Assembly: GCA_030727405.1 (NCBI GenBank)
Contig: JANRBR010000035.1
Location: 1 to 64,000, forward strand
DNA from: Crocinitomicaceae bacterium
Lineage (GTDB): Bacteria; Bacteroidota; Bacteroidia; Flavobacteriales_D; Crocinitomicaceae
Direction of reading: 5' to 3'
DNA: 64,000 bases
This document shows, in pieces, positions 1-64,000 of the stretch. The position numbers were made by a program, and so were the translations under genes. Below the pieces are notes generated by a model that worked only from the letters and a program-made list of their open reading frames with translations, was not told the DNA's origin and ran no database searches. Each line of letters begins with the position of its first letter. Within the stretch, counting starts at the first letter, position 1.

Positions 1-53
1 TCTTGGAACACAAATTGACAGATAACAGTAAATAAACAACAAAAACAACGATT

Positions 54-611
54 ATGAAACCGATTTACATTGTATTAGCAAGTATTGGAGCAATTATCCT
101 TTTCTCCTTTTTAGGTTACCGTAGCATATTCAACAACGCTGTTGGATACCAAGAAACAGTGGATGAAAAATGGTCCAACGTACAGTCAGCCTACCAACGT
201 CGCGCGGATTTGATTCCTGCCTTGGTAAAACAAGTGAAAGCTGGATCGAAAAACGAACGTGAAATCCTGACACAAGTGACGCAAGCAAGAGCCGGCATCG
301 TGAATGCGCAAACGCCAGACGATTTAGAATTGATGGGTAGAAAAATCAACACCGCTATTAATTTGGCGTACGAAGCATATCCAGAATTGACTTCTACGAA
401 ATTATTTGTGGACTTTGGTCGTGCCCTAGAAGGAACTGAAAACAGGATCAATTATGCACGTGACGAGTACAACGGCTCTGTGAAAACCTACAACACACAC
501 ATTCGTAGCTTTTTTGCAAGCATGTTCTTAAACCGCGAGGAATTCCCTAAGAAAGATGGATTTAAAGCAAAAAAAGGAAGTGAAGACACACCTGATTTCG
601 AATTGGAATGA
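54..611 (+). CDS. lemA: LemA family membrane protein
   Basis: This 185-residue protein has one N-terminal membrane segment (about residues 4-25) followed by a helical cytoplasmic or periplasmic domain. The stretch NAVGYQETVDEKWSNVQ and the QRRADLIPALVKQVK motif (about residues 27-65) are the LemA signature. Family members are about 185-200 residues, so it is full length. The role of LemA is not well settled; in many bacteria it sits beside TPM-domain genes, as here. The stop overlaps the next ATG in an ATGA arrangement, so this is the first gene of a coupled operon. Nothing promoter-like is evident in the 53 bases before the start, so the operon may begin upstream of the window. Confidence 0.93.
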   Translation: MKPIYIVLASIGAIILFSFLGYRSIFNNAVGYQETVDEKWSNVQSAYQRRADLIPALVKQVKAGSKNEREILTQVTQARAGIVNAQTPDDLELMGRKINTAINLAYEAYPELTSTKLFVDFGRALEGTENRINYARDEYNGSVKTYNTHIRSFFASMFLNREEFPKKDGFKAKKGSEDTPDFELE

Positions 612-1030
612 TCAATCAAGTAGAAAACGACCTGATTGTATCGGCGATTCAAAAAGCTGAAATGCAAACCTCTGGTGAAATTCGCGTGCACATCGATCAA
701 AAATGTGCCTCGGATCCAGTTAAACGAGCCGTTCAAGTATTTGAAAAACTAGGCATGCACAAGACAGCCCTAAGAAATGGTGTACTCATCTATGTTTCTT
801 TCAGCGACCGAAAGCTTGCTATTATTGGTGATCAAGGAATCGATTCGGTTGTTCCTGCGGATTTCTGGTTGAGCACCAAGGACAAAATGATTCACCACTT
901 CAAGGAAAATCGTTTTGCCGATGGCATCATCGCAGCCATTACGGAAGCTGGAGAACAATTGAAAAGGTTTTTTCCGTACATGGAAAACGACGAAAACGAA
1001 TTATCCAACGAAATCAGTACGGAAGCATGA
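608..1030 (+). CDS. TPM-domain protein (short, soluble form)
   Basis: This 140-residue protein matches the TPM (TPM_phosphatase) fold: an opening helix with SGEIRVHI (about residues 19-26), a central VLIYVSFSDRKLAIIGDQGID strand pair, and a terminal helical region with DGIIAAITEAGEQL. It has no signal peptide or membrane segment, so it is probably cytoplasmic. TPM proteins have been linked to acid phosphatase activity in plants and to membrane protein quality control or photosystem repair, but the bacterial role is unclear. It overlaps lemA by 4 bases upstream and the larger TPM protein by 4 bases downstream, which suggests translational coupling and that the three proteins act together. Confidence 0.88.
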   Translation: MINQVENDLIVSAIQKAEMQTSGEIRVHIDQKCASDPVKRAVQVFEKLGMHKTALRNGVLIYVSFSDRKLAIIGDQGIDSVVPADFWLSTKDKMIHHFKENRFADGIIAAITEAGEQLKRFFPYMENDENELSNEISTEA

Positions 1031-1791
1031 GAAAAATACTAAGCCTTTTCTTTGTTTCGTTCACCGTACTTTTCGCTTGGAGTCAAGTTCCCGACGCTCC
1101 AAATCCTCCACGTTTTTTCAATAACTTTTCTCAAACGGACGTCATTAGTTCTGCCCAGGGAGCAGAATTGGAAAAGCTATTGGACCAATTCGAACAAGAA
1201 ACCAGCAATGAAATTACCGTTGTCATCATCGACGACATCAAGGGTGATGAAGCATGGCACTTTGCTGCGGAACTTGGAAAAAAATGGGGTGTCGGAAAAG
1301 CGGACAAAGACAACGGAATTGTTATTCTAGTCAAACCGACCAAGGAAAAAGGTGGACACCAAGTGTTTATTGCTCCCGGAAGAGGTTTAGAGGGTGCAGT
1401 AACGGATATTTCATGTGGTGAAATCATCGATAACGAAATGATTCCCCATTTTAAAAAAGGGGATTATTTCACGGGAATTCAGAAAGCGATTGTCGTTTTA
1501 GAAAAAATGGCGAAAGGTGAAATAAATGAAAAGTCGTACCGCAAAGAAAACCATAAAAACGACCTACGTAGCTCCATTATTGGCTTCGTCATCATTTTAA
1601 TCATCGTCATCCTGCTCATTAAAAAAGGTGGACGAGGTGGAAATGGCACAACCTTTGGACGAGGTGGATTCTTCGTTGGTGGTTTCGGAAGCGGATTTGG
1701 CGGCGGATTTGGAAGTGGTGGCTCAGGCGGCGGTTTCGGTGGATTCGGCGGAGGAAGTTTCGGTGGTGGCGGCTCCGGAGGAAGTTGGTAA
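1027..1791 (+). CDS. TPM-domain membrane protein with Gly-rich tail (YgcG-like)
   Basis: This 254-residue protein has a signal peptide (residues 1-20, ending near FAWSQ), a TPM domain (about 35-165, with the EITVVIIDDIKGDEAW strand and the GLEGAVTD loop), a membrane segment (about 186-198, IIGFVIILIIVILLI) and a 50-residue tail made almost entirely of Gly, Ser and Phe that ends in SGGSW. This order, with the glycine-rich C-terminus ending in Trp, is the known YgcG/TPM form. The TPM domain is predicted to face the periplasm and the Gly-rich tail the cytoplasm. It is coupled to the short TPM gene by ATGA, and the next gene begins 12 bases after its stop. Confidence 0.9.
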   Translation: MRKILSLFFVSFTVLFAWSQVPDAPNPPRFFNNFSQTDVISSAQGAELEKLLDQFEQETSNEITVVIIDDIKGDEAWHFAAELGKKWGVGKADKDNGIVILVKPTKEKGGHQVFIAPGRGLEGAVTDISCGEIIDNEMIPHFKKGDYFTGIQKAIVVLEKMAKGEINEKSYRKENHKNDLRSSIIGFVIILIIVILLIKKGGRGGNGTTFGRGGFFVGGFGSGFGGGFGSGGSGGGFGGFGGGSFGGGGSGGSW

Positions 1792-1803
1792 TTAAAAAAA
1801 TTA

Positions 1804-2751
1804 ATGATGAAATTGAAAAGTTTACTTATCCTAGTTCTATTTGTTCAATGCACACTTGCTCAAAAGACGTACAAAATTGCCTTCTATAATACCGAAAACC
1901 TATTCGATACCATCGATGGTCCAAATGACGATGCCGAGTTTTTGCCGCAATCCAAAGCGCAATGGAACGGAGCGCGTTACAATGAAAAACTGACACACAT
2001 TCGCCAAGTGATGAACGACTTAAATCGTCCGATGATTGTTGGATTCAGTGAAATTGAAAACAAAAGCGTTCTAACGGATTTAATTCAAGACGGATACTCC
2101 AACTACGGAATCGTACATTACGAAAGTCCTGACTTGCGTGGAATTGACGTCGGAATGATCTACGACAAGAAACTCCTCAGTTTAAAAGAATCTGGAAACA
2201 TCCGTTTTGTCCTTCCGGGTGACAGCACTCCCCTCACCCGAGACATCGTTTGGGCGAAATTCAAATGCAACAAGGAAAGCATCTACGTGATGGTCAACCA
2301 TTGGCCAAGCAGGCGTTCTGGAGCAGATGCGAGTGAACCCAAACGCATCAAAGCAGCGGAAACTGGAGCGCACTTTATTGATTCCATTCTTTCTGTGAAT
2401 CCAAATGCAAAAATTGTTTTTCTGGGCGATTTAAATGACCATCCGCAGGACAAAGCTCCTAAAATCATTGAAGCACGGTTAAATCCAGTTATAACCGCTC
2501 AATCCGGAGAATTTGGTGGCTCTTACAATTACAAAGAAGAATGGGGAATCTTAGATCACATCTATGTTTCCAAAGGCCTATCAAGCGGAAAAGTGCGCAT
2601 GAAAGAAAATTCTGGAAAAATCTCTTCTTTCCCTTATTTGATTACCGAATATAAAGGAAATAAAGTTCCTTTCAGGACCTATGCTGGCGATAAATTTCTA
2701 GGTGGATACAGCGATCACTTTCCAGTATCAATCGAGATTTTAGTCCCGTAG
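1804..2751 (+). CDS. secreted endonuclease/exonuclease/phosphatase family protein
   Basis: This 315-residue protein begins with a signal peptide (to about residue 19, CTLAQ). The metal-dependent endonuclease/exonuclease/phosphatase fold is visible in order: FYNTENLFD near the start, GFSEIEN (metal-binding Glu), the NHWPSRRSG loop (catalytic His), FLGDLNDHP (Asp/Asn pair) and C-terminal GYSDHFPV (Asp-His). It should cleave a phosphodiester or phosphomonoester outside the cytoplasm; the substrate cannot be told from sequence. It may be the last gene of the lemA operon. Its 3' end overlaps the convergent gene by 37 bases. Confidence 0.9.
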   Translation: MMKLKSLLILVLFVQCTLAQKTYKIAFYNTENLFDTIDGPNDDAEFLPQSKAQWNGARYNEKLTHIRQVMNDLNRPMIVGFSEIENKSVLTDLIQDGYSNYGIVHYESPDLRGIDVGMIYDKKLLSLKESGNIRFVLPGDSTPLTRDIVWAKFKCNKESIYVMVNHWPSRRSGADASEPKRIKAAETGAHFIDSILSVNPNAKIVFLGDLNDHPQDKAPKIIEARLNPVITAQSGEFGGSYNYKEEWGILDHIYVSKGLSSGKVRMKENSGKISSFPYLITEYKGNKVPFRTYAGDKFLGGYSDHFPVSIEILVP

Positions 2752-4094
2752 TTTTTATCCATTCCCTTGAATTGATACGGAAGTTTTTCCTTGTACAGGA
2801 ATTTCTTTTGAATGGATTCAAAGGGACGATAAACGTAGTAAACGTAATTATTGTGAACGCGGATTTTATCTACGTAGCGAAACGTTAACTTGACTTTTTC
2901 ACTGATTTCACCCGTTTTGATGTTGACTAATCCTAGGTAACTATAGCCATCTTTCTCGTAGCATGTGTAAATGGAACCTGTCACGCGATCTTGAAGTACG
3001 TTGCGCCTCCACCCTGTTTCCTTGGCTTGGTAATGGTGGTAAATAGGAATGGAATCCATGCGACTGCCATCAATGGAATAGATCAAAAGAACATCCTTTG
3101 GATAATTAAATACAATGATGGAGTCGTTTCGATGAAACATGGGAGCATAGACTTCTTGGTAATAGATGGATTGCGTAAAATAATTTGCACCAATGTATAT
3201 CTCCGCATCAATTCCCGTTTCCATTTCCTTGTTCTTGGCCCATAATTTTGTCCGGACATCCATCCATTTGTATTCGGAACGATAAAGCTCCATCATTAAA
3301 TCATCTTTAATATTTACGATGGATTTATACGATGAATCTAATTGATCGTAGACAAAGTATTCAAATGCTGGATAAATTTTACTGAAATCGGAAAAGAAAA
3401 TCTTTGAGGTATTGGTGTCAACAATTGGTTCAATGTACTTAAAATAATAATCCTTGGGAATTTGTCCTATTTCGATCTGTTCGCCATCCGTATAAACGCC
3501 ATAGACATGATCCTTGCAAATGACGTGTGAATTTCCACGAAAATCCCGTTTTAATTCAATGGCTGCATCGTTCAGAAGCACACTAGATTTGGTCTCATCT
3601 CCATTGTAAAGGAGCAATTCACTTCCTTTTTGCAGTTGTTTGGGATAAGCAAGAATCACCACATCTCCATTCGCCTGTAATTCAAAATCGGCCACACTCA
3701 AACGTTTGGAACCAAAAACAGTATCTGGCACGCCCACCGATTTCACTATGACTTCCTTTGACGTTTGGATCCGCATAGGATTCAAAAAGACTTTCAATTG
3801 AATCGTATCCTCGCGCTCTTTGTAATGGAACTCAATGGTCGTGGTTTGATAAATGGCATGACGAAATTCAAAATACAAGGTCCTTCCAAGTTCAATCCCT
3901 TTTAACTGGTAATCCGAAATTCCACTGACCGTGGTTTGATAGACAATGGAATCACCTCTAAGATTTTGGGACATCGAAATTCCGACATTAGAAACTAAAT
4001 CTCCCGTGCGTTTGTCGTAACAAGTTACACGAAGCAATTGAGCATCAGCAGAATAGACGGTAAGGGTTAAAAAAAATAAAAGATAGAATCTCAT
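2715..4094 (-). CDS. secreted protein of unknown function
   Basis: This 459-residue protein has a clear signal peptide (residues 1-19, cut after YSADAQ). The mature N-terminus (about 20-110) reads like a beta-sandwich of the carboxypeptidase-regulatory type (VTCYDKRTGDLVSNVGISM). The remainder is beta-rich with regular Tyr/Asp strands such as VYGVYTDGE, GSIYTCYEKDGYSY and VHNNYVYYVY, which suggests a propeller-like domain. There is no T9SS C-terminal domain, so a periplasmic or outer-membrane-associated location is likely. I do not recognise the family beyond this. It is convergent with and overlaps the endonuclease gene. Confidence 0.8.
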   Translation of the reverse strand: MRFYLLFFLTLTVYSADAQLLRVTCYDKRTGDLVSNVGISMSQNLRGDSIVYQTTVSGISDYQLKGIELGRTLYFEFRHAIYQTTTIEFHYKEREDTIQLKVFLNPMRIQTSKEVIVKSVGVPDTVFGSKRLSVADFELQANGDVVILAYPKQLQKGSELLLYNGDETKSSVLLNDAAIELKRDFRGNSHVICKDHVYGVYTDGEQIEIGQIPKDYYFKYIEPIVDTNTSKIFFSDFSKIYPAFEYFVYDQLDSSYKSIVNIKDDLMMELYRSEYKWMDVRTKLWAKNKEMETGIDAEIYIGANYFTQSIYYQEVYAPMFHRNDSIIVFNYPKDVLLIYSIDGSRMDSIPIYHHYQAKETGWRRNVLQDRVTGSIYTCYEKDGYSYLGLVNIKTGEISEKVKLTFRYVDKIRVHNNYVYYVYRPFESIQKKFLYKEKLPYQFKGMDKNYGTKISIDTGK

Positions 4095-4114
4095 GACTCA
4101 AGTGAGACGCAAAG

Positions 4115-4139
4115 AAAAGTAAAATTCCACAAGGAATTA
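4115..4139 (-). terminator. weak terminator after ilvE
   Basis: Read on the minus strand, AATTCC-TTGT-GGAATT (stem arms at 4133-4138 and 4123-4128) forms a 6-bp hairpin directly at the ilvE stop codon and is followed by a T-rich tract (TTTACTTTTCTTT). It is AT-rich and therefore weak. It also lies only about 30 bases upstream of the next minus-strand gene. Confidence 0.4.
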
Positions 4140-5207
4140 AACGATAACGTTCCAATTGAATACATCCACCTCTTTGCCCGTTTTCAAATCATCCATATGT
4201 TGTTTGATGCGATTGGAAAGCGTACGTGTTTCGAATGCAGGCAATTCCAAGATTTCACCACGGTACCCAATGACAATGATCTGTGCGATGGTTGCGGCTG
4301 TTCCAGCTCCAAAGGCGTCTTCCAAGGTTCCGTTTTTCGCTGCAGTTACAATTTCTTCAACTGAAACTTGACGTTCCTCAATTTCCACTCCCCAACTTGC
4401 GGCAAGTTCTAAAACAGAACGTTTTGTGATCCCACGTAAAATCGTGTCTTCATCCTCTGAAGGCGTAATCAACTTTCCACCGATTTGGAAAATAATGTTC
4501 ATCGTTCCAGATTCCTCGATGTACAAATGCTCTTTCGCATCCGTCCAAACCAACTGGTCGAATCCTTGCATCTGACATTGTTTTGCTGGATACAACGATG
4601 CACCGTAATTTCCAGCAGCTTTTGCACGACCAACACCACCTTTGGCAGCGCGTGTGTAATATTCTTCGATTTTAACACGAACCGGTTCCGCATAGTACGC
4701 TCCAACGGGTGAAGTAATTACCATGAATTTATAGGTGTCTGATGGTTTGATGCCAACCAATTCATCCGTTCCAAACAAAAATGGACGAATGTATAATGAA
4801 TATCCCGGGCGATCGGTTACCCAATCTTTGTCCACAGCCACCAATTGTTTGATCGCTTCAATGAAAATTTCTTCAGGAACTTCCGGCATACACATGCGTG
4901 CTGCTGATTCTGCAAAACGTTTCGCATTCATATCCGGACGAAACAAAACCACTTCGTCATCAATATTTTTATACGCTTTCAATCCCTCGAAAATAGATTG
5001 ACCATAATGCAAAGCGGACATCGCTGGATGCATTGGAATCGGTTGAAATGGAACGATTTTCCCTTCTTGCCATTTTCCGTCTGCATATTCCATAATGAAC
5101 ATGTGATCTGAGAAAATTCGACCAAAAGGTAAGTTATCCCAATCAACTTGAGCTAGACTAGATTGAGTGTTTTTTTCAACTGAAAAATTGAGAGATGTAG
5201 TTGACAT
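4137..5207 (-). CDS. ilvE: branched-chain amino acid aminotransferase (class IV PLP)
   Basis: This 356-residue enzyme transfers the amino group between glutamate and the 2-oxo acids of Leu, Ile and Val, the last step of their synthesis and the first of their breakdown. Class IV PLP motifs are present: LHYGQSIFEGLKAY near residue 70, the catalytic-lysine block GRAKAAGNYGASL (about 193-205), EESGTMNIIF (about 231-240) and the ITKRSVLELA phosphate-binding region (about 265-274). Length fits the longer BCAT type. The start is supported by a promoter 17 bases upstream (TTG-N20-TATATTCG). It is divergent from recQ. Confidence 0.96.
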   Translation of the reverse strand: MSTTSLNFSVEKNTQSSLAQVDWDNLPFGRIFSDHMFIMEYADGKWQEGKIVPFQPIPMHPAMSALHYGQSIFEGLKAYKNIDDEVVLFRPDMNAKRFAESAARMCMPEVPEEIFIEAIKQLVAVDKDWVTDRPGYSLYIRPFLFGTDELVGIKPSDTYKFMVITSPVGAYYAEPVRVKIEEYYTRAAKGGVGRAKAAGNYGASLYPAKQCQMQGFDQLVWTDAKEHLYIEESGTMNIIFQIGGKLITPSEDEDTILRGITKRSVLELAASWGVEIEERQVSVEEIVTAAKNGTLEDAFGAGTAATIAQIIVIGYRGEILELPAFETRTLSNRIKQHMDDLKTGKEVDVFNWNVIV

Positions 5208-5224
5208 AAGCGTATTTTGTTGCG

Positions 5225-5255
5225 CGAATATACGGCTTCTATTCCTCCTCTACAA
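5225..5255 (-). promoter_or_regulatory. ilvE promoter, Bacteroidota type
   Basis: On the minus strand TTG (5255-5253), a 20-base spacer, then TATATTCG (5232-5225) match the Bacteroidota consensus TTG-N17-23-TAnnTTTG with one mismatch (C for T). The ilvE ATG lies 17 bases beyond the box. The promoter is back to back with that of recQ. Confidence 0.65.
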
Positions 5256-5282
5256 CTTATTTTATACACAAGACATTTCTCG

Positions 5283-5290
5283 TACATTTG
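5283..5290 (+). promoter_or_regulatory. recQ -7 box TACATTTG
   Basis: TACATTTG is a full match to the Bacteroidota -7 consensus TAnnTTTG. No convincing TTG is seen at the usual distance upstream. The box lies 17 bases before a GTG at 5308. It also shows that an in-frame ATG at 5167, inside ilvE, would lie upstream of the transcript start. Confidence 0.65.
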
Positions 5291-5307
5291 CATGTAAAGC
5301 AAAAATA

Positions 5308-7179
5308 GTGAGTCAAAGCGAAGTAGTTTTAAAGCAATATTGGGGTTTCGATCATTTTAGACCGAACCAACAAGCCATTGTGGAGGACGCGATCGCAGGT
5401 CACGATGTGCTGGCACTTTTACCAACGGGCGGAGGGAAATCGATTTGTTTTCAAATACCCGGATTGATCCGTGAAGGAATTACCGTAGTCATTTCGCCGC
5501 TCATCGCACTCATGCAAGACCAAGTAGAAAACTTGAACAAACGAGGACTGCGCGCAAAAGCCATTACATCAGGAATGAGCTACAAAGAAATTGATTACAT
5601 CCTTGACAATGCACGGTTTGGTGGCTTGGATTTTTTATATACTTCTCCCGAACGCTGTCAATCCACTTTATTTATTGAGCGTTTTAAAGCCATGCACGTC
5701 GGATTACTTGTCGTGGATGAAGCGCATTGTATTTCTGAATGGGGACACGATTTTCGACCAAGCTTTCTGCAACTAAAAAACCTGCGTACATTAAAACCAG
5801 AACTTCCCATTTTGGCCTTGACCGCCACGGCAACGGAACGTGTCAAAGCCGACATCATTTCGCAACTCGAACTGAAAAAAGTTCGCACGCATGAAGCTTC
5901 GTTTGTCCGTTCCAACTTGCATTATCAAGTGAAAAAAACGGACAATAAATTGGAATCCATTCTGGCTTATTGTCGAACCTCAAAAGCGATTGGCATCGTT
6001 TATTGTCAAACAAGAAGGTCCGTCAAAGAAATGGCAAAAGCCTTAATGGCAAACAACATTTCGTGCGGCATTTACCATGGTGGACTCACCAAATTGGAAC
6101 GGGAACAGATGTTGAAGGATTGGATGACGGAAAAACGTCAAATCATGGTTGCAACAAACGCTTTCGGAATGGGAATTGATAAGTCCAATGTGCGCTTTGT
6201 GTTACACTATGAAGTCCCCTCCTCTCTCGAAGCCTATTTCCAAGAAGCTGGACGCGGAGGAAGAGACGGAGAAATTTCCAAAGCATGGATGTTTTTCGAG
6301 GACAAAGACTTAGAAAACCTTCGATCTGCCACCTTAAAAAAATTCCCAGCAAAAGAAGATGTTCTCAATTCATACCGCGCCATTTCAAATTTTCTGAAAA
6401 TTGCCATTGGCTCCGGGAAAGAAGAAACCTATCCTTTGGACCTAAAAAAAATGTGTCAAGTGTATAAACTGGACTACGAGACAACATTTCACTCCTTAAA
6501 AATCTTAGAATTAAATGAAAATTTGTTGTTTTCAGAAGGCACATTTCATCCAACGAAACTGCGCTTTCTTGTAACAAACCGCGAATTGTACAATTTTCAA
6601 ATTCAATACGAATCGATCCACCCGCTTTCCACCCTTTTAGTACGGTCGTACCCCGGAATCTTTGAATATTTCCATGCCATCCATGAAGATGAAATCTGCA
6701 AAAGACTAAAAATCAATTCTGAGCGTTTAACTCAACAGTTAGAGTTCATGCAACTACATGGAATCATTGATTTAAACTTAAGAAGCAATTTACCTACCGT
6801 GACGTACATCACCGAAAGACTTCCGGATACACACATCTACTTGAAACCTAGCATTTACAAGGAGCGAAGAGACAATGCCATCCAAAAAGCGGAATCGATG
6901 ATCGAATTTTGCCTTGCTTCAACGTGTCGAACGCAACAGGTATTGGCATACTTTGGACAAGATTCTGATCCATGCGGCACATGCGATGTTTGCCTCAAAA
7001 ACGCTTTTCCTGAAAACTCGATGGAACAGGAGATTTTAACCGTTTTAGAAACACCTGCAAGCCTCATAGATCTATCTACCAAGTTAGGTGCAAGTGAGCA
7101 AGAGACAGAGGCCGCTTTGAGAAACTTAATCAATAAAGAACAAATCATTTGGATGGAGGGAAAGTTTTACCTGAACTAA
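5308..7179 (+). CDS. recQ: ATP-dependent DNA helicase RecQ
   Basis: This is a 623-residue 3'-5' helicase for recombination and replication-fork repair. Motifs in order: Walker A LPTGGGKS (Lys about residue 44), DEAHCISEWGHDFRP (motif II plus the RecQ aromatic loop), LALTATATE (III), and ATNAFGMGIDK followed by QEAGRGGRDG (V/VI). The RQC zinc site is the Cys set in ASTCRTQQ to CGTCDVC, followed by a winged helix. The HRDC domain appears to be missing. I chose GTG 5308 over an upstream ATG (5167) because the upstream 47 residues read like non-coding sequence, overlap ilvE, and precede the TACATTTG box. Confidence 0.93.
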   Translation: MSQSEVVLKQYWGFDHFRPNQQAIVEDAIAGHDVLALLPTGGGKSICFQIPGLIREGITVVISPLIALMQDQVENLNKRGLRAKAITSGMSYKEIDYILDNARFGGLDFLYTSPERCQSTLFIERFKAMHVGLLVVDEAHCISEWGHDFRPSFLQLKNLRTLKPELPILALTATATERVKADIISQLELKKVRTHEASFVRSNLHYQVKKTDNKLESILAYCRTSKAIGIVYCQTRRSVKEMAKALMANNISCGIYHGGLTKLEREQMLKDWMTEKRQIMVATNAFGMGIDKSNVRFVLHYEVPSSLEAYFQEAGRGGRDGEISKAWMFFEDKDLENLRSATLKKFPAKEDVLNSYRAISNFLKIAIGSGKEETYPLDLKKMCQVYKLDYETTFHSLKILELNENLLFSEGTFHPTKLRFLVTNRELYNFQIQYESIHPLSTLLVRSYPGIFEYFHAIHEDEICKRLKINSERLTQQLEFMQLHGIIDLNLRSNLPTVTYITERLPDTHIYLKPSIYKERRDNAIQKAESMIEFCLASTCRTQQVLAYFGQDSDPCGTCDVCLKNAFPENSMEQEILTVLETPASLIDLSTKLGASEQETEAALRNLINKEQIIWMEGKFYLN

Positions 7180-7191
7180 ACTTTTCTTACC

Positions 7192-9156
7192 ATGTCACAG
7201 GTTTCGCCGGATTTTCGTCCAGCCTTTTCGCGCTTTCCTTTTTTTTACGTTTGTTTGTATTTCTTTCTGGGAATCATTTGCGCTGCCAAGTTCTACTCGA
7301 ATAGCGACTTTGCGCTCCTCATCGCTTGTCAAAGCCTCATTCTTTCAACGATTTTATTTACCTCTTCAAAACGAAAATCCTTAGCTAAACATCTTTTCTT
7401 ATTTGTACTGTTTAGTTGCTTAGGTTTCGTTGCTACTCGCGAGCAAATTAGACAAACTGCTTGGGAATCGTGGCCGTTTCACAAAGGAAAAACAGCCTTC
7501 GTTATGCAAATCACCGAGCTACAACATGGTTCCCCTTGGATGAAAGGAAGCGGAGAAATTCATTGGAGGAAGCAACATCAACCATGTATAACCCCCGTTC
7601 GGTTTTATATGAAAAGCAATCGAAAACCCAGGTTAGACGAATGGATTTACGTCAGGACAACCGTTATTCCAATAGTGAACAAAGGAAATCCCGGGGAATT
7701 CGACATGAAACAATATTGGGAGACAAAAGGAATAAAAGGACAATTCTTTGTCAATGAACATGAATTCAAACACCTAAAATACAGTCAAGCATCCTTTCTG
7801 AATTCCATGATTCGATCGAGTCAACAAAAATGCATGGAGATCCTTTCCGCTCATTTAAGTGGCAAAGAACTCGCAATTGCTCAAGCATTAATTCTAGGAG
7901 ACAAATCCATGTTGGACCAAGAAATCCGCAGTGCTTTCACTGCAACGGGAGCGATGCATATCTTAGCTGTTTCAGGTTTACACATTGGACTCATCTTACA
8001 ATTACTTATCTACATCATCAAGATCGGTGCGCGTTGGGTTAATCGATCAAATGCGCTTCTCCTGGTAATTTTACTCCTTTGGTTTTATGCTCTAATGACC
8101 GGATTTTCTCCCTCCGTCATAAGAGCCGTTTTTATGTTTTCGGTTTTAACATGGGCTCAATGGAAGGGTTGGCAATCCTCCTCCATCAACACCCTTTTCT
8201 TTACCGCATTTGTCATTGTGCTTTGGAAACCCTTGTACTTTTTCGACATTGGATTTCAACTTTCCTACTTAGCCATGATCGGAATCTTTCTATTTTACCA
8301 AAAGATTTCAAAGCTTTGGCTTCCAAAAAACAAGGTCCTTGCTTATTTATGGGAAGGAACGGCAATTGGATTCGCTGCACAAATCGCCACCACACCTTTA
8401 ACACTTTATTACTTCCACCAATTCCCCAATTACTTTGCTATTGCCAATCTTGGATTGATGGGGCTTTCCACAATCGTTCTAGGTGCTGGGATTTTCATTT
8501 TGGGATTGCATTATGTTCCCTTTGTCGGTGCCATAAATGCACTCATCTTGTACTTATCTCTTTATTGGATGTTTGAATTCATTCAATGGATTGAATCCTG
8601 GCCTGGTGCATTGGTTTACGGATTTGAATTAGAACAATCATTCATTCCCATCTTGTTCATACTTGCATGTGTACTTGTATTAGGCGAAGTCAAACGTACC
8701 TATTGGAAAATTGGTGCTTTTCAATTCCTACTCATTCTCAGTTGGATCAATTTTGAACGCTACCGGAATAGCATGGAATCACACGTGTGTATTTTAAACG
8801 AAAATAAATTGACCATTCTATTGAAATCCAAGGATAAAACGTGGTGTTTTTTCGATGACGAACGAAGGGATAAAATCGCCTTTAATGTTTCGAATTATTT
8901 GAAAGTGCATCCTGCAGAAATCCGTTATGTGTCCATTCGGAAGAAAGAAATTTCATTAAAACTGGGGCAACACCTATTTCAAATCAAGCAAGGGAAAGGC
9001 CAACGAATCATTTATTGGGATAAACACAGTTGGAAGATTCAATTTAAGGAAATTCCAGTCCATAAAACGGACACTCATTCCTTCTTCATGCCATGGGTAA
9101 ATCACCCTCTCTCCCTAAATCACGGAGCAAAAATCATCCCGATAGCCATGAATTAA
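7192..9156 (+). CDS. comEC: ComEC/Rec2 family DNA-uptake channel
   Basis: This 654-residue polytopic membrane protein is related to the channel that carries single-stranded DNA across the inner membrane in natural transformation. It has an N-terminal membrane pair and DUF4131-like region (about 15-180), then the Competence domain with AQALILGDKSMLD, FTATGAMHILAVSGLHIGLI (about 245-265) and about ten membrane segments to residue 500. The last 140 residues are soluble and contain no HxHxDH, so the metallo-beta-lactamase domain of the Bacillus protein is absent, as is usual in Bacteroidota. It begins 12 bases after recQ, so the two are probably cotranscribed. Confidence 0.92.
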   Translation: MSQVSPDFRPAFSRFPFFYVCLYFFLGIICAAKFYSNSDFALLIACQSLILSTILFTSSKRKSLAKHLFLFVLFSCLGFVATREQIRQTAWESWPFHKGKTAFVMQITELQHGSPWMKGSGEIHWRKQHQPCITPVRFYMKSNRKPRLDEWIYVRTTVIPIVNKGNPGEFDMKQYWETKGIKGQFFVNEHEFKHLKYSQASFLNSMIRSSQQKCMEILSAHLSGKELAIAQALILGDKSMLDQEIRSAFTATGAMHILAVSGLHIGLILQLLIYIIKIGARWVNRSNALLLVILLLWFYALMTGFSPSVIRAVFMFSVLTWAQWKGWQSSSINTLFFTAFVIVLWKPLYFFDIGFQLSYLAMIGIFLFYQKISKLWLPKNKVLAYLWEGTAIGFAAQIATTPLTLYYFHQFPNYFAIANLGLMGLSTIVLGAGIFILGLHYVPFVGAINALILYLSLYWMFEFIQWIESWPGALVYGFELEQSFIPILFILACVLVLGEVKRTYWKIGAFQFLLILSWINFERYRNSMESHVCILNENKLTILLKSKDKTWCFFDDERRDKIAFNVSNYLKVHPAEIRYVSIRKKEISLKLGQHLFQIKQGKGQRIIYWDKHSWKIQFKEIPVHKTDTHSFFMPWVNHPLSLNHGAKIIPIAMN

Positions 9157-9166
9157 AAGCAAATCT

Positions 9167-9174
9167 TATCTTTG
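9167..9174 (+). promoter_or_regulatory. -7 box TATCTTTG before rhodanese gene
   Basis: TATCTTTG is a perfect TAnnTTTG box that ends 12 bases before the ATG at 9187, so the predicted leader is about 9 nt. No clear TTG is found at the -33 position. Confidence 0.6.
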
Positions 9175-9186
9175 TGAAAACAAATT

Positions 9187-9504
9187 ATGCGCTACATCGA
9201 TCCCAAAAGCTGTCAAGAAAGATTGTTGAAACAAGACAATTTGACCATCATCGATATTCGTGAAGACTATGAATATCAACAATGCAACACTGGATTCATT
9301 CACATTCCCATGGGAGAAATTTCTGTTCGACATGACGAAATCCCAATGGAAAAAGAAATTGTCATCATGTGTCAAAGTGGACGTCGAGCGGAAGCCGTTG
9401 TAAATTTGTTAGAAACAGAATACCATTTTCCACATGTTTTTGTGATGGAAGGCGGAATAAATGGATGGATTGAGCAAGTTGATCCCTCATTAAAACAAGA
9501 CTAA
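9187..9504 (+). CDS. rhodanese-like domain protein
   Basis: This 105-residue single-domain rhodanese has no signal peptide. The opening strand TIIDIREDYEYQQCNTGFI, the GEI turn and the active loop MCQSGRRAEAV (catalytic Cys near residue 60) are all present. It should move sulfane sulfur between small thiols, cyanide or protein partners; the partner is unknown. The stop and the next start share one base (TAATG), which couples it to the DedA gene. Confidence 0.92.
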   Translation: MRYIDPKSCQERLLKQDNLTIIDIREDYEYQQCNTGFIHIPMGEISVRHDEIPMEKEIVIMCQSGRRAEAVVNLLETEYHFPHVFVMEGGINGWIEQVDPSLKQD

Positions 9505-10172
9505 TGACCTTACTCAAAGATTTTCTGGATTTTTTCCTTCACCTTGACGATCATTTATTTGTGTTGATTCAAGATTATGGTATCTGGATTTATGCCATTC
9601 TTTTTCTCATCATTTTTGTAGAAACCGGACTAGTGGTCATGCCATTTTTGCCTGGTGATTCCTTGCTATTTGTTGCAGGGACCTTCTGTGCTGGATTCCC
9701 GAAAGAAACTGAAATAACCGAATTAAACCTTTGGCTTGTGCTCTTGCTTCTCATTATCGCAGCCATACTTGGAGATGGAGTCAATTATTTTCTCGGGAAA
9801 ACCATTGGCGCAAAAGTGCTTCAATGGAAAATTGGAAAACGCCAATTGGTGAAACAGAAATACATTGATCAGACTCAGGCTTTTTATGAAAAACACGGAT
9901 CGAAAACCATCATCATAGCTCGTTTCGTTCCCATTGTAAGAACCTTCGCCCCTTTTGTTGCAGGAATTGGTGCAATGAGTTATTCAAAATTTCTAAAATT
10001 CAACATCATAGGAGGAATTGCTTGGGTATGTGGACTCACCCTACTTGGTTATTTTTTCGGCAAACAAAGCTTTGTTCAGAAGAACTTTGAACTGGTGATT
10101 TTCGGCATCATTGGCCTATCACTTGTACCGATGGTATTTGAAATTTTGAGGGCGAAACTCGGATCAAAATAA
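9504..10172 (+). CDS. DedA family membrane protein
   Basis: This 222-residue inner-membrane protein is of the DedA/SNARE-associated (VTT) family, members of which are linked to flipping of undecaprenyl phosphate and phospholipids and to membrane homeostasis. Family marks are the re-entrant FLPGDSLLFVAGTF (about residues 48-61), GDGVNYFLGKTIG, and ARFVPIVRTFAPFVAGIGAM (about 153-172). Four or five membrane segments are visible. It is coupled to the rhodanese gene through TAATG. Its 3' end overlaps the convergent downstream gene by 9 bases. Confidence 0.93.
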   Translation: MTLLKDFLDFFLHLDDHLFVLIQDYGIWIYAILFLIIFVETGLVVMPFLPGDSLLFVAGTFCAGFPKETEITELNLWLVLLLLIIAAILGDGVNYFLGKTIGAKVLQWKIGKRQLVKQKYIDQTQAFYEKHGSKTIIIARFVPIVRTFAPFVAGIGAMSYSKFLKFNIIGGIAWVCGLTLLGYFFGKQSFVQKNFELVIFGIIGLSLVPMVFEILRAKLGSK

Positions 10173-10685
10173 GGCTTGAAACTCTTGTTTTAAGAAGGAT
10201 ACAGCTACCTCGGATGGCATTGTCTCCAACTGCGCCATGATCTCCATGATTTTTGCTGATAAATCCAAGGAACTTGATTGCTCTCCCATTTGAGAAGCCG
10301 CTAGGTTAATGAGTCTGATGGATTCTTCTTTCGAGTCGCGCATCATTTTCCAACCCGCTTCCGAAATAAACAATTGTTGCGCTACATTGTGATCAAATTC
10401 GTCTCGAATTGTTTTTAATAATATTCCTTGTTGAGCCAGCGCAGAAACATTTCCTTGATGTGCACGCATGACCAAACTATTTGGATGAATGCGTTCCATC
10501 AACAAGATTGCACGCTGATATGCCTCTAAGCGAGCTGGTAAGAAAAACTCCTGTCTTCCTCTGCGTAATTCTAGTTGCAACTTGACCAATTCTTGGTCTT
10601 CTTGACGCTTTAAAAAGAAATACACTAAAGTGATGATGGTTATGCCAAAGAATACCAAAAATAAAAGAAAGATCCACAGTTCCAT
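10164..10685 (-). CDS. conserved membrane-anchored protein (DUF7935-like)
   Basis: This 173-residue protein has one N-terminal membrane segment (residues 4-25, IFLLFLVFFGITIITLVYFFL) followed by a soluble all-helical domain. Conserved blocks include RQEFFLPARLEAYQRAILLMERI and the ISEAGWKMMRDSKEE region. It resembles a Bacteroidota family of unknown function (DUF7935 from memory, not checked). The start at 10685 is preferred to one 27 bases upstream because the TATCTTTG box (10708-10701) lies between them. Confidence 0.75.
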   Translation of the reverse strand: MELWIFLLFLVFFGITIITLVYFFLKRQEDQELVKLQLELRRGRQEFFLPARLEAYQRAILLMERIHPNSLVMRAHQGNVSALAQQGILLKTIRDEFDHNVAQQLFISEAGWKMMRDSKEESIRLINLAASQMGEQSSSLDLSAKIMEIMAQLETMPSEVAVSFLKQEFQALF

Positions 10686-10700
10686 AAGCGTTGTTTTGCA

Positions 10701-10708
10701 CAAAGATA
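10701..10708 (-). promoter_or_regulatory. -7 box TATCTTTG (minus strand)
   Basis: On the minus strand TATCTTTG ends 15 bases before the ATG at 10685, giving a predicted leader of about 12 nt. It settles the start codon of the downstream gene. Confidence 0.6.
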
Positions 10709-10787
10709 ACATTCGATTGAAAAGTAATGAGTAAAATTCTCTTCACATATCCTGCTTTCGATTATTTTTACGTTTCAAACAATTGGC

Positions 10788-12284
10788 ATGAATCAAGCAT
10801 ATATCATCGCAATATTAATTGCCTATTTCGGCATTTTATTGTTGATTTCACATTATACTTCCAAGAATTCTACTTCGCAAAGTTTTTTCACTGGTGATAA
10901 AAAAAGTCCATGGTATTTGGTGGCTTTTGGAATGATTGGAACGTCCCTTTCCGGGGTCACTTTTGTTTCCGTTCCAGGAACGGTCAGCGCGAACGGATTC
11001 TATTATTACCAAATGGTTCTCGGATTTTTCATTGGCTATTTTATCGTTGCTTATGTCCTGCTTCCACTCTATTACAAATACAATTTAAGTTCAATTTACC
11101 GTTATTTGGAGTACCGACTTGGATTTTCCGCTTACAAATGGGGCGCTGGGTATTTTATCTTATCCAGGACTTTAGGAGCAACCGTTCGACTCTACCTAGT
11201 AATCAATGTGCTCCAGCTTTTTGTATTTGATGATGTCGGCATTCCTTTTTGGCTTTCCACCATCATCATTATTGCCATGATCATTGCATACACCTTTCGC
11301 GGCGGGGTTAAAACGATTGTTTGGACCGACACGCTTCAAACCATTTTCATGTTATTGGCTTTGGTGGTGTGCATCATTTCCATTCAAGGTGAATTAAATT
11401 GGTCGTGGTCACATATTTGGAACGAAATGTCTGAAGGAGGCATGACGAAATTATGGAGTACCGATCCGTTGCGCAAAGATTTCCTATGGAAACACATCAT
11501 TGGAGGAGCATTTATTACCATTACCATGACTGGTTTGGACCAAGAAATGATGCAAAAAAACATCAGTGTGAAAAATTTAAAAGATGCGCAAAAGAACATG
11601 GTGGTATTTAGTTTTATCTTGCTTTTTGTGAATGCCTTGTTTCTTTTAATGGGTGGAATGCTGCAATTATTTGCCACCCAAAATGGTTGGGAATTCAAAC
11701 CGGATGATTTATTCCCTTCCATCGTGCAACAACACTTGCCTTTTGGGATTTTCATTATTTTCATCATCGGTCTGATTTCAGCACTTTTTCCTTCGGTTGA
11801 TGGGGCCATTACAGCCTTAACTTCTTCCTTCTGCATTGATATTTTAGGGTTTGAACGCCGGCAAGATTTAGATGAACAACGACGAAACTTCCTCCGAAAA
11901 GGCGTGCACCTTTCCTTTGCGTTCCTCTTCATGCTACTTGTCTTCTATTTTAAATGGATGGATAACAAAAGCATCGTAGACCTCATTTTTACCATTGCTG
12001 GATTTACCTACGGTCCATTACTGGGACTCTTTGCCTTTGGTATTTTAACAAAACGCAACATCAAAAACTACATGGTTCCCATCGTATGCATTCTGGCTCC
12101 GCTCGTTTGCCTAGGAATTACTTATGGACCAATGATTCTCACGTATTTCAACCCAAATTACGACCCAAAACAATGGCTTGGAGGCTATGCCTTTGGACAT
12201 GAAATGCTCATTTTAAATGGTGGACTGACCTTTGCCTTACTTTACTTAACGAGTTCAACTACAACTGAAAAAGCAGCAGCATGA
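10788..12284 (+). CDS. sodium:solute symporter family protein
   Basis: This 498-residue transporter of the SSS family has about 13 membrane segments. The region SPWYLVAFGMIGTSLSGVTFVSVPG (about residues 40-64) is the typical TM1/TM2 stretch with the sodium-site Ser/Gly, and GLDQEMMQKNISVKN plus SALFPSVDGAITALTS are also characteristic. The solute (sugar, acid, amino acid or vitamin) cannot be read from sequence. A near-consensus box TACGTTTC lies at 10769-10776. The stop overlaps the next ATG (ATGA), so it is coupled to the GlmU-like gene. Confidence 0.92.
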   Translation: MNQAYIIAILIAYFGILLLISHYTSKNSTSQSFFTGDKKSPWYLVAFGMIGTSLSGVTFVSVPGTVSANGFYYYQMVLGFFIGYFIVAYVLLPLYYKYNLSSIYRYLEYRLGFSAYKWGAGYFILSRTLGATVRLYLVINVLQLFVFDDVGIPFWLSTIIIIAMIIAYTFRGGVKTIVWTDTLQTIFMLLALVVCIISIQGELNWSWSHIWNEMSEGGMTKLWSTDPLRKDFLWKHIIGGAFITITMTGLDQEMMQKNISVKNLKDAQKNMVVFSFILLFVNALFLLMGGMLQLFATQNGWEFKPDDLFPSIVQQHLPFGIFIIFIIGLISALFPSVDGAITALTSSFCIDILGFERRQDLDEQRRNFLRKGVHLSFAFLFMLLVFYFKWMDNKSIVDLIFTIAGFTYGPLLGLFAFGILTKRNIKNYMVPIVCILAPLVCLGITYGPMILTYFNPNYDPKQWLGGYAFGHEMLILNGGLTFALLYLTSSTTTEKAAA

Positions 12285-13417
12285 AAATCAACCTAGACGA
12301 CAACGGATTACACTTACGCTTTGCTCCATTGACCTTGAGTCGACCGGTGGGGAATTTACGCATGGGAATCTACACCAACGATGAACGTTGGGAACGCTTG
12401 CTTCCGGATTGTGAAGTTGGATTCATCACGGAACCATTCCTTCAGTACCAGTTCCCGAAATTGGATACAGAAATTCGCGTGAATGCTCAAGTTATACCAA
12501 ACGAAGAAGTCGCAGCTTCCCTATTTGCTTTAGAAGAAGGATGTTCGCTCTACATGAACGGCCTTTTCATCGCTGAAAATGGCACTGGAAAAACCAAAAT
12601 CGAATACCTTGGAAATCCACCTATTGTAATTGAAAATCGTTGGGATTTATTTCAACAAAACGAAGCAGCCATTCAATTGGATTTCCGCTTAATTACGGAA
12701 GGTCGAGCATCACAAGAATTATCCAAAACGAACACACTCATTGGTCCAAGTGAGTTGCTTTTCATGGAAGAAGGTGCACTAGTGGAAGGAAGCATCCTGA
12801 ACACGACGCATGGTCCAATTTACATTGGTGAACATGCTGAAGTGATGGAGGGGTCGATGATCCGGGGTTCTTTTGTGCTTTGCGAAGACGCAGTGGTAAA
12901 AATGGGAGCGAAAATCTATGGAGCCACGACAATAGGACCTCATTGCCGTGTTGGTGGTGAAGTAAGCAATGTCATCCTGATGGCTTATTCAAATAAAGGC
13001 CACGATGGATTCTTAGGAAATTCTGTTATTGGGGAATGGTGTAACCTCGGAGCGGATACGAATTCATCTAATTTAAAGAACAATTACAGTTCCGTTTCTA
13101 GCTACAATTACGAATCAAAAAGCATGGAATCTTGTGATACCCAATTTATGGGGTTGTGCATGGGAGACCATTCCAAAAGCGCCATTAACACCATGTTTAA
13201 CACTGCTACGGTCATTGGATTTGCAGTGAATGTATTTGCGGATTCCTTTCCTCCAAAACACCTTCCTTCTTTTACTTGGTTAAATGGAAAGGATCAGGAA
13301 GTTTTTCGACTAGAAAAAAGCATCCAAGCAGCAAAAGCGATGATGGAACGTCGACACATTGAATGGAGTCAAGCTGATCAAAAGATCTTTGAACACCTGC
13401 ATCATATCCGTCCATAA
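12281..13417 (+). CDS. GlmU-like putative sugar nucleotidyltransferase
   Basis: This 378-residue protein has an N-terminal region of the Bacteroidota NTP_transf_4 type (opening with RFAPLTLSRPVGNLRMGIYTNDERWE) and a C-terminal left-handed beta-helix of hexapeptide repeats (about residues 170-320: GPIYIGEHAEVMEGSMI, VVKMGAKIYGATTIGP, NSVIGEWCNLGADTNSS). It is much shorter than classical GlmU (about 450) and lacks the LAAGxGTRM loop in recognisable form, so it may be a modified nucleotidyl- or acyltransferase or have another substrate. It is translationally coupled to the symporter. Confidence 0.85.
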   Translation: MKINLDDNGLHLRFAPLTLSRPVGNLRMGIYTNDERWERLLPDCEVGFITEPFLQYQFPKLDTEIRVNAQVIPNEEVAASLFALEEGCSLYMNGLFIAENGTGKTKIEYLGNPPIVIENRWDLFQQNEAAIQLDFRLITEGRASQELSKTNTLIGPSELLFMEEGALVEGSILNTTHGPIYIGEHAEVMEGSMIRGSFVLCEDAVVKMGAKIYGATTIGPHCRVGGEVSNVILMAYSNKGHDGFLGNSVIGEWCNLGADTNSSNLKNNYSSVSSYNYESKSMESCDTQFMGLCMGDHSKSAINTMFNTATVIGFAVNVFADSFPPKHLPSFTWLNGKDQEVFRLEKSIQAAKAMMERRHIEWSQADQKIFEHLHHIRP

Positions 13418-13440
13418 ACTGACTATTTTTCAGAAGAGGG

Positions 13441-13529
13441 AAGCATGGCACAATGCTTGTCCAACTAAGGAGACTTAGCTTACATGGGGATGATTTTGAA
13501 ACCCCCATGATTAACACTGACAATCTGTC
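13441..13529 (+). promoter_or_regulatory. structured leader upstream of lon
   Basis: The 126-base gap before lon contains three consecutive perfect inverted repeats: AAGCAT/ATGCTT (13441-13446 and 13453-13458, 6-base loop), CTAAG-GAGA-CTTAG (13465-13478, GNRA-type tetraloop) and CATGGGG/CCCCATG (13483-13489 and 13503-13509, 13-base loop). A short operator-like palindrome, GACA-ATC-TGTC (13519-13529), follows 14 bases before the ATG. No TAnnTTTG box is seen. lon is a stress gene in many bacteria, so a regulatory role is plausible but inferred. Confidence 0.5.
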
Positions 13530-13543
13530 GCAAAACTTAAGAT

Positions 13544-16003
13544 ATGAGTGATTTATTTGAACACGGTTTTTTTGGGGTATCTGGCATGGAATCAGATGCG
13601 GAATTCATTCCCTTAATTACCGCAGAGGAGGAGGAAAATGTCAATAATCAAGAATTCCCTTCGGAATTGCCAATATTGCCTTTGAGGAACAATGTTTTGT
13701 TCCCTGGTGTTGTCATTCCCATTACAGTTGGTCGTGATAAATCGATTAAACTCATCCAAGAAGCGAATAAAGGAAATAAAATCATTGGGGTTGTATCTCA
13801 AAAAAACCAAGAAGAAGAATCCCCTTCCTTTGATGATTTACACCGCATTGGTACAGTCGCTCAAATCGTTCGTTTGCTCAAAATGCCTGATGGAAGTTCA
13901 ACCGTCATCCTACAAGGAAAACGGCGCTTTGAAATCGTAAATCCGATCCAAACGGAGCCTTACATGCGTGCTACGGTGAACATTTTTAAAGAGGTTCCAT
14001 TTGAAAAAGGCAACCAAGAATTGGATGTCATGTTCAAAACAATCAAGGATTTAGCGCTTCAAATCATCCGTGAAAGTCCAAACATTCCATCGGAAGCACA
14101 ATTTGCCATCGGAAACATCGATAGCCCAACCTTTCTCGTAAATTTCATTTCTTCCAATATGAATGCGGATGTTGCTAAAAAGCAAGAAATGCTCGAAGAA
14201 ATGGACGTCAAAAAAAGGGTCATGATGGTCATGGAGCATTTGACATTGGAAGTTCAAATGCTTGAAATGCGCAACGAAATTCAAAACCGCGTGCGGAAGG
14301 ACCTTGACAAACAACAACGCGAATATTTTCTACATCAGCAAATGCGTACCATCCAAGATGAATTGGGGGACAATCCTCAAATTCAAGATGTGCGCGAATT
14401 TGAAGAACGTGCGAAAACAAAAAAATGGGATGACCGCGTTGAAAAATTGTTTTACAAGGAATTAGAGAAATTGCAACGCATGAATCCACAAGGAGCTGAG
14501 TACACCGTTCAAATGAACTATTTGGATGTGCTCTTAGACCTTCCTTGGGGAATTTACACCAAAGATAAATTGGATCTGAATCGTGCCAAAAAAATTCTTG
14601 AGAGGGATCATTTTGGGATGGAAAAAGTCAAAGAACGCATCTTGGAATACCTGGCTGTCTTAAAGTTGAAAGGCAACATGAAATCTCCGATTCTTTGCTT
14701 TTACGGTCCTCCGGGAGTTGGAAAAACGTCTCTTGGTAAATCCATTGCCGAAGCATTAGGAAGAAAATACATTCGAATGTCCCTCGGAGGGCTCCACGAC
14801 GAAGCAGAAATTCGAGGACACAGAAAAACCTACATCGGAGCGATGCCTGGTCGCGTCATGCAAAATTTGAAAAAAGCGGAAACAGCAAACCCCGTTTTTG
14901 TCCTAGATGAAATCGATAAACTCGGAAGAAACAACCACGGAGACCCTTCCTCTGCCCTGCTCGAAGTACTTGATCCAGAACAAAACAGTGCATTTTACGA
15001 TAATTACGTGGAAACGGAATTCGATTTATCTAAAGTTCTGTTTATCGCTACGGCAAATAACCTTAGCACCGTTCAAACACCTCTATTGGACCGAATGGAA
15101 ATCATTGAGGTGAATGGATACACCATCGAGGAGAAGATCGAAATTGCGAAACGACACCTGCTTCCTAAGCAAATAGCGGAACATGGCATTACAAAAGATG
15201 ACATTAAAGTGGATCGAAAAGTGTGGGAGAAAATTGTCGAGGAATATACGAATGAATCTGGTGTGCGCGGATTGGACAAAGTCACGGCGAAACTTGTGCG
15301 CAATCGCGCGCGTCAAATTGCCATGGAAGAATCTTTTGAGTCGAACATCAGCATGGCAGATCTTTTTACGTTCCTCGGCGCAGGAAGAGCACGAACGAAA
15401 TACCTTAATAATGAAACAGCCGGTGTGGTAACTGGACTCGCTTGGACATCTGTTGGTGGGGACATTCTATTCATCGAATCTTCCATTACCAAAGGAAAAG
15501 GAAAATTGACCTTAACCGGTAATCTAGGCGATGTGATGAAAGAATCTGCAGTAATCGCTCTAGAATATTTGAAAGGACACAGTGATTTATTAGGAATCGA
15601 ACAAGAAGTATTTGATGAGCACAACATTCACGTACACGTTCCAGAGGGCGCTACACCGAAAGATGGTCCAAGTGCTGGTATTACCATGCTAACTTCCTTG
15701 GCTTCTGTATTTACGCAACGTAAAGTGAAACTCAACTTGGCCATGACCGGCGAAATCACCTTGCGTGGTGATGTGCTTCCTGTTGGTGGGATTAAAGAGA
15801 AAATCCTTGCTGCGAAACGTGCAGGAATCAAAGAAATCATTCTTTGTACTAAAAACAAACAAGACATCGACGAAATCAAAGAGGAATACCTGAAAGGAAT
15901 TCGTTTTCACTTTGTACAGAAAATGTCGGAAGTACTAGAACTCGCACTCACGAAAGACAAAGTAAAAAACGCAAAGAAAATTGAACTTCCGAAAGCAAAG
16001 TAA
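13544..16003 (+). CDS. lon: ATP-dependent protease La (Lon)
   Basis: This 819-residue cytoplasmic AAA+ protease removes misfolded and regulatory proteins. The N-terminal substrate domain begins with [19 protein letters not shown] (about residue 43). Then come the helical linker, Walker [10 protein letters not shown] (about 388-396), Walker [10 protein letters not shown], the sensor region and the Lon protease domain with the catalytic Ser in [11 protein letters not shown] (about 705) and Lys in [14 protein letters not shown] (about 748). An acidic extension of about 40 residues precedes the LON domain. The stop shares a base with the next ATG (TAATG). Confidence 0.97.
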
Positions 16004-16401
16004 TGGAGGATAAAAAAATCATTGTTTTTGACGGAATTTGCCTTTTATGCAATTCCTTTGTCCAGTTTCTACTCAAAAGAGACAAGTCCAAACATTTTTA
16101 TTTTACCACTGCGCAATCAAACTTCGCAGAAGAATTAAACAAAACGAAGCCTTTTCCAATGAGTTCATTGGACTCTGTGATCTACCTCCAAAACGGACGT
16201 GTTTTAACTGAAAGCACCGCCATTTTGAGTATTTTGACCGATTTAGGTGGAATGTGGCGATTATTCGTCCTTTTCAAACTTGTTCCTCCTTTTATTCGAA
16301 ATGCCATGTATCGCTTTTGTGCGCGCAGGCGCTACCGTGTTTTTGGCATGCGTGAGTCATGCATGGTCCCAGATCCAGAATGGTCTGATCGTTTTTTGTA
16401 A
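16003..16401 (+). CDS. DCC-family thiol-disulfide oxidoreductase-like protein (DUF393)
   Basis: This 132-residue protein carries the DxxCxxC signature DGICLLC (residues 10-16) that names the DCC family, followed by a thioredoxin-like fold with TTAQSNFAEE, the Asp-rich SLDSVIYLQNGRVLTESTAIL stretch and the basic tail FCARRRYRVFG. A redox role on thiols is likely, with no known substrate. It shares one base with the lon stop and is probably translated from the lon transcript. Confidence 0.9.
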   Translation: MEDKKIIVFDGICLLCNSFVQFLLKRDKSKHFYFTTAQSNFAEELNKTKPFPMSSLDSVIYLQNGRVLTESTAILSILTDLGGMWRLFVLFKLVPPFIRNAMYRFCARRRYRVFGMRESCMVPDPEWSDRFL

Positions 16402-16456
16402 GTCCATATTTCTTCACAAAAAGTAGTAAATTAGCTTGATTCTTAATGACTAAAGC

Positions 16457-19400
16457 ATGCGTAACACACTACTTTTTACCTTTTTTATCTTCGGATTCTT
16501 CCTTTTTCCTTCAGCTCAAAACCTCAAAAAACCCAGCGCTGTGGAAATCGCTCAATTGCCAGAATGGGCAAAATTGATGTATGCGGAAAATCCAAATGTG
16601 TTTGAAGTGGACCAGCAATACAAATCCTACTATGCGTCCAATGAATGGATTAAATCATACCACACTCAATATTACAAAAGATGGAAGCGTTCCATATTAC
16701 CCTTTATCGATGATTCAGGATTCATTCAACTACCTAGTGAAGAAGAACGAACACGCATCGAGAAAGATTTTTTAAACAAGCAACATCCGGCTAAAAGTTC
16801 CAATTGGAGTGTGGTAGGACCAATCACCAATTTTCAAGAAGGATTAACACCCGGTTCGGGTCAAACAAACACCTACAGCTTCGATCAGTGTTTAAATTCA
16901 CCTAATGTTTGTTATTGTGGAACCGAACCTGGCGAAGTGTACAAAAGCATCGATGCCGGACTCAATTGGACCTGCGTTTCAATGTCACTCGACTTTGGAA
17001 GTGGTGTTACAGCTGTGGAAGTTGATTATTCCAATCCGAATGTCATTTTTGCCGGTGGAAACAAAGGCGTATTTCGTTCTCTAGACGGCGGAACAACTTG
17101 GACAAATGTCCTGCCCAACACCAATTTTGGAGTCAATGAAATCCTTATTCACCCGAGCAACGGAAGTTTGGTTTTCGCAGCAACGGACAAAGGACTTTTC
17201 AAGAGTACGGACGGTGGAAACAATTGGGCTCCGATCTATACGGAAGCTTCCTACGACATCAAAGTCAATACAGGAAATAGTGCTGTTTTGTATTTAGTAA
17301 AACACAATGCAACGAGCTTAAATTGCGAATTCTTGCGTTCAACCGACGCTGGCTTAAACTGGACTGTTCAAACAAACGGATGGTATACTTCAACCGATGC
17401 AGCTCGCAACGACGGTGGAGCACGCATTGCCGTAACACCATCTGATCCAAACCGCGTTTATGCTTACCTCATTGGTGAATCAAAACCAAATGACATAGGA
17501 TACATTGGCGTTTATCGAAGTAATGACGGAGGGATTTCATGGACACTTCCGAATGGTCCAGTTGGTGGACCCTACTCCACTTCGCACATAAACTTGGCCA
17601 TTGGAACAGCGACTTGGTTATACCATCAAGGATTTTACAACTGTGCCATTATGGCGTCACCCAGCGATCCAAACGTACTTTTGGTAGGAGGATTAAATGT
17701 GTATAAATCAACCGATGGTGGAGCAACCTTCACAGCACTTTCTGGTTATGTTGGTGGTCCATTAAACATGCATGTCGACAACCAAGATTTCCGGGTTTTT
17801 GGAAACGATGCGTGGATCACTACAGATGGAGGCATTTATCATTCATCGGATTTCTTTGCTAGCGAACCTGAATTTAGGATGTCTGGAGTGCGCGGTTCTG
17901 ATTACTGGGGATTTGGTTCTGGTTGGAACGAAGACGTTCTTGTGGGTGGATTATACCACAACGGAAACCTTGCTTACCATGAAAATTACGGAAACGGTAA
18001 CTTTCTTGAGCTTGGAGGAGGCGAAGCACCAACGGGATATGTGAATCCGGGCAGAAATCGCTTGACCTACTTTTCAGACATCGGTGGAAGAAGAATCCCC
18101 ATGAACCTTGGCGATGCCATTTCAGGTGCACCATTCGGCATGTCACCGAACGAAAGTTATTATGCCGCGGAATCGAGTGAAATGGAATTCCACCCAAACT
18201 GTTTTTCGATTGCTTTCTTGGGAAGAGATAATACCCTTTTCAAAACAACGGATGCAGGCGCATCGTTTAATGCACTTTTTACCTTTGGCACCGCCCTAGG
18301 AGATAAGGTCAAGTACATCGAGGTTTCTTCATCGAATCCGAATGTGATGTATTTAAACCAACAACCAGCCTCAGGAAACACAGGAAAATTATGGAAAACA
18401 ACAGATGCTGGTCAAACCTGGTCCCTATTGACCATTCCAAGTGGAAACAGTCGCCGCATGTTGCTTTCCATTAATCCAACAAATGAAAATGAATTATGGA
18501 TTGCTTATGCAAGTGGATCCAATGGAAACAAAGTCTTTAAAACATCCAATGGTGGTCAAACGTGGGAGAATTGGACAAGCAATGTCTTAAACAATGAGAG
18601 CGTACAATCCATCCAGCACATTGCAGGAACCAATGGTGGACTTTACGTTGCCACCAATAAAGCGGTGTACTACCGCAATAATTCAAGCACTTTTACGTTA
18701 GACAACGCTGGACTCCCTACATTTATCAACGGAAACATCTTGAAACCATTCTACCGCGACGCCAAAATCCGTTTAGCTTCTTACGGTAAAGGAATCTTTG
18801 AAAGCAACCTTAGTGAAAATCCAATCGTTCCAATCTGCCGCATTCAAGTAGATAAATTGAATCAAGTTGCCGTGTGTGAAGTGGATTCCTTTTATTTTGA
18901 AGACCATTCGTTTTTAAATCATTCGAATGCCTCTTGGAGCTGGACTTTTCCAACTGGATCACCTTCAACATCCAATTTACGCAACCCTAGTGTCCTATTT
19001 TCCAGCGCTGGAGATCATTTAGCCATTCTACAAATTACCGATGGAAATGGAAATACAGATACCGATAGTTTAACCGTGAATGTTTCCTTCTTTCAATTGC
19101 AAACTGGAATCAACGAGGATTTTCAAAGTACTTTTTTACCCAATGGCTGGAGCATCAACAACGAAGATGGTGGTGGAACTTGGAGTTTATCGACGAATAC
19201 CGGAGGATATGGTGCTTCTAGTCAGTCCGCTATTTTTAACAATTATGACATCGACTCACAACAATCGTACGATGACCTTGTGATGCCTTTGGATGCCAGT
19301 GTACTCGATATTCAACCCTTTCTTTATTTCGATGTCGCATATGCACGCTGGGGAAGCGGATATTCGGATTCACTCGCAGTAATGATCTCAAGCGATTGTG

Positions 19401-19873
19401 GTTTGACGTTTGAACAAGTCTATTTAAAAGGAGGAACATCATTGGCAACTTCTCCAGACAATCAAAGTTCTTTTACTCCTACTGCAGCTCAATGGCGAAC
19501 AGACTCGGTGGATTTAAGTGCTTATTTAGGTCAAACTAATTTACAAGTGGCCTTTCGAAACATTGGTGGATGGGGAAACAACATTTACCTAGACAACATT
19601 AATTTGGGTTCCATGCTTGGATATGAATTCCCGAGTCAAAGCAATTTTGCTATCTTTCCAAATCCCGTACAAAGGGGCGCATGTTTAACCATTCAAGGTG
19701 AAGGGATTCAGCAATTACACCTGTTTAGTTCTGATGGGAAATCCATTAAGAGAACACAAAAAGTTCAAGGAAGCACCTTCGAAATTCCGGAGAATACACC
19801 GGCTGGCAACTATATCTTGCAAATCATTAGCGAAAAACAATTATTAAACAAACCGATTATCATCATTGATTAA
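16457..19873 (+). CDS. T9SS type A secreted Asp-box (BNR) repeat protein
   Basis: This 1138-residue exported protein has a signal peptide (to about residue 20, FPSAQN). Its large middle region (about 110-780) contains at least nine Asp-box turns of the form S/T-x-D-G/A-G-x-T/S-W, for example SLDGGTTWT, STDGGNNWA, STDAGLNWT and TTDAGQTWS, typical of sortilin/VPS10-type propellers. A PKD-like domain follows (WSWTFPTGSPSTSN), then a beta-sandwich with EDFQSTFLPNGWS, and a T9SS type A sorting domain from about 1055 (FAIFPNPVQRG, ending KPIIIID). It should be secreted or surface-attached; the ligand is unknown and no protease or glycosidase residues are obvious. Confidence 0.9.
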   Translation: MRNTLLFTFFIFGFFLFPSAQNLKKPSAVEIAQLPEWAKLMYAENPNVFEVDQQYKSYYASNEWIKSYHTQYYKRWKRSILPFIDDSGFIQLPSEEERTRIEKDFLNKQHPAKSSNWSVVGPITNFQEGLTPGSGQTNTYSFDQCLNSPNVCYCGTEPGEVYKSIDAGLNWTCVSMSLDFGSGVTAVEVDYSNPNVIFAGGNKGVFRSLDGGTTWTNVLPNTNFGVNEILIHPSNGSLVFAATDKGLFKSTDGGNNWAPIYTEASYDIKVNTGNSAVLYLVKHNATSLNCEFLRSTDAGLNWTVQTNGWYTSTDAARNDGGARIAVTPSDPNRVYAYLIGESKPNDIGYIGVYRSNDGGISWTLPNGPVGGPYSTSHINLAIGTATWLYHQGFYNCAIMASPSDPNVLLVGGLNVYKSTDGGATFTALSGYVGGPLNMHVDNQDFRVFGNDAWITTDGGIYHSSDFFASEPEFRMSGVRGSDYWGFGSGWNEDVLVGGLYHNGNLAYHENYGNGNFLELGGGEAPTGYVNPGRNRLTYFSDIGGRRIPMNLGDAISGAPFGMSPNESYYAAESSEMEFHPNCFSIAFLGRDNTLFKTTDAGASFNALFTFGTALGDKVKYIEVSSSNPNVMYLNQQPASGNTGKLWKTTDAGQTWSLLTIPSGNSRRMLLSINPTNENELWIAYASGSNGNKVFKTSNGGQTWENWTSNVLNNESVQSIQHIAGTNGGLYVATNKAVYYRNNSSTFTLDNAGLPTFINGNILKPFYRDAKIRLASYGKGIFESNLSENPIVPICRIQVDKLNQVAVCEVDSFYFEDHSFLNHSNASWSWTFPTGSPSTSNLRNPSVLFSSAGDHLAILQITDGNGNTDTDSLTVNVSFFQLQTGINEDFQSTFLPNGWSINNEDGGGTWSLSTNTGGYGASSQSAIFNNYDIDSQQSYDDLVMPLDASVLDIQPFLYFDVAYARWGSGYSDSLAVMISSDCGLTFEQVYLKGGTSLATSPDNQSSFTPTAAQWRTDSVDLSAYLGQTNLQVAFRNIGGWGNNIYLDNINLGSMLGYEFPSQSNFAIFPNPVQRGACLTIQGEGIQQLHLFSSDGKSIKRTQKVQGSTFEIPENTPAGNYILQIISEKQLLNKPIIIID

Positions 19874-19926
19874 GAATATTTTTAGTTCTTGGCATAATTT
19901 ATGATATTTGCACTGAAAATTAATTT

Positions 19927-20565
19927 ATGAAATCATTTTACCTCCTTTTAACGGTACTTTTCCTCCAAGTAGGAACAGCCTTTTCTCAAGATGCAAAAGC
20001 ACAGGGAATTCTAAACAAACTTTCTTCCAAAATGAAAACGATGAAGTCTTTCTACATCGAATTCAATGCGACAATTAAAAATTCCGGTGGCACAAATGAA
20101 AATGCAACTGGAAAAGGATGGGTGAAAGGAAATAAATTCTATGCATCTTATGGCGAAAACACCATTATTTCCAATGGCGTTAAAACCTGGACAGTCATTA
20201 AAGAAGAGCGTTCGGTATATGAATCGGATGCGACAAACAGCGATGACGGCATGAATCCAAAAAAATTAATGACCATTTGGGAAACAGGATTCAAAAATAA
20301 ATTCGATCGAGAAGAAAAATTGAATGGTGAAATGGTTTATGTCATCAACTTATTTCCAAAAGTACCCGCAAAAGCAGATTATCATACCATTGTTTTGTTC
20401 ATTTCAAAAACGAAAAACGAATTAAAGAAAGCGGTTTTAAAAGCGAAAGATGGTACGGTTATGACTTATTCAATGACGAAATTTACAGCAAATCCTCAAA
20501 TCGACGATAAAAAGTTTGTATTTGATAAAACGAAATTTCCTGGATACCGAGTGATCAAAGATTAA
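19927..20565 (+). CDS. lolA: outer-membrane lipoprotein carrier LolA
   Basis: This 212-residue periplasmic chaperone has a signal peptide (residues 1-20, cut after TAFSQ) and one LolA domain: KLSSKMKTMKSFYIEFNATI, GKGWVKGNKFYASYG, ERSVYESDATNSDD and a final region with AVLKAKDGTVMTYSMTKF. LolA carries lipoproteins from LolCDE to the outer membrane; Bacteroidota usually lack recognisable LolB. Length fits. It is convergent with smpB, with 10 bases between the stops. Confidence 0.9.
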   Translation: MKSFYLLLTVLFLQVGTAFSQDAKAQGILNKLSSKMKTMKSFYIEFNATIKNSGGTNENATGKGWVKGNKFYASYGENTIISNGVKTWTVIKEERSVYESDATNSDDGMNPKKLMTIWETGFKNKFDREEKLNGEMVYVINLFPKVPAKADYHTIVLFISKTKNELKKAVLKAKDGTVMTYSMTKFTANPQIDDKKFVFDKTKFPGYRVIKD

Positions 20566-20575
20566 GGCGTTTTCC

Positions 20576-21028
20576 CTAGCGTTTTAAGGCGCGATCCATT
20601 TCTCGGCGGTCATCTTTTTCCTTCAAATCGTGTCGTTTGTCGTGAAGTTTTTTACCTACCGCACAAGCGATCTCAATCTTTACCCAACCTTTTTCGGATA
20701 GAAATAATTTCAAGGGAATGATGGTGTTCCCTTTGATTTTTAGAAACTTTTCGATTCGATTGATTTCCTTTCGATTCAACAATATTTTGCGGTCTGCACG
20801 AGGCTTGTGGTTGTAAAACGACCCATTCTCGTACTCCGTCACATGCATGTTGCGAATCCAGACCTCATTGTTGTAGAAAATGCAATACGCTTCAAGAATA
20901 CTGGCTTTTCCGTTACGGATGCTTTTAATTTCCGTGCCAGACAACACCATTCCAGCAGTAAATTCCTCTTCAAGATGGTACTCGAAGCGGGCACGTTTGT
21001 TCCGGATGTTTAATTCTTTTACTGCCAT
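20576..21028 (-). CDS. smpB: SsrA-binding protein SmpB
   Basis: This 150-residue partner of tmRNA rescues stalled ribosomes. Conserved blocks are NKRARFEYHLEEEFTAGMVLSGTEIKSIR (about residues 8-36), GKASILEAYC, and the tail HDKRHDLKEKDDRREMDRALKR, which enters the decoding centre. The ATG at 21028 is preferred over an in-frame GTG two codons upstream, because the TAACTTTG box (21043-21036) puts the transcript start at about 21032, after the GTG. No ssrA (tmRNA) gene was recognised nearby. Confidence 0.96.
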   Translation of the reverse strand: MAVKELNIRNKRARFEYHLEEEFTAGMVLSGTEIKSIRNGKASILEAYCIFYNNEVWIRNMHVTEYENGSFYNHKPRADRKILLNRKEINRIEKFLKIKGNTIIPLKLFLSEKGWVKIEIACAVGKKLHDKRHDLKEKDDRREMDRALKR

Positions 21029-21035
21029 GGTCACA

Positions 21036-21043
21036 CAAAGTTA
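21036..21043 (-). promoter_or_regulatory. smpB -7 box TAACTTTG
   Basis: On the minus strand a perfect TAnnTTTG box ends only 7 bases before the smpB ATG, so the predicted leader is about 4 nt or none. The identical octamer drives recR in the opposite direction at 21118. Confidence 0.6.
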
Positions 21044-21117
21044 ATCAAATGTTACGAGGGACTTGAAACTAGTACTGAGTATTTGCAAAGATTTCATCCT
21101 ATTTTGAAAAGAATAAG

Positions 21118-21125
21118 TAACTTTG
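21118..21125 (+). promoter_or_regulatory. recR -7 box TAACTTTG
   Basis: This perfect TAnnTTTG box ends 16 bases before the GTG start of recR and faces away from the smpB box. The -33 element is not clear. Confidence 0.6.
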
Positions 21126-21141
21126 AAACTCAATTTCACCT

Positions 21142-21753
21142 GTGAATATTCCATCTAAATATTTTGAAAAAGCCGTTGATCAATTGTCCACCCTACCTGG
21201 AGTTGGACGTCGATCCGCGCTGCGATTAGCCCTGGACTTATTCAAACGCAGCGAAGTAGAAATCGCGGATTTCACTAGTGCATTGATTGACTTCAAACAG
21301 AAAGTATTGCATTGCAGCAGTTGTGGAAACATGACAGACGAACCCGTGTGTGCCATCTGTTCCAATCCAAAACGCGATCACGGAACGATTTGCATTGTGG
21401 AAGACATTCGAGATGTCATGGCAATCGAATCTACATCGACTTACCAAGGTATTTATCATGTATTAGGTGGCATCATCTCTCCAATGGATGGAATTGGTCC
21501 GGCAGATTTAAACATTGAATCTTTGATGTTGAAATTGGAAAAAGAATCCGCTAAAGAAATCATCTTTGCACTAAGTCCAACGATGGAAGGAGACACGACC
21601 AATTTTTACTTATTTAAAAAACTCCAACGATTCGATTGTTTGATTACCTCGATCTCCAGAGGAATTGCCGTGGGATCAGAGTTGCAGTACGCGGATGAAC
21701 TCACACTTGGACGCTCTTTACAGCAACGGCAAGTGTTTCAAAGTGGAAATTAA
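21142..21753 (+). CDS. recR: recombination mediator RecR
   Basis: This 203-residue DNA-binding protein acts with RecO/RecF to load RecA on gapped DNA. It has the helix-hairpin-helix LSTLPGVGRRSALRLALDL (about residues 13-31), a zinc finger with Cys in CSSCGNMTDEPVCAIC (about 57-72), the Toprim acidic cluster TICIVEDIRDVMAIE (about 80-94) and the C-terminal GIAVGSELQYADELTLGRSL. It starts with GTG; the start is conserved in family alignments (IPSKYFEKAVDQLSTLPG). It abuts the next gene's stop with no bases between. Confidence 0.96.
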   Translation: MNIPSKYFEKAVDQLSTLPGVGRRSALRLALDLFKRSEVEIADFTSALIDFKQKVLHCSSCGNMTDEPVCAICSNPKRDHGTICIVEDIRDVMAIESTSTYQGIYHVLGGIISPMDGIGPADLNIESLMLKLEKESAKEIIFALSPTMEGDTTNFYLFKKLQRFDCLITSISRGIAVGSELQYADELTLGRSLQQRQVFQSGN

Positions 21754-22494
21754 CTAGTCCATCTCATGGAACAGTTTCGTTCGGTGCTTTAAGTATCGAA
21801 ACGTCAAACCAAAAAGAGCGATTCCACCTCCCAAGATAAGCCAACCTTTCCAGTAGAGTTCCGGGTTTTCCTGAATGGGATAACTTTTATGAGCAAATAG
21901 CGTGAAAATACACAATCCGATAGTCAAACTAGCAGTCCAACCTGGATATTCGTTTTTCAATACAATCTTCCACGAAAAATCATTCGAACTGGCAGAATAG
22001 AGAAAAGGATTCGGGATCAAACGAGGCGTTCGTCGCTTCCATTTTTCATAGTCTTCTCCGAATTTTCGATTTAGAAACTGCTCTTCCGCATACATGATGA
22101 ATCCATAGTAAACGACAAAAACAACCATCGCTGCGAGAATCAACCATGGAATGCAAAGTAACGTTGTCCAGCCGATCCAAATAAGGATATTTGCCAGGTA
22201 TAATGGATGTCGAACAATGGAATACATGCCTGTGGTATTGAGTACTTCTGCCACCTGATGACTGCGGTTGCGACCGGAAGTTTGCATGCTACGGTGTCCA
22301 ACAGTGAACGAACGAATCACATGACCCAACAATACCAATGAAAAAGCCGTTCGCTCATAAATATGAACATTGGCATGCCATTCTGTATCATATAGCTGAA
22401 TCGAAAATGCGGAAATGGCAAAAATCACCGGAACAAATCCGCGGTACTTAAAAAGTTGATTTCCTAGATGTTCTGTGCTGGAATTCATGGACAT
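21754..22494 (-). CDS. isoprenylcysteine methyltransferase-like membrane protein
   Basis: This 246-residue membrane protein has six or so membrane segments and the ICMT/PEMT signature: MYSIVRHPLYLANILIWIGW (about residues 89-108) and the SAM-binding end YAEEQFLNRKFGEDYEKWKRRTPRLIP (about 131-157). Such bacterial proteins methylate lipids or small membrane substrates; the acceptor is unknown. Two additional C-terminal membrane segments follow the conserved core. It is convergent with recR with zero gap. Confidence 0.85.
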   Translation of the reverse strand: MSMNSSTEHLGNQLFKYRGFVPVIFAISAFSIQLYDTEWHANVHIYERTAFSLVLLGHVIRSFTVGHRSMQTSGRNRSHQVAEVLNTTGMYSIVRHPLYLANILIWIGWTTLLCIPWLILAAMVVFVVYYGFIMYAEEQFLNRKFGEDYEKWKRRTPRLIPNPFLYSASSNDFSWKIVLKNEYPGWTASLTIGLCIFTLFAHKSYPIQENPELYWKGWLILGGGIALFGLTFRYLKHRTKLFHEMD

Positions 22495-22555
22495 TCACGA
22501 TTTTATTTGTATATTGCAGAAGCCTAACAAAATTAGAATTATTTACGTAAGTCCC

Positions 22556-22939
22556 ATGAAAGAAAAATACGAATTAGAATTCCTTCTAAAAACTTCTCCT
22601 CGTGTATTGGAAAAATTAATCAACACGCCGGATGGTTTGTCAGAATGGTTTGCAGACGACGTCAACATCAAGGACGACGTCTATTCATTTGAATGGGATG
22701 GCAACGAAGAAGAGGCGCGCTTATTGCAAAACAAACCCAATTCAAAAATCCGTTGGAAATGGCTTTCGGATGAAGAAGATGGAAACGATGTTTATTTTGA
22801 GATCGCATACATCGTCGACCCTATGACGGCTTCTGTGTCTTTACAAATCACCGACTTTGCTTATCCGGCAGATAAGGAAAGTGCAATCATGTTATGGAAC
22901 CAACAAGTCAGTGATTTAAAAAGAGTCATTGGTTCTTAA
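22556..22939 (+). CDS. START-like domain protein (AHSA1/PF19569 type)
   Basis: This 127-residue cytoplasmic protein has a START/SRPBCC-like hydrophobic cavity fold: KYELEFLLKTSPRVLEKLINTPDGLSEWFADDVN, then a WDGNEEEARLL strand and a long closing helix AIMLWNQQVSDLKRVIG. The family is widespread in Bacteroidota and has no assigned role. I start it at ATG 22556; a longer frame from 22475 overlaps the divergent methyltransferase gene and its extra 27 residues do not look coding. Confidence 0.88.
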   Translation: MKEKYELEFLLKTSPRVLEKLINTPDGLSEWFADDVNIKDDVYSFEWDGNEEEARLLQNKPNSKIRWKWLSDEEDGNDVYFEIAYIVDPMTASVSLQITDFAYPADKESAIMLWNQQVSDLKRVIGS

Positions 22940-22976
22940 ACCAAACAATTCTTCACTTATTTCTACGTTTATTAGC

Positions 22977-22984
22977 TACCTTTG
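22977..22984 (+). promoter_or_regulatory. -7 box TACCTTTG before lptF/G
   Basis: This perfect TAnnTTTG box has a TTG at 22982-22984 that is in frame with the permease but lies inside the promoter. The likely real TTG start is at 23000, about 12 nt after the predicted transcript start. Confidence 0.6.
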
Positions 22985-22999
22985 CCGAAATTTTCAGGA

Positions 23000-24457
23000 T
23001 TGAAAAGACTGTACCTATTTAGCATTCGATCATTTGCCGGTCCCTTCATTGTGACACTGGTGATTTCGATGTTTATCCTTATTCTTCAATTCTTTTGGGT
23101 TTACATGGATGACTTGATGGGGAAAGGACTGAGTATTTGGGTCATTCTTGAATTGCTTTTCTATGTTTCAGCTAACCTGATTCCTTTAGCGCTTCCGCTG
23201 GCGATTTTACTTTCATCCTTGATGACTTTTGGGAGTTTCGCGGAAAACAATGAATTAACCGCCTTAAAATCAAGTGGTCTCTCCCTCTACCGCATCATGC
23301 GACCATTGATGGTTATTGTTACCATCATTTCCATCAGTACATTCTATTTTGCTAACTACGTCATACCCGTGTTTAATTTAAAGTTTCACACCTTGATTTA
23401 TGACATTCAAAACACGAAAATATCTTCCATTTTAACTCCTGGAGTCTACACAAAAGATTTTGCCGGATATTCCATTAAGGTAAAGTCCTTCAATGATACT
23501 GTTTATAAAGGCATCACGATCCATGATTACAGCCATCCAACCGAATTAAAAACAGTCAAGGCAAATGAAGCGCGGATTTACAAGTCTGCCAATGGACAAT
23601 ACATGTTCTTTGATTTAAAAAACGGAAGGATTTTGGAAGAACTCGACATCCAGAATCCACTTTTTCTACCTGATGGCACGGTGCAGAATCATTCGGGACG
23701 TCCAGCACGCGTATCTTATTTCGAACATGGAACCTATAAATTAAACATTGCTGGATTCAATTTAAGTCGAACGGATGAAGATTTATTTACGGATAAATAC
23801 GAAATGATGAATGTCTTTCAAATCAGTACTGCGATGGATTCTTTAGAAAAGAAAAAATCACAGGTTCTAGAAACCTTCGCAAAAAACATTGGGAAAGAAT
23901 TTGTGAGCTTCAATGACAAAATCATGTACCAAGATCCCAATACAGGATTGTCCAACGTAACCGTACCCATCATTGATTATCAAAATTTAAATGCTGTCGA
24001 CAAACTACAGGCTCGAAACACCGTCATCTCTCGATTAAGACGAACCAATGAAACCATTGAAAATCAAGATCAATTCATTTTGGTGATGGAGAAAGAATCA
24101 GACTTGTACTGGATTGAATTTCATAAAAAACTGGCCTTAACATACGCGGTAATCGTCTTGTTTTTCGTTGGTGGACCATTAGGCGCCATCATTCGAAAAG
24201 GAGGCTTTGGTACTCCTGTTGTCGTTGCTGCATTAACATTCATGGTCTATTTTATGCTGAATAGTATTGGTCAAAATTTAGCAGAAACAAACACCGTTTC
24301 TCCGTTTATTGGCATGTGGTTAGCCGGATTCTTTTTCACACCCGTTGCATGGATCATTACACGTGCAGCTGCCAATGACGCCCAAGTATTCTCGAAAGAA
24401 ATGTGGAATGCATTTGCCCTGAAAATCATTAGAAAAAATGCGCGTACTCGTACTTAG
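23000..24457 (+). CDS. LptF/LptG family permease (LPS export)
   Basis: This 485-residue inner-membrane protein is part of the LptB2FG transporter that extracts lipopolysaccharide for transport to the outer membrane. Three membrane segments at the N-terminus carry family motifs (FAGPFIVTLVISMFILILQ, LIPLALPLAILLSSLMTFG, ENNELTALKSSGLSLYRIM), a periplasmic jellyroll domain follows (about 120-350), then three more segments at the end (ALTYAVIVLFFVGGPLGAIIRKGGFG). Only one subunit is encoded here, so I leave F versus G open. The start is taken as TTG 23000 (see the promoter). Its end overlaps the next gene by 20 bases. Confidence 0.9.
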   Translation: MKRLYLFSIRSFAGPFIVTLVISMFILILQFFWVYMDDLMGKGLSIWVILELLFYVSANLIPLALPLAILLSSLMTFGSFAENNELTALKSSGLSLYRIMRPLMVIVTIISISTFYFANYVIPVFNLKFHTLIYDIQNTKISSILTPGVYTKDFAGYSIKVKSFNDTVYKGITIHDYSHPTELKTVKANEARIYKSANGQYMFFDLKNGRILEELDIQNPLFLPDGTVQNHSGRPARVSYFEHGTYKLNIAGFNLSRTDEDLFTDKYEMMNVFQISTAMDSLEKKKSQVLETFAKNIGKEFVSFNDKIMYQDPNTGLSNVTVPIIDYQNLNAVDKLQARNTVISRLRRTNETIENQDQFILVMEKESDLYWIEFHKKLALTYAVIVLFFVGGPLGAIIRKGGFGTPVVVAALTFMVYFMLNSIGQNLAETNTVSPFIGMWLAGFFFTPVAWIITRAAANDAQVFSKEMWNAFALKIIRKNARTRT

Positions 24458-25628
24458 TCACAAACCTCCCTACCCGATTGTCGATGGTGGATGCCTGGCA
24501 ATGAGTCGTTTTCTACTTGACCTTCATGAAATCGATCAAATCGAAAAAATCGATTACGTGACGTTTAGTACACACAAACACCCTTTTAAACAGGAGGATT
24601 ACGATGCATTGAATCTCGAAAAGGCATCATTTACCGGAATGGAACTGGACACAAAAATCAAGGTTTTACCGGCACTTTACAGCTTGATCGCCCACGAATC
24701 CTACCACACGAAACGCTTTCTAAATAAACGCATTTCTAACACCTTGCTGGAAATGTTAAGCAACACAAGGTATGACTTCATTGTTTTCGAAAGTTTATAT
24801 GCTGCCATCTATGCACCCATCGTTCGAAAAGTATTTCAAGGCAAGATCCTTTACCGGTCCCATAACATCGAACACAAAATCTGGGAAGGATTGGCTAAAA
24901 ACCAAGGAAACCCCTTAAAAAAATGGTACCTCCAACAATTAACAAAATCCTTAAAGAAAGAAGAATATGCCATTTGGAATCAAGTGGACGCCATTCTTTC
25001 CATATCCAAAGAAGATACCGCGTTTATTCAACAAAAAACGCAGAAAAAGGTAAACTACCTTCCATCCTCCATGCCTTCGTATAAATTACAAATGAACTGG
25101 AGTTCAAATCGCATGTGCTTCATTGGCGCCTTTGACTGGGAACCAAACTTGGAAGCTGTTCAATGGTTTATAAAGAATGTACTTCCAACAATTAAGCAAC
25201 AATTTCCAAACCTTGAATTTCACATTGCCGGTAGAGCAAGCGAACGCATTCCTGAAGAATGGAGACAGGATCAGGTGAAAATTCATGGTTTTGTTGAAGA
25301 TCCATTAGCCTTCATCGCAGAAAACGGACTTTTTGTTGCTTGTTTGCAATCAGGCTCAGGAATTAAAATGAAAGTTTTGGAAGCAATGAGCATCGGTGCG
25401 CCTTGTGTTTTGACCACCAAAGCAGCGGAAGGACTTGAGCTATCGAAACACATGCCTATTCATAAAGATGCCGAATCCTTTGCTTTGGACATCATTGAAT
25501 TGCTTCAAGATCAAAGCAAACAACAGCTTCGAGGAGCATTAGGAAAGCAATTTATTTCATCCGAATTCTCCACACAAATGGTGAAAGATATCCTGGAAAA
25601 AGATTTACAGGCAATGACTTCGATATGA
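24438..25628 (+). CDS. glycosyltransferase family 4 protein
   Basis: This 396-residue GT-B glycosyltransferase has an N-terminal strand/loop typical of GT4 (RVLVLSHKPPYPIVDGGCLAMSRF), a linker with YRSHNIEHKIWEGLA, and a C-terminal donor domain with FIGAFDWEPNLEAVQWF, LEFHIAGRASERIP, KIHGFVEDPLAFI and the SGSGIKMKVLEAMSIGAPCVLT site that binds the nucleotide sugar. It probably builds a cell-surface glycan. The ATG lies 20 bases inside the LptF/G gene, so the two are coupled. Confidence 0.92.
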   Translation: MRVLVLSHKPPYPIVDGGCLAMSRFLLDLHEIDQIEKIDYVTFSTHKHPFKQEDYDALNLEKASFTGMELDTKIKVLPALYSLIAHESYHTKRFLNKRISNTLLEMLSNTRYDFIVFESLYAAIYAPIVRKVFQGKILYRSHNIEHKIWEGLAKNQGNPLKKWYLQQLTKSLKKEEYAIWNQVDAILSISKEDTAFIQQKTQKKVNYLPSSMPSYKLQMNWSSNRMCFIGAFDWEPNLEAVQWFIKNVLPTIKQQFPNLEFHIAGRASERIPEEWRQDQVKIHGFVEDPLAFIAENGLFVACLQSGSGIKMKVLEAMSIGAPCVLTTKAAEGLELSKHMPIHKDAESFALDIIELLQDQSKQQLRGALGKQFISSEFSTQMVKDILEKDLQAMTSI

Positions 25629-25676
25629 AAGTCAATCAGTAAATAATGTTTAATATTGTGACTTAAGGATACGAAC

Positions 25677-26837
25677 ATGTTCATCATTGAAATCATTTTA
25701 TGGCTAGGAATTGGACTGATTGCGCACAGTTATCTGGTTTATCCTAAAATGATGCAGTTTTTTTCGAGGTATCGAAAAATAAATGACATCGTTTATACCG
25801 AGGATTTTCCCAGCATCACGATCATTATTCCAGCCCACAATGAAGAAAAAGTGATTGGTCAAAAATTGGAAACCTTGCTTAAATCCTCTTTTCCTTTAAC
25901 GCAAATTCAACTTTTAATTGGAGCGGACAATTGTCAAGATCAAACAGCAGAAATCATCCAATCCTATCAAGGTCAATTTCCCGACGTGCGTTTAATCGAA
26001 TTTAGTGAACGTCAAGGAAAAATAAACATCGTTAATCGCTTGGTTAAAGAAGCAAAGCACGAAATCATCATCATGACAGATGCCAACGTTCTTTTGGAGG
26101 AAAGCACCTTAATGGAACTGGTAAAGCACTTTAAGAACCCAAAGATTGGATTAGTCGACACTCGAATGGAGCATTTTGGACTGAAAGAAAGTGGCATTTC
26201 CATGGCTGAAAACGGCTACATTTCAAATGAGGTTCAAACCAAAAGTGCTGAAGGAAAAATTTGGGGTGCGATGATGGGACCCTTCGGTGGGTGTTTTGCT
26301 TTTCGAAAAGCATGCTTCGAACCCATCCCAACGCATTTTTTGGTCGATGATTTCTACCTAAACATGTTGATCCTTCGTAAAGGATTTCATTGCATCAACG
26401 AGCAAAAAGCACGTGTTTTTGAAGACGTTTCCAATGAATCGTGGATTGAGTTCAAACGCAAAATACGCATTTCAGCAGGTAACTTTCAAAACCTAAGTGT
26501 TTTTTGGCCCATGTTGTTTCGCTTTGACGGGATTTCGTATGCATTCTTTTCCCACAAGTTCCTACGATGGATTTTGCCATTCTTCATGGCCTACATACTC
26601 ATTAGTACGGCTTTTCTATCCGATCAACTAGCTTATGGAGTGATACATGTGCTGTTTTTAATCCCCTTGACCTTGTACATCCCAGATTACTTAGGAAAAA
26701 AAATCAATGTACACGTAAAATGGTTGCGTTACATTGTTCATTTCACATCCATGAACATTGCCTTGTTTCTTGGCTTTTTTAAATTTCTTGGTGGCGTTAA
26801 ATCAAGCATTTGGGAACCAACCAAACGACTTCAATAA
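25677..26837 (+). CDS. membrane glycosyltransferase family 2 protein
   Basis: This 386-residue protein has an N-terminal membrane anchor (residues 3-20), a GT-A domain (FPSITIIIPAHNEEKVIGQKL, LIGADNCQDQTAEII, EIIIMTDANVLLEE with the Asp pair that binds metal/nucleotide, and FLVDDFYLNMLILRKGF) and three C-terminal membrane segments (about 285-375). The architecture resembles processive synthases or polysaccharide-building GT2 enzymes, but the QxxRW motif is replaced by RISAGNFQNL, so the product is uncertain. It ends exactly where the convergent gene ends (0-base gap). Confidence 0.9.
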   Translation: MFIIEIILWLGIGLIAHSYLVYPKMMQFFSRYRKINDIVYTEDFPSITIIIPAHNEEKVIGQKLETLLKSSFPLTQIQLLIGADNCQDQTAEIIQSYQGQFPDVRLIEFSERQGKINIVNRLVKEAKHEIIIMTDANVLLEESTLMELVKHFKNPKIGLVDTRMEHFGLKESGISMAENGYISNEVQTKSAEGKIWGAMMGPFGGCFAFRKACFEPIPTHFLVDDFYLNMLILRKGFHCINEQKARVFEDVSNESWIEFKRKIRISAGNFQNLSVFWPMLFRFDGISYAFFSHKFLRWILPFFMAYILISTAFLSDQLAYGVIHVLFLIPLTLYIPDYLGKKINVHVKWLRYIVHFTSMNIALFLGFFKFLGGVKSSIWEPTKRLQ

Positions 26838-27542
26838 TTAGCGAAGGCTTTTAAAATGGTCGTATTTATCTTTGATAAACAAGACCAATTCCATTTCGGA
26901 TGCGGTCTTAATGAAATTTTCATCGATGTTCAAGAAGGTAATAAAATCATCAAACGTTGTTTCTGGCAAGTCAATGATTTCAAAAGCAACGTACAAGCGC
27001 AGTAATTCTTTCACGATTCTTCGTTGGTCATCTTTATATTGTTGTTCCGCAATCCAAGCTTTGTTTTGTTCCTTTTTTGAAAAAGCCTGATACAATGCCG
27101 TAATTGGACTTTCCATTACATTGATTCCTGTTACGGTTCGAGTCTCACGCTGCGACAATGCTTGACGCTCTTCTTTGATTTGTTCCAGAGACTTTAAGGG
27201 ACGCACCACCACTTGCTCAATTTCCTGTGGAATGCGCTCGATGTATGCTAGGATGTGATTTTGACAATCGCCATCTGCAGTTGCAATGAATTCATAAACG
27301 GGGTAACCTTTGGTTGAAAGGGCAATTTTATCACCTGGACGAACATACACTGAAAAATGACCATCTGGCTGACCAAAAACTCCTCGTCCACTCGTTTTGT
27401 TTATCACCATTAAGTTGTAAAACATGTCCACATTCATGGTATCCATTACTTTCCCAGAAACGAAAACCTGCTCACATTGACTCCACAAAGCTTGTCCGCT
27501 TAATATGGAAAGGAAGAAAAATACTTTTGTCAATGAATTCAT
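26838..27542 (-). CDS. secreted protein with carboxypeptidase-regulatory-like domain
   Basis: This 234-residue exported protein has a signal peptide (MNSLTKVFFFLSILSGQALWSQ) and a beta-sandwich of the CarboxypepD_reg-like kind (VSGKVMDTMNVDMFYNLMVINKTSG, FSVYVRPGDKIALSTKGYP), followed by a helical half with repeated Glu/Lys/Arg. The helical part ends in TTFDDFITFLNIDENFIKTASEMELVLFIKDKYDHF, a block seen in many Bacteroidota homologues as I recall. Function unknown. The start at 27542 shares a base with the upstream stop (TAATG), so it is coupled to the M50 protease gene. Confidence 0.82.
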   Translation of the reverse strand: MNSLTKVFFFLSILSGQALWSQCEQVFVSGKVMDTMNVDMFYNLMVINKTSGRGVFGQPDGHFSVYVRPGDKIALSTKGYPVYEFIATADGDCQNHILAYIERIPQEIEQVVVRPLKSLEQIKEERQALSQRETRTVTGINVMESPITALYQAFSKKEQNKAWIAEQQYKDDQRRIVKELLRLYVAFEIIDLPETTFDDFITFLNIDENFIKTASEMELVLFIKDKYDHFKSLR

Positions 27543-28486
27543 TATAATTTTTCGAAGTACCAACTAAAATCCAACAGGTCACTTGTCAATAGATAGACGG
27601 GCAAACTCAAGGAAAGTAACCACAGAAGCGCAATGGATATTTTCAACAGCTTAGACGCATCCTTGCGAACGGGTGCTAAAAGTGCCGCATTCACATGGGA
27701 AGCCAACATTTCATCGTTGTTTTCCTCGGATAAACTGAGGTATTTTTTCAAAGCGGGTGTTTCCTCAATCAGAACCTCTTTAATTTTGGCATACTCCTCG
27801 TTACTTAAATCATCATAGGTGGACTCATACCGAATGCCTTTTTGATCCAAAATGGTTCGGAGGTGATAATTTCGTTGAAAGCTGCGCACTTTAAAGCCCA
27901 TTAAGAAACCAAAAGCAAGAATCACATAACTATCAATGAACCAACCGACAACAATCATTGCCATGGAAGAAATCACCGCGAAAATCATTAAAAACAAGTC
28001 CCTTTTGCGGTTTACATAGAGTTTAAAAAGTTGACCGCCATCCAAGGGATCGATGGGAATTAAGTTAATGACATTCAGAAATAAAAACAGAAAACTGAAT
28101 TCAAGCATCCATTCTTGCTTATACATCGAAGCAAAAACGAGCAAGGTTGATCCGATCCAAATACCAGGAAAAGGTCCAGCAGAAATCACAAAAAAACTTT
28201 CTTTTTGAGAGTATTTTTCTTTGTTTCCTTGCACAAATGCACCCATGAGTGGGATAAACAACATGCGAACATTATCGTATTTGAATAATTTCATCATGAG
28301 GTAATGTCCCATTTCATGAATAAAAAGGACTAGTATTAAAAAAAGTACGAAACTTAATTGTTCTTTAAAAATGAAGAGGAAGGTTCCAAAAAACAAGACC
28401 ATAGAAAAGAAGGTCAATCCCCAATTGCTTTCAACCTTTACTTTTTCAATGATCGGTTTAGGTGGATATAGGTCAAATTCCTCCAT
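27542..28486 (-). CDS. site-2 protease family (M50) membrane metalloprotease
   Basis: This 314-residue polytopic protein has the zinc-binding HEMGH in LVLFIHEMGHYLMMKLF (about residues 53-69) and the third ligand in NLIPIDPLDGGQLFKLY (about 140-156). Six or so membrane segments surround the site. It should cut substrates within the membrane. The C-terminal region includes a soluble stretch (about 215-275) before a final membrane segment. It begins 1 base after the ffh stop and is coupled to the next gene by TAATG. Confidence 0.9.
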   Translation of the reverse strand: MEEFDLYPPKPIIEKVKVESNWGLTFFSMVLFFGTFLFIFKEQLSFVLFLILVLFIHEMGHYLMMKLFKYDNVRMLFIPLMGAFVQGNKEKYSQKESFFVISAGPFPGIWIGSTLLVFASMYKQEWMLEFSFLFLFLNVINLIPIDPLDGGQLFKLYVNRKRDLFLMIFAVISSMAMIVVGWFIDSYVILAFGFLMGFKVRSFQRNYHLRTILDQKGIRYESTYDDLSNEEYAKIKEVLIEETPALKKYLSLSEENNDEMLASHVNAALLAPVRKDASKLLKISIALLWLLSLSLPVYLLTSDLLDFSWYFEKL

Positions 28487-28487
28487 C

Positions 28488-29834
28488 CTACATTCCTGGC
28501 ATTCCGCCCATTCCTTTTAATTTACTCATCATCCCCATCATGTTGCGAGGATTGCTCATCATTTTCATCATTTTACGCATGTCTTCAAATTGTTTCATCA
28601 ATTTATTGACATCTTGCAAGCTGGTTCCACTTCCTTTCGCAATGCGTGCTTTTCGCGTTGTATTTAACAATCCTGGATTGGATCGCTCCTTAGGTGTCAT
28701 GGATAGAATAATGGCCTCTACGCCATTAAACGCATCGTCTGGAACATCGACGTCCTTCATGGTTTTTCCCATTCCTGGAATCATCCCCATTAAGTCCTTA
28801 ACGTTCCCCATTTTTTTAATTTGTTGCAATTGCGCTAAGAAATCATTGAAGTCAAATTGATCCTTCATGATCTTCTTTTGCAATTTGCGCGCTTCCTCCT
28901 CGTCGAATTGTTCCTGAGCACGTTCCACTAAGGAAACAACATCTCCCATTCCGAGAATTCTGTCCGCCATACGAGAAGGATAGAATACGTCAAGCGCATC
29001 CATTTTCTCACCTGTACCAACGAATTTGATTGGTTTGTTGACAATCGCTTTGATGGACAAGGCCGCACCACCGCGTGTATCACCATCTAATTTGGTCAGC
29101 ACTACCCCATCAAAATCGATGCGGTCATTAAATGCTTTCGCTGTATTCACTGCATCTTGTCCAGTCATGGAATCCACCACGAACAGGGTTTCATTCGGTT
29201 GAACAGCTGCTTTCACTTGAGCAATTTCATTCATCATCTGCTCATCTATTGCTAGACGTCCCGCGGTATCGATGATGACAACATTAAATGCTTTGCTTTT
29301 TGCGTATTGAATAGCACTGGTTGATATGGAAACCGGATTTTTATCCTCGCGATTCGAATACACTTCAATGTCCAACTGCTCACCTAAAACGTGCAATTGA
29401 TCAATCGCTGCCGGACGGTAAACATCACAAGCAACCAATAAAACTTTCTTGCCTTTTTTATTTTTGAGGAAGGAACCTAATTTCCCTGTAAAAGTTGTCT
29501 TTCCAGAACCTTGAAGTCCAGACATTAAGACGATGGAAGGATTTCCTTTTAAATTGATTTCCGATTCGTTACCTCCCATCAACTCCACCAATTCTTCGTG
29601 GCAGATTTTGATCATTAATTGACCTGGAGAAACCGCGTTTAATACATCGCGACCTAGGGCTTTTTCCTTAACGGTATTCGTGAATTGCTTTGCTGTGTTA
29701 AAGTTAACATCGGCGTCCAACAAGGCACGACGCACTTCTTTGAGTGTCTCAGCGACATTGATTTCTGTGATTTGTCCTTGTCCTTTTAGAACTTTAAACG
29801 CGCGCTCAAACTTATCTGTTAAATTTTCAAACAT
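28488..29834 (-). CDS. ffh: signal recognition particle protein Ffh
   Basis: This 448-residue SRP GTPase delivers nascent membrane proteins to FtsY/SecYEG. It has the N-domain (FENLTDKFERAFKVLKGQG), G1 SGLQGSGKTTFTGKL (about residues 105-119), DTAGRL, TKLDGDTRGGAAL, and a methionine-rich M domain that binds 4.5S RNA and signal sequences (about 325-430), ending in Met-rich MKMMSNPRNMMGMMSKLKGM. A -7 box lies 23 bases upstream of the start. Confidence 0.97.
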   Translation of the reverse strand: MFENLTDKFERAFKVLKGQGQITEINVAETLKEVRRALLDADVNFNTAKQFTNTVKEKALGRDVLNAVSPGQLMIKICHEELVELMGGNESEINLKGNPSIVLMSGLQGSGKTTFTGKLGSFLKNKKGKKVLLVACDVYRPAAIDQLHVLGEQLDIEVYSNREDKNPVSISTSAIQYAKSKAFNVVIIDTAGRLAIDEQMMNEIAQVKAAVQPNETLFVVDSMTGQDAVNTAKAFNDRIDFDGVVLTKLDGDTRGGAALSIKAIVNKPIKFVGTGEKMDALDVFYPSRMADRILGMGDVVSLVERAQEQFDEEEARKLQKKIMKDQFDFNDFLAQLQQIKKMGNVKDLMGMIPGMGKTMKDVDVPDDAFNGVEAIILSMTPKERSNPGLLNTTRKARIAKGSGTSLQDVNKLMKQFEDMRKMMKMMSNPRNMMGMMSKLKGMGGMPGM

Positions 29835-29857
29835 AGCAATCCAATAATATTAAGTGA

Positions 29858-29865
29858 CAAAGATA
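29858..29865 (-). promoter_or_regulatory. ffh -7 box TATCTTTG
   Basis: On the minus strand a perfect TAnnTTTG box ends 23 bases before the ffh ATG, within the 87-base gap to the sigma factor gene. ffh therefore has its own promoter. The -33 element is weak. Confidence 0.6.
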
Positions 29866-29921
29866 GCCAATTTAGGATGAAAAGCCTTGTTGAATGAAGG
29901 AAAAATCACCTGAAAATGCAC

Positions 29922-30521
29922 TTACATAATTTCCGTCACTATCTCTTTTTCCGCCATGATTTTACGTAGGTTAATCAAGGCATAGCGCATTCGACCAAGC
30001 GCTGTATTGATGCTAATGTTTTCTGCTTCAGCAATTTCTTTGAACGACAAATCTTGGAAAATGCGTTTTTCGACAATTTCACGTTGCACTTTAGGTAAGT
30101 GAAACAGCATTTGTAGCAATTGCGCATGCAATTCTTCCGATGATTTTTCTTGCAAGTAATTCTTCTCTTCGGAAGCAATTCGCTGAAAAATACCAAAGTC
30201 CTCGTTGAAGCTGTTTCGTTCCGAATAAATCCGGACTTTGCTTTGTTTTCTAAAGTAATCGATGACAAGGTTGTGCGCAATGCGCGTTGCCCAAGGTAAA
30301 AACTTACCTTCTTCGTTGTATTTTCCAGATTTCACATTCTGAATGACCTTAATAAAGGTGTCTTGAAAAATGTCATTCGCTAAATCAACATCCTTCACCT
30401 TCATGTAGATGAATTTAAAAAGTTGATTTTTATAACGATTTAGAAGTACTTCAAAAGCACTTTCTTGATCATTAATGTACAAACGGATGAGTTCTGAATC
30501 GCTTAACGATGATAAAACCAT
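29922..30521 (-). CDS. RNA polymerase ECF-type sigma factor
   Basis: This 199-residue sigma factor has region 2 (SAFEVLLNRYKNQLFKFIYMKVKD, then NDIFQDTFIKVIQNV and the -10-recognition part LPWATRIAHNLVIDYFRKQSK) and region 4 with a helix-turn-helix (LPKVQREIVEKRIFQDLSFKEIAEAENISINTALGRMRYAL, in two blocks). No anti-sigma gene sits beside it. Near-identical short sigma factors are common in Flavobacteriales, as I recall, so it may be a core-type regulator rather than a stress factor. It is divergent from the CPBP protease. Confidence 0.93.
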   Translation of the reverse strand: MVLSSLSDSELIRLYINDQESAFEVLLNRYKNQLFKFIYMKVKDVDLANDIFQDTFIKVIQNVKSGKYNEEGKFLPWATRIAHNLVIDYFRKQSKVRIYSERNSFNEDFGIFQRIASEEKNYLQEKSSEELHAQLLQMLFHLPKVQREIVEKRIFQDLSFKEIAEAENISINTALGRMRYALINLRKIMAEKEIVTEIM

Positions 30522-30558
30522 AACTTACAATTTCTGCTGAAAAGTCAACAATTAAAAG

Positions 30559-30566
30559 TAAATTTG
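30559..30566 (+). promoter_or_regulatory. -7 box TAAATTTG before CPBP gene
   Basis: This perfect TAnnTTTG box includes a TTG at 30564 that is in frame with the downstream gene but would lie inside the promoter. The true start is likely TTG 30648, leaving a leader of about 78 nt. Confidence 0.5.
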
Positions 30567-30647
30567 ATCTATAGGCGTTCTTTTAGGTTTAGTAGGGACG
30601 AATATAGAATTATTTTTTTTACCCACCAAACAAGGAATCGAAAAAAA

Positions 30648-31220
30648 TTGACAAATATTAATAGAATTCGCATTTTGGGATTGGTTACATTATTGATTTT
30701 TCCCCTTCCCGGATACTTTCTACTCCAATATTTTGAACAAACCAATTGGCAACAATTTTGTGATTTAAACAAAATAAATCCCATTTCCATTGGCTACGGC
30801 TTAGAATTTGGATTTGCTTACGCCTTTCTGGCCTACCTATTCATGAAAGCACCCATTTTTGATTCACTCCCAAATAAAGTTGATCGAATTCTAGACAAGC
30901 TTCCATTGACGTATGCAGACGGAATCTTCCTTTCACTCTGCGCTGGAATTGGGGAAGAATTGTTGTTTAGAGCCGGAATACAACCCCTACTCGGACCATG
31001 GATCACTTCCGTTCTTTTTGTGGCGCTTCACGGTTATTTAAATCCATGGAACTTAACATTTTCATTATACGGCATTATTGTGTTGCCATTTATTTTCATT
31101 TTATCCTTTGGATTCATTCACTTTGGACTTTGGTTTTCCATAGCGGCACATTTTGCCTACGATGCTGTTTTGTTCGTCATGATGATTCAAGAAAAGAAAA
31201 AGAGTTCCAAACTTTTTTAA
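30648..31220 (+). CDS. CPBP family intramembrane metalloprotease
   Basis: This 190-residue polytopic protein has the ABI/CPBP motifs: EELLFRAGIQPLLG (EExxxR, near residue 103), FVALHGY and SIAAHFAYDAVLF. Five to six membrane segments are visible. Family members act as membrane proteases (Rce1-like) or in bacteriocin self-protection; the substrate is unknown. The start is uncertain: a longer frame from 30564 begins inside the promoter and adds a very basic, non-conserved-looking stretch, so I place it at TTG 30648. Confidence 0.85.
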   Translation: MTNINRIRILGLVTLLIFPLPGYFLLQYFEQTNWQQFCDLNKINPISIGYGLEFGFAYAFLAYLFMKAPIFDSLPNKVDRILDKLPLTYADGIFLSLCAGIGEELLFRAGIQPLLGPWITSVLFVALHGYLNPWNLTFSLYGIIVLPFIFILSFGFIHFGLWFSIAAHFAYDAVLFVMMIQEKKKSSKLF

Positions 31221-31242
31221 GCACACCAACCTCAAGATTGTG

Positions 31243-31250
31243 TAAATTTG
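31243..31250 (+). promoter_or_regulatory. -7 box TAAATTTG before PAP2 gene
   Basis: This perfect TAnnTTTG box ends 4 bases before the ATG at 31255. If it is used, the transcript would begin at or within a base or two of the start codon, so the mRNA would be leaderless. Confidence 0.5.
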
Positions 31251-31254
31251 ACGC

Positions 31255-31890
31255 ATGAAAGTGAAATCGAGTCTTTACGATTGGTGCAATTATGTCTTTT
31301 GGATCTTAGCACTTTTAATCATCCTTCAAACGGATAAGTTTTCGCTCCACCTCTATCTTAGTTCATTTTACAGCTCTTTTGGTGATTTAATCATGCCACA
31401 TTTGACAAACATTGGAGATGGATTGTTTTTACTTTTCATTACGGTTCTTGTCTTTTTGTTTGGCAGCAAGCGTTTAGCCATCTTTTTAATGATTGGCTTT
31501 CTCCTTTCATCTGGAATCGTGCAGTTTTTAAAACACTTTATTTTCGAAAACCACATGAGACCGATGTATCTTTTTCAGCATGTCAAAGGATTTCATACCA
31601 TTTACGGCTTCAAGCACCACCTTTCTCAAAGCTTTCCATCTGGACATTCCACAAGTTCGTTTGTGCTTTTCACATTTCTTGCGACCAATTACGCCAAAAA
31701 TTGGAAGTGGCAAATCCTTTGTTTTATTTCCGCCTTTTTTGTTGCCTATTCGCGCGTGTACCTTTCACAACATTATTTCGAAGATATTTTTGCAGGAGCC
31801 ATGATTGGATTTTTATTCATGAAATACACCCAAGTCTTTTTAGAAAATAAATGGCAACATTTAGATCAACCATTGAAACGAAGAAAATGA
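31255..31890 (+). CDS. PAP2 family lipid phosphatase
   Basis: This 211-residue membrane phosphatase has five or six membrane segments and all three PAP2 signatures: KHFIFENHMRPMY (KxxxxxxRP), FPSGHSTSS (catalytic His) and SRVYLSQHYFEDIFAGA (SRxxxxxHxxxD). Substrates of relatives are undecaprenyl diphosphate, phosphatidylglycerophosphate or lipid A phosphates. The stop overlaps the next ATG (ATGA), so it is coupled to a GT-C glycosyltransferase that uses lipid-linked sugar, which points to envelope lipid/glycan work. Confidence 0.93.
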   Translation: MKVKSSLYDWCNYVFWILALLIILQTDKFSLHLYLSSFYSSFGDLIMPHLTNIGDGLFLLFITVLVFLFGSKRLAIFLMIGFLLSSGIVQFLKHFIFENHMRPMYLFQHVKGFHTIYGFKHHLSQSFPSGHSTSSFVLFTFLATNYAKNWKWQILCFISAFFVAYSRVYLSQHYFEDIFAGAMIGFLFMKYTQVFLENKWQHLDQPLKRRK

Positions 31891-33518
31891 CCAAACACTT
31901 TCACTGGTTCATCGTCCTTTTTGTTTTCATCGCCTGTTTACCGGTGATTGGTTTGTCCGCCTTATTTGATTGGGACGAAGTGAATTTTGCCGAGTGTGCG
32001 CGCGAAATGATTGTTTCCCATGATTACTTCAATGTCACCATCAATTACGAAGCGTTTTGGGAAAAACCACCCCTTTTCATTTGGATGCAAGCCCTTTCCA
32101 TGCAGATTTTTGGCATAAACGAATTTGCCGCTCGGTTTCCAAATGTCCTCGCTGCCGTTTTTACTTTGTTAACCTTACATCGATTCGGGAAAGAATTTTT
32201 CGGTGAAAAATTTGGCATTGCATGGACCGCGCTCTACGCTTGTTCCATTCTACCATTCATGTATTTCAATTCTGGCATCATCGACCCATGGTTTAATTTC
32301 TTTATATTTTACGGCATCATCCAATTCTACAAGGGAAGTACGCAGCATCAAACACGGAACTTTTTATTATCCGGCTTATTCATCGGCCTCGCTATTTTAA
32401 CCAAAGGTCCTGTTGGACTACTATTAATCGGCGGCGCATTTGCGGTTTATTTCGTCTTAAATCGATTCAAAGATTTCCCATCGCTTATCAAGCTTACTTG
32501 GTTCCTCCTAACCACGCTTTTTATTGGTTCACTTTGGTTTATGCTCTTGATGGCAACTGGTCACCAAGAAATTATTCAGGAATTCATCACTTATCAAGTG
32601 CGTTTGTTTCAAACACAAGACGCAGGACATGGTGGCCCCCTTTATTACCATTGGATCATCTTGCTTTTTGGCGTATTTCCGGCTTCCTTTTTTCTGATTG
32701 GATACTTGATAAACAAGGATATTAAACGAACAAACCTCGACATCATCATGCACGCCATGCTTTGGTTTACCTTGATTTTGTTTTCGATTGTCAAAACGAA
32801 AATCGTTCATTACTCCAGTTTTTGCTACTTCCCCATCACCTACTTTGGGGCACGTTTTGTCATTCACCAGTGGGAAAACGGATTTCATTTAAGCAAACGC
32901 ATCCACTATTTCATCTTGTCCTTCCTCCTCCTTCTTGCGCTGATTTTTGGTGTTTTAGGATACCTTGTTGGACACACTCATTTCATTTTAGAGAACGTAC
33001 ACGTCAACGATCCATTCGCTGTACAAGCCATGAAAGAAACTTACTCATGGTCCTATTTACAACTTATACCATTTGTTTTATTGATTACAACTATTATCTT
33101 ATGCTACAATTACTTAAAAAAGGATTTTTATATAAAATATTACCTTTCGCTTGGCATTGGAATCATTCTAAGTCTCGTAAGCATCAATGCCTTTGTGGTT
33201 CCTAAAATTGAAGACATCTCACAGGGTGCAGCCATTGACTTCTATCAACGACACCAGCACGAGGATGCTTACTTTACCACACTGGGATTCAAATCCTACG
33301 CACACCTTTTTTATGGAAATGTACAACCTGGTAATGAACTGAGCCAAAATGAAAAAGAACTAGCCACTGGGGAAATAAAAAAGCCAGCGTATTTCGTGGT
33401 GAAAACACAGCAAAGAGCAGAATTCTTGTCAAATTACCCTGAATTAAAACAAATTGGCGCCAAAGGCGGATTCGTCTTTTTGAAACGCACCCCATTATTG
33501 GATGGTAAAGAACAGTGA
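31887..33518 (+). CDS. GT-C glycosyltransferase of the ArnT/PMT (GT39/83) type
   Basis: This 543-residue membrane protein has an N-terminal membrane helix, then the first loop DWDEVNFAECAREM with the acidic catalytic pair and FWEKPPLFIWMQ of ArnT/PMT enzymes. About eleven membrane segments follow, then a C-terminal soluble part (about 440-543). These enzymes transfer sugar from a polyprenyl phosphate donor to lipid A, protein or glycan; the acceptor is not evident. The start at 31887 forms ATGA with the PAP2 stop; a frame opening 36 bases upstream lies inside the PAP2 gene. Confidence 0.9.
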   Translation: MTKHFHWFIVLFVFIACLPVIGLSALFDWDEVNFAECAREMIVSHDYFNVTINYEAFWEKPPLFIWMQALSMQIFGINEFAARFPNVLAAVFTLLTLHRFGKEFFGEKFGIAWTALYACSILPFMYFNSGIIDPWFNFFIFYGIIQFYKGSTQHQTRNFLLSGLFIGLAILTKGPVGLLLIGGAFAVYFVLNRFKDFPSLIKLTWFLLTTLFIGSLWFMLLMATGHQEIIQEFITYQVRLFQTQDAGHGGPLYYHWIILLFGVFPASFFLIGYLINKDIKRTNLDIIMHAMLWFTLILFSIVKTKIVHYSSFCYFPITYFGARFVIHQWENGFHLSKRIHYFILSFLLLLALIFGVLGYLVGHTHFILENVHVNDPFAVQAMKETYSWSYLQLIPFVLLITTIILCYNYLKKDFYIKYYLSLGIGIILSLVSINAFVVPKIEDISQGAAIDFYQRHQHEDAYFTTLGFKSYAHLFYGNVQPGNELSQNEKELATGEIKKPAYFVVKTQQRAEFLSNYPELKQIGAKGGFVFLKRTPLLDGKEQ

Positions 33519-33544
33519 TTCGATGCTCATTTAGTAAGAATGAT

Positions 33545-33552
33545 TAATTTTG
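33545..33552 (+). promoter_or_regulatory. -7 box TAATTTTG before aminotransferase
   Basis: This perfect TAnnTTTG box ends 19 bases before the ATG at 33572, giving a predicted leader of about 16 nt. It lies in the 53-base gap after the GT-C gene. Confidence 0.6.
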
Positions 33553-33571
33553 AAACAACAAAAACTCACAC

Positions 33572-34774
33572 ATGCCAAAAATTTCAGATAAGGCCATACA
33601 AATGCCTGCTTCTCCGATTCGAAAACTTGTTCCCTACGCAGAAACTGCAAAGAAAGCGTGTAAAATTGTTTACCATTTAAATATTGGTCAGCCAGATATT
33701 GAAACACCAGAAACGGCATTGAACGCGATTCATAATTTGGATCGAAAAGTATTGGAATATAGTCACTCTGCTGGATTTGAAAGCTACCGAAACAAACTTG
33801 CTTTATCTTATCAGAAAAGCGGAATTCCAGTAAACAGCGAAGACATCCTTATTACCACAGGTGGATCTGAAGCCCTTATTTTTGGATTCATGTGTACATG
33901 CGACCCAGGAGATGAAGTGATTATCCCCGAACCATTCTATGCCAACTACAACGGATTTGCCGTTACCGCTGGATTGAACGTCGTTCCCGTTGCATCTTCG
34001 ATTGAGTCCGGATTTGCCTTGCCTCCCGTTGAAGAATTTGAAAAGAAAATCACTTCAAAAACAAAAGCGATTGTCATTTGCAATCCAGGGAATCCTACCG
34101 GATACTTATACTCACAAGAAGAATTAGAACAATTAAGAGAAATCGTTTTAAAACACGACCTCTATTTATTTGCAGATGAAGTATACCGCGAATTTTGCTA
34201 CGATGGAGCCATTCCTTTTTCTGTGATGAACTTAAAAGGCATTGAAAACAATGTCATCATGATTGACTCTGTCTCAAAACGCTATTCCATGTGTGGAGCA
34301 AGAATTGGCGCCTTGATTACGAAAAATACAGAGGTCATGGGTGCCGCTTTAAAATTCGGGCAAGCGCGTTTATCTCCCCCAACGGTTGATCAAATTGCTG
34401 CTGAAGCGGCGCTAGACACTCCTCAATCGTATTTCGACAATGTCGTGAGTGAATATGTGACTCGCCGCAACATCATGGTTGATGGACTCAATAGCATCCC
34501 AGGAGTATTCTGTCCAAAACCTAGTGGAGCTTTTTATTGTGTGGCTAAATTTCCGGTAGATGACGCAGAGAAATTCTGCCAATGGCTGTTAGAAGATTTC
34601 GAATTTGAAGGTCAAACAGTGATGATGGCTCCAGCGAACGGATTCTATTCAACGCCTGGTTCCGGGTTACAAGAAGCAAGAATTGCCTATGTCCTCAACC
34701 AAGATTCACTGAAAAAAGCGGTGGAATGTTTACGCGTAGCATTGCAAGTTTATCCAGGTAGAACAAATCTATAG
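33572..34774 (+). CDS. class I/II PLP-dependent aminotransferase
   Basis: This 400-residue fold-type I aminotransferase has the substrate/cofactor region VYHLNIGQPDIETP (about residues 31-44), TTGGSEALIFG, CNPGNPTGYLYS (about 170-181), ADEVYREFCYDG and the Schiff-base lysine in DSVSKRYSMCGARIGALI (about 231-248). Aspartate, aromatic or other amino acids are possible substrates; the sequence does not decide. It is followed after 2 bases by a DUF1801 gene. Confidence 0.93.
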   Translation: MPKISDKAIQMPASPIRKLVPYAETAKKACKIVYHLNIGQPDIETPETALNAIHNLDRKVLEYSHSAGFESYRNKLALSYQKSGIPVNSEDILITTGGSEALIFGFMCTCDPGDEVIIPEPFYANYNGFAVTAGLNVVPVASSIESGFALPPVEEFEKKITSKTKAIVICNPGNPTGYLYSQEELEQLREIVLKHDLYLFADEVYREFCYDGAIPFSVMNLKGIENNVIMIDSVSKRYSMCGARIGALITKNTEVMGAALKFGQARLSPPTVDQIAAEAALDTPQSYFDNVVSEYVTRRNIMVDGLNSIPGVFCPKPSGAFYCVAKFPVDDAEKFCQWLLEDFEFEGQTVMMAPANGFYSTPGSGLQEARIAYVLNQDSLKKAVECLRVALQVYPGRTNL

Positions 34775-34776
34775 TC

Positions 34777-35220
34777 ATGTCAATCGATTCATATATCGCT
34801 GGAATTCCAGAAGCACATCGTCCGGACTTTCTGCGTTTAATGGAAGTCATTCAGCAGCATATTCCGGAAGGATTTCACGAGACTGAAAGCTACAACATGA
34901 TTGGGTATGTCGTACCGCATGCTATTTATCCTGACGGATACCATTGCACACCTAAACTTCCTTTGCCTTTTTTAAACATTGCTTGTAAGAAAAACTTTAT
35001 AGCCGTTTATCATATGGGAATTTACAGCGATGAGGAATTATTGAATTGGTTTGTTGCTGAATTCCCAAAACATAGTTCAAAAAAACTGGATATGGGAAAA
35101 TCCTGTATTCGGTTCAAACACGGTCATCCAATTCCCTATGAATTGATTGGACAGCTAGCACAAAAAATGAGCGTTCAAGACTGGATTGATCTTTATGAAA
35201 AAATGTACAAACCCAAATGA
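34777..35220 (+). CDS. DUF1801 domain protein
   Basis: This 147-residue cytoplasmic protein has the YdhG/DUF1801 pattern: SIDSYIAGIPEAHRPDFLRLMEVI, then ESYNMIGYVVPH, LPFLNIACKKNFIAVYHMGIY and a C-terminal CIRFKHGHPIPYELIGQLAQK. Biochemical function is unknown; the fold is related to a small SufE/TATA-box-like domain, as I recall. It begins 2 bases after the aminotransferase stop and is probably cotranscribed with it. Confidence 0.88.
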   Translation: MSIDSYIAGIPEAHRPDFLRLMEVIQQHIPEGFHETESYNMIGYVVPHAIYPDGYHCTPKLPLPFLNIACKKNFIAVYHMGIYSDEELLNWFVAEFPKHSSKKLDMGKSCIRFKHGHPIPYELIGQLAQKMSVQDWIDLYEKMYKPK

Positions 35221-35253
35221 ACCAATTCCTTATTCAATCGTTGAGTTAAGCAT

Positions 35254-36471
35254 ATGAAACAATTTGAAGTACCTTCATTTTACCGATCGCCCATCATTTC
35301 AAAAGTGAAGGCGAAACGTAAATTAGAAGATCCTCGAAAGAAAGATTTTACGCCAACAGAACTGCATTTTGGAGACATCACGTTTGTCATTGCACGCCAT
35401 TTTGGCTTTTGTTACGGTGTGGAAAACGCGATTGAAAAAAGCTACAAGGCCATTCATGAAAATCCATCCAAGCGAATTTATTTGTTAAGTCAAATGATTC
35501 ACAATCCAGCGGTAAATGAAGATTTAATGAGTCATGGACTCCAATTTCTTCAAGATACAGAAGGAAAACAGCTCATTCCTTTTGAAACACTAACGAAAGA
35601 TGATTTAGTCATTATTCCTGCCTTTGGAACAACCTTAGAAATTGAGAAAAAGCTAACAAATATTGGGGTCGATATTACGACTTACAACACCACCTGTCCC
35701 TTTGTGGAAAAAGTTTGGAATCGATCCGAAAAACTAGGTGAGACAAACCATACGATCATCATCCACGGAAAACACCAACACGAAGAAACAAGGGCTACTT
35801 TTTCGCATAGTTCAACCAATGCACCTTCACTCATCGTGAAGGACATCAACGAAGCAAAAATCTTGGGTGCTTATATTCTAGGAGAAATTCCTTTAGACAC
35901 GTTTTTAGCTACTTTTAAAAATAAAACCTCCGTCCATTTTGATCCGGAAACGGATTTACAAAAGATTGGCGTAGTCAATCAAACCACGATGCTCGCGAGT
36001 GAAACACAAGAAATTACCTTGTATTTACGTGAGGTCATGATAAAAAAGCATGGCGAAGAGCAGATTAAAGAGCACATCGCAGACACGCGGGACACACTTT
36101 GCTACGCCACCAATGACAACCAAACAGCTACCTTAAGTTTAATGGAAGGAAATGCCGATTTGGCCATGGTTGTAGGTGGATACAATAGTTCAAACACTAC
36201 CCATCTGGTTGAATTATTAGAACAAAAATTCAATTGTTTCTTCATTAAAGATGCAGATGAGATTGATTCCAAACAATGGATTCAATCCTTCGATATTCAC
36301 TCAAAGGAAGAGAAAAAACTTCCTTTTTTAACGGAACAGAAAACTCAACGAATCATTCTAACCTCAGGCGCCTCTTGTCCTGATTCCATTGTAGATGGTG
36401 TCATGATGAAAATTCTATCATTTTATTATTCAAGCGAAGACATTCATTCGTTTTTAACTTCTTTTCAATGA
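35254..36471 (+). CDS. ispH: 4-hydroxy-3-methylbut-2-enyl diphosphate reductase (long form)
   Basis: This 405-residue iron-sulfur enzyme makes IPP and DMAPP in the last step of the MEP pathway. The three cluster cysteines are in HFGFCYGVENAI (about residue 53), TTCPFVEKVW (about 148) and SGASCPDSIVDGV (about 376). IIHGKHQHEETRAT and DTRDTLCYATNDNQ are also typical. It is longer than E. coli IspH (316) because of an N-terminal extension of about 40 residues and a middle insertion, as in cyanobacterial and Bacteroidota forms. It overlaps the next gene by 4 bases (ATGA). Confidence 0.96.
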   Translation: MKQFEVPSFYRSPIISKVKAKRKLEDPRKKDFTPTELHFGDITFVIARHFGFCYGVENAIEKSYKAIHENPSKRIYLLSQMIHNPAVNEDLMSHGLQFLQDTEGKQLIPFETLTKDDLVIIPAFGTTLEIEKKLTNIGVDITTYNTTCPFVEKVWNRSEKLGETNHTIIIHGKHQHEETRATFSHSSTNAPSLIVKDINEAKILGAYILGEIPLDTFLATFKNKTSVHFDPETDLQKIGVVNQTTMLASETQEITLYLREVMIKKHGEEQIKEHIADTRDTLCYATNDNQTATLSLMEGNADLAMVVGGYNSSNTTHLVELLEQKFNCFFIKDADEIDSKQWIQSFDIHSKEEKKLPFLTEQKTQRIILTSGASCPDSIVDGVMMKILSFYYSSEDIHSFLTSFQ

Positions 36472-37016
36472 AAATCTATACAAAAAAAGGCGATCAAGGT
36501 CACACTGGATTAATTGGTGGAACACGCGTTTCTAAAGGAGAATTGCGCATAGAAGCCTATGGTACAGTGGACGAATTAAATTCCTATGTTGGATTAATTC
36601 GTTCGTTTGACATCAATGCTACTTCGATTCATCAGCTCATCGAAATTCAAGATCGCTTGTTTACCATCGGATCTAGCCTTGCTTCAGACCCAGAAAAATC
36701 GAACATGAAAATTCCCGATTTAATCGATGCGGATGTAGAGAAATTAGAAGATTGGATGGATGAAATGGATGCAGCACTTCCACCGTTGACGAGTTTTGTA
36801 CTACCTGGTGGACACCCATTCATTGGACACATTCACGTTTGCCGCTGCGTTTGTCGAAGAACGGAACGACTCGTTGTAAATTTAGACGAACACGATTTTG
36901 TTGCTCCACTGGTGCTTATATACTTAAATCGACTAAGTGATTACCTATTCGTTTTAGGGAGAAAAATTGCTCAAGACTTGAATATTCAAGAAAAAGAATG
37001 GAAACCTCGCTATTAA
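36468..37016 (+). CDS. PduO-type cob(I)alamin adenosyltransferase
   Basis: This 182-residue enzyme transfers the adenosyl group of ATP to cobalt of corrinoids to make coenzyme B12. Family marks: IYTKKGDQGHTGLIGGTRVSKG (ATP-binding N-terminus), RIEAYGTVDELNSYVGLIR, and the cobalamin site HIHVCRCVCRRTERLVV (about residues 120-136), then NRLSDYLFVLGRKI. Its presence suggests the host uses adenosylcobalamin, for example with methylmalonyl-CoA mutase or a class II ribonucleotide reductase. It is coupled to ispH by ATGA. Confidence 0.94.
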   Translation: MKIYTKKGDQGHTGLIGGTRVSKGELRIEAYGTVDELNSYVGLIRSFDINATSIHQLIEIQDRLFTIGSSLASDPEKSNMKIPDLIDADVEKLEDWMDEMDAALPPLTSFVLPGGHPFIGHIHVCRCVCRRTERLVVNLDEHDFVAPLVLIYLNRLSDYLFVLGRKIAQDLNIQEKEWKPRY

Positions 37017-37052
37017 ATTAATGTTGCTTTTTTTCTTAGATCACATTTTTAA

Positions 37053-37083
37053 TTTGCATTATTCGAAATAAAAATTACTTTTG
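37053..37083 (+). promoter_or_regulatory. complete Bacteroidota promoter before the DUF2795 gene
   Basis: TTTG (37053-37056), a 19-base spacer and TACTTTTG (37076-37083) match both halves of the Bacteroidota promoter consensus. It is the cleanest promoter in the window. The predicted leader is about 26 nt. Confidence 0.8.
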
Positions 37084-37112
37084 CCAAAAATAACACCTAA
37101 AAACACGAAAAT

Positions 37113-37334
37113 ATGTATTGGACTTTAGAACTAGCTTCTTATTTAGAAGATGCTCCATGGCCAGCAACGAAAGAGGAATTAATTGATTTCGCCATTCGAA
37201 CGGGAGCACCACTAGAAGTAGTAGAAAACCTACAAGATTTGGAAGATGAAGGTGATATGTACGAAAGTATTGAAGAGATTTGGCCTGATTATCCATCAAG
37301 AGAGGACTTCCTTTTTAATGAAGATGAATATTAA
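37113..37334 (+). CDS. small acidic DUF2795 protein
   Basis: This 73-residue protein is very acidic (over a quarter Asp/Glu) and matches DUF2795: LASYLEDAPWPATKEELIDFAIRTGAPLEVVENLQDL, followed by an acidic tail with EEIWPDYPSREDF. The function is unknown. It forms its own transcription unit, with a strong promoter upstream and a terminator hairpin 3 bases past its stop, which suggests an abundant small protein. Confidence 0.9.
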   Translation: MYWTLELASYLEDAPWPATKEELIDFAIRTGAPLEVVENLQDLEDEGDMYESIEEIWPDYPSREDFLFNEDEY

Positions 37335-37336
37335 TT

Positions 37337-37363
37337 AAATCCTGCTCCGGCAGGATTTTTTTT
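37337..37363 (+). terminator. intrinsic terminator with TCCG tetraloop
   Basis: AAATCCTGC-TCCG-GCAGGATTT (stem 37337-37345 and 37350-37358) has a UNCG-class tetraloop and runs into a T tract to 37363. It ends the DUF2795 transcript. The next start codon is only 5 bases after the T run. Confidence 0.85.
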
Positions 37364-37367
37364 CACC

Positions 37368-37940
37368 ATGAATTTTTTAGGACACCTTTATTTCTCTGGA
37401 ACAGATAAAGAATTGATGCTGGCAAATCTTTATGGAGATTTCGTCCGTGGCTCGAAATTGGATCATTATCCAGGCATCATTCAACAAGGAATTAAATTAC
37501 ACCGGCAAATAGATTTTTACATCGATCATCATCCAGAAGTGAAAAAACTTAAACTTTCGCTCATGCATGACCTCCCCAAAATTGGCCCTGTTGCAGTTGA
37601 CTTGTTTTTTGATCATTTATTAGCGCGAAATTGGAAGGACTTTCATCCGGATGAGTACAACGGCTTTTTAGATGCGTTTTACGCCCATGAAACCATTCAC
37701 GAACCACATTATCCCGAATCCTTCTTAAGCTTCATGAATCAACTTCGTTTTCACAAATGGATGAACCATTATCCAAGTAAATATGGTTTAATGAAATCAT
37801 GCGAAGGTGTGGCAAAACGCATTTCCTTCGAAACTAAATTACCTTTAGCACACTTGGTTTTTGACCAAATGGAAGGACAAATTGAAGAGGTATTTCAAGA
37901 ATTTATGTCCGATGCTCGGAAGGAATTTTTAATGCAATAA
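37368..37940 (+). CDS. putative ACP phosphodiesterase (AcpH-like, DUF479)
   Basis: This 190-residue HD-type metal hydrolase resembles AcpH, which removes phosphopantetheine from acyl carrier protein. Visible marks are MNFLGHLYFSG at the start, ANLYGDFVRGSKLDHYP, GIKLHRQIDFYIDHHPEVK (His/Asp ligands) and VAVDLFFDHLLARNW. The start at 37368 is firm because MNFLxHL is the usual family N-terminus. It begins 5 bases after a strong terminator, so its expression is either by readthrough or from a promoter I cannot see. Its 3' end overlaps the convergent T9SS gene by 12 bases. Confidence 0.88.
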   Translation: MNFLGHLYFSGTDKELMLANLYGDFVRGSKLDHYPGIIQQGIKLHRQIDFYIDHHPEVKKLKLSLMHDLPKIGPVAVDLFFDHLLARNWKDFHPDEYNGFLDAFYAHETIHEPHYPESFLSFMNQLRFHKWMNHYPSKYGLMKSCEGVAKRISFETKLPLAHLVFDQMEGQIEEVFQEFMSDARKEFLMQ

Positions 37941-40685
37941 ATTCACATGTCCAAGCACGACAATAGGAGTTTCACCATCTTTTCGCTGGTAACTGATGCG
38001 GTACGTATACATCCCGTCAGGACAAAGTAAATAGTTCATTCGGCCGTCCCAACCAATGGCATGATCATAAGATTCAAAAACAACTTCACCCCAGCGATTC
38101 AAGACGACTAACGCGTAATTTTTCGGCTCAAAACCAGTGGAGAAGACTGGCAAAAAAGTATTATTGTACTCTTCTACATCCGGCGTAAAGCAATTGGGCA
38201 CATACAAGGAAATGTTGTCTTGAACACTTGCAGATAAGGTCAAAGAATCCCTACATCCGATGGCGGTTTCGCTGAGTAATTGCACAGGGTAATTCCCTTC
38301 TTGAAAAGGCAATTGGTAATCAAAGGAGGATTGATTATTTACAAAACTATTCCCCAAGATCGTCCACGTACTTTGATTGTTTCCTATTGTCACGTTAAAT
38401 ATAGTAATGGTAGGATCATCGATTTCAACTTGATCCGGATCCATATAAAAATTAGGCATTGGAGTCGGATCAATGTCAACGGTCAATGTTTCGATTGCTG
38501 ATATACATCCAAGTGCATCTATCCCATACACTTCATATGCGGTTGTTTGTGCAGGTGCAACGGTTATGCTTCCATTAGGATTCTGTGGAACATTCCAAAC
38601 ATAGGATTGTGCACCAGATGCAAACAAGGTTAAATTCGTACCTGAACACACCAAGGTATCTTCAACGTTTACAATAGGCAAAGGATTTAGGCTTAAAGTC
38701 AATTGAACAGTAGAATCGCATCCGAACGCAGAAGGTATTGTCACGGAGTACTGCCCTGCATTCGTAATGCTTTGACCATTAAACAAATACGTGTCCCCCG
38801 AACAGATGGATGCAGAAATATTGCTAGAAAGAGGTTGAACGATGGATAATTGCAAGGTCACAATGGAATCACATCCTAGTACATTCTGCAAGGTGTCCAC
38901 ATAAACTCCCGCTTGATTGAGTTGCTGTCCATTGAAAGAATAGTTATACCCCAAACAAACAGAATCGCTGTATGCAGAAAAAACACTTGGATTCTGTGAA
39001 ACAAGCATGGTATCTTGCGCAACACAGCCATTGGAACTTACGGCCGAAGCGGAATAAATACCAGGTCCAGCCACTTGAATCGAGTTAGAACTTGATCCGT
39101 TGCTCCAGGTCACGGAGGAAAATTGTCCGGTCGCAATTACGTTCGCAACATCGCCTTGGCAAATCGTCAAGTCTGGACCGATTGAAAATGGAAAATTGTA
39201 CAATCCAACAACAATGGAATCACGTACTGTTGTACACCCACTAGGAACATCCACCCAATATACACCTGGGGTATTTACTGTGATCGAAGCCGTTGTTTGA
39301 CCATTGTTCCACACATATGAATTAAACGAAGTGCTTGATTGCAAACTGATGGACTGACCAGGACAAATGGACGTGTCAAGACCAAGGTTAGGGAGAACAG
39401 GCGCTACCGGCAAGGGGAAATTAAAGATTGGAATACCAGGAGCTCCGCCAGCAGCACCATGAGAGGTTCCTGCACAAGCTGGACCAGTATGAAGTACCAT
39501 CCCAGGATTTCCACCAGCTAATAAATTTGTCACATTAGATGGGACGGCAGCTTGTTGAAAAGCGATGGCACCACCACCTCCACCACCGCCAGGTCCGTGA
39601 CAAGCAGAAGACCACATGGTACTAAAAATATTTCCACCAGTCCCACCTCGCGCATCGAGGTTGATGTTTGAACTCGTATTTGGACACATGTAATAAATGT
39701 ATCCACCAGCTCCTCCGCCACCTGCTCCTTCCGAATCAGTATTACCGATGACATTTGCTCCTTTTGCATCAACGGTGAAATTATTTCCATTGATGGTTGG
39801 TGAAATGAGAAAAACCATTCCCCCACCGTTTGAACCAGCCGAGGCATTGAGCCCATTATCTTTGTATCCGCCGCCGCCGCCGCCGCCAAGAAAAGCTTTG
39901 TAACTTGCATAACTTGGTGCGTATCCACCAAGTCCGTAAGACACATTCAATTGACATCCTCCGTAGAATTCATTTCCACCTCTTCCGCCAATCCCACCAT
40001 TTGCTCCACCACCTGCGCCAGGATTTCCTGTATTCGAACCTCCCCCACCATTCGCTAGTGGTGCTCGATTCGCATCCATGGTAACCGGAGGAATAGCAAT
40101 GCCTTCTCCTTTTTTACCAGCATTTTGATTCGCATAATTGGGATCTCCACAAGCAAACCAACCCGTAAATACCGCTCCACCAACAAAACCTTGTCCAGAA
40201 ACATTGATGTTTGCATTAAAGCTAATGCTATTCGTAGCTTCGATGGCCACAATTCCACCTGTGGTACCGTTCCAAGGTTGAGCCGTAACGGTTCCTGCGA
40301 TGTTGGCATTGGTGTACACCGGAACACGCACCAATTGCACTTTCCCACTAACAGAATAACTTTTACATAGATTTGTTGTAAACGTAACGGTATTTCCTGT
40401 AATGGATCCAATGATGGCAAATTCAAAATTCCCTGCGTTTCCCAGGTTCGTAATGGTGCCGAATCCAGCTGTATTCGTGGCCGTGATCAATGCACCTTTC
40501 ATTTGAATGATGAGTACTTTATCCCCTACCTGAAAAGGACCAATGGCTACGAGCGTGGCAGAATTCGGCGTGACAGCATTCACTGCTGCGTAGGAATTAA
40601 CTGTTCCGAAAATGTTCTGTGCGTAAAGACTTTGACTTAGTTGAGTGGCAAGGAAAAAACAAGCAAGTACTATAAATCTTTTCAT
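37929..40685 (-). CDS. T9SS type B surface protein, Gly-rich
   Basis: This 918-residue protein has a signal peptide (to about residue 22, SLYAQ), a beta-helix-like region with extremely Gly-rich loops (about 195-400, including a run of seven Gly), then PKD/Ig-like modules. Two modules of about 42 residues each carry C-x-G-x-x-Y-x-F-N-G-Q ... GCDS (FNGQQLNQAGVYVD and FNGQSITNAGQYSV). The C-terminus is the gliding-motility-associated type B sorting domain: VPNCFTPDVEEYNNTFLP, then LNRWGEVVFES and GWDG...DGMYTYRI. It is exported by the T9SS and probably attached to the cell surface or gliding machinery. It follows its paralogue with a 12-base gap. Confidence 0.9.
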   Translation of the reverse strand: MKRFIVLACFFLATQLSQSLYAQNIFGTVNSYAAVNAVTPNSATLVAIGPFQVGDKVLIIQMKGALITATNTAGFGTITNLGNAGNFEFAIIGSITGNTVTFTTNLCKSYSVSGKVQLVRVPVYTNANIAGTVTAQPWNGTTGGIVAIEATNSISFNANINVSGQGFVGGAVFTGWFACGDPNYANQNAGKKGEGIAIPPVTMDANRAPLANGGGGSNTGNPGAGGGANGGIGGRGGNEFYGGCQLNVSYGLGGYAPSYASYKAFLGGGGGGGYKDNGLNASAGSNGGGMVFLISPTINGNNFTVDAKGANVIGNTDSEGAGGGGAGGYIYYMCPNTSSNINLDARGGTGGNIFSTMWSSACHGPGGGGGGGAIAFQQAAVPSNVTNLLAGGNPGMVLHTGPACAGTSHGAAGGAPGIPIFNFPLPVAPVLPNLGLDTSICPGQSISLQSSTSFNSYVWNNGQTTASITVNTPGVYWVDVPSGCTTVRDSIVVGLYNFPFSIGPDLTICQGDVANVIATGQFSSVTWSNGSSSNSIQVAGPGIYSASAVSSNGCVAQDTMLVSQNPSVFSAYSDSVCLGYNYSFNGQQLNQAGVYVDTLQNVLGCDSIVTLQLSIVQPLSSNISASICSGDTYLFNGQSITNAGQYSVTIPSAFGCDSTVQLTLSLNPLPIVNVEDTLVCSGTNLTLFASGAQSYVWNVPQNPNGSITVAPAQTTAYEVYGIDALGCISAIETLTVDIDPTPMPNFYMDPDQVEIDDPTITIFNVTIGNNQSTWTILGNSFVNNQSSFDYQLPFQEGNYPVQLLSETAIGCRDSLTLSASVQDNISLYVPNCFTPDVEEYNNTFLPVFSTGFEPKNYALVVLNRWGEVVFESYDHAIGWDGRMNYLLCPDGMYTYRISYQRKDGETPIVVLGHVNLLH

Positions 40686-40697
40686 AAATGATAAAAA

Positions 40698-43457
40698 TTA
40701 TTTCATGAGGTTCACATGACCAGAGATCGTTCTGATCTCATCTGTCATTGTTAATTTAAATCGAATGGAATAAGTATAAATACCTTCTTGACATTTCACA
40801 AAGTTCAGGTATCCATCCCAGCCAATTTGAGGATTTTGGGAAGTAAACACCAATTCTCCCCAACGATTAAACACATCGAATTGATAACTATCCGGAACAA
40901 AACCAGAGGTAAACACAGGCATAAATTGATTGTTGTGCTCATCACCGTCGGGAGTAAATGCATTCGGAACATAATATAAAACATCCCCTTTGACTTGAAT
41001 CAATTGAGAAATGGAATCCCTACAACCAAATTCACTAATCACCAAGAGCTCAACATAGTAATCTCCCTCTTCGAATGGATATTGGTATTCAATGCTTGAA
41101 CTTGGATCTTCTGTAATGACACCATCACCAAAATCCCAAGTGGAAATCTCCTGTCCACTAGAAAGGTTTGAGAAAGTCACTATTGGTGAATCACTAGTTA
41201 ATAAATAAGGCTCTGCTCCAATTTGAGCAACAGGATTTGGATGAACGACCACCGTTGAAAGAACCGTATCCGTACAATTGAATTGATTGAATCCAATGAT
41301 TTGATAAGCTGTTGTCAAAGTAGGGTAAAAAAATGCTTGAGCACCTGAAAGTGTGGCAGGAGTCCAATCATATGTGTCCGCACCTGAAACTGAAATGACC
41401 GCCATTTCACCTAGGCAAATTTCTTGGTCAGGTGTTGCTGTTAAAACGGGCTCTGGGTTTAATAAAAAATTTGCCTGAATGGAATCCACACATCCAGCAT
41501 TTGTGTATCCAATTACCTGAAACACTCCAGATCCAGTTGGGACCATGGATTGACTATTACCAGTTGAATTGACCACCCCTGGACCACTCCAAGAATACGA
41601 CGCAGCACCAGATGCCGTAAGTGTCAACGTTTCATTTGGACACAAAGCAGATGCGGATGACTGCAAGGCCATCACCGGAAGCGGATTCACGGTTAAATTG
41701 AGTGAATCAAGGTGTGTACAGCCTACATTATTTGTTGCCAACAAGAAATATTCGTTGGAAGTCGTTGGATTCCATGTCATTGCACCATTTGAACTTGGAA
41801 TGGACATTTGAGGACTCCAAGTATATGTGTAGATTCCTTGACTATTTAGCGGTGCTAATGTTAATGGGTTTCCAGAACAAAGAGTGGTGTCATTAATTGT
41901 AAACTGAGGTTCTGTGGAAATGACAATGTTCAAATTAACAATCGAATCACATCCGTTGATTGAACTTAAACTATCAACATAGATTCCCGTTTGTGAAATG
42001 GTTTGACCATTGAATAGATACGGTCCACCCGTACAGATTGTATCGGTTAAATTGGTGGTATATTTCGGATAAATCGTTGCTTGGACTTGATCCGTTGCCG
42101 GACATAGGCTTGGATTGGCAATGGAGGTGACTGTCAATGTGTAATTTTGTATAATCGGCAATCCACTCACATTGTTGGCAGAGACCAAAGGATTTGAAAC
42201 ATTGGAGGCCGATAAATTGGTGGCAGGCGACCAAGAATAATTATACCCAGCAATTGGGCTTTGCCCCAAGTTCCCTACTTCATTCGAACAAATGAAAATA
42301 TCCGGACCTGCATCGGCAATTGTGTTACCAAATTGAAGATTCAATGTAACTATGGAGTCACACCCTTGACTTGTCGTAAACGTATCAACATAGGTGCCAG
42401 CCTGAGTCAACACTTGACCATTAAAAGAGTAGGAACTCGCATTACAGACCGTTTGATTTACAGTACTAGAGTACTCAGGTAAAATCGTTACCGAAATTTG
42501 ATCAGTTGTGGGACAAAGACCAGGATTTGTTGCTAAAGAAGTTGTAACCGTGTAAATTTGTGTTATTGGCGCACCAGTTGTATTAGGTAACGTTACGATT
42601 GGATTCGCAACAGTTGTGGATGACAAACCGATAGATGGAGACCATGAGTAAACATTCAACGGGTTGGGTGCCGCACCTATTGAGACTCCACTATTGGAAC
42701 AAGTATTCACATCAACTCCTGCGTTAGAAACCGCTTGATCCGTGTAAATGATTACGTTTCGAATGGAATGCAAATCATACAATCCCCCAGTCGCTGAAGT
42801 AAATCCCATGTAACCAGAAAAACTAATGGGGAAATTAGCGGTCAGATAAGGGGTATTATTTATTAATACGGTAACAAGACCATTATTAAATGTTATTTTA
42901 CACGTTTGATAATTTGGACTTCGAACGAAGCCCAAAGATCCTGCGATATTCGTAGCTTTTACAATCCCTGCAATGCACTCATTGTACCCAATGCCACTGT
43001 AAATTTGAATTTCAGGATTTGCCCCACAACCATTGTCATAGGTATCAAGTACAACTTTTAATCCGTTAGCTGTTCCCGGTATACCAACACCACCACCACT
43101 TACAAAACCGACAGGAGGCACACTTAAAAAACAAAACGCTAAACCGTCAGCACCATTCCCGCCCCACATACGGTATTCAAATTCAACTGTCCATTTTTGA
43201 CACATACCCAAATTCAAAGGCTGTGCATAAAAGATACCACCGCTTTGAGTTAACTGTGCATTTGTTAAGATCAATTCATTTGGGAAATTATCGATATCTC
43301 CTGGCGTATCGCCGATGTATGCGTTGCCATTTAAATTCCAACCAGTTGTTACCATATTTGGCGTTCCAGTTAACTGCCCAAACACATAAGTTTGTGCCCA
43401 TTGACGATTGGAAATCAATAGAAACAAAAAAAATAAAAATCTCGTTTTTTTCATCAT
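40698..43457 (-). CDS. T9SS type B surface protein with L-type lectin domain
   Basis: This 919-residue protein has a signal peptide (ending NRQWAQ, residue 22), an N-terminal legume/L-type lectin-like domain (about 23-238, with WTVEFEYRMWGGNGADGLAFCFL and GLKVVLDTYDNGCG), a tandem duplicated unit (about 244-377 and 380-514), more Ig-like modules with SWSGPGVV and YDWTPATL, a PKD domain (STWDFGDGVITED), and a type B sorting domain (VPNAFTPDGDEHNNQFMP, FNRWGELVF, GWDGYLN). It likely binds glycans outside the cell. It is first in the leftward pair and divergent from zwf. Confidence 0.9.
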   Translation of the reverse strand: MMKKTRFLFFLFLLISNRQWAQTYVFGQLTGTPNMVTTGWNLNGNAYIGDTPGDIDNFPNELILTNAQLTQSGGIFYAQPLNLGMCQKWTVEFEYRMWGGNGADGLAFCFLSVPPVGFVSGGGVGIPGTANGLKVVLDTYDNGCGANPEIQIYSGIGYNECIAGIVKATNIAGSLGFVRSPNYQTCKITFNNGLVTVLINNTPYLTANFPISFSGYMGFTSATGGLYDLHSIRNVIIYTDQAVSNAGVDVNTCSNSGVSIGAAPNPLNVYSWSPSIGLSSTTVANPIVTLPNTTGAPITQIYTVTTSLATNPGLCPTTDQISVTILPEYSSTVNQTVCNASSYSFNGQVLTQAGTYVDTFTTSQGCDSIVTLNLQFGNTIADAGPDIFICSNEVGNLGQSPIAGYNYSWSPATNLSASNVSNPLVSANNVSGLPIIQNYTLTVTSIANPSLCPATDQVQATIYPKYTTNLTDTICTGGPYLFNGQTISQTGIYVDSLSSINGCDSIVNLNIVISTEPQFTINDTTLCSGNPLTLAPLNSQGIYTYTWSPQMSIPSSNGAMTWNPTTSNEYFLLATNNVGCTHLDSLNLTVNPLPVMALQSSASALCPNETLTLTASGAASYSWSGPGVVNSTGNSQSMVPTGSGVFQVIGYTNAGCVDSIQANFLLNPEPVLTATPDQEICLGEMAVISVSGADTYDWTPATLSGAQAFFYPTLTTAYQIIGFNQFNCTDTVLSTVVVHPNPVAQIGAEPYLLTSDSPIVTFSNLSSGQEISTWDFGDGVITEDPSSSIEYQYPFEEGDYYVELLVISEFGCRDSISQLIQVKGDVLYYVPNAFTPDGDEHNNQFMPVFTSGFVPDSYQFDVFNRWGELVFTSQNPQIGWDGYLNFVKCQEGIYTYSIRFKLTMTDEIRTISGHVNLMK
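41916..42728 (-). repeat. internal tandem duplication in lectin-type T9SS protein
   Basis: Two units of about 135 residues, coded at 42327-42728 and 41916-42320, share the same order of motifs: AGxD..CSN, YSWSPxxxLS, NPxV, IxQxYTxTxTS, NPxLCPxTDQ, then CxxxxYxFNGQ and GCDSIVxLN. The offset is about 136 residues. The match at protein level is clear but the DNA has diverged, so it is an old duplication. Confidence 0.75.
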
Positions 43458-43509
43458 CGAACAAAAGACGTTATAAACATTAAATAGTTGCTAAATTTAG
43501 GTAAAATTA

Positions 43510-43540
43510 TTGCGCTTTTCATTTACTTAGTGTATTTTTG
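43510..43540 (+). promoter_or_regulatory. zwf promoter
   Basis: TTG (43510-43512), a 20-base spacer and TATTTTTG (43533-43540) match the Bacteroidota consensus in both halves. The predicted leader is about 21 nt to the ATG at 43565. A TTG inside the box (43538) is in frame with zwf but cannot be the start if this promoter is used. Confidence 0.75.
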
Positions 43541-43564
43541 ACACAAACTAATGCTGTTCAATCT

Positions 43565-45055
43565 ATGAATGCAAACAACAAAAAAACCAATTACAATACA
43601 GAACGTTTTCAGTCGTTTAATATTGTTGTATTCGGTGGCGACGGGGACTTAGCTATTCGAAAAATATATCCAGCACTTTTTCACAGAGACCTTGATGGAC
43701 AAATAAACATCGATTACAACATAGTTGGAGTGACGCGTAAAGATCCAGATGAAAAAGATTTTTTTGAAAAATTAATTCCGTTTCTTGAAAATAGCGACCA
43801 CCATCGATACCATAAGGATGAAATCGAAAAGTTCTTAAAAAAGATCAAATTAATTAAAATAGCCGATGCTACCATCGAGGATTATTCTGAGTTAAGAACG
43901 TACATAAAACAATTCCCCGGTTTCCAGAACATCTATTACTTTTCTACACCATCTTCCGCATTTGGCCCAATTGCGCGCACATTGAAAGCTTGTGACTTGG
44001 TAGATGAAACGAGCAAAGTTGTCATTGAAAAACCACTTGGATACAGCCTAGAATCTTCCAATGCCATCAACGATGAAATCACACAGGCATTTGATGAACA
44101 TCAAATTTACCGCATTGATCATTACCTGGGAAAAGAAACCGTACAAAACTTAATGGTCTTACGCTTTGCAAACAACCTATTTGAACGCGCATGGAATTCT
44201 GAAAACATCGACAGCATTCAAATTACAGTTTCCGAAAGTTTGGGAGTTGAAAAACGCGCCTCCTACTATGATAACTCCGGTGCACTGTTAGACATGGTGC
44301 AAAATCACTTGTTGCAATTGTTGTGTTTGGTTGCCATGGAACCACCTGTTTCCCTTGAAGCTGATGAAGTAAGGAACGAAAAATTAAAAGTACTTCGTGC
44401 GCTGCGCCCACTCAACAAGAAAAGTGTACAAACAGATACCGTAAAAGGACAATACACGCGAGGAAAAATCAACGGAATTCAGGTAAATTCATACCTGGAG
44501 GACATCGAAAAATACGAATCCAAAACAGAGACTTTTGTTGCCATGAAAGCGTATGTGGATAATTGGAGATGGAAAAATGTACCTTTCTATTTGCGCACAG
44601 GAAAACGCATGATCAAACGTTATTCCGAAATCGTTATCAATTTCAAAGAAGTTCGTCACAACATTTTTCCTTCAAAAGAAAAACTGAATAACAACAAATT
44701 AATCATTCGTCTTCAACCAGAGGAACGCATTGAACTCATCCAAATGACCAAAATCCCTGGTCCAGGTGGATATCGTTACAAACCAATCGCTTTAAAACTG
44801 GATTATGTAGATTCCTTTAAAGAACGTTTCCCAGATGCTTACGAACGATTGATCATTGATGTGATCCGTGGGAATCAAACCTTGTTTATGCGCCAAGATG
44901 AATTACAAGCCGCTTGGACGTATATTGAGTCTATCACCAACTCATGGAAATCAAGTAACATGCAAAATGTGCTATACGAGGCTGGAACTTGGGGACCTGG
45001 AGATGCCGTATTAAACGAAAACGAATCTTGGATTACAAAATCATGGAGAGAATAA
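43565..45055 (+). CDS. zwf: glucose-6-phosphate dehydrogenase
   Basis: This 496-residue enzyme oxidises glucose-6-phosphate to 6-phosphogluconolactone with NAD(P)+. The dinucleotide site is FNIVVFGGDGDLAIRKIYPALF (about residues 19-40), and the active site is YRIDHYLGKETVQNLM (about 183-198), with VIEKPLGYS before it. DGD replaces the more common GxxGDL form slightly (GGDGDLAIRK), which keeps the GDL core. The start is set at ATG 43565. pgl begins 13 bases before its end, so the genes are coupled. Confidence 0.96.
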   Translation: MNANNKKTNYNTERFQSFNIVVFGGDGDLAIRKIYPALFHRDLDGQINIDYNIVGVTRKDPDEKDFFEKLIPFLENSDHHRYHKDEIEKFLKKIKLIKIADATIEDYSELRTYIKQFPGFQNIYYFSTPSSAFGPIARTLKACDLVDETSKVVIEKPLGYSLESSNAINDEITQAFDEHQIYRIDHYLGKETVQNLMVLRFANNLFERAWNSENIDSIQITVSESLGVEKRASYYDNSGALLDMVQNHLLQLLCLVAMEPPVSLEADEVRNEKLKVLRALRPLNKKSVQTDTVKGQYTRGKINGIQVNSYLEDIEKYESKTETFVAMKAYVDNWRWKNVPFYLRTGKRMIKRYSEIVINFKEVRHNIFPSKEKLNNNKLIIRLQPEERIELIQMTKIPGPGGYRYKPIALKLDYVDSFKERFPDAYERLIIDVIRGNQTLFMRQDELQAAWTYIESITNSWKSSNMQNVLYEAGTWGPGDAVLNENESWITKSWRE

Positions 45056-45714
45056 TTCAATTTGACTCAAAAGAGGAACTAGAAAAAGTTTTAGCCAAAC
45101 GAATCGCTGAAATTTTAGCGAAAGAAATAGATTCAAAAGGATCTGCAAGCATGCTATTATCAGGTGGTAGCACGCCAAAAAAATTATACCAAGAATTAGG
45201 CTCAATTCAAATGGATTGGTCACGCGTTCACGTGGGCTTAGTGGACGAACGATTTGTTCCACAAGAAAGTCCTTTCTCAAACGAAACATTGATTCGTGAA
45301 AGCTTGATGCATTCATTTGCGAGCAAAGCGCAATTCCATCCAATGGTAATTGATTCATTGGATTATGAAGAAAATTTAAAGTTGGCGACAAGGGAAAATA
45401 GCATTTTTCAAACGCCGGATGTCATTGTTTTAGGAATGGGTGATGACGGACACACAGCCTCTCTTTTTCCAAATGATTTAAATTCAGAGAACGCGTCTCA
45501 TTCCTATGATTTATTAGCAAACACGAATGCTCCAAATCATCCAACCCAACGCATTACCTTTTGCGGCCCTATTTTATCATCAGGAAAACATAATTTCTTA
45601 ATGATTACTGGTGAAAACAAAAAAAAGGTATTGATTGAAAGCCAAGAAAAAAATTACCCAATTAACCAATTCATGTCGGTTTTAGAAGGGATTTATTACA
45701 CTGAAAACGTATAA
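45043..45714 (+). CDS. pgl: 6-phosphogluconolactonase
   Basis: This 223-residue enzyme hydrolyses the lactone made by Zwf. It shows the family motifs MLLSGGSTPKKLYQELG (about residues 33-49), VGLVDERFVPQESPFSNE (about 60-77) and the GMGDDGHTASLFP loop (about 127-139). I start it at ATG 45043, 13 bases inside the zwf end; a frame beginning 54 bases upstream adds a non-conserved basic stretch. edd follows after 4 bases. Confidence 0.95.
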   Translation: MERIIQFDSKEELEKVLAKRIAEILAKEIDSKGSASMLLSGGSTPKKLYQELGSIQMDWSRVHVGLVDERFVPQESPFSNETLIRESLMHSFASKAQFHPMVIDSLDYEENLKLATRENSIFQTPDVIVLGMGDDGHTASLFPNDLNSENASHSYDLLANTNAPNHPTQRITFCGPILSSGKHNFLMITGENKKKVLIESQEKNYPINQFMSVLEGIYYTENV

Positions 45715-45718
45715 ACGT

Positions 45719-47518
45719 ATGAATGCGAAAGTATTAGAAATCACGCAGCGAATCATTGAACGCAGCAAGGAAAGCCGAAGCACTTACCTTACTCAAATGA
45801 AGAGTGCTCATCAAGAAGGAGTCTCAAGGCAAGCAATGAGTTGTGGTAATTTGGCACATGCCTTCGCGGCTTGTGATACTCATGATAAATCGGAATTAGC
45901 ACAAAATCGCCTTCCAAATCTAGGCGTGATTACCGCATACAACGACATGCTTTCCGCTCACAAAGTATACGAAGACTACCCGAAAAACATCCGATTATAT
46001 GCAAACAAGCACCAAGGAATAGCACAAGTTGCCGGAGCTGTTCCTGCTATGTGTGATGGTGTAACTCAAGGTCAGCCCGGAATGGAACTTTCTTTGTACT
46101 CAAGAGATGTCATTGCAATGGCCACGGCAATCGGTTTGTCTCACAACATGTTTGACGCCACATTGTGCTTAGGAATTTGTGATAAAATCGTACCCGGTTT
46201 AATGATGGGTGCTCTACGCTTCGGGCATTTGCCAACCATATTTCTTCCTGGTGGACCTATGCCAAGTGGAATTAGCAATGAGGAAAAAGGACGCATCCGA
46301 CAATTATTTGCTGAAGGAAAAATTGGAAGGGAAGAATTATTGAAAGGCGAATCAGATTCTTATCATTCACCTGGAACCTGTACTTTTTACGGCACAGCAA
46401 ACAGCAATCAAATGCTCATGGAAATCATGGGCATGCAACTGCCAGGATCGAGTTTTGTTAATCCAGGAACGGAATTACGCGACTTATTAAACGAAGAAGC
46501 TGTTCGCATTGCCATTGAAAACAGCAAACTTGGTTTCGAGCGCTCCATCGCAAATATCGTCGACGAAAAAGTTATCGTCAACGGTATCATTGGCTTACTA
46601 GCTACGGGTGGTTCCACCAATCACACCATTCACTTAATCGCAATCGCGCGCGCTGCAGGAATCACCATCAATTGGGAAGACATGTCAGACTTATCCGATG
46701 TAGTTCCATTATTGACACGCATGTATCCGAATGGAGCGGCAGATGTTAACCATTTCCATGCTGCCGGAGGAATGGGATTTGTGATTCGAACCTTGCTTGA
46801 TCACGGCATTCTTCACGAAGATGTATATACCATTCTAGGAAAAGGATTGTCAAAATACAAACAAGAACCAAAAATTGATAATCATCAACTTATTTGGGTT
46901 GATGGCGCAACTGAAAGTTTAAATGAGTCTATCATTCGGTCTGTAAATCAGCCATTTTCAGCAGACGGAGGGATTAAAATCCTGAAAGGGAATTTGGGAA
47001 GATCCGTAATAAAAACAGCCGCTGTTTCAGACGATCAACGTATCATCGAAGCTCCTGCAATTGTCTTTCACGAGCAAAGCGACTTGATCAAAGCATTTAA
47101 AAATGGTGAATTAGAAAAAGACTTTATTGCTGTATTGCCATTCCAAGGACCAAAGCACAATGGGATGCCTGAATTGCACCAATTAACCCCTACCCTAACC
47201 ATTCTTCAGAAGAAAGGATTTAAAGTGGCCTTGGTTACGGACGGAAGAATGTCTGGTGCATCAGGAAAAGTTCCAGCTGCGATACATTTAACTCCAGAAG
47301 CAAAAGATGGTGGCATGATTGCTAAAATTCGCACTGGGGATGTCATTCGACTAGACTCTTATCGCGGAGAACTGACCGTTTTAAACGAAGCAGAAGTTAC
47401 TTCCAGAGAAGCAAGCTATATTTCCAACGAGGACACTTTCGCCTTTGGTCGTGAGTTGTTTTCCAATGTTCGGAAGTTGGTTACTAAAAGTGAAGAGGGA
47501 GCAAGTTTCTTGTTCTAA
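45719..47518 (+). CDS. edd: phosphogluconate dehydratase (Entner-Doudoroff)
   Basis: This 599-residue IlvD/Edd family enzyme converts 6-phosphogluconate to KDPG using an iron-sulfur cluster. Edd-type marks: GVITAYNDMLSAHKVYEDYP, AQVAGAVPAMCDGVTQGQPGMELSL (cluster Cys), CLGICDKIVPGLMMG, the TCTFYGTANSNQMLMEIMG segment, and C-terminal VTDGRMSGASGKVPAAIHLTPE. Length and the 6-phosphogluconate-type N-terminus favour Edd over IlvD, as does its place behind zwf-pgl. No eda (KDPG aldolase) follows; the next gene is convergent and overlaps by 4 bases. Confidence 0.95.
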   Translation: MNAKVLEITQRIIERSKESRSTYLTQMKSAHQEGVSRQAMSCGNLAHAFAACDTHDKSELAQNRLPNLGVITAYNDMLSAHKVYEDYPKNIRLYANKHQGIAQVAGAVPAMCDGVTQGQPGMELSLYSRDVIAMATAIGLSHNMFDATLCLGICDKIVPGLMMGALRFGHLPTIFLPGGPMPSGISNEEKGRIRQLFAEGKIGREELLKGESDSYHSPGTCTFYGTANSNQMLMEIMGMQLPGSSFVNPGTELRDLLNEEAVRIAIENSKLGFERSIANIVDEKVIVNGIIGLLATGGSTNHTIHLIAIARAAGITINWEDMSDLSDVVPLLTRMYPNGAADVNHFHAAGGMGFVIRTLLDHGILHEDVYTILGKGLSKYKQEPKIDNHQLIWVDGATESLNESIIRSVNQPFSADGGIKILKGNLGRSVIKTAAVSDDQRIIEAPAIVFHEQSDLIKAFKNGELEKDFIAVLPFQGPKHNGMPELHQLTPTLTILQKKGFKVALVTDGRMSGASGKVPAAIHLTPEAKDGGMIAKIRTGDVIRLDSYRGELTVLNEAEVTSREASYISNEDTFAFGRELFSNVRKLVTKSEEGASFLF

Positions 47519-48543
47519 ACCACTTCTTTTTCTTTCCAGTAAATGGAAGCCAAAATGGATAAAAACAAGGCGCCAATTACGATCGGTAGAGAAACCGAGG
47601 ATGGTATGTGAATGAATGGAGACAAGAGCATTTTCAATCCGATAAAGGATAAAATAAACGCTAAACCATATTTTAATTTAGAGAACATGTGAATGGAGTT
47701 CGCTAATAAGAAATACATCGACCTTAATCCTAAAATCGCGAATATATTGGACGTGTAAAGAATGATGGGGTCGTTTGGCGCGATGGCAAATATCGCAGGA
47801 ATGGAATCAATTGCAAATACTAAATCTGTTGATTCAATCACCACCAACACAAGGAATAACTTGGTCGCAAATCGTTTTTTATTCCAAGAGACAAAAAACT
47901 TATCCCCGTAATAATTTTTCGATACTGGAAAAACTTTCCTTGCCATTCGAGCACCAAAACTTGTACTGTAATCTTGCTTATCATCTTCGTCTTCATTCGC
48001 AAAAAGGGACTTAATTCCAGCATAAACTAAGAATAGACCAAAAATGGTTAAAATAGCATTTGGTCGGAAGAATTTTCCTGCATTTTCAGCGAGGTGTCTA
48101 TCCGCCTCTTGATCCAACGAGAAGTGCCAAGAACCAATGCTAAACTCCGGTAAATAGGTTAAATTGATGAGTCCGATACCGGAAAATATGAAAATCGCTC
48201 TGAAGATGATTGCCCCCAAGATTCCCCAAAACAAGACTTTATGTTGAAACTTGCCTTCTAGTCTGAAGAAACGGAAAACCAGGATAAACACAAACATGTT
48301 GTCAACAGACAGTGCTTCTTCAATCCAATAGGCCGATTGATAATCTGCAAACTTGGCAAAACCAGATTGCCAATAAACAACAAGGCTAAATAACATCGAA
48401 ACGGACACCCAGATAAAGGTCCATTTAAGCGCCTCTTTGTTCGTAATCTCATGACTGCGCTTATTTACAACGCCCAAGTCCAACAACAACATGAAGACAA
48501 TGATCACTGCAAAAAGAACGATTAAAATAGGATTGTCGGTCAT
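47515..48543 (-). CDS. TerC/Alx family membrane protein
   Basis: This 342-residue inner-membrane protein has nine or so membrane segments and the two TerC acidic motifs: AYWIEEALSVDNMFVFILVFRFF (about residues 73-95) and ESTDLVFAIDSIPAIFAI (about 237-254). Relatives (Alx, MeeF, TerC) move manganese out of the cell or assist metalation of exported enzymes. A manganese role is therefore plausible. It starts 145 bases from the next gene upstream. Confidence 0.93.
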   Translation of the reverse strand: MTDNPILIVLFAVIIVFMLLLDLGVVNKRSHEITNKEALKWTFIWVSVSMLFSLVVYWQSGFAKFADYQSAYWIEEALSVDNMFVFILVFRFFRLEGKFQHKVLFWGILGAIIFRAIFIFSGIGLINLTYLPEFSIGSWHFSLDQEADRHLAENAGKFFRPNAILTIFGLFLVYAGIKSLFANEDEDDKQDYSTSFGARMARKVFPVSKNYYGDKFFVSWNKKRFATKLFLVLVVIESTDLVFAIDSIPAIFAIAPNDPIILYTSNIFAILGLRSMYFLLANSIHMFSKLKYGLAFILSFIGLKMLLSPFIHIPSSVSLPIVIGALFLSILASIYWKEKEVV

Positions 48544-48638
48544 GAGATTGGTTTAATTCGATGTGGACAAAAGTAAGAAATTATCAGAAATGGAATCGAT
48601 TTACTTCTGCAGAATGATGGAATCAAAAGACACGATAC

Positions 48639-48671
48639 AAAAAAAAAGCCGCTTGATTAGGCGGCTTTTTT
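48639..48671 (-). terminator. intrinsic terminator after S8 protease gene
   Basis: GCCGC (48648-48652) pairs with GCGGC (48661-48665), flanked by nine A on the left and six T on the right, so it can act in both directions. On the minus strand it lies about 20 bases past the stop of the subtilisin-like gene and is followed by nine T. It separates that gene from terC. Confidence 0.85.
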
Positions 48672-48688
48672 ACTTCTCTCAAATGAGC

Positions 48689-50287
48689 TTATTTTTTCAG
48701 TAGGTATTCAACCGCCTCAGCAGCGTTAACGAAACCACCTGTTATGCACGTCTCATTCATTTTCGCTGATTTGTTTGCACTTGGAATAAGGATTTCCTTC
48801 GAATAAACCACAACGGTTTTCATCAATACGTCACGCACTTCAGAAGCGGACAATTCAGGGAAGTAACCACGAATGATTGCAGCAACACCAGCGGTTGCAG
48901 GACAAGCCATGGACGTACCTGAAGCATCCTCGTATTTCGCATCTGGAACGGTCGAATAAATATCTACACCTGGTGCAAAGAAATCAACAGATTTTGCTCC
49001 GTAATTCGAGAAATCCGCTAGTAATTTTTTTCCTTTTTTAGAAGAACTGCTTGCACCAACATCAATCCAATTCGACGCCCATTTTCCATCGTTTAAAATG
49101 CGCGTAGGATATGAATCTTCCACATCTTTGTTTTTCGCATCATTACCAGCAGCATGAACCAATAACACATCCTTGCTTTCTGCATAGCGAATGGCCGCAT
49201 CCACTAATTCTTTGTTTGGCGTGTAGTATTTCCCGAAGGACATATTGATGACTGTCGCACCGTTATCTACCGCATAATAAATCGCATTGGCAACATCTTT
49301 GTCGCGTTCGTCTCCGTTTGGAACTGCTCTTACGACCATAATGCGTGCACAATTTGCAATCCCATCAATTCCGATTCCGTTCCCTCGCGATGCTGCGATG
49401 ATTCCTGAAACGTGTGTTCCATGCATAGCATCTGGACCTTCATATCGGTTACACCCGTAATATTTTTCCGTTAAATCATTTGGATTATCTCCCACGATGA
49501 CTGCACGAATGCTATCTGCATTGACATTCGCCATTTTAATGCTTCCCTGTACAGATTCCATGGCATGTTGGATTTCTGATTCTAAAGTTGCTGGAGACAT
49601 CGTCAACAAAATCACTTTTAAGCGGTTTTGAATGCGTTTTTCTTGATCCGTTATTGGAGTGTAATCTTTATTCGTCTTTTTCGTAAAAACACCATTAGAG
49701 GCATTCTTAACATTATTGACGTAACCCATAAAAGCATTCATGGAAGCGAGTTGTTGTTGGGAATTTTTCAAATCATCCTCAAAACTTTTCTTCAACTTCA
49801 AGAAAGCTTCATAACGCTCTTTATCTGCTTCTGTTAACGTTGATCCGCTCTTTCCATTAAAATACATGGACTCACTGTGGTACATACGTGACAATTCAGA
49901 AGCTTCATTGTTAATGTCCTCTGTAGCTCCTCCTAAAAACGACCAGCCATGAACATCATCTACGTAACCATTTTTGTCATCATCGATTCCGTTTCCAGGG
50001 ATTTCATCTTCATTCACCCAAATCACATCTTTTAAATCTGGATGATCGGTTTCCACCCCACTGTCAATGACCGCTACAATGACTTGTTTTGGTTTTTTAC
50101 CTGCAGCGTTGAGCAACTCGTAAGCGCGCTCCGCTCCTACTCCATAAATTCCTCCGTCCGTTTTAGGATCATTTAAATACCAATTTAAAGGCGCATGGTT
50201 GGGAGCCTCTTCTTTTTTTTGTGCAAAACTTGTAAATACAAGTGTCGAACACACATATAAAATAATTCTCTTGTTCATATTCATCAT
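48689..50287 (-). CDS. secreted subtilisin-like (S8) serine protease
   Basis: This 532-residue protease has a signal peptide (cut near TSFAQ, about residue 22). The catalytic Asp is in VAVIDSGVETDHPD (about 75), the His in HGTHVSGIIAASRGNG (about 291) and the Ser in ASGTSMACPATAGVAAI (about 459). Between Asp and His lies an insertion of about 110 residues, mostly helical and charged. It ends without a T9SS domain, so it is probably periplasmic. The start is uncertain among ATG 50287, 50284 and 50278; a TATTTTCG box (50304-50297) precedes all three. A paralogue lies at 61128-62510. Confidence 0.92.
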   Translation of the reverse strand: MMNMNKRIILYVCSTLVFTSFAQKKEEAPNHAPLNWYLNDPKTDGGIYGVGAERAYELLNAAGKKPKQVIVAVIDSGVETDHPDLKDVIWVNEDEIPGNGIDDDKNGYVDDVHGWSFLGGATEDINNEASELSRMYHSESMYFNGKSGSTLTEADKERYEAFLKLKKSFEDDLKNSQQQLASMNAFMGYVNNVKNASNGVFTKKTNKDYTPITDQEKRIQNRLKVILLTMSPATLESEIQHAMESVQGSIKMANVNADSIRAVIVGDNPNDLTEKYYGCNRYEGPDAMHGTHVSGIIAASRGNGIGIDGIANCARIMVVRAVPNGDERDKDVANAIYYAVDNGATVINMSFGKYYTPNKELVDAAIRYAESKDVLLVHAAGNDAKNKDVEDSYPTRILNDGKWASNWIDVGASSSSKKGKKLLADFSNYGAKSVDFFAPGVDIYSTVPDAKYEDASGTSMACPATAGVAAIIRGYFPELSASEVRDVLMKTVVVYSKEILIPSANKSAKMNETCITGGFVNAAEAVEYLLKK

Positions 50288-50408
50288 TTTGGATTGCGAA
50301 AATACAGATTTATTTTGAAGGACGAACACAGGAATGTAAGGTTACTCATTGTTGAGAAGTTGTTCAGAATATGTACGTGTAAAGCCACCAAATTAAGGAT
50401 CATTCCAT

Positions 50409-50416
50409 TAATTTTG
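50409..50416 (+). promoter_or_regulatory. trxB -7 box TAATTTTG
   Basis: This perfect TAnnTTTG box ends 21 bases before the ATG at 50438, giving a predicted leader of about 18 nt. It shows that an in-frame start at 50294 is too early. Confidence 0.6.
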
Positions 50417-50437
50417 TTGAGCAAAAACAATGAAGAC

Positions 50438-51388
50438 ATGAGTACTATTGAACACCTAGAATGCTTAATTATTGGATCAGGTCCAGCAGGATATACAGCT
50501 GCTATTTATGCTGCACGTGCAGACATGAAACCTGTTATGTATCAAGGATTACAACCTGGAGGTCAATTGACCACCACCAATGAAGTTGAAAATTTCCCTG
50601 GTTATCCGCAAGGAATTACAGGTCCTGAAATGATGATGCAACTTGAAGAACAAGCAAAACGTTTCAATACCGATATCCGTTCTGGATTTATTACAAAGGT
50701 TGATTTCAGTGGTTCTGTACACAAATGTTGGACAGAGAACGGAACAGAAATACATGCTGAAACGGTCATTATTTCGACTGGAGCATCTGCAAAATACCTC
50801 GGATTAGAAAGTGAACAAAAATACTTAAAATTAGGTGGAGGTGTTTCGGCTTGCGCCGTTTGCGACGGATTCTTTTACCGCAACCAAGAAACCATCATTG
50901 TCGGTGCAGGAGATTCAGCATGTGAAGAAGCGCATTACCTTTCAAAACTTTGCACGAAAGTAACGATGTTGGTTCGTAAGGATCAGTTTAGAGCGTCAAA
51001 AATCATGGCCGAGCGCGTGAAGAAAACACCAAACATCGAAATATTATTCAATACAGAAACCCTTGAAGTATTAGGTGACGGTCAATTAGTAACGGGTGCC
51101 CGTGTTCAAAACATGCTCACCAAAGAAGAAAAAATAATCCCAGCTACTGGATTCTTTGTAGCGATTGGACACCAACCAAACACCGAAATTTTCAAAGAAT
51201 ACATCGATTTAGATGAAACGGGATACATCAAATATGCGCAACCTGGAAGTTCCAAGACAAATGTACCTGGCGTTTTTGTAGCTGGAGATGCTGCGGACAA
51301 AACCTATCGTCAAGCCATTACAGCAGCAGGAACTGGTTGTATGGCCGCACTCGATGCAGAACGCTATTTATCTGCTAAACACGGTTAA
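50438..51388 (+). CDS. trxB: thioredoxin-disulfide reductase
   Basis: This 316-residue flavoenzyme reduces thioredoxin with NADPH. It has the FAD site LIIGSGPAGYTAAIYAARAD (about residues 10-29), the redox pair CAVCDGFFYRN (CAVC, about 141-151), the NADPH site TIIVGAGDSACEEAHYL (about 156-172) and the C-terminal FAD motif GVFVAGDAADKTYRQAITAAGTGCMAA. Length matches the bacterial enzyme. I place the start at 50438; the 48 residues upstream in the same frame are not conserved and overlap the promoter. Confidence 0.97.
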   Translation: MSTIEHLECLIIGSGPAGYTAAIYAARADMKPVMYQGLQPGGQLTTTNEVENFPGYPQGITGPEMMMQLEEQAKRFNTDIRSGFITKVDFSGSVHKCWTENGTEIHAETVIISTGASAKYLGLESEQKYLKLGGGVSACAVCDGFFYRNQETIIVGAGDSACEEAHYLSKLCTKVTMLVRKDQFRASKIMAERVKKTPNIEILFNTETLEVLGDGQLVTGARVQNMLTKEEKIIPATGFFVAIGHQPNTEIFKEYIDLDETGYIKYAQPGSSKTNVPGVFVAGDAADKTYRQAITAAGTGCMAALDAERYLSAKHG

Positions 51389-51404
51389 TTCCTTCAAATA
51401 AGAA

Positions 51405-51437
51405 ATAAAAAAACCGAGTTAAACTCGGTTTTTTTTT
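51405..51437. terminator. bidirectional terminator between trxB and GNAT gene
   Basis: AACCGAGT (51412-51419) and ACTCGGTT (51423-51430) form an 8-bp stem with a 3-base loop, flanked by an A run on the left and nine T on the right (to 51437). It can stop transcription from both convergent genes. The T run touches the GNAT stop codon. Confidence 0.9.
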
Positions 51438-51873
51438 ACTTTATCGCTTCGTTATCCAAAATCTTCACAAAATGAAATCCTTTGGGTACATATCCTTCGT
51501 TATAGAAAAACTTATGTGCCTTGAAATTACTCGTGTACGAATCCAAGGAGAGCATCTTGCAATCATTTTCAATCGCCTTTCTTTCCAAAAAGTCAAATAG
51601 CATTTTACCTATACCCTGACTACGGTATTCCGAAAGAACAACGATGTTGTCCAGCTCTAAATATTTTCCGATCCACAACTTGTTTCCGATCCAAAATCCA
51701 GAAATGGCAACACAAACCTCTCCGTCAAAAACAGCGATTTGTCCATAGCGATGTGGAAGCATCTCATCTAATTCACGAGCATACTCCTCCTCTGTCAAAT
51801 TTGGATAGAGTTCATTCAACACCGAAAGGTGCTTCAACATTTCCGCTTTATCGACTAACTCTCTTACTAACAT
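51436..51873 (-). CDS. GNAT family N-acetyltransferase
   Basis: This 145-residue acetyltransferase has the acetyl-CoA site VVLSEYRSQGIGKMLFDFLERKA (motif A, R/Q-x-x-G-x-G; about residues 79-101) and the LDSYTSNFKAHKFFYNEGY motif B region. The acceptor is unknown. It follows the S9 peptidase with a 4-base gap on the minus strand. Confidence 0.92.
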   Translation of the reverse strand: MLVRELVDKAEMLKHLSVLNELYPNLTEEEYARELDEMLPHRYGQIAVFDGEVCVAISGFWIGNKLWIGKYLELDNIVVLSEYRSQGIGKMLFDFLERKAIENDCKMLSLDSYTSNFKAHKFFYNEGYVPKGFHFVKILDNEAIK

Positions 51874-51877
51874 AAGG

Positions 51878-54229
51878 TTACTTTAAATTTGTTTCCATTA
51901 ATTCTAAAATGCGTCGGTATTCATCGTACCAAGAATAAGACTCTTTAAATCCATGGGATTCGACTGGATAAACAGCTAATTCCCAATCTTCTTTACCTAA
52001 TTCAATGAAGCGCTGACTCAAGCGGACAACATCCTGAAATTGAACATTGTCATCGACCATACCATGTAACATCAGCAAAGGATCTTGCAAGTTTTCCGCG
52101 AAATAAATGGGTGAACTTTTACGGTATGCTTCGGGATCTGTTTCTGGACTATTGAGAATGTTACTCGTGTATTCATGGTTGTAATGAGCCCAATCCGTTA
52201 CCGATCTCAACGCGGCTCCACAAGCAAATTCATTTGGTTTCGTGAGAAGCGCCATCAAGGTGATGAATCCACCATAAGATCCACCGTACATTCCGATGCG
52301 AGTTGAATCGATTCCGTAATTTTTAACAACGAAAGATTTTGCATCGATAAAATCTTCCAAGTCCCTTCCTCCCATATACCTGTAAATAGCCGTTCGGTAA
52401 TCTCTACCGTATCCTTCACTCGCACGATAATCCAAGTCAATAATGGTATATCCTTTTTCCCTCAACAAGTGATGAAACATGTATTCTCGGTAATAATTGC
52501 TCCAATAATGATGTGCATTTTGCAAATATCCAGCACCATGTACGAAAAAGATGGACGCACCATTTTTAACTTCTTTCGTTGGCTCATACAAACGGGCATA
52601 AATATCCAATCCATCAGATGCCTTGATGGAAATCACTTCTGGATCCACCCATGCATAATCATCAAACCTTTTGGTGGTCGAATGAGTTATTTGAGTGAGT
52701 TCCGTTTTTGAAGGATTGTTCAAGCCCACATATAATTCCCAAGGTTGATTCGAAGAAGATTTCCTCACAAGGATGTTTTTTTCGTATGGAGACAAAAGAA
52801 CTTCATTGTAACCTTTTCCAAGTTGCTGATAGGGAACAAACTTAAGCGCAGCGAGGTCGAATCTACCAAAGGAGTGATTTCCATTGAATCCAGTTTGACA
52901 TTGATTGTATTCCAAATAAAGGCATTTTTTATCCTTGGACAAATGGACACTATACACTTCCGTTTTAGGAGCGGGCCATAGACAAGACTTTAACATTTTC
53001 GAAATTTCAAATTGATAAATCGTGGAATATCCCGATTCTTCCGATTGAAAATAAAACGATTCTCCATCGACAATCCATTCCATGTTTCCATCTTCTTCAT
53101 TCCATGAAGAGATTCCAGGTCCGCCAATCCAAGCATCGTCGTGTTGATGTTCCAATTCCTTCACACTTCCATTCTCTAAATTGATGAGCGTTATCCATCG
53201 GTCTTTGTTGTCTGCACTGCGTACATCACATAATGCAAGATGGTTTGACTGGGAGAATTTAACCGCATGTAAAAATAAAGATCTGTCCTTTTTAAAGTTT
53301 GGGACACTATCTTTTTCCCTGAGATATGCCGGTTTTAAACGAATGTCCGACAAAGCCGAAAAGTCTAATTGAATCAAGGTATCCTTTTCCATTTGATACA
53401 ATAGCATGCGCTGATTTGGTTCATTTGAACTGACTTTATCACGTGCCATTTGATGCTTTGTAAAACCGTCATTGGTAATGAATTGCTCAACATTGGTTGG
53501 TTTTCCATCGGCACTTTCCGTTAAACGAAGAATTGCATATTGAACGGTTGGATCTACTTGGATTTCACTCCATTCATTCGCGCCAATGTATTGCTCCTTT
53601 GGAAATTTAAACTTTGTTTTCAAGGCCTGTTTTTTGGCAAATTCAGAACGTTCATTTCGATCTTGAACATATTGAAAAAGTTCAAGCTGTTGTTTTTGTA
53701 AAAAGTTACTATCGATGGTGCTTGACTTTTGTTCACCTGTCTTAAAATTGGTGAGTTGATGAATGCTCCCTGAGGAGATATCCAAAGAAAAAGCTTGATC
53801 AAATTGATTATACACAACTACATTTGGATTCATCGTTCGCTGCAAGTGATACACATCTGAGCTTGTCTGCAGGTGAATGATTCGATCCCCGGTCTGTTTA
53901 TCTACGCTCCATAGAACTCCATCGTTACACATAAATTGACGTTGAAAATCACGTTGGGTTGGATCATAGAATACCACTGACTGGGATTTCTCATCGGATA
54001 ATTTATGGTGCTTTTTTTCTTTCAACTGATACTCATAAAGCGAACTAGATAAGTTGTTTTCTGGATTCCAATAAAAATAAATGGATTTTCCATCCAAAGA
54101 CCAATAATAAGAATCTGGAGAATTCCCTATAAAGTCGTTTCCTGTCATGATTTGTTTAAGGTCCAACTGCGCCTTGGTCTCAAACACACCTACATAAATG
54201 CAAATAAATCCAATGAGTATTTTTTTCAT
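51878..54229 (-). CDS. exported S9 family prolyl oligopeptidase / DPP IV-like peptidase
   Basis: This 783-residue peptidase has a signal peptide (to about residue 20), an N-terminal beta-propeller (about 25-510) and a C-terminal alpha/beta hydrolase. The catalytic Ser is in GMYGGSYGGFITL (about 631), Asp in MLHGMVDDNVQFQD (about 718) and His in VESHGFK (about 754). FVHGAGYLQNAHHYW near 562 forms the oxyanion region. It is probably periplasmic and trims short peptides. The final stretch (SYSWYDEYRRILELMETNL) is a normal S9 end. Confidence 0.93.
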   Translation of the reverse strand: MKKILIGFICIYVGVFETKAQLDLKQIMTGNDFIGNSPDSYYWSLDGKSIYFYWNPENNLSSSLYEYQLKEKKHHKLSDEKSQSVVFYDPTQRDFQRQFMCNDGVLWSVDKQTGDRIIHLQTSSDVYHLQRTMNPNVVVYNQFDQAFSLDISSGSIHQLTNFKTGEQKSSTIDSNFLQKQQLELFQYVQDRNERSEFAKKQALKTKFKFPKEQYIGANEWSEIQVDPTVQYAILRLTESADGKPTNVEQFITNDGFTKHQMARDKVSSNEPNQRMLLYQMEKDTLIQLDFSALSDIRLKPAYLREKDSVPNFKKDRSLFLHAVKFSQSNHLALCDVRSADNKDRWITLINLENGSVKELEHQHDDAWIGGPGISSWNEEDGNMEWIVDGESFYFQSEESGYSTIYQFEISKMLKSCLWPAPKTEVYSVHLSKDKKCLYLEYNQCQTGFNGNHSFGRFDLAALKFVPYQQLGKGYNEVLLSPYEKNILVRKSSSNQPWELYVGLNNPSKTELTQITHSTTKRFDDYAWVDPEVISIKASDGLDIYARLYEPTKEVKNGASIFFVHGAGYLQNAHHYWSNYYREYMFHHLLREKGYTIIDLDYRASEGYGRDYRTAIYRYMGGRDLEDFIDAKSFVVKNYGIDSTRIGMYGGSYGGFITLMALLTKPNEFACGAALRSVTDWAHYNHEYTSNILNSPETDPEAYRKSSPIYFAENLQDPLLMLHGMVDDNVQFQDVVRLSQRFIELGKEDWELAVYPVESHGFKESYSWYDEYRRILELMETNLK

Positions 54230-54330
54230 GGTTTAAAATTACAATTCTCTCCTCAAAATGTGCATTTTTAAGTAAAAAACAAGGATGTCAAGGTGGAAAA
54301 ATGTAACTTCGTTATTCAAATAAAGGCGAA

Positions 54331-55083
54331 TTGAAAAGACTGTTATATTTCTTATTGAGTGAACGACAATACCTCATGACATTGCATCGAAGTTTTTACT
54401 TCATGTACCGCCTTGGCTTATTGAAAAACAAACCCTCCTTCAAATTCCATTATTTCATTCAAAAAATCATCAAAGATGATTTTGTCGTGATTGATATTGG
54501 TGCAAATCTTGGGTATTTCGCCAAAACCTTTTCGCGTTTGGTTCCAAACGGAAAGTTAATTGCAATCGAACCGCTCCCTCAATTCCATGCGATTTTAGAT
54601 TACTTTATTGGAAAAAAAGAAAACGTCGAATTGCACAATGTGGCTTTGGGAAAAACCTCTGGTTCCATTACCATGGTTCTTCCAAAAACAAATGGAATGA
54701 TGCGCACAGGCTTGCCTCACATCATGAGAAATGAAAAAGAAGGTCAACATCAAACGACGCAAAACGTTCAAATGGTGAATACCTCTGCCTTCTTCAGTAC
54801 CTTTGAGCGAATAGACTACATAAAATGTGACATTGAAGGACATGAATGGGAAGTATTCAGTCAATTAGGTGAGGTTTTGAATCAAAAAAGACCAATCGTG
54901 CAAATTGAAATCGATTCAAGTAACACAGAAACCTTGTTATCATTTTTCAAGGACCTTAAGTATGTTCAACATGGTATTTCACATGGAAAGTGCATCATGG
55001 AAGATGGTCTACAAGCCGAACAAGGAGATTATTTATTCATCCCATCCGAAAAAACTTTCTTGGTGAACGAATGGAACGCTTAA
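54331..55083 (+). CDS. FkbM family SAM-dependent methyltransferase
   Basis: This 250-residue methyltransferase has the SAM-binding motif I FVVIDIGANLGYFAKTFSRLV (about residues 51-71), IAIEPLPQFHAILD (motif post-I), ELHNVALGKTSGSI, and YIKCDIEGHEWEVFSQLG of the FkbM group. Such enzymes O-methylate sugars or secondary metabolites. It begins with TTG; a near-consensus box TAACTTCG lies at 54304-54311. It overlaps the next gene by 13 bases. Confidence 0.88.
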   Translation: MKRLLYFLLSERQYLMTLHRSFYFMYRLGLLKNKPSFKFHYFIQKIIKDDFVVIDIGANLGYFAKTFSRLVPNGKLIAIEPLPQFHAILDYFIGKKENVELHNVALGKTSGSITMVLPKTNGMMRTGLPHIMRNEKEGQHQTTQNVQMVNTSAFFSTFERIDYIKCDIEGHEWEVFSQLGEVLNQKRPIVQIEIDSSNTETLLSFFKDLKYVQHGISHGKCIMEDGLQAEQGDYLFIPSEKTFLVNEWNA

Positions 55084-55700
55084 TTTCTATTTTCTCCCTA
55101 GCGCTTTTGCTCAGCTTGTTTTCATGTGAAAAAGGAGCGGGTGAATTCATCATTAAAGGCGTGATTACGGATGAGACCTTCGGTCAATCGTTAGTTGGTG
55201 CTGATGTATCCATTTATAAGGTTCCTGTTGCATCAAGCACCGAGCAATACATAGAAAGTCAAACCATTGGAGCGGATGGCAAATACGAATTTACTGTTCC
55301 AAGAGAACGCATGGAAAAATACGTTATTCGGGTAACGAAAAACAAGTATTTCCCGATTGAGAAAACGATTTATTTTTCTGCCTTAAAGTTAAAAGAGGAA
55401 AATATTTACAATTTAGTTACTTGGGCAAAATCATGGGTGGAATTAAAATTCGTGAACCTCAATCCACAAAACCAAGATCATTTTGTTTATATAAAACAAG
55501 CTGGGGACACAGCATGCGAGGGATGTTGCCCCAATCAAGCACAAAACTTTTATGGCGCAGTGGACACTTCGATTTACTGCATCAACAAAGGAAACACCGT
55601 GTATTCGATTTTATATTGGATCATGAACACAACCAACCAGGGCTATTTAGAAGCAACCACCCATGCTTTTGATACGACGCAGATTTATTTGAGTTATTGA
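55071..55700 (+). CDS. lipoprotein with carboxypeptidase-regulatory-like fold, unknown function
   Basis: This 209-residue protein begins with a lipoprotein signal (ISIFSLALLLSLFSC, lipobox Cys at about residue 18). The mature part opens with FIIKGVITDETFGQSLVGADVSIYK, a CarboxypepD_reg-like beta-sandwich, and a second half with four Cys close together (DTACEGCCPNQ). I recognise no enzyme motif. The start at 55071 lies 13 bases inside the FkbM gene; a frame from 54990 lies entirely within that gene up to this point. Confidence 0.8.
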   Translation: MERLISIFSLALLLSLFSCEKGAGEFIIKGVITDETFGQSLVGADVSIYKVPVASSTEQYIESQTIGADGKYEFTVPRERMEKYVIRVTKNKYFPIEKTIYFSALKLKEENIYNLVTWAKSWVELKFVNLNPQNQDHFVYIKQAGDTACEGCCPNQAQNFYGAVDTSIYCINKGNTVYSILYWIMNTTNQGYLEATTHAFDTTQIYLSY

Positions 55701-55704
55701 GTGC

Positions 55705-56448
55705 TTAGGGCTCCGTTTGAAGGACTTTGTACTTTGATACTCCTTCCGGTCTTGAGCAAGCATTAAAATGCCACCATTCGGTCTCTAACTGCCTGAATCC
55801 CTGAGAGAACATGACCTTTCTTAAAAGGTCCCTATTCTTGATGTGGTTTACTGTCAATTTTCCTTCCGCTACAAATTGTTTTTCCATGGATGGATAAGCG
55901 ATTTGTCTGATTTCATCGAATCCTGCCCCCATGTCGAGTGGAATTAATTTTTCGTCAACGATGGTGATGTCAACGGCAGCGCCCAAGTTATGAAGGCTGA
56001 GGTTTTTTGGATTGGAGACAAACTTGGCTCTACGAGCTGGAGGCAATGAATCCAGAGCATCCCACATTTTTTGCTGGACACTCACCGGTCTTAAGGCATC
56101 ATAAATGAGTAAGTGGTAACCAGGGTATAATTTTGTTAAGTAGTCTTGAACCCTTGACAATCTTTCAGCTACATCCTTTTGTAAATAAGCTTTCTTCATG
56201 CGCTCATAGAGAACAATTTTCATGAAATTATCCGCTGTAGAATATTTTATATCAACAAGAATAGCTGGATTCAAGGTTTGCACATCAACCAAATTCATCT
56301 TAGCCAGAATGGCCGTATCTTCTGGTGCTGTGGTCACTTGAGGCGCAAGGACTACTTTTGAATTCGTTTTATAAAGCCTTTTCTTTGGTGTTGCATTCGA
56401 ACATGAAAGGAATACAATCAACAGAAGTCCATATTGAATGAGATTCAT
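55705..56448 (-). CDS. D-Ala-D-Ala dipeptidase-like M15 lipoprotein (VanX/DdpX family)
   Basis: This 247-residue zinc peptidase has a lipoprotein signal (LLLIVFLSC, lipobox Cys near residue 16). M15 VanX-type motifs are YDALRPVSVQQKMWDAL (about 131-147), SLHNLGAAVDITIVD (SxHxxGxAxD zinc ligands, about 168-182) and EWWHFN (catalytic Glu and zinc His, near 228-233). It would cut D-Ala-D-Ala or related cell-wall dipeptides in the periplasm. There are no other van-type genes, so a housekeeping cell-wall recycling role is more likely than vancomycin resistance. It overlaps the dapA stop by 4 bases. Confidence 0.92.
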   Translation of the reverse strand: MNLIQYGLLLIVFLSCSNATPKKRLYKTNSKVVLAPQVTTAPEDTAILAKMNLVDVQTLNPAILVDIKYSTADNFMKIVLYERMKKAYLQKDVAERLSRVQDYLTKLYPGYHLLIYDALRPVSVQQKMWDALDSLPPARRAKFVSNPKNLSLHNLGAAVDITIVDEKLIPLDMGAGFDEIRQIAYPSMEKQFVAEGKLTVNHIKNRDLLRKVMFSQGFRQLETEWWHFNACSRPEGVSKYKVLQTEP

Positions 56449-57323
56449 GCTAGTAAAGCCTGCGTTTCAGCGGTGATTCTTTGGCGCAATCCATCTGAAA
56501 CAGGATGTAAAGGCATACGCATTTTCTCCGTCATCAATCCCCGAACGTTCAAGGCAACTTTGACTCCACCTGGATTTCCTTCTTCAAAGAACATTTTCGT
56601 TATGTTGAATAAATCGTAATGTTCTTTCCTAGCGGTATCTAAATCACCAGCCATGGAAGCATGAACCATGGAAGCAAATTTTTCAGGAAAAGCATTGGCA
56701 ACAACGGAGATCACCCCATCCGCACCGGCAGCGATCAATGGCATGGTCAAATTGTCATCTCCCGACAACACACCGAAATCGGGACGTCTTAAGCGAATGA
56801 TTTCCATGATTTGCTCCATATTACCTGAAGCTTCCTTCACCGCAACGATGTTTGGAATTTCACTCAACAACAAGGTTGTCTCAGGTGACATATTTGAACC
56901 TGTTCTTCCAGGAACATTGTACAAAATAATGGGCAAATCTGTATAGGAAGCGACCATTTTAAAATGTTCTACTATTCCTTTTTGAATGGGTTTATTGTAA
57001 TAGGGTGAAACAGATAGAATGCCATCGACTCCCTTTGGAAGTGAAGCAAAAATTGCTTCTAAAGCACGGGTATTATTTCCGCCAACTCCATAAACGATGG
57101 GAAGCTGTCCCTTGTTTTCATCTATGACTGCATTCAACACTTCCATTTTTTCCGCTTGCGACAACACAGGGGATTCTCCAGTCGTTCCTTGAACAACTAA
57201 AAAATCTGTACCTCCATCAATTTGCAAACGAACAAGCGCACGCAACGCATCAAAATCAATGTTTTCATTTGCCAAAAAGGGTGTGACTAGGGCCACACCA
57301 GCACCCGTGAACGGATTATTCAT
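56445..57323 (-). CDS. dapA: 4-hydroxy-tetrahydrodipicolinate synthase
   Basis: This 292-residue aldolase condenses pyruvate and aspartate semialdehyde on the way to lysine and diaminopimelate for the cell wall. It has the GTTGESPVLSQAEK motif (about residues 42-55), the catalytic Tyr in ILYNVPGRTGSNM (about 130-142) and the Schiff-base Lys in VAVKEASGNMEQI (about 157-169). The ATG at 57323 overlaps the DUF6913 stop by 8 bases; a longer frame extends 33 bases further into that gene and is not conserved. Confidence 0.96.
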   Translation of the reverse strand: MNNPFTGAGVALVTPFLANENIDFDALRALVRLQIDGGTDFLVVQGTTGESPVLSQAEKMEVLNAVIDENKGQLPIVYGVGGNNTRALEAIFASLPKGVDGILSVSPYYNKPIQKGIVEHFKMVASYTDLPIILYNVPGRTGSNMSPETTLLLSEIPNIVAVKEASGNMEQIMEIIRLRRPDFGVLSGDDNLTMPLIAAGADGVISVVANAFPEKFASMVHASMAGDLDTARKEHYDLFNITKMFFEEGNPGGVKVALNVRGLMTEKMRMPLHPVSDGLRQRITAETQALLA

Positions 57324-57785
57324 TGCTTGTAATTTTTTTAAGTGTATCGATAACAAATTGTAGCATTTCAGAAGGCAATTCTGACTCAGCGTTTAACTGT
57401 AAATCAAAAGAGGCATCTTTTTCATTCACGATGATTTTCCGACGAATGGAAGCTTCTTGAACATAAGGGAAAATTTTTGACTCTGTATTCCCAAACCAAA
57501 TCATCAAATCATAATTTCTCTGCAATTCCGTTTCTAATTGTACATCTTTTAGTTTGCTCCAGAAATTAAAATCAGTTGGAGAATTGTAATAGATTAAAAA
57601 ATGTGGGGGAAGGGTGTTTTTGTCCACTTCCTTCGGAACGGATACAACAATAATTAATCGATCGACATTGCTCGCATTGAGCATACCATCTAATGATTTT
57701 CTAAAATCTTTTAGCTGCTCATCATTTTCATAATTGAAAGCAACGAGCAAGGATCGTGTTGATTCCCAAATATTTTTACTGTTCA

Positions 57786-57786
<1 letters not shown>
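57316..57786 (-). CDS. DUF6913-like conserved protein
   Basis: This 156-residue cytoplasmic protein has an alternating alpha/beta pattern: SLLVAFNYENDEQLKDFRKSL, DRLIIVVSVPKEVDK, FLIYYNSPTDFNFWSKL, NYDLMIWFGNTESKIFPYV and FDLQLNAESELPSEMLQFVIDTLKKI. I recall it as the DUF6913 family that commonly sits between ligA and dapA in Bacteroidota, with no known function. It shares one base with the ligA start and overlaps dapA by 8 bases, so it is translated together with both. Confidence 0.8.
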
Positions 57787-59801
<2,015 letters not shown>

Positions 59802-60665
59802 TTACACTTTTTGTGCTTTCAACATGCGCAATTTGCCTTGTAAATCTTTCCGAATTTCAATTTCGTGAAAGCTAAAATCGTTTAACATTTCACAAACTTC
59901 TTGACTATAAGATTCATGCAATTCGAAAAACAAAAATCCACCATCTACTAACTTCTTTTCAGCGAACTGCGCGATTTTTTTATAAAAAATGATGGGGTCA
60001 GCATCATCTACAAACAAGGCCAAAGAAGGCTCGTGATTTAGTACATGTGCAGACATGACTTCTTTTTCCTTGTGAGGAATATAGGGTGGATTCGATGCGA
60101 CCACATCAAACTGTCCCTCACCAAAAGAATCACTCGGTTGCAGTAAATCATCCTGAATCGTTGTGATTGTTAACTTCAAAGCGTCTGCATTCTCTTGACA
60201 TAAGGACAAAGCCTCAGAAGAAACATCTAAAGCATACACATCTGCTTTTGCATAATTGGATTTCAACGCCAATGCAATGCAACCCGAACCCGTGCACAAA
60301 TCCATGATTCTTGTTGGTTGCCCCGAACTTTCGATAATCCATTGAACCAACTCTTCGGTTTCTGGTCTAGGTATTAGTGCACGCTTGTCACACAAAATCG
60401 TTAGGCCATAGAAACTTGTTTCACCCATTAAATATTGAAAGGGAACCTGATCGATGAGTTTCTTAACAAAACTTCTTACATGAAGCAAGTCGGACTCCGA
60501 AAGCCTAGCGTCCTGTTGAAGCATCAATTCTGTCGCATTCCATTCCATGCGTTTGCAAATGATTTGCGTCCACATGTTTTTTAGTTCAGTGGAAGAAAAT
60601 TGTGTAGAAAGTCGCTCGTAAAAGTATTTTTTGGCGGACTTTAAAGTATTGTCAGAAACGAACAT
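59802..60665 (-). CDS. prmC: release factor glutamine methyltransferase PrmC
   Basis: This 287-residue SAM-dependent enzyme methylates the GGQ glutamine of RF1/RF2. It has an N-terminal helical bundle with FQYLMGETSFYGL, LIPRPETEELVQWII, the SAM motif IMDLCTGSGCIALALK (about residues 122-137) and the NPPYIPHKE motif (about 194-202). Its start shares a base with the upstream gene's stop (TAATG). Confidence 0.95.
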   Translation of the reverse strand: MFVSDNTLKSAKKYFYERLSTQFSSTELKNMWTQIICKRMEWNATELMLQQDARLSESDLLHVRSFVKKLIDQVPFQYLMGETSFYGLTILCDKRALIPRPETEELVQWIIESSGQPTRIMDLCTGSGCIALALKSNYAKADVYALDVSSEALSLCQENADALKLTITTIQDDLLQPSDSFGEGQFDVVASNPPYIPHKEKEVMSAHVLNHEPSLALFVDDADPIIFYKKIAQFAEKKLVDGGFLFFELHESYSQEVCEMLNDFSFHEIEIRKDLQGKLRMLKAQKV

Positions 60666-61126
60666 TATTTTTTGCGAAGCTTGATGAATTTCTTGATTTT
60701 TTCATTTTCGATTAAAACCGTCAAATTGTAATAAGCTATCTTCCATTCTCCGTTTGCATCCAATACACATATACCACTTCCGCGACAGGATTCCATCCAA
60801 GTTTCAAGATCCTCATCGAAATATGCAACTGCACCGTTCGCTGTAAAATTCCAAATTCGATTGCTCGGTTTAAAATCCCAAGCCTTTCCTTTGTCGAAAT
60901 AAGGTTTACAAAATGATTGAAAATCGACTTTATTCCAGCGTTCCCCAGGAGCGGTACCTAGGAAAACAAAATCTTCCGTTGTTGAATTGAAGTACTTTTG
61001 AAAGTCCGCATTTGTTGCTGATAAATGCCAGTTATCTACCAGTTGATTCAGACGAAAAGTAACTTCCCACTGCGACCAACTAAAATAGGAAAAAAATAAA
61101 AAAAGGAAGAGTATCGATGTGCGCAT
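60665..61126 (-). CDS. exported NTF2-like (SnoaL/DUF4440) protein
   Basis: This 153-residue protein has a signal peptide (to about residue 18, SYFSWSQ). The remainder has the small cone-shaped NTF2-like pattern: a long first helix, FNSTTEDFVFLGTAPGERWN, FQSFCKPYFDKGKAWDF and closing strands ANGAVAYFDEDLETWM and GEWKIAYYNLTVLI. Such proteins act as small-molecule binders or cyclases; no function can be assigned. It lies between the S8 protease (1-base gap) and prmC (shared base). Confidence 0.85.
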   Translation of the reverse strand: MRTSILFLFLFFSYFSWSQWEVTFRLNQLVDNWHLSATNADFQKYFNSTTEDFVFLGTAPGERWNKVDFQSFCKPYFDKGKAWDFKPSNRIWNFTANGAVAYFDEDLETWMESCRGSGICVLDANGEWKIAYYNLTVLIENEKIKKFIKLRKK

Positions 61127-61127
61127 C

Positions 61128-62510
61128 TTATTTTTTCGACTTAGCTGCTTTTTGACAAGCCTTCACTGCCGATTTTAAATTTACAATTCCACCCGTCACT
61201 GATTTCATTGGAAAGCCAAAATCCTTGTAGCGTGTAGACGTTTGTAAAAGTATGGTTTTGATTTCCCACATACTAAGCGACGGGAAATAGGATTTTAACA
61301 TCGCTGCTGCACCTGCTACCATTGGAGCGGCCATGGAAGTTCCCTGTAAATTCATGTAAGCACTTTGTGGTACAGTATTGTATATTTCCAATCCAGGAGC
61401 AAATACATCCACTGTTTCTAGTCCAAAATTGGAGAAATCAGCTACTCTAGCTTCTCCTTCCATTCGCGTAGATGCGCCAATGGTTAATAAATGAGTAAAT
61501 GGCTTCTCTTGAAATTCATAACGTGAGGTTGGGAAATTCGGTTCAACATCCACATCCTTCGCATCATTACCAGCAGCATGAATCATTAAAACACCCATTG
61601 AATCGGCATATGCCATGGCTTCATACACTTCATTTTGATGCAAGGAAAAAGACTTTCCAAAAGACATATTGATTACTTGCGCACCATTGTCCACGGCATA
61701 ACGAATGGCCAAAGCCACATCCTTGTCCTGCTCATCCCCGTTTGGAACGGCTCTAACTGACATGATTTTAACATTTTCCGCGACACCATCTCCTCCTTTA
61801 TCGTTTCCACGAACAGCTGCAATGATTCCAGAGACATGCGTACCATGCAAAGCATCTGGACCTTCCACATCGCTATTGCCATAGTTTGTATCAGAAAAGT
61901 CATCTGGATTGTCTCCAATCAAACTACGATCATCGTAATAGATATTTAGGTTGTAGTTCAACTGATCTTCGATGTATTTTTTTGTCTCTTCATCAAACAG
62001 CCCATTATCCAAGGCCTCTTTGTATTGCAACAAGTTTTCCAATTCACCTTCAACTTTTGCTCTTGCCTCATTAAACATAAAAAACTCCGTAGCATCGAAT
62101 AAACTAGCTCGATCAACTCCATCGTATTTATCTTTGTATTTCGCATAAATTCTGGTCATTTCCAGGCGTGCATTTTCTTGATTCTCCCCATTGGCATTCC
62201 CTAAAAAGTTCCAGCCATGTACATCATCCACGTAACCATTTTGATCGTCATCAATTTTATTTCCAGGAATTTCTTTCGTGTTTACCCAAATTTTACCTTG
62301 TAAATCTTCGTGTTCAATGTCCACACCCGAGTCAATCACAGCAACAACTACCGGTTGAGATTTTTTCTTTTTTAGCATTTTATATGCTTGATCGGTATGC
62401 ATCCCTTGTCCATCGCCATTATACCAATTTAAGGTTCCAGGAACCGCTTGAGCAAATACCTGAGGGATATAGAATCCAAGAGTAAGCAAAAATAATTTAG
62501 ATGTGTTCAT
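61128..62510 (-). CDS. secreted subtilisin-like (S8) serine protease, second copy
   Basis: This 460-residue protease has a signal peptide (MNTSKLFLLTLGFYIPQVFAQ). The Asp site is VVVAVIDSGVDIEHEDLQ, the His site LHGTHVSGIIAAVRGND, and the Ser site GTSMAAPMVAGAAAML. It is about 70 residues shorter than its paralogue at 48689-50287, mostly because the Asp-His insertion is shorter. It ends in a Lys-rich tail (KACQKAAKSKK), without a T9SS domain. The ATG at 62510 lies downstream of a TATATTTG box; a longer frame (62564) starts upstream of it. Confidence 0.92.
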   Translation of the reverse strand: MNTSKLFLLTLGFYIPQVFAQAVPGTLNWYNGDGQGMHTDQAYKMLKKKKSQPVVVAVIDSGVDIEHEDLQGKIWVNTKEIPGNKIDDDQNGYVDDVHGWNFLGNANGENQENARLEMTRIYAKYKDKYDGVDRASLFDATEFFMFNEARAKVEGELENLLQYKEALDNGLFDEETKKYIEDQLNYNLNIYYDDRSLIGDNPDDFSDTNYGNSDVEGPDALHGTHVSGIIAAVRGNDKGGDGVAENVKIMSVRAVPNGDEQDKDVALAIRYAVDNGAQVINMSFGKSFSLHQNEVYEAMAYADSMGVLMIHAAGNDAKDVDVEPNFPTSRYEFQEKPFTHLLTIGASTRMEGEARVADFSNFGLETVDVFAPGLEIYNTVPQSAYMNLQGTSMAAPMVAGAAAMLKSYFPSLSMWEIKTILLQTSTRYKDFGFPMKSVTGGIVNLKSAVKACQKAAKSKK

Positions 62511-62522
62511 GTGCTTTTTTTT

Positions 62523-62530
62523 CAAATATA
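62523..62530 (-). promoter_or_regulatory. -7 box TATATTTG before second S8 gene
   Basis: On the minus strand a perfect TAnnTTTG box ends 12 bases before the ATG at 62510, giving a predicted leader of about 9 nt. It probably drives the S8/NTF2/prmC/ligA/DUF6913/dapA/M15 series. Confidence 0.55.
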
Positions 62531-62570
62531 AAAATTTAACGCCAAGGAAGTGATTTGGTATCATAAAAAC

Positions 62571-64000
62571 TTACAATTCATCGAGTGCAAAAACAATTTT
62601 TCCCTCAATAAACGTTCTCCAAGCGTAGTTTTGCACAAAGGCAACGCTGCTACTCATTGGTTTATCAAAGATGACAAAATTTGCTTTTTTGTTTTTTTCC
62701 AAACTACCGAAATCCTTTTCTCGAAACGAGGCAAATGCTGCCCAAATAGTCATTCCTTTCACAACCTCATCAAAAGTCAAGCCTTCTTCAGGTAAAAAAG
62801 GTGCTGTTGGCTCACCGGAACTATTTTTTCGCTGAACAGATGCATGAATGGTGAAAAAAGGATTAGTGGACTCAACCGGAAAATCCGTTCCAATAGCCAT
62901 CATACCAAATTGACTTAACAAGGTTTTGTAGGCATAAGCTCCTTTTAGCCTTGATTTTCCGAGGCGTTTTTCTGCCCAGCGAAAATCACTCGTTGCATGC
63001 GTGGGTTGAACCGATGGAAACACAGCGTATTCGGCAAATTTCGCAAAATCGATCGGATCAATCACTTGAGCATGTTCGATTCGAAAGCGATGGTCTGGTT
63101 TACGGCTAAAAGCGTATTTGTAGATGGAGAGTACAATTGCATTTGCAGAATCACCTATACCATGCGTGTTCATCTGATAGCCGTGATCCAAGCAAAATCT
63201 TGAAACTTTTTTCATTTCATCAATCGATGTCAATAATAAACCATGTGAATGAGGATCATCCGAATATGGTTTTTTCAACAGAGCACCGCGCGAACCCAAT
63301 GAACCATCTGCAAAAACCTTAAAACTTCGTATGTCTAAGTTTCTATAGCGATATGGTCCATTTTTGCTTGCAAAAGCTAGATTTTCTTTCGAATTCATTA
63401 ACATGGCATACACCTCCAACTTCAATTTCCCCTTGGACACCATGGACTTAAACATTCCGATGTGCTTGTTTTCAATTCCAGCTTCATGCACACCAGTTAT
63501 TCCATATTGAAATAATTCCTCTTGAATGTCAAGAATCGCGGATTCAACTTGTTTCAAGCTGTATTTTGGCACATGCTTCGAAACCAAATTTATGGCATTA
63601 TCAATGAGTAATCCATTTGGAACACCATTTTCTAAGCAAATTTGACCACCGTCCACGGTCATTTTGGATACGGCCGCTTTCTTCCATAAGCATTCATTTA
63701 CTAAGGCAGCATGTCCATCTACTCGGTATAGAATCACCGGTATGTTTGGAAATGTTTTTGAAAGTTTTTTATTATGCGGCATGGAATCGTTGTCCCAAAG
63801 CGATTGATCCCAGCCATTTCCAATAAGGAATTTATTCGTTGATTTGGCCAGGTGTTTTTCACATCGGTAAATGACTTCTTCCATCGATTTTGCACCTGTT
63901 AAATCCACCCCTAATTTCTGATTGGCGTACATCAAAAGGTGTCCATGTGCATCCGTTAATCCCGGATAAACATCTTTACCTAAGGCATCAATTTCCTCAT
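62571..64000 (-). CDS. amidohydrolase family protein (YtcJ-like), 5' end outside window
   Basis: The reading frame is open to the right edge of the window, so the gene is cut. At the edge it reads PGLTDAHGHLLMY, whose HxH (the D-A-H-G-H in this stretch) binds metal. Further on are HEAGIENKHIGMF, VFADGSLGSRGALL (YtcJ signature), NTHGIGDSANAIVLS, RIEHAQVIDPIDF and GTDFPVESTNPFF, which are all typical of the YtcJ/exoenzyme-regulatory amidohydrolases. The true start is beyond position 64000; an apparent start at 63935 or 63932 would delete the HxH. Confidence 0.9.
   Translation of the reverse strand, partial: EEIDALGKDVYPGLTDAHGHLLMYANQKLGVDLTGAKSMEEVIYRCEKHLAKSTNKFLIGNGWDQSLWDNDSMPHNKKLSKTFPNIPVILYRVDGHAALVNECLWKKAAVSKMTVDGGQICLENGVPNGLLIDNAINLVSKHVPKYSLKQVESAILDIQEELFQYGITGVHEAGIENKHIGMFKSMVSKGKLKLEVYAMLMNSKENLAFASKNGPYRYRNLDIRSFKVFADGSLGSRGALLKKPYSDDPHSHGLLLTSIDEMKKVSRFCLDHGYQMNTHGIGDSANAIVLSIYKYAFSRKPDHRFRIEHAQVIDPIDFAKFAEYAVFPSVQPTHATSDFRWAEKRLGKSRLKGAYAYKTLLSQFGMMAIGTDFPVESTNPFFTIHASVQRKNSSGEPTAPFLPEEGLTFDEVVKGMTIWAAFASFREKDFGSLEKNKKANFVIFDKPMSSSVAFVQNYAWRTFIEGKIVFALDEL

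Follow-up and report, generated by a model that had tools for sequence, protein, structure and literature searches.

The Leader of lon and Its Inverted Repeats

The window, by which we mean the whole stretch of DNA analysed (64,000 nucleotides), belongs to a Crocinitomicaceae genome of 2,233,639 bases in 42 contigs that is 99.75% complete. Its lon gene, whose closest named matches come from uncultured Crocinitomicaceae and Flavobacteriales, is separated by 126 bases (13418–13543, the gap size also given in a preliminary description of this DNA) from a gene with a sugar nucleotidyltransferase domain (12281–13417). The features of the region are as follows.

13421..13431, + strand: P-box GACTATTTTTC within CTGACTATTTTTCAG (13419–13433); degenerate, matching GACA-N3-TGTC at 6 of its 8 letters, with its first base 25 nt 5′ of TGGCA
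13441..13458, + strand: repeat 1, AAGCAT...ATGCTT, arms of 6 bp and a loop of 6; overlaps the promoter core and lies 5′ of the inferred start
13446..13459, + strand: putative sigma-54 promoter TGGCAC-AATGC-TTG, which fits the −24/−12 consensus; transcript start inferred near 13472
13465..13478, + strand: repeat 2, CTAAG-GAGA-CTTAG, arms of 5 bp and a loop of 4; straddles the inferred transcript start; not conserved
13483..13509, + strand: repeat 3, CATGGGG...CCCCATG, arms of 7 bp and a loop of 13; in the inferred 5′ UTR; not conserved
13518..13533, + strand: D-box TGACA-ATC-TGTC-GCAA, putative heat-shock box a short way 5′ of the lon start codon
13544..16003, + strand: lon, ATP-dependent protease (Pfam Lon_C 2.4e-81, LON_substr_bdg 8.2e-52, AAA 1.4e-26)

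The preliminary description had pointed out three perfect inverted repeats followed by a palindrome, and all were found at the positions that it gave; it was also right that no TAnnTTTG box is visible, none being present within 13418–13603. Its statement that no other gap of similar size in the window holds such a set turned out to be wrong: among the other gaps, delimited from mechanical gene calls, those at 50288–50437 and 54230–54375 hold four and five repeats, respectively. At least three such repeats occurred in 39 of 500 dinucleotide shuffles of the lon gap, an arm of at least 7 in 28 of 500, and the summed arm length of the actual repeats was reached in 7 of 500. Given these counts and the two richer gaps, the repeats are real, and as a set they are only mildly beyond chance. 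Folding, which the description had proposed as a check, gave a divided answer, with z = −2.74 for the gap alone (−1.56 for the opposite strand) and z = −0.75 for the longer span 13400–13620.

A Probable Sigma-54 Promoter Before lon

Among 90 distinct lon leaders taken from relatives (93 distinct leaders minus L083, L117 and L119, which are too short or not from Bacteroidota), 88 contain the pattern TGGCAY-N5-TTG, vs. a mean of 0.15 in 100 shuffling rounds. These leaders range from the genus of the window to Flavobacterium, Capnocytophaga and Brumimicrobium, and 10 of 11 further lon leaders from other genera of the order reveal the pattern as well. One of the two leaders that lack it, L045, has just 74 nt of leader. 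The window's own genome contains 58 matches to the promoter pattern vs. 30 for the reversed control; 55 of them were read, and six are intergenic according to mechanical ORF calls, including those before lon, htpG and dnaK (the products of the latter two were identified by Pfam as HSP90 and HSP70, respectively). A promoter of the sigma-70 type was also considered and rejected: there is a single 9/12 match, at 13496–13524, and the 1,401 bases scanned have two such matches in all vs. 2.9 in shuffles.

We consider it highly probable that a sigma-54 promoter stands before lon, and in the species of the window sigma-54 would be expected to use it. COG0466 denotes the Lon protease. A survey of sigma-54 published in 2025 predicts, for Flavobacteriia, control of chaperone and ATP-dependent protease genes including COG0466 (PMC12316311). 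The 5′-end map of F. psychrophilum places sigma-54 starts before lon, groESL, dnaK, grpE-dnaJ, htpG and clpB (PMC9723704). Since starts have been mapped at the same genes and the gene class has been predicted, the lon promoter is a new member of a sigma-54 regulon already known.

Fate of the Hairpins in Related Leaders

For the repeats and the palindrome the preliminary description had offered three roles, namely a heat-shock operator, a thermosensor and a small RNA. The first of these is supported, for the palindrome only (see below), and the two RNA roles are not. The conservation and covariation check that it had proposed was run on 12 distinct leaders, the window's own row included, chosen for a Lon identity of 94% or more and a length of 130 nt or more. 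Repeat 1 retains 6/6 pairs in 10 of these and 5/6 in the remaining two, so that 97% of cells are paired, with no two-sided change in the set. Repeats 2 and 3 fall apart, with 54% and 27% of cells paired, respectively, and full pairing of both is restricted to the window's own row. The covariation of the described structure is 0.093 vs. 0.103 in shuffles, none of it above the shuffles. When the structure is slid along the alignment as a control, it has 58.1% of cells paired vs. at most 37.7% for the slid versions, repeat 1 making up most of the excess, and its covariation is likewise above that of the slid versions; such an advantage is to be expected of a structure derived from one of the aligned sequences. 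Three long blocks of the alignment show no variation: CTGAC-n-A-n-TTTTCAG, CATGGCACAATGCTTG and TGACAA-nn-TGTCG-n-AA.

The conservation of repeat 1 is due to its overlap with the core of the sigma-54 promoter. By eye, more distant relatives have the promoter but not the dyad of repeat 1. Sigma-54 promoters start transcription about 12 nt past the −12 element, a geometry that puts the transcript start near 13472, which would leave repeat 1 untranscribed and cut repeat 2. The description had named a promoter and start excluding the hairpins as grounds for giving up its reading; with this inferred start, that applies to repeats 1 and 2, and repeat 3 would still be transcribed.

An RNA reading could draw on the folding of the gap, which beats its shuffles (z = −2.74), and on that of the inferred 5′ UTRs (presumed start to ATG), which fold slightly better than shuffles: z averages −1.20 across 79 leaders and is −1.54 in the leader of the window's lon, values that stand by themselves with no control set of other 5′ UTRs. 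The latter may reflect a weak general folding tendency of inferred lon 5′ UTRs. Against it stand the disintegration of repeats 2 and 3 in the closest leaders, the position of repeats 1 and 2 wholly or partly 5′ of the inferred start, and the origin of the slid-control excess, most of which is repeat 1 in a structure drawn from one sequence. The search of Rfam over the window gave no match at the gathering score. Three matches in 13380–13620 with E of 3.4–4.5, far below the gathering scores and from families of eukaryotic type, were taken as chance. The thermosensor was rejected on leader conservation and pair counts, no conserved or covarying stem being found in the transcript, and we regard a thermosensor or a small RNA as very improbable here.

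The inverted repeat 5′ of the −24 element was considered as a terminator of the upstream gene and dismissed, as most Crocinitomicaceae leaders have no T-run there. Hairpins with a T-run were seen by eye at that site in several Flavobacteriaceae.

A Conserved Box in the Leader and Coding Sequence of lon

The palindrome TGACAATCTGTC lies at 13518–13529 with the core GACA-ATC-TGTC at 13519–13529. The form TGACANNNTGWCNYAA has two matches in the own genome, one 5′ of lon and one 5′ of grpE (GrpE, Pfam 3.7e-43), and its reversed control has one. A degenerate form of the D-box, defined after inspection of the same lon leaders, is found at most 70 nt from the lon start in 69 of 90 leaders vs. a shuffled mean of 0.11 (100 rounds), and it sits 14–49 nt before the start codon in these 69. 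Nine of the 21 leaders without it constitute one subclade with short 5′ UTRs (L013–L020, L025), and several of the others are one letter off. Set against the leaders of relatives, the palindrome exceeds chance by a wide margin. The operator-like character noted in the preliminary description is thus upheld by conservation in 69 of 90 lon leaders and by recurrence at other heat-shock genes. In our estimate the box GACA-N3-TGTC is quite likely a binding site for a heat-shock regulatory protein.

The P-box is less regular. Its region CTGAC-n-A-n-TTTTCAG is invariant in 12/12 closest leaders; over the wider set, at least 6 of 8 letters of the box are present in 24/87 lon leaders at offset −24 from TGGCA and in 29/87 at −25. 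By mean score for lon alone, offset −24 ranks eighth and −25 fifth.

In lon genes of the Flavobacteriaceae type, a further box lies within the coding sequence and is read as Asp-(Ser/Asn)-Leu-Ser. Of 24 distinct leaders in this identity class, 17 belong to genes that encode Asp-(Ser/Asn/Thr)-Leu-Ser. All 17 have a leucine codon of the form NTG (15 TTG and 2 CTG, with a background of 28% and 5%, respectively), and the serine codon is TCA in 17/17 (background 16%). Among the other seven, the box is missing from four and replaced by GACAACTTGAC in one, and two retain GACA-N3-TGTC while encoding a different peptide. Such uniform codon choice points to selection at the DNA level on the in-gene box, the 17 genes being related and not 17 independent events.

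The Box at Other Heat-Shock Genes

Across the own genome the looser pattern TGACANNNTGWC is hardly enriched, with 21 matches vs. 12 for the control. Seven of the 21 were tagged as intergenic, and one of these (L192) proved to be inside a reading frame. The six intergenic sites are at lon, grpE, htpG (divergent from another gene), groES, the topA-miaB gap and a DUF2480 gene, and that in the topA-miaB gap stands 5′ of the miaB-bEBP operon discussed below.

The leaders of grpE, htpG and groES were read in 30 genomes each, out of 54, 52 and 57 with a match, respectively. With a loose TGGCA-type anchor, 88/93 lon, 13/30 grpE, 30/30 htpG and 28/30 groES leaders could be placed; with a stricter anchor the numbers are 87/91, 12/30, 25/30 and 23/30. 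The box with at least 6 of 8 letters stands at −24 from TGGCA in 29/30 htpG, 11/12 grpE and 14/28 groES leaders. With the stricter anchor, all 256 palindromic half-sites were scored at 176 offsets outside the promoter core over the four gene families. GACA at −24 is the best of these 45,056 combinations, with a mean of 5.64 of 8 (lon 3.08, grpE 6.83, htpG 7.24, groES 5.39) vs. a mean of 2.00 and an sd of 0.49 for all tests; these are not independent trials, as the leaders share ancestry and a grpE or groES leader entered its set only if it had the anchor. The leaders of four unrelated genes nevertheless agree on one slot for the box.

A search of 60 genomes for the composite GWCANNNTGTC-N13-TGGCA gave 47 matches vs. 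6 for the reversed form, 30 of them directly 5′ of htpG and 8 of grpE. Nine lie elsewhere. Two of the nine (L339 and L343, in genomes G049 and G054, from two other families of the order) precede frames that look SecA-like by eye; in their first 60 residues one gives SecA_DEAD at 7.9e-5, below the curated cut-off, and the other has no match. One in G037 resembles, by eye, a grpE leader split across two contigs. The other matches outside htpG and grpE may be due to chance.

The promoters themselves are not uniform. Strict TGGCAY-N5-TTG is found in 0/30 grpE and 0/30 groES leaders. In grpE, 13/30 leaders have TGGCAG-N5-TTG, several with an embedded TATCTTTG box like a sigma-A −7 element, and the groES promoters have a variant −12 element. 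The dnaK leader of the own genome lacks a box at −24; a box-like sequence lies ten bases further up. For clpB, 260 nt of the own genome contain neither a box nor a promoter match and its likely true start region is unconvincing by eye, and it was rejected as a member of the regulon there.

Some further observations concern individual leaders. About 40 nt 5′ of the ATG in grpE leaders such as L223 and L224, TGGCAGTATCTTTG fits both the sigma-54 pattern TGGCAG-N5-TTG and the sigma-A −7 element TATCTTTG, and two grpE promoters seem to share the same bases. A further copy of the box, GTCAGTATGTCA, is present in 26/30 groES leaders, inside what appears by eye to be the secG terminator stem; in the own genome, the secG-groES gap (L240:7620-7700) has a terminator-like hairpin with a box in its stem. 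Also in the own genome, TGACAGTCTGTCGCA at L244:1163-1221 (C39) lies 5′ of the DUF2480 gene of unknown function (Pfam 4.5e-68), possibly another gene of the heat-shock regulon.

A Candidate Binder Linked to groESL

Three strong matches to PF00158 among nine in the own genome, all with AAA+ lid domains, represent three sigma-54 activators. The first has a receiver domain and no recognised helix-turn-helix, and the second has an N-terminal part without a Pfam match. The third (hereafter the bEBP) is a receiver-less protein of 414 aa with a sigma-54 AAA+ domain and a Fis-type helix-turn-helix. Its gene lies in the order miaB-bEBP-lptE-(unknown)-secG-groES-groEL, where Cpn10, Cpn60, LptE and SecG were identified by Pfam and miaB by eye (radical-SAM and TRAM domains). 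Regions upstream of groES were obtained from 36 of 57 genomes, of the window's genus and others of the order, and miaB, bEBP and groES follow one another in this order in 34 of 36; the two exceptions have neither miaB nor the bEBP in the stretch, which in one is just 2.7 kb. A strict box lies 47–69 nt before miaB in 22/34 leaders, and 12/34 have no strict box.

The end of the bEBP helix-turn-helix, LGISERTLYRKIKE, is identical to that of the own genome in all 31 other orthologues of the alignment (32 proteins, own included). The linker averages 44% identity, and an invariant helix-turn-helix end beside a variable linker is as expected from an invariant binding site. HrcA was not found in the own genome, and a scan of the window that allowed up to 3 mismatches gave no CIRCE-like site. 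In view of the groESL-linked, receiver-less bEBP, its invariant helix-turn-helix end and the missing HrcA, we propose the bEBP as the binder of the box. A conserved dyad common to the lon, htpG, grpE, groES and miaB leaders is what one would look for in a bEBP enhancer. Its position, in a slot 24 nt 5′ of TGGCA with further lon and groES boxes elsewhere, is not the distant, loosely spaced one that such an enhancer would be expected to take.

At L241:1138-2304 (C18) the own genome encodes a response regulator with a sigma-54 activator domain that has GAFTSA for GAFTGA and no recognised DNA-binding domain; it is perhaps no longer a classical activator.

Proposed Mechanism and Alternatives

The promoter, the box, its recurrence, its preferred slot and the synteny can be read directly from the genomes compared. 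Building on them, we suggest that the lon leader is a sigma-54 heat-shock control region whose box is bound by the groESL-linked bEBP, and for this reading as a whole we see the case as evenly balanced. Sigma-54 RNA polymerase would bind TGGCAC-N5-TTG at 13446–13459. A regulator that recognises the dyad GACA-NNN-TGTC would occupy the D-box close to the lon start codon and, with a weaker hold, the P-box a short way 5′ of the −24 element, and the same box would serve htpG, grpE, groES and the miaB-bEBP-lptE-secG-groESL cluster. As its binder, the PspF-like receiver-less bEBP of that cluster is the likeliest candidate. In response to proteotoxic stress the bEBP would start lon transcription by remodelling the closed complex, and through the box in the cluster it would also act on its own operon. 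Binding of the bEBP to the box, the sense of regulation and the use of sigma-54 in this species are what we infer from sequence; that free chaperone is the signal is a conjecture. A broader and more tentative proposal, which we favour somewhat less, makes the groESL-linked bEBP the master heat-shock regulator of Flavobacteriales, working from GACA-N3-TGTC in a fixed slot, feeding back on its own operon, probably restrained by free chaperone and replacing sigma-32/HrcA.

Several points tell against the bEBP model. Enhancers of sigma-54 activators usually lie further upstream with loose spacing, whereas here the slot is fixed near the promoter and the best lon site is downstream of the promoter. 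The putative P-box of lon is degenerate and split between −24 and −25, and the D-box form is missing in 21/90 leaders. The strict promoter in 0/30 grpE and 0/30 groES leaders, the deviating dnaK and clpB of the own genome the 12/34 miaB leaders without a strict box, the low ranks of both offsets for lon alone and the slight genome-wide enrichment of TGACANNNTGWC also argue against it. The box might be the operator of another stress regulator, for instance a repressor released by heat, that damps sigma-54 promoters and overlapping promoters of the sigma-A type, the bEBP acting through another site or none. A fixed slot next to the promoter and a site beside the start codon, both seen here, are common for repressors, and in the own genome a TATCTTTG box that resembles a sigma-A −7 element stands 3′ of the grpE box, as TAAATTTG does of the miaB box. 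However, HrcA, the best-known candidate, is absent and the window has no CIRCE-like site, while the bEBP operon itself has a box in its leader (22/34), which speaks for the bEBP; we consider another regulator possible but rather unlikely.

The D-box of lon could instead work as RNA: as a small hairpin or a protein site, it would govern translation from the start codon next to it. Its steady distance of 14–49 nt before the ATG in 69 leaders, while the distance to the promoter varies, and its ability to fold as a stem of 4–5 bp would be in line with this. Yet htpG and grpE have the same dyad 5′ of their promoters, in DNA that is not transcribed, the TGAC form (TGACANNNTGAC) is common in Flavobacteriaceae although it disrupts the stem, and the in-frame copy in lon lies past the start codon. 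Control at the RNA level therefore looks improbable to us. Under the reading with the bEBP, the odd lon leader would be explained as a promoter plus a box at the start codon, without an RNA switch.

Comparison with Known Systems

The closest parallel is the sigma-54 (motif SM4) regulon of F. psychrophilum, in which lon, groESL, dnaK, grpE-dnaJ, htpG and clpB likewise stand behind −24/−12 promoters (PMC9723704). That genome has three PF00158 proteins, and by locus-tag order a probable sigma-54 regulator followed by LptE (THC0290_0733-0732) is near groESL (THC0290_0729-0728) (PMC9723704). In its treatment of co-expression clusters the paper suggests that they might reflect distinct activators, with no operator named and no activator assigned there (PMC9723704). 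The GACA-N3-TGTC box, its slot and the tie to the groESL-linked bEBP are what the present work adds. The sigma-54 regulon survey, in its account of these genes, describes promoters and gives no heat-shock operator or binder (PMC12316311). A search of the main texts of open-licence papers found no shared operator or assigned activator for these genes. In short, sigma-54 promoters at chaperone and lon genes of Bacteroidota are known; the shared box now offers a concrete candidate site for their control, and the protein encoded beside groESL an equally concrete candidate for the regulator.

PspF and other receiver-less bEBPs consist of a sigma-54 AAA+ domain and a Fis-type helix-turn-helix. The groESL-linked bEBP shares with them this architecture and a box in the leader of its own operon, and differs in its tie to heat-shock genes and in having the box at a fixed slot near the promoter. 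Such a fixed close slot would be unusual for a sigma-54 activator; if true, a slot 13 bp upstream of the −24 element could reveal promoter-proximal action of an activator. HrcA/CIRCE is another system in which chaperone genes have a common dyad operator, sometimes beside the start codon. The likeness of the present box lies in exactly these two traits, and the difference in its sequence and in a genome without HrcA, the window being free of CIRCE-like sites. If the master-regulator reading holds, Flavobacteriales would have an enhancer-type heat-shock system with its own operator in place of sigma-32 or HrcA.
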